Shown here: positions 1 to 26,789 of the stretch, one piece after another | Layout: every line of letters begins with the position of its first letter | How positions within the stretch are numbered: position 1 is the first letter of the stretch | Origin: a virus | Direction: 5' to 3' (one strand) | DNA: 26,789 nucleotides | IMG/VR virus record: IMGVR_UViG_3300025840_000205 | Location: 1-26,789 of that record | The notes under the pieces: generated by a model | Seen by the model: the letters and a program-made list of their open reading frames with translations, nothing else | What the model was told of the DNA's origin: nothing | Databases searched by the model: none | Translations under genes and position numbers: made by a program

Positions 1-1274
1 AGCTGGTGAGTGTCTACCGGACCTTTGCCTGGTTGGACCTGGCAGATTACGACGATGACCTGGGGGGCGAGAGCCAGTACGGGCTGTTCAAGATCTGCTG
101 GACCAGCAAAGAGATCCTGCGGTACGAGAACGACGAGCCGATGATCAAAGAGGTGCCTGAGATGCCCGTCTTTGAGTGGACTGAGTACAAGATCAGCCAC
201 GCAGAGAATGGCATGGCAGACGCTGACCTGACGGTCCAGACGCAGAAGGTTCAGTCTACCCTCAAGCGGCTCATCATCGACAACCAGCAGATGAGAAACA
301 CCACCAGGTACGAGGCGACCATTGGCGCGGTGAAGAATCCCAGAGAGCTGATCGACAACAACATTGGTGGCACAGTGTGGACCCGTCGGCCTGGCTCGAT
401 TACGCCCCTTGCGACACCCGAGCTGTCGCCCCTTACCTTGTCCGTTATCCAGATGCTGAACCTGGACAAGGAGTCACGTTCTGGCATGTCGTCCCTGTCG
501 AAGGGCATGAACATGGACGCGATCAGCAACCAGAACGCTGCAGACATGATCGAGAAGCTCACGTCGAGCGGCCAGAGGCGCGTCATGAGAGCCGCCAGGG
601 ACTTCGCTCAGACGTTCATGATTCCGCTCTGTCAGTACGTCTACAAGCTGGGTGTGCGTAACGATAAGCGAACCCATAAGGCAGAGGTCGCCGGCAAGTA
701 CCAGATCCTTGAGCCAGCCAAGTGGCCGGACATGGACATGGACATGGAGATCTCTGTCGCACTGACACCAGACGAGTGCGAGAGACACGCCAAGGCTCTC
801 ATAGGCCTCTATCAGTTCCAGATGATGGACCCAGACCTGAAGATGGGTTTCGGGTACGCACAAAAGCATGCCCTGCTGGATGAGATCTATGATTGCCTGG
901 GTGTGCCAGACAGTTCAGCTTACCTGCTCCGTCCTGACTCACCAGAGTACCAGAAGAAGCAGCAGTTCCAGGCGCAGCAGATGCAGGCCCAGCAGCAGCA
1001 GATGCAAATGCAGATGCAGATGCAGCAGGTAATGCAGCAGAAGCAGATGGAGATGCAGATGACGGACATGCAGTTCAATCACTGGATCAGGCAGTCAGAG
1101 GACGGCAGGCAGTGGTCAGAGCTTCAGATCCAGAAGGCCAGGGCAGACATGGACGCCAGGAACATCATCGCTGACAACATCCGAGATGACGAGAAGCTCG
1201 CCTGGGAGATCGAGAAGGGTCAGCAAGAGATCGATATCGAACGTAGCCAGAAGAGAGGAGCAACCATTGGTTAG
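1..1274 (+). CDS. Portal protein, P22-like, C-terminal part (5' end outside window)
   Basis: The portal is the dodecameric ring at the capsid vertex through which DNA is packaged and ejected. The frame is open to the left edge, so the N-terminus is missing and the GTG at 6 need not be the start. About 422 residues are visible, with features I associate with P22-type portals: a helical segment with 'RNTTRYEA' (about residue 97), a 'PGSITPLATPE' stretch, and a 'MSSLSKGMNMDAI...QNAADMIEKL' region. The last 100 residues are a Q/M-rich coiled-coil-like tail, encoded by CAG/ATG runs near 958-1068, followed by a charged helix; P22-type portals also end in a long helical barrel. The scaffold and coat genes follow, as in P22. 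The family is assigned from remembered pattern, not a search. Confidence 0.8.
   Translation, partial: LVSVYRTFAWLDLADYDDDLGGESQYGLFKICWTSKEILRYENDEPMIKEVPEMPVFEWTEYKISHAENGMADADLTVQTQKVQSTLKRLIIDNQQMRNTTRYEATIGAVKNPRELIDNNIGGTVWTRRPGSITPLATPELSPLTLSVIQMLNLDKESRSGMSSLSKGMNMDAISNQNAADMIEKLTSSGQRRVMRAARDFAQTFMIPLCQYVYKLGVRNDKRTHKAEVAGKYQILEPAKWPDMDMDMEISVALTPDECERHAKALIGLYQFQMMDPDLKMGFGYAQKHALLDEIYDCLGVPDSSAYLLRPDSPEYQKKQQFQAQQMQAQQQQMQMQMQMQQVMQQKQMEMQMTDMQFNHWIRQSEDGRQWSELQIQKARADMDARNIIADNIRDDEKLAWEIEKGQQEIDIERSQKRGATIG
958..1068 (+). repeat. CAG/ATG-rich low-complexity repeat in portal gene
   Basis: This stretch is made largely of CAG, CAA, ATG and AAG codons and encodes a Q/M-rich helix (runs such as QQQQMQMQMQMQQ). 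It is probably part of the portal's C-terminal coiled coil. At the DNA level it is a simple-sequence tract that could change length by slippage in units of 3 or 6 bases. Confidence 0.7.
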
Positions 1275-1275
1275 C

Positions 1276-1704
1276 GTGAAACGATTCGCCAAGCCCAGAC
1301 ACCAGACCAGGGTGCTGGCTGGCATACCAAAGAAGCGGTCGGCTCTGCCAGACGCAGAAGCGGTCGAGAATCCAGTAATCAAACGTCAGCTACAGAGGAG
1401 AGCGGAGCGTGAGCCAGGATACAAAGAAGCCAAAAAACGGGAATTCGCCAAGAGTCATCTTCAGCGAGTTGCCGCCAAGCAAAGAGGAATTGATCCAGAG
1501 GGGGATCGACGCAGCGAACCTGCTGATGTCCCCAGTGTACGGGATAGCGCACCAGAGCGTGATACAGAACATACAGGACGAGTGGTTGGAAAGCGAACCA
1601 CACGAACAGCAGAAGAGAGAGGGGCTTTATTGGAAAGCCTGCGCTCTGTCAGCAGTGTCATTGAAGATGGCGGCGATGATTCAAGAAGCCCAGGCACTGG
1701 ATGA
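1276..1704 (+). CDS. Possible overlapping small ORF between portal and next gene
   Basis: An open frame follows the portal stop. It has a TTG at 1267 preceded by a strong AGGAG, and a GTG at 1276. The first part, 'VKRFAKPRHQTRVLAGIPKKRSALPD...', is basic and helix-prone and looks plausible. From 1409 it overlaps a better-supported gene in another frame, and there the translation becomes R/S/E/G-rich as a shadow frame would. Either a short real gene covers the 134-bp gap and its long 3' end is incidental, or the whole frame is spurious. No function is recognised. Confidence 0.3.
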   Translation: MKRFAKPRHQTRVLAGIPKKRSALPDAEAVENPVIKRQLQRRAEREPGYKEAKKREFAKSHLQRVAAKQRGIDPEGDRRSEPADVPSVRDSAPERDTEHTGRVVGKRTTRTAEERGALLESLRSVSSVIEDGGDDSRSPGTG

Positions 1705-1747
1705 GGAAACAGTAAAGCGTGAAGAAATGAACGCGAACTTTGAGTAA
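1409..1747 (+). CDS. Conserved hypothetical protein between portal and scaffold
   Basis: This is a 112-residue protein starting at GTG, with GGAG a few bases upstream ('agcggagcGTGAGC'). The central part, 'LLMSPVYGIAHQSVIQNIQDEWL...EQQKREGLYWKACAL', reads like a conserved alpha-helical family that I associate with the portal-scaffold interval of podophages, but I cannot name a function. It is soluble, with no membrane segment or signal peptide. It sits in the packaging/head operon 30 bases before the scaffold gene, so a role in head assembly or packaging is reasonable by position only. Confidence 0.7.
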   Translation: MSQDTKKPKNGNSPRVIFSELPPSKEELIQRGIDAANLLMSPVYGIAHQSVIQNIQDEWLESEPHEQQKREGLYWKACALSAVSLKMAAMIQEAQALDEETVKREEMNANFE

Positions 1748-1777
1748 ACGGTTGAACGTCAATAAGAGGAGAGTACA

Positions 1778-2785
1778 ATGACTTTACCGAATCCGCAGAA
1801 TAACCAATCGGACTCTGCACCCAGCTTCCAAGAACGGAAGCGACAAGCACTCGCCGAAGAACGCGGCATCATTGAAGATCAACCGCCGGAAGTGCCAGAT
1901 CAAGTCGACCTGGAAACCAGGAGAGAAGACCAGGACGCCCATCAACCGCTCATCGATGATGATGACGACCTCGAATACAACGAGGACTCCGAATTTGAAG
2001 ACGATGCTGACGGAGTGGATCTCCAAGACGAAGATTCCGAGGGTGATGAGCTGAGTGAGGACGCAGCCCATTGGAAAGCTCAAGCCGAAGAGGCAGAGCA
2101 TCTCAGACAAGAGATGCAGAGAGATTACACCCGCAAAACGCAAGTTCTAGCGACACAGCGAAAGCAGCTTGAGCAGGACGCAGCGTTGAACCAGCAGGTG
2201 CTTGCCACCTACGTTAATAACGCGAACCAGTATCTGGCGAAGTGGGAAAACGTAAACTGGCAGCAGCTACAGTCAACACTCGATCCTGCAACGTACCAGA
2301 AGAGAGTCACTGAGTATCGTAATGCTGTCGCACTGAAGGACCGCGCTCTGGGCCAGCATCAACAGTTTGTTGATACCGCCCAGGAGATGCTCGAAAGGCA
2401 GAAGACGGCAGAGGCCGAACTAAGCCGGGACATCTTGAAAAGCACGATCCCGAACTGGGGCAACGAGCTGTACGGCCAGTTAGCGGAATTTGCGACAACG
2501 GAGTTGGACTACTCGCCGGAGGAGTTTGGTGAAATCACGGACCACCGTGTCATACGGATGATCTACCGAGAGTTTGCCGCAAGAGACCCCCAGGCCAGCG
2601 TCCAACGAATTCGCAAAAGAGGTTCCCGACCAAACTCGTCACGGAACCCTGCTCAACGGGAGCGTGGATCAAATGGAAGGTTCACGAACGCTGAGAGGAC
2701 TCACAGGGAGAACCCTGGTGATCGTGACGCGACACGCGAATACTTCAGAATGAAGCTTGAGCGTGAGAGGCGGGGCCGCAAGTAG
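1778..2785 (+). CDS. Putative scaffolding protein
   Basis: This 335-residue protein lies directly before the coat gene, the usual place of a scaffold, which directs procapsid assembly and is then released. It starts at ATG behind a strong AGAGGAGAG site. The N-terminal ~95 residues are very acidic (a run of five D followed by many E/D). The middle (about 95-220) is coiled-coil-like, with 'AEEAEHLRQEMQRDYTRKTQ', a motif I know from phage scaffold-like proteins. The last 60 residues are strongly basic (R/K-rich), as in scaffolds that bind coat through a basic C-terminal helix. The assignment rests on position, charge layout and this motif. Confidence 0.75.
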   Translation: MTLPNPQNNQSDSAPSFQERKRQALAEERGIIEDQPPEVPDQVDLETRREDQDAHQPLIDDDDDLEYNEDSEFEDDADGVDLQDEDSEGDELSEDAAHWKAQAEEAEHLRQEMQRDYTRKTQVLATQRKQLEQDAALNQQVLATYVNNANQYLAKWENVNWQQLQSTLDPATYQKRVTEYRNAVALKDRALGQHQQFVDTAQEMLERQKTAEAELSRDILKSTIPNWGNELYGQLAEFATTELDYSPEEFGEITDHRVIRMIYREFAARDPQASVQRIRKRGSRPNSSRNPAQRERGSNGRFTNAERTHRENPGDRDATREYFRMKLERERRGRK

Positions 2786-2797
2786 GAGATTATCCTC

Positions 2798-3742
2798 ATG
2801 GCAGCATTTGAAAGTTATACCCAGCTTCGACAGAAAGAAGACGTACAGGACGAGATCTATATCATCTCCCCTGTCGACAACCCCGTAGCATCGATGTCCA
2901 AGACAATTCGTGCGACGGGTAAGCTCCACGAATGGACCCAGGACGTCCTGCAATCCGCTGGTGCAAACCGTGCGGTTGAAGGTGCAGCAGCACCGGCAGA
3001 CAGCTCTGCGGCAGTAACGGAACTCAACAACTATTGTCAGATCATGACAAAGGCTGCTGAGATCACCGGCACCCTGGAATCCGTTGACAAGTACGGACGC
3101 GACTCTGAAATGGCGTACCAGCTTGAGCTTCGTTATGGCGAGCTTGCCAACGACGAAGAGCTGGCGATTGTAGGCGCGCCAGGTGGTACTCGTCAGAGTG
3201 CTACTGCGGGTTCAGCGTCTGTGGCTCGTCAGATGGCATCACTCCACAACCAGTTGGACTCAAGCGTGATCACTTACGCGACAACCAACCGGCTGACTGG
3301 TGGTACTGCTATCACGACGATTGCGGATCTGGAAACGATCCTGCTGGAAGTTCACCTGGCAACGTACAACGAAGGCGGTAACCCCAACTACCTCTTCACG
3401 TCGCCAACGAGCGCCCAGTACATCAGCTCATTTGCTTACGCGACCGGTCGTCAGCGTGACATTCAGAACCAGCGCCAGCTGGTCAATGTCATCGACCTGT
3501 ACGTGAGCTTCTACGGTGAGCTGACGGTGGTTCTGGACAGAAACATGGACAGCACTCAAGAGTGTTACCTGCTTCTGGACTTCAACTACCTGGCAACGCC
3601 GGTACTGCGACCTACTGCAGACTGGCCGATTGCAAAGACTGGTGACTCTGATGTACGTCAGATTCTCCGAGAGTCTACCTTCGCTGTTCTGAACACGAAG
3701 GCACACGCAATGCTGGACAAGATCCCGAGTGGCTTGACCTAA
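2798..3742 (+). CDS. Major capsid protein, SU10/DUF5309-like
   Basis: This 314-residue protein would form the icosahedral shell. It starts at ATG behind TAGGAGATTATCCTC. Supporting features are 'EIYIISPVDNPVASM' near residue 25, followed by a segment typical of this HK97-fold family, a central 'YLFTSPTSAQYISSFAYATGRQ', and 'VLDRNMDSTQECYLLLDF' towards the C-terminus. It has no N-terminal delta domain or protease partner, in keeping with use of a separate scaffold. The length fits the DUF5309 / SU10 major head protein family, and the neighbours (scaffold before, adaptor after) agree. Confidence 0.85.
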   Translation: MAAFESYTQLRQKEDVQDEIYIISPVDNPVASMSKTIRATGKLHEWTQDVLQSAGANRAVEGAAAPADSSAAVTELNNYCQIMTKAAEITGTLESVDKYGRDSEMAYQLELRYGELANDEELAIVGAPGGTRQSATAGSASVARQMASLHNQLDSSVITYATTNRLTGGTAITTIADLETILLEVHLATYNEGGNPNYLFTSPTSAQYISSFAYATGRQRDIQNQRQLVNVIDLYVSFYGELTVVLDRNMDSTQECYLLLDFNYLATPVLRPTADWPIAKTGDSDVRQILRESTFAVLNTKAHAMLDKIPSGLT

Positions 3743-3774
3743 GCCAGCAGCCCCCTTGGGGGAGGAGTAGATAA

Positions 3775-4089
3775 ATGAGGCCTGATTGCATAGATTGCGG
3801 CAAGCCCGCAGATTCCAAGGGTCACGGCAGGTGGCACAAGAAATGTACTGCCTGTCGGAAAACACCTTGGGTTATCTTCAAGGGTGATGACTGTGATCTG
3901 TGCGGTTTTGTCCCTGTTAACAAGTGCCAACTAGACGTTGATCACATAGACGGGAATAAAGCCAACAATGATCCAAGCAATTTGCAAACGCTTTGTGCTA
4001 ACTGCCATCGTTTAAAAACATTCTTAAACAATGACCATTTAGATAAAGAGCGTTGTGAGTTTGAATCGCTTCAAGTCTCATTATTTTAA
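3775..4089 (+). CDS. HNH endonuclease, probable free-standing homing type
   Basis: This 104-residue protein has four Cys pairs (C5/C8, C24/C27, C40/C43, C74/C77) and an HNH core: LDVDHIDGNKANN, then SNLQTLCANCHRLK, with D56-H57, N69 and H78. HNH nucleases of this size nick or cut DNA and often spread as selfish genes. It starts at ATG behind GGGGGAGGAG. It splits the head operon between the coat gene and a structural-region gene, and its second half is visibly richer in A/T than its neighbours. Both facts suggest an insertion rather than a virion gene. A packaging-associated HNH role is possible, but those genes usually sit next to the terminase. Confidence 0.85.
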   Translation: MRPDCIDCGKPADSKGHGRWHKKCTACRKTPWVIFKGDDCDLCGFVPVNKCQLDVDHIDGNKANNDPSNLQTLCANCHRLKTFLNNDHLDKERCEFESLQVSLF

Positions 4090-4123
4090 CCTCCCCCCTT
4101 TCTTTTTCTTGACCGGAGGGACG

Positions 4124-4486
4124 ATGGCAACACACAAGCGAATGACTAAGGTTCTCGGTGAATACTGCCGGGGATTTGCATCAGAGGACGGTCAGCACTA
4201 CCGCACCGAGCGGCAGGACATGAAGCCAGTTCTCGACCACGTTAAGTTCCTTGACGAGAAGGTCAACTCTGCTCCGAAGACAGGCAACCGCAACGACATG
4301 CGGTATGTCGGTTCTATCCCCATGCTGGTGCTGACTGACTGGCTGAAGAACAACGGCTACACGATGGACCAGTGGGCGAGGGACGAGGACAACTGCAAGC
4401 AGAAGTTCATCTCTCATCTTCAATCAGAAATGCCAGCATTCCTGGCGAAGAAGAAGAAGTCTTCCCAGATCATTATGGCGGGGTGA
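4124..4486 (+). CDS. Hypothetical protein in head-tail region
   Basis: This is a 120-residue protein. I chose ATG 4124 because GGAGGG lies just upstream; the open frame extends back to 4055, but that part has no ribosome site and runs through a pyrimidine tract. The protein is polar, with a lysine run near the C-terminus ('FLAKKKKSSQIIM'). No domain is recognised. It sits between the coat/HNH genes and the adaptor, so a small head-completion role is possible by position only. Confidence 0.65.
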   Translation: MATHKRMTKVLGEYCRGFASEDGQHYRTERQDMKPVLDHVKFLDEKVNSAPKTGNRNDMRYVGSIPMLVLTDWLKNNGYTMDQWARDEDNCKQKFISHLQSEMPAFLAKKKKSSQIIMAG

Positions 4487-4489
4487 TGA

Positions 4490-5110
4490 ATGGCTACAGT
4501 GACAGACATAGGTACGCTCAAGGCTGAAATAGCTGCTTACCTTTACGACCGGTCTGACCTCACGGCGCAGATCCCCAACTTTATTGATATGGCGCAGAAG
4601 CGCCTTTTTCGCGTCCTGCAGTGCCAGGAAAACGAGAAGCTTGCATCCGGCACGTTGCCTGCTAACGAGTACGCTCTGCCTGCAGACTACAAGGCGCTGC
4701 GGTACATCCTGGTTAACGACAAGCCGATGGAGAGCGTCTCTGATATTGAGCTGAGATCCAGGCTGAAGAACCAGCCTGGTAACGGTGAGCCTTCCGCATT
4801 TTCACGTATCGACACCAAGTGGATCTTCCACCCACCACCCGACGACACCTACGACATTAACCTGTACTACTACGCAGATTTGTCGAGTGACGTTACCAGT
4901 GACGTGGCAACGAATGCCGTGCTGACTGCTTACCCTGATCTGTATGTTTGGGGTTCGCTTCTGATGGCCGCGCCGTACCTCAACGAGGACAATCGTATTG
5001 GCACTTGGAAGGCGTTGTATGACGACACGCTGCAGACGATCAATGAGCGAACCTTCGACCAGGAATACTCTGGGTCGAATATCTCAGTGAGAAATGCATA
5101 TGGCGACTGA
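4490..5110 (+). CDS. Head-tail adaptor protein, SU10/P22 gp4-like position
   Basis: This 206-residue protein begins three bases after the previous stop. It has an N-terminal helical domain ('LKAEIAAYLYDRSDLTAQIPNFIDMAQKRLFRVL'-type, residues about 9-44). A middle segment follows, 'YALPADYKALRYILVND', with a later 'WIFHPPPDDTYDINLYYYADL'. That combination is the pattern I associate with the phage adaptor family that docks under the portal. Its place after the coat gene and before tail genes matches P22 gene 4. The assignment is by remembered pattern and synteny. Confidence 0.7.
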   Translation: MATVTDIGTLKAEIAAYLYDRSDLTAQIPNFIDMAQKRLFRVLQCQENEKLASGTLPANEYALPADYKALRYILVNDKPMESVSDIELRSRLKNQPGNGEPSAFSRIDTKWIFHPPPDDTYDINLYYYADLSSDVTSDVATNAVLTAYPDLYVWGSLLMAAPYLNEDNRIGTWKALYDDTLQTINERTFDQEYSGSNISVRNAYGD

Positions 5111-5702
5111 GTCTGGGACATACATTTCTGACTTTGATATCACGAACCCTGCTGACAATGCGGCCGCAACAGAGCTGGACGATCACCTTCGGCTCATCAA
5201 GTCATTCTTGAAAGCGACGTTCCCTGGCACTGGTGGCGATCTCTACGATGAGCCGGTAACTGCCACGTCAGATCAGATCGATGGCTGGGATGCGCGGCTG
5301 ACCGCACTTGAGGGTCTCTCGTTGGCGCAGGTCTCTCCCGTCGCTGGCAGAGTGGATACAACTGGAGTGAGTAGCGGGACCATCACAGTATCTGGCGTTG
5401 GCTTCCAGCCAAAGATGATCTGGATCTGGGGTTCCGGTGATGCTGGTCCGGGGGAGAGTGGCTTTTCGTTTGCAGCCTGGCATGAGGACCATGACAACGG
5501 CTACCCGACAAGCTTTAGCGCAAACCCTGCCTCTAACTTCGCTGAAAGCAGAAACCTGGTTTCCTTCGCTTTTGTTCAGTACGCAAATTCTGGTAACACC
5601 AGTGATGTGTTGTCGATTGATAGCGTAGGCAGCGACGGATTTGATTTCTCTATCAACAAGAAGACTAAAGACATGCAAGTTAACTGGGTGGCGTTTCCAT
5701 AA
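5100..5702 (+). CDS. Fibre-like virion protein, paralogue 1 of 3
   Basis: This protein is about 200 residues long. I take ATG 5100 as the start; it overlaps the adaptor stop, and an alternative in-frame ATG lies at 5094. The N-terminal ~45 residues ('YISDFDITNPADNAAATELDDHLRLIKSFLK') are the attachment-like motif common at the start of phage tail proteins. A short helix with 'WDARLTALEGL' (coiled-coil/trimer neck) follows, then a beta-rich domain beginning 'GRVDTTGVSSGTITVSGVGFQPKMIWIWG' and ending 'QVNWVAFP'. It shares this whole plan with the next two genes. The likely role is a short tail fibre or spike-like receptor-binding or decoration protein; no enzymatic domain is recognised. Confidence 0.7.
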   Translation: MATESGTYISDFDITNPADNAAATELDDHLRLIKSFLKATFPGTGGDLYDEPVTATSDQIDGWDARLTALEGLSLAQVSPVAGRVDTTGVSSGTITVSGVGFQPKMIWIWGSGDAGPGESGFSFAAWHEDHDNGYPTSFSANPASNFAESRNLVSFAFVQYANSGNTSDVLSIDSVGSDGFDFSINKKTKDMQVNWVAFP

Positions 5703-6295
5703 TGGGACTGAATAACGCTGAATACATCGACGGTCTGAACCCGAACGACCCAACTTTTCAGGACAGGGTAGTTGATGCTGCGTCTCATTTGAGAGCAATC
5801 AAGAAGGCGCTGCAGCAGACGTTCCCGAATGTGAACGGCGCGGTGACTGAAGGGCCGGATGGTCTTAACGGATTCGAGGCAAGAATCGCAGCCCTGGAGG
5901 GAACGCTGGGCGCGTTTACTCAGCAGGGCGTTGCCAGCGGCAGGTTGTCGATCAACACCTCTGCTGGCAACTACAGTGTAACTGGGCTGGGGTTCCAGCC
6001 TACGCTGCTGGTTGCGATGGCTGCAGGCGATGACACTGTTTTGGCAACGCTCTCCGCGAACTACTCGATTGGTTTCACAGACGGCACCAACCAGTACAGC
6101 CTGTCAGGCACTTCTGACGACACTTATGCGGGAGATCGAACTTATCAAAGCGCGTCCTACCTGCTCGACATGTATGGGTCGAACGAGACCTCTGCAGCCA
6201 GGGTGACGATTGTGTCGCTCGACTCTGATGGCTTCACGGTCAACGAGTCGCTGGGTCTGTGGGACATCGACATAACTTGGATGGCATTTGAATAA
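5702..6295 (+). CDS. Fibre-like virion protein, paralogue 2 of 3
   Basis: This is a 197-residue protein translated from a TAATG stop/start overlap with paralogue 1. The same three parts are visible: N-terminal 'YIDGLNPNDPTFQ...SHLRAIKKALQQTFPN', the helical 'NGFEARIAALEG', and a beta-rich domain with 'GRLSINTSAGNYSVTGLGFQP' and a closing 'DSDGFTVNESLG...WMAFE'. The N-terminus and neck are closer to paralogue 3 than to paralogue 1, while the distal domains differ most, as expected where binding specificity varies. The function is inferred from architecture only. Confidence 0.7.
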   Translation: MGLNNAEYIDGLNPNDPTFQDRVVDAASHLRAIKKALQQTFPNVNGAVTEGPDGLNGFEARIAALEGTLGAFTQQGVASGRLSINTSAGNYSVTGLGFQPTLLVAMAAGDDTVLATLSANYSIGFTDGTNQYSLSGTSDDTYAGDRTYQSASYLLDMYGSNETSAARVTIVSLDSDGFTVNESLGLWDIDITWMAFE

Positions 6296-6891
6296 TGGCT
6301 TTAGATCCTGCGAATTACATCGAAGACCTGGACGCTACCCAGCCGCCAGCCAGTGATCCTGCGTCACAGGCTGACGATCACATGAGAGCGATCAAGAAGG
6401 CGATCAAGCAGACATTCCCGAATGGGTTCAGTTCAGCGATGTCGATCACTGACGAGCTGCTGAACGGATTTGAGGGGCGTATCGCTGCGCTTGAAGCTTT
6501 AGGCTTGCCTACCATGAAGTCACCCAAAATGGGTCGACTGACGGTCCCTACGGGCGCAGGAAACACGGCAGTCACAGGGGTGGGGTATGAACCCAGCCTG
6601 ATCGTCTGCGTAGTGAATATTCCTGATACCGGCGAGATGAACCTGTCGATGGGGTTTGCGCCGCAGACGACATACAGCGGAGGCGTTTGTTCCTGGTCAG
6701 GCACGTCATTCACCAGCAACACTGCGAGTAGTGGATTCCAAAATCAGCTTTGGAGCGTCAGCCAATGGAACGGCTCAAGCTGGGCTGTTAAGACTGTGGG
6801 CCAGCTGCTTTCGCTTGATGCAGACGGCTTCACTCTCGACAACGGGTTTGCTGACGTGACCGCAGAAATGATCTGGATTGTGTTCCCATGA
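6295..6891 (+). CDS. Fibre-like virion protein, paralogue 3 of 3
   Basis: This 198-residue protein starts at a TAATG overlap with paralogue 2. The N-terminus 'YIEDLDATQPPASDPASQADD' with 'MRAIKKAIKQTFPNG', the neck 'LNGFEGRIAALEALG', and the distal 'GRLTVPTGAGNTAVTGVGYEP ... LDADGFTLDNG' repeat the plan of the two genes before it. Its stop overlaps the start of the hub-like gene. Three consecutive copies suggest duplication followed by divergence. They could form one heterotrimer, separate fibres, or alternative tips. Confidence 0.7.
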   Translation: MALDPANYIEDLDATQPPASDPASQADDHMRAIKKAIKQTFPNGFSSAMSITDELLNGFEGRIAALEALGLPTMKSPKMGRLTVPTGAGNTAVTGVGYEPSLIVCVVNIPDTGEMNLSMGFAPQTTYSGGVCSWSGTSFTSNTASSGFQNQLWSVSQWNGSSWAVKTVGQLLSLDADGFTLDNGFADVTAEMIWIVFP

Positions 6892-8516
6892 ATAAGACCA
6901 TTCCTCTTCGCCAGATCGGACTCGCTGGTCAGATAAAGGACATCCTGAACTCTGATATACCGGCCCAGGGAGTCCGGTCTGCGCGATCCTGTCGCATCGA
7001 GGATCAATCTCTGCGCTCATACGGCAACGCGAATGAGTACTTGTCTGACGTTGCCGGAGAGACCTTTCTGTTTGCTCACCCTTTCTGGAGAGCGAGTGGT
7101 GATGGCTGGGTTGTTGTTTCCCTGGTGTCTGGTACGCCAGACACGATTAAGGTTGAGTTCGTGACCCTTGGCGGCTCGAAGACGGTTATCTCTCCAGCGG
7201 CATCGCTCGACATTAGCGCGACAGAATGGTGTGCGGTTCAGTTGGGCGAGTGGTTCATCCTGACGAACAATGGCGGCGTCGACAATCCGCAGTGGACTGA
7301 TACCGCTTTGACGGCAATGGTCGACATGCCTGGTTGGCCCACGGCTTACAAGTGCAACGTCATCACGGTATACAAAAACTTCCTGGTCGCTGCAGGCATC
7401 TCCAAGACTGCTGGCTCCGGCGACGAGAGCAGGATGGTGAAGTGGTCGCACCCGTATGCTGACGGTGACACCACAACCTACTGGGATCACACGGACCCGA
7501 CGATTCTTGCTGGCGAGACTCTGCTGGCAGAACCTGGCAGGGCGATCACTGCGCTGCAGTCATTCAGGGATTCTTGCATGGTTTACTTCGACCGGCGAAC
7601 CTGGAGAGCTGACTTTGTAGGTGGTCAGTATGTATTCAACTTCAGGCAGGTGTTCAATGACGACGGATGCGTCGGGCCGCTTTCTCATGTGGCGACACAC
7701 GAGGGCGCGATTGTGTTTGGTCACCGAGACGTCTACATCCACGATGGTGCGACGAAGAGATCCCTGACCGACGGCAAGATGACTCGATACATCTACGAGA
7801 CAGTTGACCTGTCTTTCTCGCCGGTTGGTGCCTGGTATCCGAAGCGGAACGAGATCTACTTCCTGTGCCGGTCCTATACGACGGGCGACGGGAACCTGTT
7901 CTTTATCGCCAACACGATTCACGATTACGCCTGGACTGAGGTCGTCGCGGAGCTGAATGGCGATGGTTTGTTGACACACATGGCTGTTGGCCCAAGGCCT
8001 TCAGATGGCGCTGTTGTGTACACTGACTGGACGACTGAGACCTATGACGAGTTTGGTGACACCACCTTTGCGGATCTGTCAGGGCAGGACGAAACGGTAA
8101 CGCTGCTTGGCGTAAGTGAGGGCCAGGGCGTTGTCTGGAACATGGATTACTCCGGCGCGACGGGTGTGGTCGACACGTTCAGGCGTGACGCCATGATTGA
8201 GCATCGAGCGATTGATCTCGATGAGATGGGCATGGGTGCCAACAAGATTATTTACCTCAACCGCATCATCCCGCAGATCTCAGGCACTGGAGTAGTCAAG
8301 TTCATTATCGGTACGCATGACACGCCGGAAGGATCGATTTCCTGGAAAACTGCCGTGACGTATGACCTTGATGACGCCGACCAGTATGCGGTGGACATTC
8401 GCGCCGCCGGACGTTATCTGGCGTATCGAATTGAGCCAAACGACGAGAACGATCCTGCGCTGTTTTCTCTGAGTGGGATGGATCTTGAAGTCTCTACGCC
8501 GAGAGGGACCAGGTAA
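6888..8516 (+). CDS. Tail hub/nozzle-like virion protein (P22 gp10 / T7 gp12 position)
   Basis: This 542-residue, beta-rich protein overlaps the previous gene by 4 bases (ATGA). It contains repeated short beta segments spaced like propeller blades, for example 'WFILTNNGGVDNPQW', 'YKNFLVAAGISK', 'RDSCMVYFDRRTWRADF', 'EGAIVFGHRDVYIHDG' and 'RNEIYFLCRSYTTGDGNLFF'. Beta-propeller folds are known in the P22 gp10 hub and the T7 gp12 nozzle. The 'PGRAITALQSFRDSCMVYF ... IHDGATKRSLTDGKMTRYIY' portion reads like this class of tail proteins. It probably prolongs the channel below the adaptor. There is no membrane segment. Confidence 0.65.
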   Translation: MNKTIPLRQIGLAGQIKDILNSDIPAQGVRSARSCRIEDQSLRSYGNANEYLSDVAGETFLFAHPFWRASGDGWVVVSLVSGTPDTIKVEFVTLGGSKTVISPAASLDISATEWCAVQLGEWFILTNNGGVDNPQWTDTALTAMVDMPGWPTAYKCNVITVYKNFLVAAGISKTAGSGDESRMVKWSHPYADGDTTTYWDHTDPTILAGETLLAEPGRAITALQSFRDSCMVYFDRRTWRADFVGGQYVFNFRQVFNDDGCVGPLSHVATHEGAIVFGHRDVYIHDGATKRSLTDGKMTRYIYETVDLSFSPVGAWYPKRNEIYFLCRSYTTGDGNLFFIANTIHDYAWTEVVAELNGDGLLTHMAVGPRPSDGAVVYTDWTTETYDEFGDTTFADLSGQDETVTLLGVSEGQGVVWNMDYSGATGVVDTFRRDAMIEHRAIDLDEMGMGANKIIYLNRIIPQISGTGVVKFIIGTHDTPEGSISWKTAVTYDLDDADQYAVDIRAAGRYLAYRIEPNDENDPALFSLSGMDLEVSTPRGTR

Positions 8517-8785
8517 TGGATGACGATTATCTAGCGTTTAAGCCGGTCGAGATTCATGCGGAGAATCCGGCAGAGCTTCTCCTGGTACTGAACGAATACT
8601 TCCGAGTGATCTCTTCGAACCTGGACAGACTCAACGGCGACCAGTACCAGTTCCGTAAGTTGCAGTCAGAGCCGTACCACAAGTACGACGGGCTGACGGT
8701 TTTCGCTGACGGCACCAACTGGAATCCAGGCAGCGGCCAGGGCATTTACACATATTACAACTCAGCCTGGAACAAGCTGGGGTAG
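8516..8785 (+). CDS. Small tail-region protein, unknown
   Basis: This is an 89-residue protein starting at a TAATG overlap with the hub-like gene. The N-terminal half is helical and amphipathic ('PAELLLVLNEYFRVISSNLDRLNGDQYQFRKL'). The C-terminal half has a short beta repeat ending 'YDGLTVFADGTNWNPGSGQGIYTYYNSAWNKLG', which resembles tail-fibre tip or carbohydrate-contact modules. A helical trimer with a small knob, such as a tail needle or plug, is possible. The position just after the hub is where P22 keeps its needle gene 26, but the sequence itself is not recognisably gp26. Confidence 0.55.
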   Translation: MDDDYLAFKPVEIHAENPAELLLVLNEYFRVISSNLDRLNGDQYQFRKLQSEPYHKYDGLTVFADGTNWNPGSGQGIYTYYNSAWNKLG

Positions 8786-8794
8786 GAGACTGTA

Positions 8795-11101
8795 ATGGCT
8801 AGCATATTTGACAGCACCAAGACTACAACCAGTGAGCTGACGCCGTGGTCTGAGACGATTGACCCAATCAAAGCGGCGCTTGGTCTTATTAACAATCAGC
8901 CGAACTGGACCTCTTACCAGGATGATTGGGTCGCCAACATGAACCAGGGGCAGAAGAATGCTCTGGACGGTTCACAGGGGTTTGGCATGGGCGGCATGCA
9001 GACCTTCGGCGGCAACATGATGACGATGGGTCAGAACATGATGTCCGGCTACGGTCAGGCCCAGAACTTCTACAACCAGGCGCTGGGCTGGAACCCAATC
9101 ACCAATCAGGGTCCAGACATGCAGATGGTCGCCATGATGGCTGACAACCCGTACATGACGGGCATGATCGATGCTGCATCGAGGGACATTACTCGCAACC
9201 TGTACGAGGACCAGATGCCTGGTATTGCGGCGTCTTCTGCTGGTGCTGGGCAGACGGGTTCATCGAGGCGCGGAGCGGCAGAGGCGATTGCTGCCCGTGG
9301 CGCTGCTGACAGGATTGGTGATATTGCAGCCAATATGAGGGGGTCTGCCTACGAGAAGGCGCTGGGCATTGGTGCTGACATCGCGTCAGAGAACGCGCAG
9401 CTTGCGTTCAAGAACCGAACTCAAGGCTTGGATGCTGCTGATGCGTTGAGGCTGATCGGTGGCGCTGGTGCTGATCTGGTGACCACTGGTGCTGATATGC
9501 GTCGGACAGGTTACCAGGACGCGCTGAACGCTGGTGATCGATACCAGCAGCAGGAGCAGGCAGAGATCGACGCCTTGCGGGAGCAGCACATGCTTGACCA
9601 GCAGCTGCCCTACGACCAGGCAACAGCGGCGCTGAATGTTCTCATGGACCCTGCCATTAAATTTGGCAAAGACGAGGTCAAGGAAGTAGAGGATTGGGAT
9701 GGTGAACTTGACGTGATTACCGCTCTTCTCACCGGAGGTGGTGGTGCTGACATCACCATCCAAGACCTGATCAGCGGAGACATTACAGCGGAAGGCGGCA
9801 CTGGTGGTCAAGGCGGCAATGTTGGCGACATTGATGTTGATGCCCAGGGTGGTCAAGGTGGTAACGTCGGAGACGTTTCTGCTGAGGCCGAGGCCAGGGC
9901 CGAGGGTGGCAGCTCATCATCTGAATCGAGCAGCACCAGCGGCAACAATTCTGGCTCTATCACTGGCAATCCTGACCTGGACAAGACGGTCACAGACGCT
10001 GTCGTTAAGGCGGCAAAGGCTGCTGCAAGCGGTGGGGACTTTGAGAAGATCCTCACTGGTGCGCTCGGTGCTGGTCTGGCCGGTGTCGCTATTGAGTGGG
10101 CGAAGAATCAGTCCTGGTGGCCGTGGGGCAAAGAAAACGAAGGCGAAGAGGCTTCTGAGGAAACTGAAGAGACTGAAGGCGCTGGCGATAACGACCCCGA
10201 CAACCGGCAACCGGAAGGCAACAACGACCCTGATGTGACTGACAACGCTGTTTTCTCTGAACCTCAAGAAGGGCTTTCTGATTGGGCGAGGCAGACTAAT
10301 GAGAGTCCTGTCATCCCTGGCGTTGGGGTGGTCCTTGACGACAACACGATGGTGCAGAAGGGGAGCATCCCGCAGCAGATCTGGGACGAGATCGTGAAAG
10401 TTGCTGACGACGGATTCTCTGATAACGGTCAGCTCCCGAGCAGGCAGCAGATCAATGACATCCTTGGCGGCACTGGTCAGGACCAGGGTGATACGACAAC
10501 CGACACCAATACGGATACGAACACTGACCAGCCAACAGGGCTTTCTCAGACAGAACTTCAGAACCTGGAGACAGCCATTTTTGATGCCGGTGGCATGGCG
10601 GCTGATGTTCAGGCCGGTGTTGGCGCTTACAACACGGCTTACCAGGAAGCGATCAGCAACGACGCATCTGAGGAAGAAGCTAAGGCGCTTGCAGAAGAGG
10701 CCTTCGACAGCTGGTGGAGGGATAGATTCGGTGAGCCTGGTGTGGGCCAGAACGACACCACGGACCAGGACGCTACCGGCATATTGATCGGCGGCGTTGA
10801 TGGTAACGAGAACGCTGGGTCTTCGTTTGCGAACGGGTTCGACGGCACCGCTGGAATGAGTTCTGGGATTTCTATTGGAAGCGGCAACCAGGGTGGCCTC
10901 GGTTCGGAGGGTGGCGGTCTTGGGGGCGACATGGGCGTCCTTGGAGACCAGGGCGGCATCTTCAGTGGAACTGCAAGGCATTCACGAATGATGGCAAACA
11001 ATGCCGGGTATGCTGCTGCCTATACTGCGGCCATCAACGCCGGATTCAGTCACGAAGAAGCGGTAAGCAAAGCAGAAAGAGCGTCTAAGAAGGACGACTA
11101 G
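8795..11101 (+). CDS. Large internal virion / ejection-type protein with low-complexity middle
   Basis: This 768-residue protein starts at ATG behind TAGGAGACTG. The N-terminal ~300 residues are helical and Gly/Met/Ala-rich ('NMMTMGQNMMSGYGQAQNFY', then 'YEDQMPGIAASSAGAGQTGSSRRGAAEAIAARG'), a pattern I know from podophage internal proteins. Residues ~335-395 are low complexity, with two copies of GGQGGNVGD, then a Ser-rich stretch. Residues ~460-490 are strongly acidic, followed later by a DTNT repeat. A helical 'DAGGMAADVQAGVGAYNTAYQEAI' and a Gly-rich tail close the protein. It probably belongs to the set injected with DNA; no enzyme motif is seen. Confidence 0.6.
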   Translation: MASIFDSTKTTTSELTPWSETIDPIKAALGLINNQPNWTSYQDDWVANMNQGQKNALDGSQGFGMGGMQTFGGNMMTMGQNMMSGYGQAQNFYNQALGWNPITNQGPDMQMVAMMADNPYMTGMIDAASRDITRNLYEDQMPGIAASSAGAGQTGSSRRGAAEAIAARGAADRIGDIAANMRGSAYEKALGIGADIASENAQLAFKNRTQGLDAADALRLIGGAGADLVTTGADMRRTGYQDALNAGDRYQQQEQAEIDALREQHMLDQQLPYDQATAALNVLMDPAIKFGKDEVKEVEDWDGELDVITALLTGGGGADITIQDLISGDITAEGGTGGQGGNVGDIDVDAQGGQGGNVGDVSAEAEARAEGGSSSSESSSTSGNNSGSITGNPDLDKTVTDAVVKAAKAAASGGDFEKILTGALGAGLAGVAIEWAKNQSWWPWGKENEGEEASEETEETEGAGDNDPDNRQPEGNNDPDVTDNAVFSEPQEGLSDWARQTNESPVIPGVGVVLDDNTMVQKGSIPQQIWDEIVKVADDGFSDNGQLPSRQQINDILGGTGQDQGDTTTDTNTDTNTDQPTGLSQTELQNLETAIFDAGGMAADVQAGVGAYNTAYQEAISNDASEEEAKALAEEAFDSWWRDRFGEPGVGQNDTTDQDATGILIGGVDGNENAGSSFANGFDGTAGMSSGISIGSGNQGGLGSEGGGLGGDMGVLGDQGGIFSGTARHSRMMANNAGYAAAYTAAINAGFSHEEAVSKAERASKKDD
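9803..9874 (+). repeat. Two 27-bp direct repeats encoding GGQGGNVGD
   Basis: Two 27-base units, at 9803-9829 and 9848-9874, both encode GGQGGNVGD and differ mostly at third codon positions. The unit starts are 45 bases apart. They lie in the low-complexity linker of the large internal virion protein. Silent drift between the copies suggests that selection keeps the peptide. Confidence 0.75.
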
Positions 11102-11110
11102 GAGAAGGGT

Positions 11111-12328
11111 ATGAACAACATCGTTGAAGGCGAACACGATTGGATGAAGCGGGGCGGCTATGACAGGGTCTCTGGGCTTACTGCAGCGATGCCTGCGCCT
11201 CAGCCTATGTCGAACCCTTTCGGCATGGGCGGCGGCTTCAGGGGGCGTCTGAGGGACGCTCTGCTTGCAGCTTCTCCTGCAGGGCATTCAGACAATCGAA
11301 TGGAGAAGGTCATCGAGGCGCGTCTATGGGACCGGGGCATGCACCCTGACCAGCAGGCTTTGCGTACCGGCGGCAGAGACACGTCATCCATCAAGAACAT
11401 GGAGTACATGATCTTCGCTGCTGAACAGAAGCTTGGCCGCAGGATGACCTCCCAAGAAAGGGCTGAGTTCATCAACAAGAACTGGTATCCGATGCAGCGG
11501 GGGCCGACTCAGTACGACGTGAATGGCGTCCCGATTATCGGCCAGCAGACGCCTGACGGCGGCTTTATGGGGATGCCTGCAGCCAACACGGTTGGTGCTG
11601 ACCCAGGTGTGCCTGTGGACCCATCACAAGCACCAGGGTCTCCGGCACCCGAGTACCCAGCTAGCCCATCAGAGGCTGCAGGGATACCAGGCGCGGCCCA
11701 GAGAAACATCTCCCTGCAGGAGGCTCAGAGGCAGGAGAACGAGCAGAAAGAAAAGGCTAAGTATTCCGAGGTCACGGGCAGGGGCGTTGCTGAACTGGAC
11801 AACGCATTCAGATCCGACGCGCAGGATCTTGTGAACGTCGTCAGGCAGCAGCTTGGTGACGCTATTGCACTGCGAGACCTGATCAAGAATAACCCGAACT
11901 ATCAAAACACCGGACCTTGGGAGCAGTTCTACGCAGAGTGGTCTGATGAGCATACCGCAGAGGTTAAGGCGGCGTCTGTGTTCCAGACACTGATGAACTT
12001 GCAGATTACGAAGCTGACCCCTGTTTCTGAGAAGGAAATCGTGATGGTTTCCAAGCTCTGGGCCAGTGTTGCCAACGACCCGAAGGGGAACGTCGGTGCG
12101 TTGAATGATGCCATTAGGCGATACGAAAAGGTTCTTGGTGAGCTGCAGAAAAAACGAGACTACTGGACGAAGAACGGCAACAGTCTGAAGGACTACAACC
12201 TTGTCGACAAGGACGCTGACTGGACGACGCCTCTCCCGTCGAGCTGGGGTGTTGGTGACAAATACTCAGGCGGTTCATCAAGCACCACAACGACGAAGCA
12301 GCGAAATTTCGAGGATGAATATAAATGA
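11111..12328 (+). CDS. Putative ejection / internal virion protein
   Basis: This 405-residue protein starts at ATG behind TAGGAGAAGGGT. The N-terminal ~70 residues are Gly/Pro/Met-rich with 'GMGGGFRGRLRDALLAASPAGHSDN'. A Pro/Ala-rich linker runs over about residues 150-195, and then a long charged helical region ('SLQEAQRQENEQKEKAKYSEVTG' and beyond) to a polar tail rich in S and T. No enzyme motif is visible. Its place among the four large genes after the tail hub matches the P22 block 14-7-20-16, whose products are ejected into the host, and that context is the basis for the call. Confidence 0.55.
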   Translation: MNNIVEGEHDWMKRGGYDRVSGLTAAMPAPQPMSNPFGMGGGFRGRLRDALLAASPAGHSDNRMEKVIEARLWDRGMHPDQQALRTGGRDTSSIKNMEYMIFAAEQKLGRRMTSQERAEFINKNWYPMQRGPTQYDVNGVPIIGQQTPDGGFMGMPAANTVGADPGVPVDPSQAPGSPAPEYPASPSEAAGIPGAAQRNISLQEAQRQENEQKEKAKYSEVTGRGVAELDNAFRSDAQDLVNVVRQQLGDAIALRDLIKNNPNYQNTGPWEQFYAEWSDEHTAEVKAASVFQTLMNLQITKLTPVSEKEIVMVSKLWASVANDPKGNVGALNDAIRRYEKVLGELQKKRDYWTKNGNSLKDYNLVDKDADWTTPLPSSWGVGDKYSGGSSSTTTTKQRNFEDEYK

Positions 12329-14220
12329 CCACCTTGAGCGATTACATTCGCATGCGGAAAGCTGCGAAGGCGAAGAAGGACCAGGAAGCCGTCGACTACT
12401 TCAACGGCAAGATTCAGGAGCTGATGGGGCAGAAGAAGCCTGGTTACTTTGAGTCATTCGCCAGGGGCGCGGCGCAGGGCGCAACCTTCGGCCACTCTGA
12501 CGAGATGGCTGGGGCGGCAGCGATGGCAATGTCTGGTGGTCAGGATGGCTCCTATGATGTTGCCAGGGATGAGCAGCGCATGCTTAACGACGCTGCGTCA
12601 CAAGAAAATCAGTTGACGTACCTGGGCGGCGAGATTGCCGGATCTCTTTTACCCATTGCCAGGATAGGCCAGCTTGCCAAGCTTGGGCAGGCGATACCCA
12701 ACGCGCTGACAGGTGCGGCCAGGACGATTGGTGCCGGTGCTGCCGGTGGCGCGGTTGCTGGGCATGGCATCAGTGACGACACGGGCATGGACCTTGCCAC
12801 TGACGTTGCCGCTGGTGCCGCTGGTGGGGCTGTTCTGGCTCCGGTAGGTGGTTACGTTGGCAACAAGGTTGGCGACTTCCTGGGCGACCTGGGTTCGTCT
12901 GTGAAGAACAAGCTTTGGCAGTCACCAAACCAGATGTCAGACGGCATGGTCCGACGTGCATTGACCGACGACGGCTACAACACCGCAGAGGATGTTATTG
13001 CTGCCAGAACGAGAGACGACGCCGCTGGGAATCTTCGCTTGTTTGAGCTGGGTCCGAACGCGCTGGAGACCGGAGTCGACGCTGCGAAAAATCCTGGTCC
13101 TGGTCGGCGTTACGCTGACCGAGAGATTACGAAACTCCAGAAAGGCCAAAGTGCTAGGGTAGAGCAGGGCATCCGAGACACTGTCGAACCGAAGTGGGAG
13201 AGCTACCACAAGTTCCTTGGTGACGTTTCAGCCCAGCGCAAGGCGCAGGCATCGCAATACTACGAGAAGGCCTACAGCAGAAACTTCCAGCCCACGCAGA
13301 AGCTTCTGAGGGTACAACAGGTAATTGAGGACGGCTGGCCTGACGTGCTTGCCGAGGCGCAGAAACGGTCAGCCAGGAAGGCGTCACTTGAGCCAGAAGG
13401 TCTGTTCGGTGAGCCAGGTAATTTCCTGGGCGTTGCTGACCAGGTGAAGCGGGTACTCGATGACAAGATCAGCGAGGCGATCAGGGCAGGCAAGAATGAA
13501 GCCGCTGCGGATCTGCTCAAGGTTAAGAACGCCTGGGTGGGTGAGCTTGACGCATTGATCCCTGACTACAAGACCGCCAGAGGTCTGTACGCTGGTGCGA
13601 GGCAGATGGAGAACGCTGCCGAATTTGGTCGAGGCGTCCTGAGAGACACCAAGATGTTTGGTGAAGACCTGGACGAGATCCTGAAGCACTACGGGCCTGG
13701 TGAGATGGATGCTTTCCGTATCGGCCTGGTGCGTGGCGCGATCGACAAGATGAAATCTGGCACCGATATGTCAGACAGCAGCCGCAAGGTGTTCAACAGC
13801 ATGAGGGCTGAAGAAGTTTTTGATCGGGCGTACCCGGGCGGTCAGACATCACTGCTCAAAGATCTCATGGAAGTTGAACATGGCCGTAGCACGGCGAAGA
13901 ACAGAGTTCTTGGTGGCTCACCAACGTACCAGCTCCAGAGGCAGGGCAAGCTCGTTGATGATCAGCGAGGGCAGTCTGTAACCGGAGCGGCGACGGAGTT
14001 CATCCGCAAGATGATCGGTGACGGCGTTAACCCGAGCGAGCTTCAGCCTGGTGATTATGCGCTGATTGCGAAGAAGCTTTTCGGTGAACTGAGCGACGAC
14101 GAGATCCGCAGAATTATGGGTAGGGCTTCTGCCACACTTGGCAGTTCCAACAAGCTTGGTTCTGCTGCAGAAAGGACTGCAACGTACCAGTCAGGGAAAT
14201 TAGCAGAGGTAGACTTGTGA
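12325..14220 (+). CDS. Putative ejection protein with hydrophobic glycine-rich segments
   Basis: This is a 631-residue protein starting at an ATGA overlap. Residues ~45-75 ('FARGAAQGATFGHSDEMAGAAAMAM') match a motif I know from phage internal or ejection proteins. Residues ~95-190 are Gly/Ala-rich and hydrophobic ('LGGEIAGSLLPIARI', 'IGAGAAGGAVAGHG', 'VAAGAAGGAVLAPVGGYVG') and could enter a membrane during ejection. The rest is long, charged and helical. This layout fits a component of a trans-envelope DNA channel; the motif recall and the hydrophobic segments are the support. There is no catalytic motif. Confidence 0.6.
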   Translation: MTTLSDYIRMRKAAKAKKDQEAVDYFNGKIQELMGQKKPGYFESFARGAAQGATFGHSDEMAGAAAMAMSGGQDGSYDVARDEQRMLNDAASQENQLTYLGGEIAGSLLPIARIGQLAKLGQAIPNALTGAARTIGAGAAGGAVAGHGISDDTGMDLATDVAAGAAGGAVLAPVGGYVGNKVGDFLGDLGSSVKNKLWQSPNQMSDGMVRRALTDDGYNTAEDVIAARTRDDAAGNLRLFELGPNALETGVDAAKNPGPGRRYADREITKLQKGQSARVEQGIRDTVEPKWESYHKFLGDVSAQRKAQASQYYEKAYSRNFQPTQKLLRVQQVIEDGWPDVLAEAQKRSARKASLEPEGLFGEPGNFLGVADQVKRVLDDKISEAIRAGKNEAAADLLKVKNAWVGELDALIPDYKTARGLYAGARQMENAAEFGRGVLRDTKMFGEDLDEILKHYGPGEMDAFRIGLVRGAIDKMKSGTDMSDSSRKVFNSMRAEEVFDRAYPGGQTSLLKDLMEVEHGRSTAKNRVLGGSPTYQLQRQGKLVDDQRGQSVTGAATEFIRKMIGDGVNPSELQPGDYALIAKKLFGELSDDEIRRIMGRASATLGSSNKLGSAAERTATYQSGKLAEVDL

Positions 14221-16184
14221 GAGATTACAGAAGCGGATTCAACAAGAGCAGGAAGCGCGGCAGGAAAAAGCGCGAACGTGAGCTGACTCGCCAGGAGTAT
14301 CTTGACTCTATTGCAACCAGCACCGCATTCATTCCAGGCCTGGGCGACATTGCCGAGTTCGGCTCTCTTGCTAACAGGGAGTATGAGGGGATCGATCCTC
14401 CAGCCGCTTGGGAGTATGGTCTCGCTGCCGTGCCTGGTGGGCTTGGCGCTTTGGGCATGGCTGCTGGAATGATCCCGAAGAAGGTTGGCAAGCTGGCAGA
14501 TGAGTCCTCTGAGTTAACAAAAAACAGGGTTGCGCGTGAAGAGGCTTGGCAGGCGCTGGAGAAAGCTAACGAGAACGTAGGGGTGAAGCGAAATAAAAGC
14601 GGTCGCTACGTTGGTGGCCCAGAGGACGTGAAGTCTCCACAAAAGCGCACGGCAGTTGTTAACAAATACGCTGACAGAACAGAAGCTGCTCTGGAGGCTG
14701 GAATCCCGCCTGGGTACTTCTACGAGCAGGGCGCAGACACGCTGAAGCGAATCACTGACTCGCCAGATGAGCATAGAATGGTTGCGGATTTGTATGGCCC
14801 GACATCAACCCAAGTTGGCCCTTACCAGAACACGCTCTACGCTGTTCGCGCCTTGGATCAGAAGGCTATGGATGTTCCGGTTAGTGTGGGTTTATATCCA
14901 AATGACTTGCGTCCGAGAGTCGATGCTGTGCTGGAGGGTAATGAGCCGTGGAAGGGCTATAAAGTAGACCGCTACAGTGAGATGCTGGGACCAAGGGACC
15001 GGCACGTTCACCCTCTACAAGACATGCCGCCGAACGACCAGTGGGAAGGTTACGGGGTAGGCTTTAAGCAGGGGCATGTGCCTTCAGGCCCGACGCAGGT
15101 CGCCTGGGCTGATGACATACGACGACGCGCTGCAGACAAGATCAACATGCGTCGAGCAGAGAAGGGCGAGAAGCCCTTAACATCTGAGGAGATACAGGAA
15201 CTGCACTGGGCTGCGATCCGCGCTGAGACAGAAGGCAGGCCGCTGCAGTTGAACCCTGGCGATACCTTGCAGGGCAGTCTGCCTTCGTTCCAGGTGCAGC
15301 ATGCCTGGGAAGCCGAGCCTGGTGCCTCGTCCGGCATCATGCGCCTGACCGACAAAGACGCCTACGCAGACGAGGTCGCTGGCGTGGTTCTCGATGCTGA
15401 TGGCAAGGACAACATCATCAGGGCTATGGGTGGTCGACTTCAAGAGCCTGCAGTGCGAGGCACGGGTGTTTGGAAGGGTGAGAAGAGTCCTGGGTTTCAA
15501 TCGCGCTCGTTTGGTTCTTGGACCCAGGCTGACGGAATGGCTCCGGCATCCGCTGCGCGTGTTGACTCAACCGAGGCTGTTCGCCAATACATGCTAGGAC
15601 AGGAAGGCAGAGCCTACAGCGCAATTAACCCGAAGGCTAAGGCGAAGGATCTGAACATCGCTGAGTTCACTACCGGCGCACCACCTTCGCCAGATGAAAC
15701 GGCCAGGCTGCAAGGGTTGCTTGAGGATGAGTATGACGCGATTGTCCCTACAGAGAAGGGTTTTCGTGCTATATACGAGAACACTGACTCCGACCTTCTC
15801 AAGAAGGCTGGCCGACTGGGCGACAATCCTGTGGTCGGGAAAAACCTTGGTGACTTTAATGCTGACATAGACTGGGCTGGCGGCAACGCCACTCAGCACC
15901 TGTTAGACACGCTGGATAACTCAATGCCTGGTGCTGCACGGCTGGCAGACAGCCCTGCGACGCGCAAAATTGCTGGGGATATGGCTGATCTTTATCAGCG
16001 TCTTGAAGCGGAAGGGATGCTCAAGGGCAACCAGAAGCTGAACACTGCGCTGAGAGCGTGGCAGGAAGGTGGTCTGGACGCTGTCCGTGAGCTGGTTAAG
16101 AAAGGCCTCGCCCCTGCGGCAGTGCTTGGTGTTCTTAGTCGCATGAGCGAGGAAGAGTCAGACGGCGCAGTCCCGACCACATGA
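14217..16184 (+). CDS. Putative large ejection / polyvalent virion protein, last gene of virion operon
   Basis: This 655-residue protein starts at GTG in a GTGA overlap. The N-terminus is extremely basic (residues 1-25: R/K/S-rich), followed by hydrophobic Gly/Ala segments ('TSTAFIPGLGDIAEFGSLA', 'YGLAAVPGGLGALGMAAGMIP') and then a long polar body. The combination of a basic leader and glycine-rich hydrophobic segments is shared with the previous gene and suits a DNA-associated, ejected protein. The middle region ('HEMPPND...VGFKQGHVPSGPTQVAW'-like) hints at an extra globular domain that I cannot name. It ends the rightward operon; no tailspike gene follows. Confidence 0.55.
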   Translation: MRDYRSGFNKSRKRGRKKRERELTRQEYLDSIATSTAFIPGLGDIAEFGSLANREYEGIDPPAAWEYGLAAVPGGLGALGMAAGMIPKKVGKLADESSELTKNRVAREEAWQALEKANENVGVKRNKSGRYVGGPEDVKSPQKRTAVVNKYADRTEAALEAGIPPGYFYEQGADTLKRITDSPDEHRMVADLYGPTSTQVGPYQNTLYAVRALDQKAMDVPVSVGLYPNDLRPRVDAVLEGNEPWKGYKVDRYSEMLGPRDRHVHPLQDMPPNDQWEGYGVGFKQGHVPSGPTQVAWADDIRRRAADKINMRRAEKGEKPLTSEEIQELHWAAIRAETEGRPLQLNPGDTLQGSLPSFQVQHAWEAEPGASSGIMRLTDKDAYADEVAGVVLDADGKDNIIRAMGGRLQEPAVRGTGVWKGEKSPGFQSRSFGSWTQADGMAPASAARVDSTEAVRQYMLGQEGRAYSAINPKAKAKDLNIAEFTTGAPPSPDETARLQGLLEDEYDAIVPTEKGFRAIYENTDSDLLKKAGRLGDNPVVGKNLGDFNADIDWAGGNATQHLLDTLDNSMPGAARLADSPATRKIAGDMADLYQRLEAEGMLKGNQKLNTALRAWQEGGLDAVRELVKKGLAPAAVLGVLSRMSEEESDGAVPTT

Positions 16185-16352
16185 TGGGCAGATCGGGTAA
16201 TCAGGCACACCATTAACCTGGGGTGGCTTGAAGTGCGTTCCGCAACCAGGGCAATCCCACTCACGCTCCTGCCGCTCTCTAAGCTCTCTTGCTTGCCTTT
16301 CTCGGTGAGCAGGAGCTGCCCCGCGCACCCAGTTGTCGATAAAGCTACCCAT
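16158..16352 (-). CDS. Small zinc-ribbon protein next to attP
   Basis: This is a 64-residue protein. Residues 1-30 are Arg/Glu-rich and helical ('RERQARELRERQEREW'). Two Cys pairs follow, CPGC (34-37) and CPSC (56-59), the knuckles of a zinc ribbon. It starts at ATG behind GGAGAAACGCG. Its 3' end overlaps the end of the convergent virion operon by 27 bases. It is the only gene on the virion side of attP that is read leftward, so it leaves the leftward operon when the phage integrates. The function is unknown; small zinc ribbons often bind nucleic acid or a protein partner. Confidence 0.65.
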   Translation of the reverse strand: MGSFIDNWVRGAAPAHRERQARELRERQEREWDCPGCGTHFKPPQVNGVPDYPICPSCGRDCAV

Positions 16353-16363
16353 CGCGTTTCTCC

Positions 16364-16389
16364 GTCACAAAAATGTCACAAGCGGTTTA
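16364..16389. repeat. Direct repeat A with paired GTCACA sites, putative integrase arm site
   Basis: Two GTCACA hexamers, at 16364-16369 and 16375-16380, are 11 bp apart, about one helical turn. The 26-bp block matches a second block at 16558-16583 at most positions. It lies 26 bp from the attP core. Tandem sites of this kind flanking a core are typical of arm-type binding sites for tyrosine integrases; that role is inferred. Confidence 0.6.
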
Positions 16390-16415
16390 GTGGAATTGCT
16401 GAAGGCCAGAGAAAT

Positions 16416-16461
16416 TGGAGCGGGTAGCGAGGTTCGAACTCGCGACCTCAACCTTGGCAAG
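16416..16461 (-). other. attP core: 3' half of a tRNA-Gly(GCC) gene
   Basis: Read on the minus strand, 16461 to 16416 is the anticodon loop through CCA of a tRNA-Gly. The loop TTGCCAA carries anticodon GCC (16456-16458). The 3' anticodon strand GGTTG and a variable loop AGGTC follow. The T arm GCGAG-TTCGAAC-CTCGC, acceptor strand TACCCGC, discriminator T and CCA complete it. The D arm and 5' acceptor strand are absent; sequence beyond 16461 no longer pairs as a tRNA. A partial tRNA next to an integrase is the classic attP, whose integration rebuilds the host gene. The 5' acceptor sequence implied for the host is GCGGGTA. Confidence 0.85.
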
Positions 16462-16557
16462 AATGTGTACCTACTCGGGGCGCAGTATCCATGCGCCTTG
16501 TAGCCGATCAACACTGTATAAATGCCCATTATCTCCAATCCAGTTCCGGTAGCGTGT
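16462..16557. other. attP right arm, non-coding, with one strong hairpin
   Basis: No gene is seen here. A perfect 6-bp stem GGCGCA/TGCGCC (16479-16484 and 16492-16497) with a 7-nt loop is present, extendable by G-T pairs. It has no T-run on either strand, so it is not a clear terminator. It may be a structural or protein-binding element of the attachment region. Confidence 0.45.
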
Positions 16558-16583
16558 GTCACAAAAGTGTCACAGCCGTTTAA
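16558..16583. repeat. Direct repeat B with paired GTCACA sites, putative integrase arm site
   Basis: GTCACA occurs at 16558-16563 and 16569-16574, again 11 bp apart, followed by a sequence close to that after repeat A (GCCGTTTA against GCGGTTTA). It overlaps the 3' end of the 69-residue gene by 14 bp. With repeat A it brackets the attP core on both sides in the same orientation. Confidence 0.6.
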
Positions 16584-16779
16584 CGTACTTCAGGAGCCGC
16601 TCACGGTGTTCTGGCTTGACCCATACCTCAACCTTCACCAGGCCTGAATCGTTCTTGGCGGCTCTGTGACGAGCCACACGCTCACGATTGAGTCGTGCTT
16701 TTCTTTCTGCTGACGGCTCAGGTGCATCGCACTCGAAGCAGTGACCAGTCTCGTCGTAGATGTGTTGTTTGCAGGTCAT
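16570..16779 (-). CDS. Small basic protein, unknown
   Basis: This is a 69-residue protein. The N-terminal half has H6 and the pair C15/C18 ('GHCFECDAPEP'), which with C3 could form a small metal site. The C-terminal half is basic and ends 'GLVKVEVWVKPEHRERLLKYVKRL', a strand-helix pattern that I associate with small phage proteins resembling ribbon-helix-helix folds. It starts in an ATGA overlap with the gene above it, so it is translationally coupled. It is the last gene before attP. DNA binding is possible but not shown. Confidence 0.6.
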   Translation of the reverse strand: MTCKQHIYDETGHCFECDAPEPSAERKARLNRERVARHRAAKNDSGLVKVEVWVKPEHRERLLKYVKRL

Positions 16780-17000
16780 GGCAGGTTCGCCAGCATATCG
16801 ACCAAGTCTTTTTTACTGACCTCGATCTTGATTGCGTCAGTCCCGATTCGCGCAGTGATCTCCACTGTGCCGTTGTGAGGAAGCGGCTCAACGAACCCCT
16901 TCTTCTTTCGCTCGAAGTCTGGCGCATTGACCAGATGATCGAGAGAGAATTCCCAGTCTTCTGAGAAGTTGCCGCTACCCATGATTTTCGTGATTTTCAT
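16776..17000 (-). CDS. Hypothetical small protein
   Basis: This 74-residue protein starts at ATG with AGGAGCG upstream, and its start overlaps the stop of the preceding ORF by one base (TAATG). It has a short N-terminal amphipathic segment, a basic patch 'FERKKKGFVEPLP', and a beta-alpha C-terminus 'TVEITARIGTDAIKIEVSKKDLVDML'. No family is recognised. It is part of a five-gene cluster between int and attP. Confidence 0.6.
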   Translation of the reverse strand: MKITKIMGSGNFSEDWEFSLDHLVNAPDFERKKKGFVEPLPHNGTVEITARIGTDAIKIEVSKKDLVDMLANLP

Positions 17001-17131
17001 TAATACGCTCCTGTCAGCTCGATTTCCAAGGCGCTGTGACGCGCCTTAAAAATGATTCCCGCTTTAGTCAGCTCAATGATGCCCTTGTAGAAGGCTTCGT
17101 CGTCGTTGTACCTGATTACTGAATTATCCAT
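17000..17131 (-). CDS. Hypothetical 43-residue protein
   Basis: The ORF begins at ATG 17131 and reads MDNSVIRYNDDEAFYKGII and onward to GAY, then TAA. It is joined by one-base TAATG overlaps to the genes on both sides, and AGGAG lies at a good distance upstream. This coupling is the main evidence that it is real. It is acidic at the N-terminus and has no recognised domain. Confidence 0.55.
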   Translation of the reverse strand: MDNSVIRYNDDEAFYKGIIELTKAGIIFKARHSALEIELTGAY

Positions 17132-17280
17132 TACTTGCTCCTCAAAATTTCTGAAAGAATCTCTACGCCTTCGTAGCCGTCTTCGCGCATTTCTTTTACT
17201 CTTTTCTCTGCCGCCTTGCGGTTTGAGTAAACTGAGTCAATGCCGCAATCTTCTGATGAGATGATGTAGACCTTCTTCAT
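17131..17280 (-). CDS. Hypothetical 49-residue protein
   Basis: The ORF begins at ATG 17280 with AAGGAGAT upstream and encodes MKKVYIISSEDCGIDSVYSN followed by a charged helix ('RKAAEKRVKEMREDGYEGVEIL'). It ends in a TAATG overlap with the next small gene. The beta-alpha pattern looks like a small folded protein. No function is recognised. Confidence 0.6.
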   Translation of the reverse strand: MKKVYIISSEDCGIDSVYSNRKAAEKRVKEMREDGYEGVEILSEILRSK

Positions 17281-17292
17281 TACTTGATCTCC

Positions 17293-17562
17293 TTATCGGT
17301 AAGAGTGTGAGCCGAAGGCGATTTCTTCTTCGACGTGTTCGACCATGTCCTTCAGAGTCCAAGCGTACTTGCCGGTGGCTGGGTAGCTGAGGATCACGGT
17401 GCCGTTCACTTCGTGCCACTGCTTTCCGTCGTTCATGATCTCAGTGATGCGCTGGTCTTTCTCAAACCTGACAGCATTAACGTCTTTGCCATTGTGGCTC
17501 TTGCGAACGATGAACTTTGCGCCGCTTGGAGTGTTGATCGTGATTTCTCGTCTCTTGGTCAT
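17293..17562 (-). CDS. Hypothetical 89-residue protein, first gene of the int-attP cluster
   Basis: I place the start at ATG 17562 (MTKRREITINTPSG...), preceded by AAGGACAACGAC. The frame extends upstream to 17607, but that part overlaps a candidate promoter. The protein is mixed beta/alpha: 'FIVRKSHNGKDVNAVRF', 'WHEVNGTVILSYPA' and an acidic C-terminal helix 'MVEHVEEEIAFG'. No family is recognised. It heads a run of five small leftward genes lying between integrase and attP, a common place for accessory phage genes. Confidence 0.6.
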   Translation of the reverse strand: MTKRREITINTPSGAKFIVRKSHNGKDVNAVRFEKDQRITEIMNDGKQWHEVNGTVILSYPATGKYAWTLKDMVEHVEEEIAFGSHSYR

Positions 17563-17602
17563 GTCGTTGTCCTTTCGTGGTGTTTGCCTCAACTCGAAAC
17601 GA

Positions 17603-17631
17603 ATCATCTCACACCATTACATGTAATTCAA
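17603..17631 (-). promoter_or_regulatory. Candidate leftward promoter with palindrome for the small-gene cluster
   Basis: On the minus strand TTGAAT (17626-17631), a 17-bp spacer and GATGAT (17603-17608) form a -35/-10 pair with 4/6 matches each. The spacer contains most of a perfect 12-bp palindrome, ATTACATGTAAT (17616-17627), a possible operator. It lies just downstream of int and just upstream of the 89-residue gene. Confidence 0.35.
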
Positions 17632-17634
17632 CGC

Positions 17635-18618
17635 TCAGGACAAAAATAATTGAGAAATTTTTGCAGAAGATTCTTTCAGGTGGTCGATGTTCAGGTGCGC
17701 GTACTGCATCACCGACTCCAGCTTGCTCCAGCCGCCCAGCTCCTTCAGCTCGTAGATCGAGGTGCCATTCATGATGTGCCAGGACGCGAACGTGTGCCTG
17801 AAGATGTGGGGGTGTATGTTCTTGTCGATGCCTGCGCGTTTCTGAGCCGATTTGAAGGCTCTTCTGCCGATGACATCCAAGTCTCTGCCTCGGTACTGTA
17901 AGACCCTTCCTGACGGCCTGTGGAGCCGCTGAAGGACATCCATCGCCATCTGGTTGATGGGTATGACCAGGGGCTTCCTGGCCTTCATCTTCTCGGCTGA
18001 TATGGCTATGGTCCTGGCGAACAGGTTCACCTCTGCCCACTCCAGGTGGGTGATGTTCCGCATCCTCATGCCGGTGGCGATTGCCAGCGTGACGAAGTCC
18101 CTGTGTACCTGCTCCGGTAGCGCCTTGATGAGCAGGTCGACTTCTTCAGGGGTGAGGTACACCAATCGCCCTGGTCCCTCTGGCAGCTTCTTGATCCTGG
18201 GCGGCGTGTCGATCCAGCCAAGGTCTGCGGCGTGATTCATGATAGCGATCAGCAGGGTCAGGTATCGGTTGATGGTTGGCGGCTTAAGCCCTCTGAGCTT
18301 CATGGCGGTCGTCATCGTGTGAGCCAGCTCTCTGGTCACCTCGTTGCAGAACTTGCCGTCTGTCCACTCTCTGAGCCTGTCAGCGCGTCTCACGTCATCC
18401 TTCCAAGATCCCGACTGTGTACGCCCCTGGAAGTAGCTGGTGGCTGCTTCGAGGAACAGCCGCTCGTTCTTGACGTTGCGTCTCCAGGCCTTGGCCTTCA
18501 GGTCGTCATGGATCTCCTGGGCTAATTGGCGGTCGCCTGTGCCAGTAGTGCCTCGAAATCGTTCTCCACGGACCTGAAAGTCGTAGTGGTATGTATCGCC
18601 TCTTTTCCTGAGTGACAT
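17635..18618 (-). CDS. int: Tyrosine integrase
   Basis: This 327-residue site-specific recombinase joins attP to the host tRNA-Gly attB. I chose ATG 18618 (MSLRKRGDTYHYDFQV) because GGAGA precedes it; the open frame begins at 18702, but that part reads as out-of-frame sequence. The N-terminal part is a compact DNA-binding (arm) region with 'KRGDTYHYDFQVRGERFRGTTGT', followed by a SAM-like core-binding domain (about 50-135) and the catalytic domain. Visible catalytic positions are R185 (ATGMRMRNITHLEW), a Lys near 210-213, H271-x-x-R274 (HIFRHTFASW), W297 and nucleophile Y306 (VMQYAHL). The set is complete. attP lies 1.2 kb further left, with five small genes between. Confidence 0.93.
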   Translation of the reverse strand: MSLRKRGDTYHYDFQVRGERFRGTTGTGDRQLAQEIHDDLKAKAWRRNVKNERLFLEAATSYFQGRTQSGSWKDDVRRADRLREWTDGKFCNEVTRELAHTMTTAMKLRGLKPPTINRYLTLLIAIMNHAADLGWIDTPPRIKKLPEGPGRLVYLTPEEVDLLIKALPEQVHRDFVTLAIATGMRMRNITHLEWAEVNLFARTIAISAEKMKARKPLVIPINQMAMDVLQRLHRPSGRVLQYRGRDLDVIGRRAFKSAQKRAGIDKNIHPHIFRHTFASWHIMNGTSIYELKELGGWSKLESVMQYAHLNIDHLKESSAKISQLFLS

Positions 18619-18806
18619 GGTGTCTCCATCAGTGATTCGATGTGGTTCTTGGTGAGTCTCCAGCGGCCCATGATCTTGACCCCGATGCCGCGCCTTACAC
18701 ACTCCTGGCGCAGCGTCTCGGGGTGGATCTTGAGCATCATGGCGACCTCTTTGAGGGTCCAGGTCTCAACTGGGAAACCGGTCTCCAGCCAGGTGTCGCC
18801 GTTCAT
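18522..18806 (-). CDS. xis: Excisionase-like HTH protein
   Basis: This 94-residue protein has 'TWTLKEVAMMLKIHPETLRQECVRRGIGVKIMGRWRLTKNHIESLM', a winged-helix pattern of the MerR/excisionase type. Proteins of this kind bend att DNA and steer integrase towards excision. I prefer ATG 18806, which overlaps the upstream stop as ATGA; a GTG at 18878 would give 118 residues, but the added part is the frame shadow of the upstream ORF. Its 3' 97 bases overlap the start of int in another frame, so the tail after about residue 65 may be poorly constrained. A tight xis-int overlap is common in lambdoid phages. Confidence 0.7.
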   Translation of the reverse strand: MNGDTWLETGFPVETWTLKEVAMMLKIHPETLRQECVRRGIGVKIMGRWRLTKNHIESLMETPCHSGKEAIHTTTTFRSVENDFEALLAQATAN

Positions 18807-18946
18807 GCGTAATACAGGTGTGGCTTTGGCGCTACAGCCTCCCTGATGGGTCTCTCCCACCAGGGTACGTTGAGCCACTTTCCTGCCTCAAGCCTGGGAG
18901 CGGGTCTGTGACCCTTGCTCCCCTCGATGTTGTTGGTTACCTTCAT
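18803..18946 (-). CDS. Hypothetical 47-residue protein
   Basis: The ORF starts at ATG 18946, behind GGGGGTGAC, nine bases after the SSB stop, and ends in an ATGA overlap with the xis-like gene. The translation starts MKVTNNIEGS and includes a Trp-rich core, 'GKWLNVPWWERPIREA'. Position, ribosome site and coupling all favour a real gene. It has no recognised domain. Confidence 0.6.
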   Translation of the reverse strand: MKVTNNIEGSKGHRPAPRLEAGKWLNVPWWERPIREAVAPKPHLYYA

Positions 18947-18954
18947 GTCACCCC

Positions 18955-19353
18955 CTAGAACGGAATGTCGTCGTCAAAGTCATCAGCAGGCGGCACACCG
19001 AAGTCGTCAGGCTTGCTTTGATCTCGCTCCTGCTTCTTCCCGATGAACTCAAACTCCTTCAGCCGGATCTCAGTCGAGTAGTGCTTCTGCCCGTCCTTGT
19101 CCCAGGATCGGGTTCTCTGCTGACCGGCCAGCCATATCTGGTCACCCTGCTTGACGTACTGGCCGATGATCTCGGCCTGACGCCCGAAGGCTACCCAGCG
19201 CACCCACTCGGTTGATTCCTTTTGTTCGCCGCTCGATTTGTCTTTCCACCGGTCGGTGTGGGCGACACTGAAGTTTGTCACTGCCTCGCCCGAGGGCATG
19301 TATCGCGTTTCTGGATCACGGCCAACATGGCCCACCATTTCAGTTCTAAGCAC
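18955..19353 (-). CDS. ssb: Single-stranded DNA-binding protein
   Basis: This is a 132-residue SSB starting at GTG 19353 behind GAAGGAGACGAACC. The frame extends to 19473, but that part is the shadow of the exonuclease gene. An OB fold is visible: 'MVGHVGRDPETRYMPSGEAVTNFSVAHTD', 'TEWVRWVAFGRQAEIIGQYVKQGDQIWLAGQQRTRSW' and 'RLKEFEFIG'. The C-terminal linker is short and ends in the acidic tip DDFDDDIPF that SSBs use to recruit replication and repair partners. It is shorter than E. coli SSB (about 178), as phage copies often are. Its start overlaps the exonuclease stop by 8 bases. Confidence 0.93.
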   Translation of the reverse strand: MLRTEMVGHVGRDPETRYMPSGEAVTNFSVAHTDRWKDKSSGEQKESTEWVRWVAFGRQAEIIGQYVKQGDQIWLAGQQRTRSWDKDGQKHYSTEIRLKEFEFIGKKQERDQSKPDDFGVPPADDFDDDIPF

Positions 19354-20230
19354 GGTTCGTCTCCTTCTCGTAGCTAATTCGTTGGTAAGTTGAGGACGGC
19401 TTTCTGTACTGCTCCAGGTCCACGCCGTCCAACTGTGGAACCTTCTTGTAATCAACAGACCCGACACGCTCAACCGTCTGGATCTTGCAGCCGAACGCTA
19501 TCACGTTGTCGTCGCCTGCTTCGGCCTTGAGTGCAGCCTCTGCCTTCTTGAGATGATCGTCTATCATCTTCTTGTCTGCCAGGAGCTGCTTGTGTCGGTA
19601 GACAAGGTCTTTGATCTTCTCATCGCCTCGCTCTACCCAATCCGGCGCAGGCTCTTCGGCACAGAACTCGTCCCAGGCGTCGAGGAGTCGCACAACTTCG
19701 TCGTCGCCGGTCAGGTGCGGGATCAGGATGTTCTTCTCGTCAGAGATGTAGACGAAGAAATACGATTCGTGAGTCTCTTCGACGTAGTCCTGATGGACCA
19801 TCTGCCAGTGGTAATACTCAGCGACATCGCCATCAGCGGCCATCTTCCAGACCTGGGAGTCTTCGCCTTTCCAGGGACACTTGATCTCAACCTTCACTGA
19901 TCGACCGTCAGCAAGATGCCCCCAGCCGTCCAGAGACGCGCTGTACTCGCCGTCAACGAACACCGCTGGCTCAAGCTGCGCGTTAAGCTTATTCGCCACA
20001 CAGGCAAGCGCAGCGGCCTCCAGGTTGTTTCCGTGCATGATGGCAGGATTGTCTGCTGACACGTTGGACCCGATGAGACCCTGCTTCTGCTCCCAGAGCT
20101 TTCGCTTGGTCATGCCCCAGTACTTCGGGGCGCAGTCCATGATGATTGATGCCTCGCTGGCGTTCCTGTGGGTGGCACGGTGTTCGTGCCACTCCAGGGA
20201 GCCTTGCTCGATGTTCTCTACTCTAGCCAT
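19346..20230 (-). CDS. YqaJ-type recombination exonuclease
   Basis: This 294-residue nuclease of the PD-(D/E)XK superfamily (YqaJ / lambda exonuclease type) resects double-stranded ends for the annealing protein. I chose ATG 20230 with GGGAGAG upstream. Motifs: 'GSLEWHEHRATHRNASEASIIM' near the N-terminus (10-31), 'NNLEAAALA' with E71, then D101 ('SLDGWG') and E115-x-K117 ('VEIKCPW'), the metal-binding triad. It lies between Erf and SSB genes with short overlaps on both sides, a complete phage recombination module. Confidence 0.9.
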   Translation of the reverse strand: MARVENIEQGSLEWHEHRATHRNASEASIIMDCAPKYWGMTKRKLWEQKQGLIGSNVSADNPAIMHGNNLEAAALACVANKLNAQLEPAVFVDGEYSASLDGWGHLADGRSVKVEIKCPWKGEDSQVWKMAADGDVAEYYHWQMVHQDYVEETHESYFFVYISDEKNILIPHLTGDDEVVRLLDAWDEFCAEEPAPDWVERGDEKIKDLVYRHKQLLADKKMIDDHLKKAEAALKAEAGDDNVIAFGCKIQTVERVGSVDYKKVPQLDGVDLEQYRKPSSTYQRISYEKETNRA

Positions 20231-20846
20231 GACTCTCTCCCGTCTTCTCCATCTTTTCGAGCTTCTTCTCCAACTGACCAACAGCATGCTGGTACTTGTT
20301 GGATGGCAGCTCCTTCAGCTCGGAGATCCCGTAGGCCTGACAGAAGAGACCCGTCTGCGTGTTTGTCGCGTCGATCAGGTCCACCAGATTGCTGTGCTGG
20401 GTCTCTGAGATGGTCTTCAGGTTCACCACCGTGCCGGTGTTCTCTTCCTTCTTGGACCCCAGGTTGGCGTCGAGGTCTTCCTGCGCGACACCAGCCGCTG
20501 CGGCCAGGGCGTACCGGCGCAGGTAGGTGATCAGACTTCCGGCATCTTGGGCGATGTTCTTCTTCTGCTGAAGTGGCAGCTCAAGGCTCCCCTGCATCCA
20601 CTGACCAGACTTATGGCTGATTGTGGTGGTGACACCCACCGCGCCGTCTTCGCTCCTGTAGGGCATCTGAACGACACTCAGGCCTTGCCTGCTGAAGGCT
20701 GGACGGACAATGTCCAAGATGGCTGCGAGGTCAGCGTACTTCGACTTGAAGAACTCATTGGGCGTTGATGCTGCTGGGTTCTGGATCTCACCCTGTGCCA
20801 GTGCCAGGGCTTCTGCGATTTCGTTGATGTTTTCTGATGTCTTCAT
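20223..20846 (-). CDS. erf: Erf-family single-strand annealing protein
   Basis: This 207-residue recombinase pairs complementary single strands, and in P22 Erf circularises the infecting genome. Family signs are 'KSKYADLAAILDIVRPAFSRQGLSVVQ' (34-60), a sheet with 'VGVTTTISHKSGQWMQGSLELPL', and 'DAGSLITYLRRYALAAAAGVAQEDLD' (101-126). The C-terminus is a charged helix ('LEKKLEKMEK'). It starts at ATG behind AGGAGCGGAAAA in an ATGA overlap with the gene above, and its stop overlaps the exonuclease start. Confidence 0.93.
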   Translation of the reverse strand: MKTSENINEIAEALALAQGEIQNPAASTPNEFFKSKYADLAAILDIVRPAFSRQGLSVVQMPYRSEDGAVGVTTTISHKSGQWMQGSLELPLQQKKNIAQDAGSLITYLRRYALAAAAGVAQEDLDANLGSKKEENTGTVVNLKTISETQHSNLVDLIDATNTQTGLFCQAYGISELKELPSNKYQHAVGQLEKKLEKMEKTGESHG

Positions 20847-21301
20847 TTTTCCGCTCCTGGGAATGGAATTACGTTGTCTTTTCTCGCTGGAGCATTTCGC
20901 TCCATCTGGTCAATAAGCGGCTTGAACATGGCGTCCATCGCGTTTGCGAACTGAACGGACTGTTCAACGATCATCATGTTTTCGTTGATCAGCTCGACGC
21001 AGCGCCTTGGACTCCAGTCACCATCAACGACCTTGCCGTTGTAGGTGATGAGCCATTCATGTGAGTCTGCCTCTCTGTGAACGTCGCAGCCCTTGTGGTG
21101 AAGGGGTGGGAAGTCGCCACCTTCACGGCGCATGTCAATCCAGGCGTCGTATAGAGCCATGTTATCGTCGGACTCCTGGGCAGCACGGACGATTGCATCG
21201 CGCTGGTCACGCCCCCTGCAGTAAGCAGAGTGGTCGTCTGACATTTCGTAGGTCCAGTCATGCTCGAAAAGCATGAGCCAAAGTTGTGTAGTGGTACTCA
21301 T
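20843..21301 (-). CDS. Hypothetical protein in recombination operon
   Basis: This 152-residue acidic protein is coupled by ATGA overlaps to the genes on both sides. A Cys/His-rich centre ('FPPLHHKGCDVHREADSHEW') might bind metal. A short strand pair, 'WLITYNGKVVDGDW', and a helical C-terminus follow. No family is recognised. Its position directly above Erf suggests a helper of recombination or an early takeover protein, by context only. Confidence 0.6.
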   Translation of the reverse strand: MSTTTQLWLMLFEHDWTYEMSDDHSAYCRGRDQRDAIVRAAQESDDNMALYDAWIDMRREGGDFPPLHHKGCDVHREADSHEWLITYNGKVVDGDWSPRRCVELINENMMIVEQSVQFANAMDAMFKPLIDQMERNAPARKDNVIPFPGAEK

Positions 21302-21534
21302 TTGCCCACCTCCAGTGCCAAGAAGTTGCGGAGTGCCACCCAGTCTTCACGGGTCTTGAGCTGGCCCTTGGTGTCGACCAGCAGGCGATTGATCTCGCCG
21401 TCGATCTCAACAGATCGAGTCCTGGGCTTGAATGGGACGTTGCTGAAGAGTTCAGCGGTGGAGTTACGCATGACCTCGAATTCGCCAGAGGTGTGTGCGC
21501 CAGTTTGGTAAGTTGTGAGTTCTGCTATTCGCAT
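21298..21534 (-). CDS. Hypothetical protein, first gene of leftward operon
   Basis: This is a 78-residue protein, the first gene read from the leftward promoter. It starts at ATG behind AAAAGGGAACGAT and ends in an ATGA overlap. The sequence 'MRIAELTTYQTGAHTSGEFEVMRN' is followed by 'RTRSVEIDGEINRLLVDTKGQLKTREDW'. No family is recognised. First genes of such operons often encode host-takeover or antitermination functions, but nothing in this sequence proves that; it is not basic like lambda N. Confidence 0.6.
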   Translation of the reverse strand: MRIAELTTYQTGAHTSGEFEVMRNSTAELFSNVPFKPRTRSVEIDGEINRLLVDTKGQLKTREDWVALRNFLALEVGK

Positions 21535-21562
21535 ATCGTTCCCTTTTCGTGGTTTCGTTTGA

Positions 21563-21581
21563 CCCTGGCTTTATGCCAGGG
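21563..21581 (-). promoter_or_regulatory. Perfect 7-bp hairpin at the 5' end of the leftward transcript
   Basis: On the transcript strand CCCTGGC-ATAAA-GCCAGGG forms a 7-bp stem with a 5-nt loop, starting a few bases after the predicted start site (about 21584). No T-run follows, so it is not a terminator. It may stabilise the 5' end or act as a boxB-like recognition hairpin. Confidence 0.5.
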
Positions 21582-21590
21582 ACAAGGCGA

Positions 21591-21619
21591 ACGATACGCT
21601 ACGGAGTTGTAGTCGTCAA
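21591..21619 (-). promoter_or_regulatory. Early leftward promoter (PL-like)
   Basis: On the minus strand TTGACG (21614-21619), a 17-bp spacer and TATCGT (21591-21596) match sigma-70 -35 and -10 boxes at 5/6 and 4/6 with ideal spacing. The -35 box lies in the centre of the inverted repeat at 21607-21625, so a repressor bound there would exclude polymerase. It would drive 21534 down to 16158. Confidence 0.7.
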
Positions 21620-21625
21620 CTACAA
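21607..21625. promoter_or_regulatory. Operator at leftward promoter: 19-bp inverted repeat
   Basis: TTGTAGT-CGTCA-ACTACAA is a perfect 7-bp inverted repeat around 5 bp, a typical size for a dimeric HTH repressor site. It overlaps the PL -35 box. Further half-sites of the form TTGWAGT follow at 21628-21634 and 21650-21656. Confidence 0.65.
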
Positions 21626-21636
21626 AATTGAAGTAT

Positions 21637-21960
21637 TTACGATTTTATTTTGTAGTCCAAAAAGTTCCGCACCTCAGCGGCGTCTTCGGGGGTGAGCTTT
21701 TGAACCATCTGCGCTGACCGCTCCATCTCTTCCTGGGTGCCGTTGATACGGGCATCCTCAATCAGCATTAGCCAGGGCGGCACCTCAAGCGCCGCTGCGA
21801 TCTTCTCTACAATGGCTATTGATGTACTACGTTCTGCTCTAAGCATTGCGCCTATAAGGCTCTGCGATACGCCAGACATCTTATGAAGGCGGTAGGCCGT
21901 TAAGCCTTTTTCTTCCATCAGGTGGCGTAGGTTGTCCCTGAAAATCTCGTTGGTGTTCAT
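21637..21960 (-). CDS. CI-like repressor, short form without protease domain
   Basis: This 107-residue DNA-binding protein has an N-terminal HTH (about 7-63: 'LRHLMEEKGLTAYRLHKMSGVSQSLIGAML...VEKIAAALEVPPWLML'). About 40 polar helical residues follow, probably for dimer formation. Lambda/P22 CI-type repressors are about twice as long and carry a LexA-like self-cleaving domain that is absent here, so RecA-stimulated cleavage cannot inactivate it. It is divergent from a Cro-like paralogue that aligns without gaps. The start ATG is preceded by AGGGCGAAAG. No terminator is seen between it and the leftward operon. Confidence 0.8.
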   Translation of the reverse strand: MNTNEIFRDNLRHLMEEKGLTAYRLHKMSGVSQSLIGAMLRAERSTSIAIVEKIAAALEVPPWLMLIEDARINGTQEEMERSAQMVQKLTPEDAAEVRNFLDYKIKS

Positions 21961-22008
21961 CTTTCGCCCTGGAGTTCTGCTCCTGTTATTGAAGGTATGA
22001 AGTATACG

Positions 22009-22037
22009 ACGATACTCCTAAAAAAGGTTGTACGCAA
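22009..22037 (-). promoter_or_regulatory. Repressor promoter (PRM-like)
   Basis: On the minus strand TTGCGT (22032-22037), a 17-bp spacer and TATCGT (22009-22014) form a sigma-70 promoter. Its -10 hexamer is identical to that of the leftward promoter. Its predicted start is about 40 bases upstream of the repressor ATG, and its -10 lies inside the inverted repeat at 21999-22018. Confidence 0.55.
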
Positions 22038-22058
22038 AATAATAGTAAAATATTGTGA

Positions 22059-22087
22059 TTGCATACTTCAAAAGCGGGGTGTACGAT
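22059..22087 (+). promoter_or_regulatory. Early rightward promoter (PR-like)
   Basis: TTGCAT (22059-22064), a 17-bp spacer and TACGAT (22082-22087) form a candidate promoter for the Cro-like gene and replication genes, starting near 22094. Its -35 box mirrors that of the repressor promoter: GTACGCAA (22030-22037) and TTGCATAC (22059-22066) form a near-perfect inverted repeat around 21 AT-rich bases. Confidence 0.5.
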
Positions 22088-22117
22088 TCGTTCTCAGGTT
22101 TGAAGTAGGAATTTGCT

Positions 22118-22342
22118 ATGAGCTTGAACGAGGTACTGCGGCAGAACCTTCGCGCAGAAATGGATCGGCAGGGCATGAGCGCCTACCGCCTGTCAAAGTT
22201 GACCGGCGTTTCACAGTCGCTGATTGGCAAGGTTTTACGAGGCGAAGGTGGCAGCAGCCTCGCCACTGTCGAAAACCTTTCATTCGGCCTGAACAAGAAG
22301 CCACACCAGTTGCTGATGCAGCGCCCAGGTGTGGTTGCATGA
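22118..22342 (+). CDS. Cro-like HTH repressor, paralogue of the CI-like protein
   Basis: This is a 74-residue HTH protein, first gene of the rightward operon, starting at ATG behind GTAGGAATTTGCT. It aligns without gaps to residues 1-67 of the divergent CI-like protein: 'LRQNLRAEMDRQGMSAYRLSKLTGVSQSLIGKVLRGEGGSS'. Residues 30-37 (GVSQSLIG), at the turn and recognition helix, are identical in the two, so they should read the same operators. It lacks the C-terminal extension of the CI-like protein. By position it should shut down the repressor promoter and favour lytic growth. Confidence 0.8.
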   Translation: MSLNEVLRQNLRAEMDRQGMSAYRLSKLTGVSQSLIGKVLRGEGGSSLATVENLSFGLNKKPHQLLMQRPGVVA

Positions 22343-22355
22343 GATCCCCAATGTG

Positions 22356-22388
22356 TTGCGGCTTTGAAATCGGCGGGGCCGCAATTTT
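22356..22388 (+). terminator. First of two tandem hairpins after the Cro-like gene
   Basis: TTGCGGC (22356-22362) pairs with GCCGCAA (22378-22384) to form a 7-bp stem with a 15-nt loop followed by TTTT. It is a weaker terminator than the next hairpin. A competing stem, GGGGC (22375-22379) with GCCCC (22389-22393), would disrupt both hairpins. Confidence 0.5.
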
Positions 22389-22389
22389 G

Positions 22390-22415
22390 CCCCTCGTTCG
22401 CGGGGGGATTTTTTT
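22390..22415 (+). terminator. Intrinsic terminator abutting the initiator gene
   Basis: CCCC (22390-22393) pairs with GGGG (22402-22405), with an inner CG pair around GTTC, followed by A and seven T residues (22409-22415) ending right at the next ATG. It is placed like lambda tR1, between cro and the replication genes. Its 3' arm GGGGGG (22402-22407) is also the only ribosome site of the next gene. Confidence 0.8.
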
Positions 22416-23051
22416 ATGATCCATCGAGCGCCCAGATCGCAGTCGTTCACGATCCTGAACACTGCCACTTTCAACCTGCCTATCCCTGCCGATGAGCTTG
22501 GGGTTTACCTGCACCTGCTGTCGAAGCCTGATGACTGGTCAGTCAACGGCGTTTACCTCGCCAAGCACTTCGGGATGTCCAAGGACAAGACTTATCGAAT
22601 CCTGAACAACCTGTGCGAGAGAGAGTCCGGCGGGGTCAAGCTGGTCACGAAGAAGTCGTACCGCAATGAACGTGGTCAGATGGCAACGGACTACATCGTA
22701 CAAGAACCCAGTCCTGAAAATCAGGACCGGTCCGGTCCTGAAAAACCGGAACCGGAAAATCAGGACGTACAAAGTATTGAATTACTTAATCATCATCAAT
22801 GGCGTCCAGATGATGTTCTGGAGCAACAGCTCAAACTCCTGCGGCTGACATACACCGAAGAAGAACTGATCCACTTCCAAGTGGAGCTTTCTGAAAACAC
22901 ACGAAAACGACACAGACCAGGGTCGGCGTTCATCACCTGGTTGAAAAGCGAACGAGGATTCAAGGAGAAGCAACGTGGAACAAGTGAACCCGCAAAGAGC
23001 AGTAGCAACGGCCCAACAGCCAAAGAACTTCTCACAGACTTCAACTGGTGA
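22416..23051 (+). CDS. O-like replication initiator with internal origin
   Basis: This 211-residue protein has an N-terminal winged helix (about 25-95): 'ADELGVYLHLLSKPDDWSVNGVYLAKHFGMSKDKTYRILNNL'. A low-complexity E/P/Q/N linker follows (about 97-125), then a helical C-terminal part 'LRLTYTEEELIHFQVELSENTRKRH...AFITWLKSERGF' that recalls phage replication proteins of the DnaT/O kind. The linker is encoded by the iteron-like repeats at 22711-22766. It starts at ATG 22416, with GGGGGG eight bases before, inside the terminator hairpin. The next gene is a P-like loader, as in lambda O-P. Confidence 0.75.
   Translation: MIHRAPRSQSFTILNTATFNLPIPADELGVYLHLLSKPDDWSVNGVYLAKHFGMSKDKTYRILNNLCERESGGVKLVTKKSYRNERGQMATDYIVQEPSPENQDRSGPEKPEPENQDVQSIELLNHHQWRPDDVLEQQLKLLRLTYTEEELIHFQVELSENTRKRHRPGSAFITWLKSERGFKEKQRGTSEPAKSSSNGPTAKELLTDFNW
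22711..22800 (+). other. Putative replication origin: inverted-repeat iterons plus AT-rich tract
   Basis: GTCCTGA and TCAGGAC alternate four times: 22711-22717, 22721-22727, 22735-22741 and 22760-22766. The first pair forms a 17-bp palindrome, GTCCTGA-AAA-TCAGGAC. A 10-bp palindrome GGACCGGTCC (22724-22733) joins it to the second pair. The next 34 bases (22767-22800) are about three-quarters A+T. Iterons with dyad symmetry followed by an AT-rich stretch inside the initiator gene is the lambda ori plan. Confidence 0.7.
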
Positions 23052-23379
23052 CCAGGAAACGATCAACGCATTGTTCGCCACGATCAAGGTTGCCTACCCG
23101 AACTTTATGTCCAAGCAAAATCAGGACATTGGCTCGATCAAGCGCATGTGGCTGCTGCACCTGGGTGGATACGCAAGGGAGAAGATCGAGGAAGCTGCAA
23201 GGCTGATGGTTGATCGCTACCCGACATTTGCCCCTACCCTGGGTGAGTTCAAGAAGCTGATCGCTGAGATCAACCAGGCGAAACCAGCGCACAAGGAATA
23301 CATCGCGCTGCCCAGGCCGGAAGCAGATCCCAGCATTGCCAGGATGGAGCTGGGCAAGATGAAGGCGCTGCTTTCATGA
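22975..23379 (+). CDS. P-like helicase loader
   Basis: This 134-residue protein starts at GTG 22975 behind AAGGAG and overlaps the initiator gene by 77 bases. The segment 'INALFATIKVAYPNFMSK...IKRMWLLHLGGYAREKIEEAARLMVDRYPTFAPTLGEFKKLI' matches the pattern of the N-terminal part of phage replication protein P (Phage_lambda_P family), which brings host DnaB helicase to the origin. It is about half the length of lambda P (233), so only part of that protein is represented. The adjacent initiator and origin support the role. Confidence 0.7.
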   Translation: MEQVNPQRAVATAQQPKNFSQTSTGDQETINALFATIKVAYPNFMSKQNQDIGSIKRMWLLHLGGYAREKIEEAARLMVDRYPTFAPTLGEFKKLIAEINQAKPAHKEYIALPRPEADPSIARMELGKMKALLS

Positions 23380-23795
23380 AGTGCGTCGTCAGGATCGAGA
23401 ACGGCATCGCGTACCCAGACACGGACGCCACGGCCGATTGGATGATGAACGCCAGCGACCGGACATACGCCGTCGACTTCAAGCCTGCCAGGTCACCCCA
23501 GTACCACCGGTATGCCATGAAGATGCTCAGGATCATGTTCGACATGACAGACGAGACAATCGGATTTGAACCCTGGCGCAAGATGCTGACCGTCAAGGCC
23601 GGTTACTTCACCAGCGTTGGCAAGGTCGACGTGAAGGGTACGACCAGCGTGGCAGTGATACCTGACTCACTCGCATTCGAGAACATGGACCAGGACGAAT
23701 TCAGAACCTGCTGGGGAGACATGCACCAGGCCTTCGTCGACAAGTACGGCAAGTCACTGACGAACGCCCAGCTCAACGAGTGGAGCGTGATGTGA
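23376..23795 (+). CDS. DUF1367-like phage protein
   Basis: This 139-residue protein starts in an ATGA overlap with the helicase-loader gene. The pattern 'RSPQYHRYAMKMLRIMFD...FEPWRKMLTVKAGYF' followed by 'VIPDSLAFENMDQDEFRTCW' is what I know from DUF1367, a family common between replication and lysis genes of lambdoid phages. Its biochemical role is unknown to me. There is no signal peptide or membrane segment. Confidence 0.65.
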   Translation: MKCVVRIENGIAYPDTDATADWMMNASDRTYAVDFKPARSPQYHRYAMKMLRIMFDMTDETIGFEPWRKMLTVKAGYFTSVGKVDVKGTTSVAVIPDSLAFENMDQDEFRTCWGDMHQAFVDKYGKSLTNAQLNEWSVM

Positions 23796-23953
23796 AGAAG
23801 TTCGGGTTCGACAAGAGGGGAAATCTCATCTACTCAGGCCCACGGGAGCCTGGGTTCATTGATCACACGAAGGGGCAACGCAATGACAATCACAGAAAAG
23901 TTCCATCAGTTCCACAGGGAAAACCCTCACGTATACAAGACGCTGGTCGCTAA
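23792..23953 (+). CDS. Possible small overlapping ORF
   Basis: The frame starts at GTG 23792 in a GTGA overlap with the DUF1367-like stop, with GGAG seven bases before, and encodes 53 residues (VKKFGFDKRGNLIYSGPREP...). It fills the 87-base gap to the next gene but then overlaps that gene by 71 bases. The start signals are good and the length is short; it may be real only in part. Confidence 0.4.
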   Translation: MKKFGFDKRGNLIYSGPREPGFIDHTKGQRNDNHRKVPSVPQGKPSRIQDAGR

Positions 23954-24161
23954 GTGCAGGCAGTACCGGCGACATAACCCAGGGGCGAAGATCGGCATCG
24001 CCACCCTGTGGGAGAACATGCGCTGGGACTACATGATGTCCACCGAACACCAGGACTTCAAGCTGAACAACAATTACCGCAGTCACTACGCCAGGTTGAT
24101 CATGGAGTGCAACCATGACCTGCGAGACATCTTCGAGATCCGCGAAATGAGGGCGGCGTAA
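23883..24161 (+). CDS. Conserved phage protein of unknown function
   Basis: This 92-residue protein starts at ATG 23883 behind GAAGGGGCAACGCA; the frame opens at 23859, but there is no site there. The composition is striking: 'FHQFHRENPHVYKTLVAKCRQYRRHN', then 'IATLWENMRWDYMMSTEHQDFKLNNNYRSHYARLIME'. I recognise this as a family frequent in phage early-right regions, without a known role. It has many aromatic, His and Arg residues and a likely all-helical fold, suggesting nucleic-acid contact. Confidence 0.7.
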   Translation: MTITEKFHQFHRENPHVYKTLVAKCRQYRRHNPGAKIGIATLWENMRWDYMMSTEHQDFKLNNNYRSHYARLIMECNHDLRDIFEIREMRAA

Positions 24162-24394
24162 TGGCGGTCGGCAGCTACTACCGCAGCTCACCAGAGGGTG
24201 GTCTGCAGAGTCCGTACAGCAAAAAGCCACCGGCCAAGCAGATGACGTTCGCGGAGCGTAGGGCGCATGAGGCAGAGGTCGCCAGGATGACCGAGAGGTT
24301 TCTGGCAGGCGGCGGCGAGATCCAGGTGGGTGAGGCACCGGCAGAGCCAACATCATCGAAGAGGGTTGGAATGCCCAGGCGAGGGCTTTACTGA
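24161..24394 (+). CDS. Hypothetical small basic protein
   Basis: This 77-residue protein starts at a TAATG overlap with the gene before and ends one base into the next start. The N-terminus 'YYRSSPEGGLQSPYSKKPP' is probably disordered. A charged helix 'FAERRAHEAEVARMTERFL' and a Pro/Arg-rich tail 'GMPRRGLY' follow. No domain is recognised. By place it lies among the small genes between replication and lysis (nin-like region). Confidence 0.55.
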   Translation: MAVGSYYRSSPEGGLQSPYSKKPPAKQMTFAERRAHEAEVARMTERFLAGGGEIQVGEAPAEPTSSKRVGMPRRGLY

Positions 24395-24708
24395 TGCATG
24401 CCGTTCAACCTAACGCAGAGCAGAAGAGATGGCGCGAAGAGGTCCGTCAGCTTGGCATGGGCGAGATCATTCACCACGCCACTGACAGGACCATGAAGGT
24501 GAGACCGGTGGGCAACATTGGTCACTGGTGGTTGGTCCCATGCGAGAGCGAAGAGGAGCATCGACGCATTCACGCGATGGGCAAAAGCCGGAAGACATAC
24601 GAGAAGACCCGCTTCATGGACGTGGTCATCACATACATCCGAACCCATCACGAATACCCACCGATACCAGAGGGTGTCTTCAAAGCCATCATGGACTTTC
24701 ACCGATGA
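24394..24708 (+). CDS. Hypothetical protein with HNH-like histidine pattern
   Basis: This is a 104-residue protein. The segment 'MGEIIHHATDRTMKV...IGHWWLVPCESEEEHRRIHAMGKSRKTYE' has a double His, a central 'GHWW' and a downstream H-x(3)-H. The spacing recalls phage nuclease-like proteins of the nin region (HNH-type cores), but no zinc-binding Cys pairs are present, so I do not call it a nuclease firmly. It overlaps the next start as ATGA and so is co-translated with the DUF1064 gene. Confidence 0.5.
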   Translation: MHAVQPNAEQKRWREEVRQLGMGEIIHHATDRTMKVRPVGNIGHWWLVPCESEEEHRRIHAMGKSRKTYEKTRFMDVVITYIRTHHEYPPIPEGVFKAIMDFHR

Positions 24709-25019
24709 ACAAATTCAACGCAAAGCCAACAGAGATCGATGGCATCCGCTTCGCCAGCAAGAAAGAGGCCAAGCGGTACACGGAGCTGAAGCTCATGGAG
24801 AAGGCCGGTCTGATCAGCGACCTGACACTCCAGCCAACCTACAAGTTCCCTGACCTGGAGTACCCCGACCGGTACGTCGCTGACTTCTCCTACAAGGAGA
24901 ATGGCGTCGAGAAGGTCGAGGACGTGAAGGGTCTCAAGAAATCAACTGCCTACACGGTCTTCAGGATCAAGAAGGCGCTCATGAAGTATTTCCACAAGAT
25001 CGAGGTGATCGAAATATGA
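24705..25019 (+). CDS. DUF1064 nuclease-like protein
   Basis: This 104-residue protein starts at ATG 24705 (MNKFNAKPTEIDGIRFASKKEAKRY) in an ATGA overlap; the longer frame from 24528 is a shadow of the upstream gene. Family signs are the 'FNAKPTEIDGIRFASKKEA' start with E21, 'DRYVADFSY' with D60, and 'VEDVKG' with E72/D73 and K75. These resemble the PD-(D/E)XK arrangement of phage endonucleases similar to Holliday-junction resolvases. It probably processes branched DNA before packaging, a job done by RusA or T7 gp3 in other phages. Confidence 0.75.
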   Translation: MNKFNAKPTEIDGIRFASKKEAKRYTELKLMEKAGLISDLTLQPTYKFPDLEYPDRYVADFSYKENGVEKVEDVKGLKKSTAYTVFRIKKALMKYFHKIEVIEI

Positions 25020-25198
25020 AGAAGCTGTTGTTGCTTACAGTACTAATTCTGCCAGGTTGCGCGAACATGAAGCCGGTGGACATGTGTATCAAGACGGGAG
25101 TTCTGATGGACCTGGTTAAGCTGGACATCTGCGGCAAGGTGGGTGACGGCAAGTTCGATCCTGAAATCGACGTGGAGAAGGCCGATGCCGTGGATTAA
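25016..25198 (+). CDS. Small predicted lipoprotein
   Basis: This 60-residue protein starts in an ATGA overlap. The N-terminus MKKLLLLTVLILPGC is a lipoprotein signal with lipidation site C15 (L-P-G-C), giving a mature peptide of 46 residues with two more Cys (24, 39) and an acidic end. It stands before the lysozyme gene, so it may be an outer-membrane spanin-like (Rz1) or inner-membrane lipoprotein. It is not proline-rich like Rz1, and no partner Rz is seen. Confidence 0.65.
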   Translation: MKKLLLLTVLILPGCANMKPVDMCIKTGVLMDLVKLDICGKVGDGKFDPEIDVEKADAVD

Positions 25199-25547
25199 CG
25201 AGCCAACCCTGAAGAAGGGGCGGGACGGTTTCATGAACGTCGCCACTGTCGGGGTCTGGGAAGATCCCTCGACCAAGGAGCATCACGTCGTACCGGCCGG
25301 AACAGAGACCAACCTCGCCAGCATTCCATGGTTCCTGGGCTGGTACATCGATAAGTTGGGTGATGCGCTGCTGCCGTCAGTGCTGCACGATCATGAGTAC
25401 GTTCATGGCAATGACCGGAAGGCCGCAGACCTGCGGTTTTATGTCGGGCTGATGGAGGACGGCATGCGCCAGTCGAAGGCCTCCCTGGCGTACAAGGTTC
25501 TGAGGCTGTGCGGCTGGTACGCATGGTGGAGAGGGCATAAGCGATGA
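25185..25547 (+). CDS. DUF1353 family protein
   Basis: This 120-residue protein starts at ATG 25185 behind GGAGAAGGCC and overlaps the lipoprotein stop by 14 bases. Its key pattern is 'VVPAGTETNLASIPWFLGWYID...LPSVLHDHEYVHG...RKAADLRFYVGLMEDGM', which is DUF1353. That family is found beside phage lysis genes and has conserved Asp/His residues (H67-D68-H69 here); its role is not known to me. The aromatic-rich C-terminus 'LCGWYAWWRG' might touch the membrane, but I do not call it a holin. Confidence 0.75.
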   Translation: MPWINEPTLKKGRDGFMNVATVGVWEDPSTKEHHVVPAGTETNLASIPWFLGWYIDKLGDALLPSVLHDHEYVHGNDRKAADLRFYVGLMEDGMRQSKASLAYKVLRLCGWYAWWRGHKR

Positions 25548-25963
25548 CAGACGTTAAAGCATTACTGCAAGAAGAGATCGACGCGATCTGCGAGGAGGAG
25601 GGCTTCAGGGAGAAGGTCTACAAGGACCACCTGGGCAATGACACCTTCGGGCATGGCCTGACCTGGATCTCGGAGTACGAGTCCAAGATGGTCGTCAGCC
25701 ACCGAGTGCCAGGTATCGTCGCCCAGCTCATCGATCAACACCCATTTCTCGAAGAGCAGCCGGTCGAGGTCGTCATGATCCTGACCCACATGGCATACCA
25801 GCTCGGGGTGGCCGGTGTCGGCAAGTTCAGGAAAATGCTGGAAGCCATCAAGGACCAGGACTATCCCCGGGCAGCAGACGAGATGCTCGACTCCAAGTGG
25901 CACAAGCAAACACCCAACCGCGCCAACAGACTGGCCGAGAGGATGAGGGCATGCAAAAGCTGA
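25544..25963 (+). CDS. Endolysin, T4-type lysozyme (GH24)
   Basis: This 139-residue muramidase cleaves peptidoglycan to release progeny. The catalytic triad is visible with T4 lysozyme spacing: E19, D28 and T34 in 'EEEGFREKVYKDHLGNDTFGHGLTW' (T4: E11, D20, T26). The C-terminal part 'AYQLGVAGVGKFRKMLEAIKDQDYPRAADEML...KQTPNRANRLAERM' is the usual second lobe. There is no signal peptide or signal anchor, so it needs a holin to reach the wall. The start is an ATGA overlap with the DUF1353 gene. Confidence 0.92.
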   Translation: MTDVKALLQEEIDAICEEEGFREKVYKDHLGNDTFGHGLTWISEYESKMVVSHRVPGIVAQLIDQHPFLEEQPVEVVMILTHMAYQLGVAGVGKFRKMLEAIKDQDYPRAADEMLDSKWHKQTPNRANRLAERMRACKS

Positions 25964-26184
25964 CAAGGCGACAGGAAGACGTGCTGATCTTCATCGTAGA
26001 CGAGACAGCAGACACGGGCTTCACTCCGTCACTGCCAGAGATCGCGCAGCACTTCGGGTGGAGATCACAGAACGCCGCAGCGGAACACGTCCAGGCGCTG
26101 GTCGAGAAGGGCTGGCTGTCCCGCAAGCACCATCAACTGAAGATCAACGGCACATGCCCGTTATGCAGGAGGGTTCATGGGTAG
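25951..26184 (+). CDS. LexA-type DNA-binding domain protein without peptidase
   Basis: This 77-residue protein starts at ATG 25951 behind GAGGATGAGGGC; the frame opens upstream at 25897, inside the lysozyme gene. Residues 1-60 form the LexA N-terminal winged helix: 'LTRRQEDVLIFIVDETADTGFTPSLPEIAQHFGWRSQNAAAEHVQALVEKGWL'. LexA then has a hinge and a self-cleaving peptidase; here it is replaced by a 15-residue tail with CPLC (69-72) and H76, possibly metal binding. It sits between the lysozyme and packaging genes. It could regulate late genes or compete at host SOS boxes. Confidence 0.75.
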   Translation: MQKLTRRQEDVLIFIVDETADTGFTPSLPEIAQHFGWRSQNAAAEHVQALVEKGWLSRKHHQLKINGTCPLCRRVHG

Positions 26185-26572
26185 CACGGTCGGGAAGTCG
26201 GTCGCTCAACGCAACCGTGAGGTCAGGCAAGAGTCACTCAGGGAGCTGCTTGCCTCTCAGGGTCACTTACAGCATCTCATTGAGGACATTGAAGAAATGC
26301 ATCAATTAGGCTCCGCTGATCGAATAAACCGATTGATCGAGGAGCTGGAGGATACCGACAAGGTCAAGATGCACCTGATAGGCGATGAGTTCAGGCTCAA
26401 GGTGCTGAAGGAGGTTGCAGACAAGCGCATCAAGCTGATCAACAAGTACCTGCCTGATGCCAGGGACATTGAGGCTGCAGACAAGGCTCCGCAGGGCGTG
26501 GTGATGGTGCTGAACTACACCGGCATCAAGGATGAGGAGAAGATTATTGAGGGGGAGGAAGTGGATGAGTGA
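26177..26572 (+). CDS. Candidate small terminase subunit
   Basis: This 131-residue protein overlaps the previous gene by 8 bases. The N-terminus 'VGKSVAQRNREVRQESLRELLASQGHLQHLIEDIEEMHQL' is charged and helical. The middle 'LKVLKEVADKRIKLINKYLPD' matches a pattern I associate with phage small terminase-like proteins, and the C-terminus is acidic ('IEGEEVDE'). Position after lysis genes and, by P22 order, before the large terminase supports a DNA-recognition role in packaging. An alternative is a packaging-region regulator. Confidence 0.5.
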   Translation: MGSTVGKSVAQRNREVRQESLRELLASQGHLQHLIEDIEEMHQLGSADRINRLIEELEDTDKVKMHLIGDEFRLKVLKEVADKRIKLINKYLPDARDIEAADKAPQGVVMVLNYTGIKDEEKIIEGEEVDE

Positions 26573-26642
26573 TCAAGACGAAATTAACACTAGCGCAGAG
26601 TATGTAGACCGTCTACATGCAAATTTAGGGAGAGAACAATGA
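26565..26642 (+). CDS. Possible 25-residue leader ORF
   Basis: ATG 26565, preceded by GGGGGAGGAAGTGG, opens a 25-codon frame (MSDQDEINTSAEYVDRLHAN...) that ends in an ATGA overlap with the next start. Its start and end signals are good, but it is very short and contains a 17-bp palindrome, so it may be a leader or a site rather than a protein gene. Confidence 0.35.
   Translation: MSDQDEINTSAEYVDRLHANLGREQ
26602..26618. promoter_or_regulatory. Perfect 17-bp palindrome between terminase-region genes
   Basis: ATGTAGAC-C-GTCTACAT has 8-bp arms around one base. It lies 30 bases after the candidate small-terminase gene and 21 before the next start. The size fits a dimeric regulator site or a packaging recognition element; no T-run follows, so it is not a terminator. 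Confidence 0.5.
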
Positions 26643-26789
26643 GCGAACTTAAACAACCTCAGTTTTGTGATGGCTGCGGCCTCAATATGGCGAGCGCAAA
26701 AGCGCAGATGAATCGAGAACCTGATTTAGCCAAGGCGCTGCAATGGCTTGAATCTTGGCTGTGCCTCGACGACGACAGTATCGCAAGGA
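26639..26789 (+). CDS. Hypothetical protein with CxxC motif, cut by right edge
   Basis: The gene starts at ATG 26639 behind AGGGAGAGAACA and stays open to the edge (50 codons). The visible part has 'FCDGCGLNMASAKAQMN', a single CxxC, then a helical 'DLAKALQWLESWLCLDDD'. It does not look like the start of a large terminase. No family is recognised. Confidence 0.6.
   Translation, partial: MSELKQPQFCDGCGLNMASAKAQMNREPDLAKALQWLESWLCLDDDSIAR

Follow-up and report, generated by a model that had tools for sequence, protein, structure and literature searches.

In phage lambda, the nutR-tR1 region comes right after cro, between cro and cII and ahead of the replication genes. In the E. coli pyrBI operon, a short ORF (pyrL) runs through an intrinsic terminator placed just before the next gene, and a ribosome that follows closely can prevent termination (PMC5021804, PMC10135430); in vitro, termination at pyrL was lowered by a coupled ribosome (PMC10135430). 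For the tR2 hairpin, termination fell from about 90% to less than 10% when a ribosome stopped no more than a few nt from it, but was not cut when the stop was more than about 27-30 nt distant; ribosomes that started on an ORF had little effect on a terminator lying within its first 100 nt (PMC4824070). Unfolding of the RNA by an upstream ribosome is an accepted model of translational coupling (review, PMC12548453).

The window, which is the whole stretch of 26,789 nt that was analysed, comes from a temperate phage (IMG/VR record IMGVR_UViG_3300025840_000205), and the site under study is the 73 nt separating the stop codon of a cro-like gene from the ATG of an O-like gene. As in pyrBI, an ORF crosses a terminator-type hairpin and ends at the start of the next gene (22339-22419, and 2332-2421 in a related phage, L003, described below). 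By analogy, pyrL is the closest precedent for the arrangement proposed here, in which a single hairpin opened by ribosomes would gate both the transcription and the translation of O. The locus differs from pyrBI in that the ORF follows a full gene, cro, via an ATGA overlap, whereas pyrL is the first ORF of its transcript. Moreover, the leader between the cro stop and the hairpin is not U-rich (28-29% T, versus a template given as 49% U-requiring for pyrL, PMC10135430), the 3' arm of the terminator is the Shine-Dalgarno of the next gene, and regulation by UTP is not suggested. As in translational coupling by RNA unfolding (PMC12548453), translation of the upstream ORF would unfold a downstream ribosome site, but the hairpin at this locus resembles a transcription terminator as well.

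The immunity region of the phage looks lambda-like. A CI-like repressor is encoded on the minus strand (21637-21960). On the plus strand, the cro-like gene (22118-22342, 74 aa, HTH_3 match), whose last codons also hold the start of the small ORF, is followed by the O-like replication initiator gene (22416-23051, 211 aa, HTH_36, with weak matches to phage replication initiators and DnaD-like loaders) and by a P-like helicase loader gene (22975-23379, phrog_109 P-like helicase loader). A NinB-like protein is encoded at 23376-23795, and the left part of the window holds Erf-like, RecE-like, SSB and integrase genes. Operator-like copies of TTGAAGTA / TACTTCAA were seen flanking the CI-like gene and upstream of cro (21628-21636, 21998-22005, 22063-22071 and 22099-22107), and are probably the repressor operators. 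Iteron-like direct and inverted repeats are found inside the O-like gene (22702-22766 in the window, 2666-2773 in L003), as expected for a lambda-type origin within O; their sequences differ between the two phages. In both phages, 77 nt are shared by the O and P-like genes, which read them in different frames (22975-23051 in the window, 3001-3077 in L003), and the P-like gene of the window starts with a GTG codon.

Two tandem stems had been proposed 3' of the cro gene, and their letters and coordinates were confirmed. Stem 1, on the plus strand, pairs 22355-22366 with 22374-22385 (12 pairs, -16.2 kcal/mol) and is followed by TTTT. The second hairpin, on the same strand, pairs 22390-22396 with 22401-22407 around a UUCG loop (7 pairs, -11.4 to -12.7 kcal/mol), and is followed by A22408, by seven T residues (22409-22415), and immediately by the ATG of O (22416-22418). 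Together the two hairpins form the dominant RNAfold structure of segment 22353-22416, in which the pairs of the second one have probabilities of 0.94-0.99. Only 0.75% of dinucleotide shuffles folded as stably as this two-stem segment (0.25% for L003); over the wider stretch 22340-22440 (101 nt), stability was not unusual. The second stem had been taken for a good terminator whose T-run touches the ATG, and its G+C-rich hairpin with a T-run directly behind it, conserved in L003, agrees with this. Judged by its sequence, the hairpin is very likely a real terminator. Stem 1, whose TTTT is present in both phages, could act as a pause hairpin that holds ribosome and polymerase together. No known riboswitch or RNA thermometer was found, as the window matched none of the Rfam models at their gathering thresholds.

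The 3' arm of this terminator (GGGGGG, 22402-22407, plus strand) is also the Shine-Dalgarno of the O-like gene, and forms a duplex of -9.4 kcal/mol with the anti-Shine-Dalgarno. The sole other in-frame start within 200 nt is the ATG at 22575, with a score of +0.1, so that the arm is, as the sequence-only reading had it, the only good Shine-Dalgarno of O. In both the window and L003 this site lies entirely within the 3' arm. Since a terminator-type hairpin contains the ribosome site of O, opening it would plausibly affect termination and O translation alike, which was a further claim of that reading and is in line with the compensatory changes found in one relative (below). One hairpin would then form a double gate. 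That such a gate may serve commitment to replication is a fair reading of its position, with O and P coming after cro.

When viral contigs and genomes were searched for relatives, the matches were the same phage once more, L003, L004 (a partial contig that shares the P-like match), remote repressors of Cro type in other settings, and unrelated sites where a hairpin precedes an ATG. No close relative turned up in the collections of phages and plasmids, and two distant replication-gene matches, when inspected, had gene orders without an adjacent cro annotation. One distinct related phage was therefore available, L003 (IMG/VR UViG_3300025889_000407), whose CI-like, Cro and P-like proteins are 60%, 66% and 80% identical to those of the window. 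The cro-O gap of L003 contains both stems and ATTTTTTTATG in the same place. All of the 8 pairs compared in stem 1 are standard in both phages, 3 of them being changed on both sides; likewise, all 7 pairs of the terminator are standard in both, with 2 changed on both sides. Overall, 5 of 15 pairs are compensatory and none is broken. The O protein of L003 is, on the other hand, strongly different: its BLASTP alignment covers residues 44-211, at 30%, and its N-terminal half is divergent. Because the stems are conserved while O and its repeats differ, the terminator and its lock on the ribosome site appear from the comparison to have stayed with cro, the N-terminal part of O and the repeats having diverged or been exchanged.

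The sequence-only reading had overlooked a small ORF of 26 codons (MRSPMCCGFEIGGAAILPLVRGGIFL, 22339-22419, plus strand) that bridges the cro-O gap and would provide a less exotic means of opening the hairpin, namely a ribosome in the course of translation. Its ATG overlaps the cro stop (ATGA, 22339-22342), its TGA overlaps the O start (ATGA, 22416-22419), and it runs in another frame across both stems. The same chain is present in L003, where the ORF has 29 codons, keeps ATGA at both ends and differs in length by 9 nt, in frame. The other junctions compared in the two operons all overlap, by 4, 16 or 77 nt (77 for O-P, 4 for P and the next gene), so that the small ORF closes the sole gap, that between cro and O. 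The ORF being open says little in itself, because 81-87% of shuffled spacers remained open once the right frame was given. The peptide shows little conservation, and the ORF has a weak Shine-Dalgarno (-4.1 in the window, -6.0 in L003). The case for a bridge thus lies in the two ATGA ends and the right frame, which were retained despite the 9-nt change of length. The end of cro (22301-22335) can also fold, CCACACC with GGUGUGG, covering this weak Shine-Dalgarno, and cro translation might thus be needed in one more respect.

An alternative is that the terminator behind cro is an ordinary one, leaky in part, and reduces by a fixed factor the transcription that reaches the replication genes, the overlap with the ribosome site of O reflecting genome compaction and the ORF being incidental. 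The small ORF could indeed be open by chance, and terminator-like hairpins whose T-run meets the ATG of a plausible gene turn up repeatedly in viral contigs that are unrelated; most of those listed lack a bridging ORF. A pattern scan of viral contigs (CCCC..GGGG..ATTTTTTTATG) gave at least 119 stretches. Among the matches listed, an ORF of 100 aa or more starts at 24 of the 75 distinct sites, versus 14% of TTTATG controls from the same loci. Of 29 stretches with ATGA, again among those listed, the window phage and L003 alone show an ORF that links the stop of the upstream gene to the ATG; this contrast is suggestive and not strong, because many of the other stretches are AT-rich, with frequent stops. 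From these sequences, the terminator-on-start layout thus appears recurrent in phages, the bridge at the cro-O junction being the unusual part. As a recurrent layout, it is open to testing in bulk. Nothing of this kind was described for phages in the titles and abstracts of the literature, covered in part, which does not prove novelty. The listed matches with T7 on the ATG of a gene of at least 100 aa (within L012-L139) amount to 24 different starts, spread over a diversity of viral contigs, and several of these sites follow a TAAATA string resembling a T4-type late promoter.

What a merely leaky terminator does not account for is that the ATGA ends and the correct frame were kept in two phages through a change of 9 nt, nor that the strong Shine-Dalgarno of O is buried in the stem in both. 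We therefore regard the leaky terminator as the less likely reading, although a sizeable possibility, and favour a pyrBI-like hairpin opened by ribosomes and gating O twice, because the stems covary, the Shine-Dalgarno is buried and the ATGA-bounded ORF chain is present in both phages. On the evidence of these two distinct phages, it is the best single explanation, at a little under even confidence. It was ranked ahead of the leaky terminator, which came in turn before the antitermination target considered below.

According to the favoured explanation, the intrinsic terminator at the cro-O junction of this lambda-like temperate phage would stop most transcripts before O, and the transcripts that read through would still carry the O start closed in the hairpin. 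Ribosomes finishing cro would re-initiate on the small ORF at the overlapping ATGA, a handover suggested by that overlap. A ribosome on the small ORF would then cross the hairpin region close behind RNA polymerase, suppressing the hairpin, and would start again on O at the second ATGA. The replication genes would in this way need active translation of the cro transcript for their expression, as in the pyrBI attenuator. We infer from the sequences the termination, the translation of the small ORF, the coupling of ribosome and polymerase and the role in replication commitment. The distances are consistent with the need for a bridge: the cro stop is 47 nt from the hairpin in the window and 52 nt in L003, so that translation of cro by itself should not prevent termination. 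In the window just 51 nt separate the start of the small ORF from the hairpin, and the effect would therefore hinge on an efficient handover from cro.

The more specific proposition that, within a phage immunity region, the small ORF chained between cro and O makes O transcription and translation alike depend on ribosomes moving along with the polymerase, replication starting only when translation keeps pace, is put forward tentatively and may well not hold. If true, one hairpin would be two gates on phage replication, with a 26-codon ORF as the key to both, and the entry of a temperate phage into replication would be tied, without any protein, to the translational state of its host.

The position of the hairpin also recalls lambda. 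As with nutR-tR1, a terminator directly 3' of cro would limit the expression of the replication genes, and this position, together with the lambda-like immunity region, would suit a terminator of the tR1 kind that a phage factor or RNA for antitermination (N-, Q- or put-like) overcomes, with O translated from the read-through RNA. Unlike in lambda, the intrinsic hairpin with its T7 adjoins the O-like gene itself. Scanning the plus strand of the window, and the early leaders, for an exact boxA gave no match, a search that diverged nut sites would escape; the early left and right leaders have in common just short operator-like or chance strings; and the proteins scanned, a subset of the ORFs, gave no match to an antitermination family. 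Neither a cII-like gene nor a nut site nor an N-like protein was found by the exact boxA scan and among the proteins scanned. From the leaders and proteins scanned, a tR1-like target of antitermination, which may work through an unfamiliar factor, is considered unlikely, less so than the attenuator discussed next.

The sequence-only reading had further described a third stem, GGGGC (22375-22379) with GCCCC (22389-22393), excluding both others and making the site an attenuator with mutually exclusive folds. The letters are present on the plus strand (22375-22393) and the pairing would exclude the two other stems, but support for it as a regulatory fold was not obtained. Its predicted probability was at most 0.03 in intact transcripts. 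When spacers were shuffled, 81.5% (window) and 65% (L003) paired with the 5' arm of the terminator at least as stably; as G and C runs give equally stable partners in shuffles, the third stem is best seen as a chance product. In L003 its middle pair is a C-C mismatch, and a different pairing of similar energy is found instead. These observations speak against the attenuator with mutually exclusive folds, which we judge highly improbable.

This applies equally to its trp-type form, in which a ribosome or a factor on the 5' arm of stem 1 would free GGGGC to pair with GCCCC and so block the terminator. The three stems do have the 1:2, 2:3 and 3:4 topology of a trp-type attenuator, with a short ORF over segment 1, and with the 5' arm of stem 1 masked the third stem exceeded a probability of 0.9 in nascent RNA ending at 22393-22396. 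It yields to the terminator, however, once 22407 is out, and unlike in trp-type attenuators the 2:3 helix is neither conserved nor above chance. The 5' arm of stem 1 carries the Cys-Cys-Gly codons of the small ORF; these segment 1 codons are not conserved, the ORF of the window having Cys-Cys and that of L003 a single Cys (two sequences compared). If the gate opened by ribosomes is right, it would also be a caution to look for overlapping reading frames before hairpins of this kind are called switch-like folds.

A fourth pairing, of UCCCC (22345-22349) with the 3' arm of the terminator, was considered and rejected: it reached a probability of 0.76 only in RNAs running from 22340 to near the ATG, and was minor (0.001-0.32) once cro or O sequence was included. 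The UCCCCAA string recurs in L003, in another phase of the ORF and with a shorter helix.
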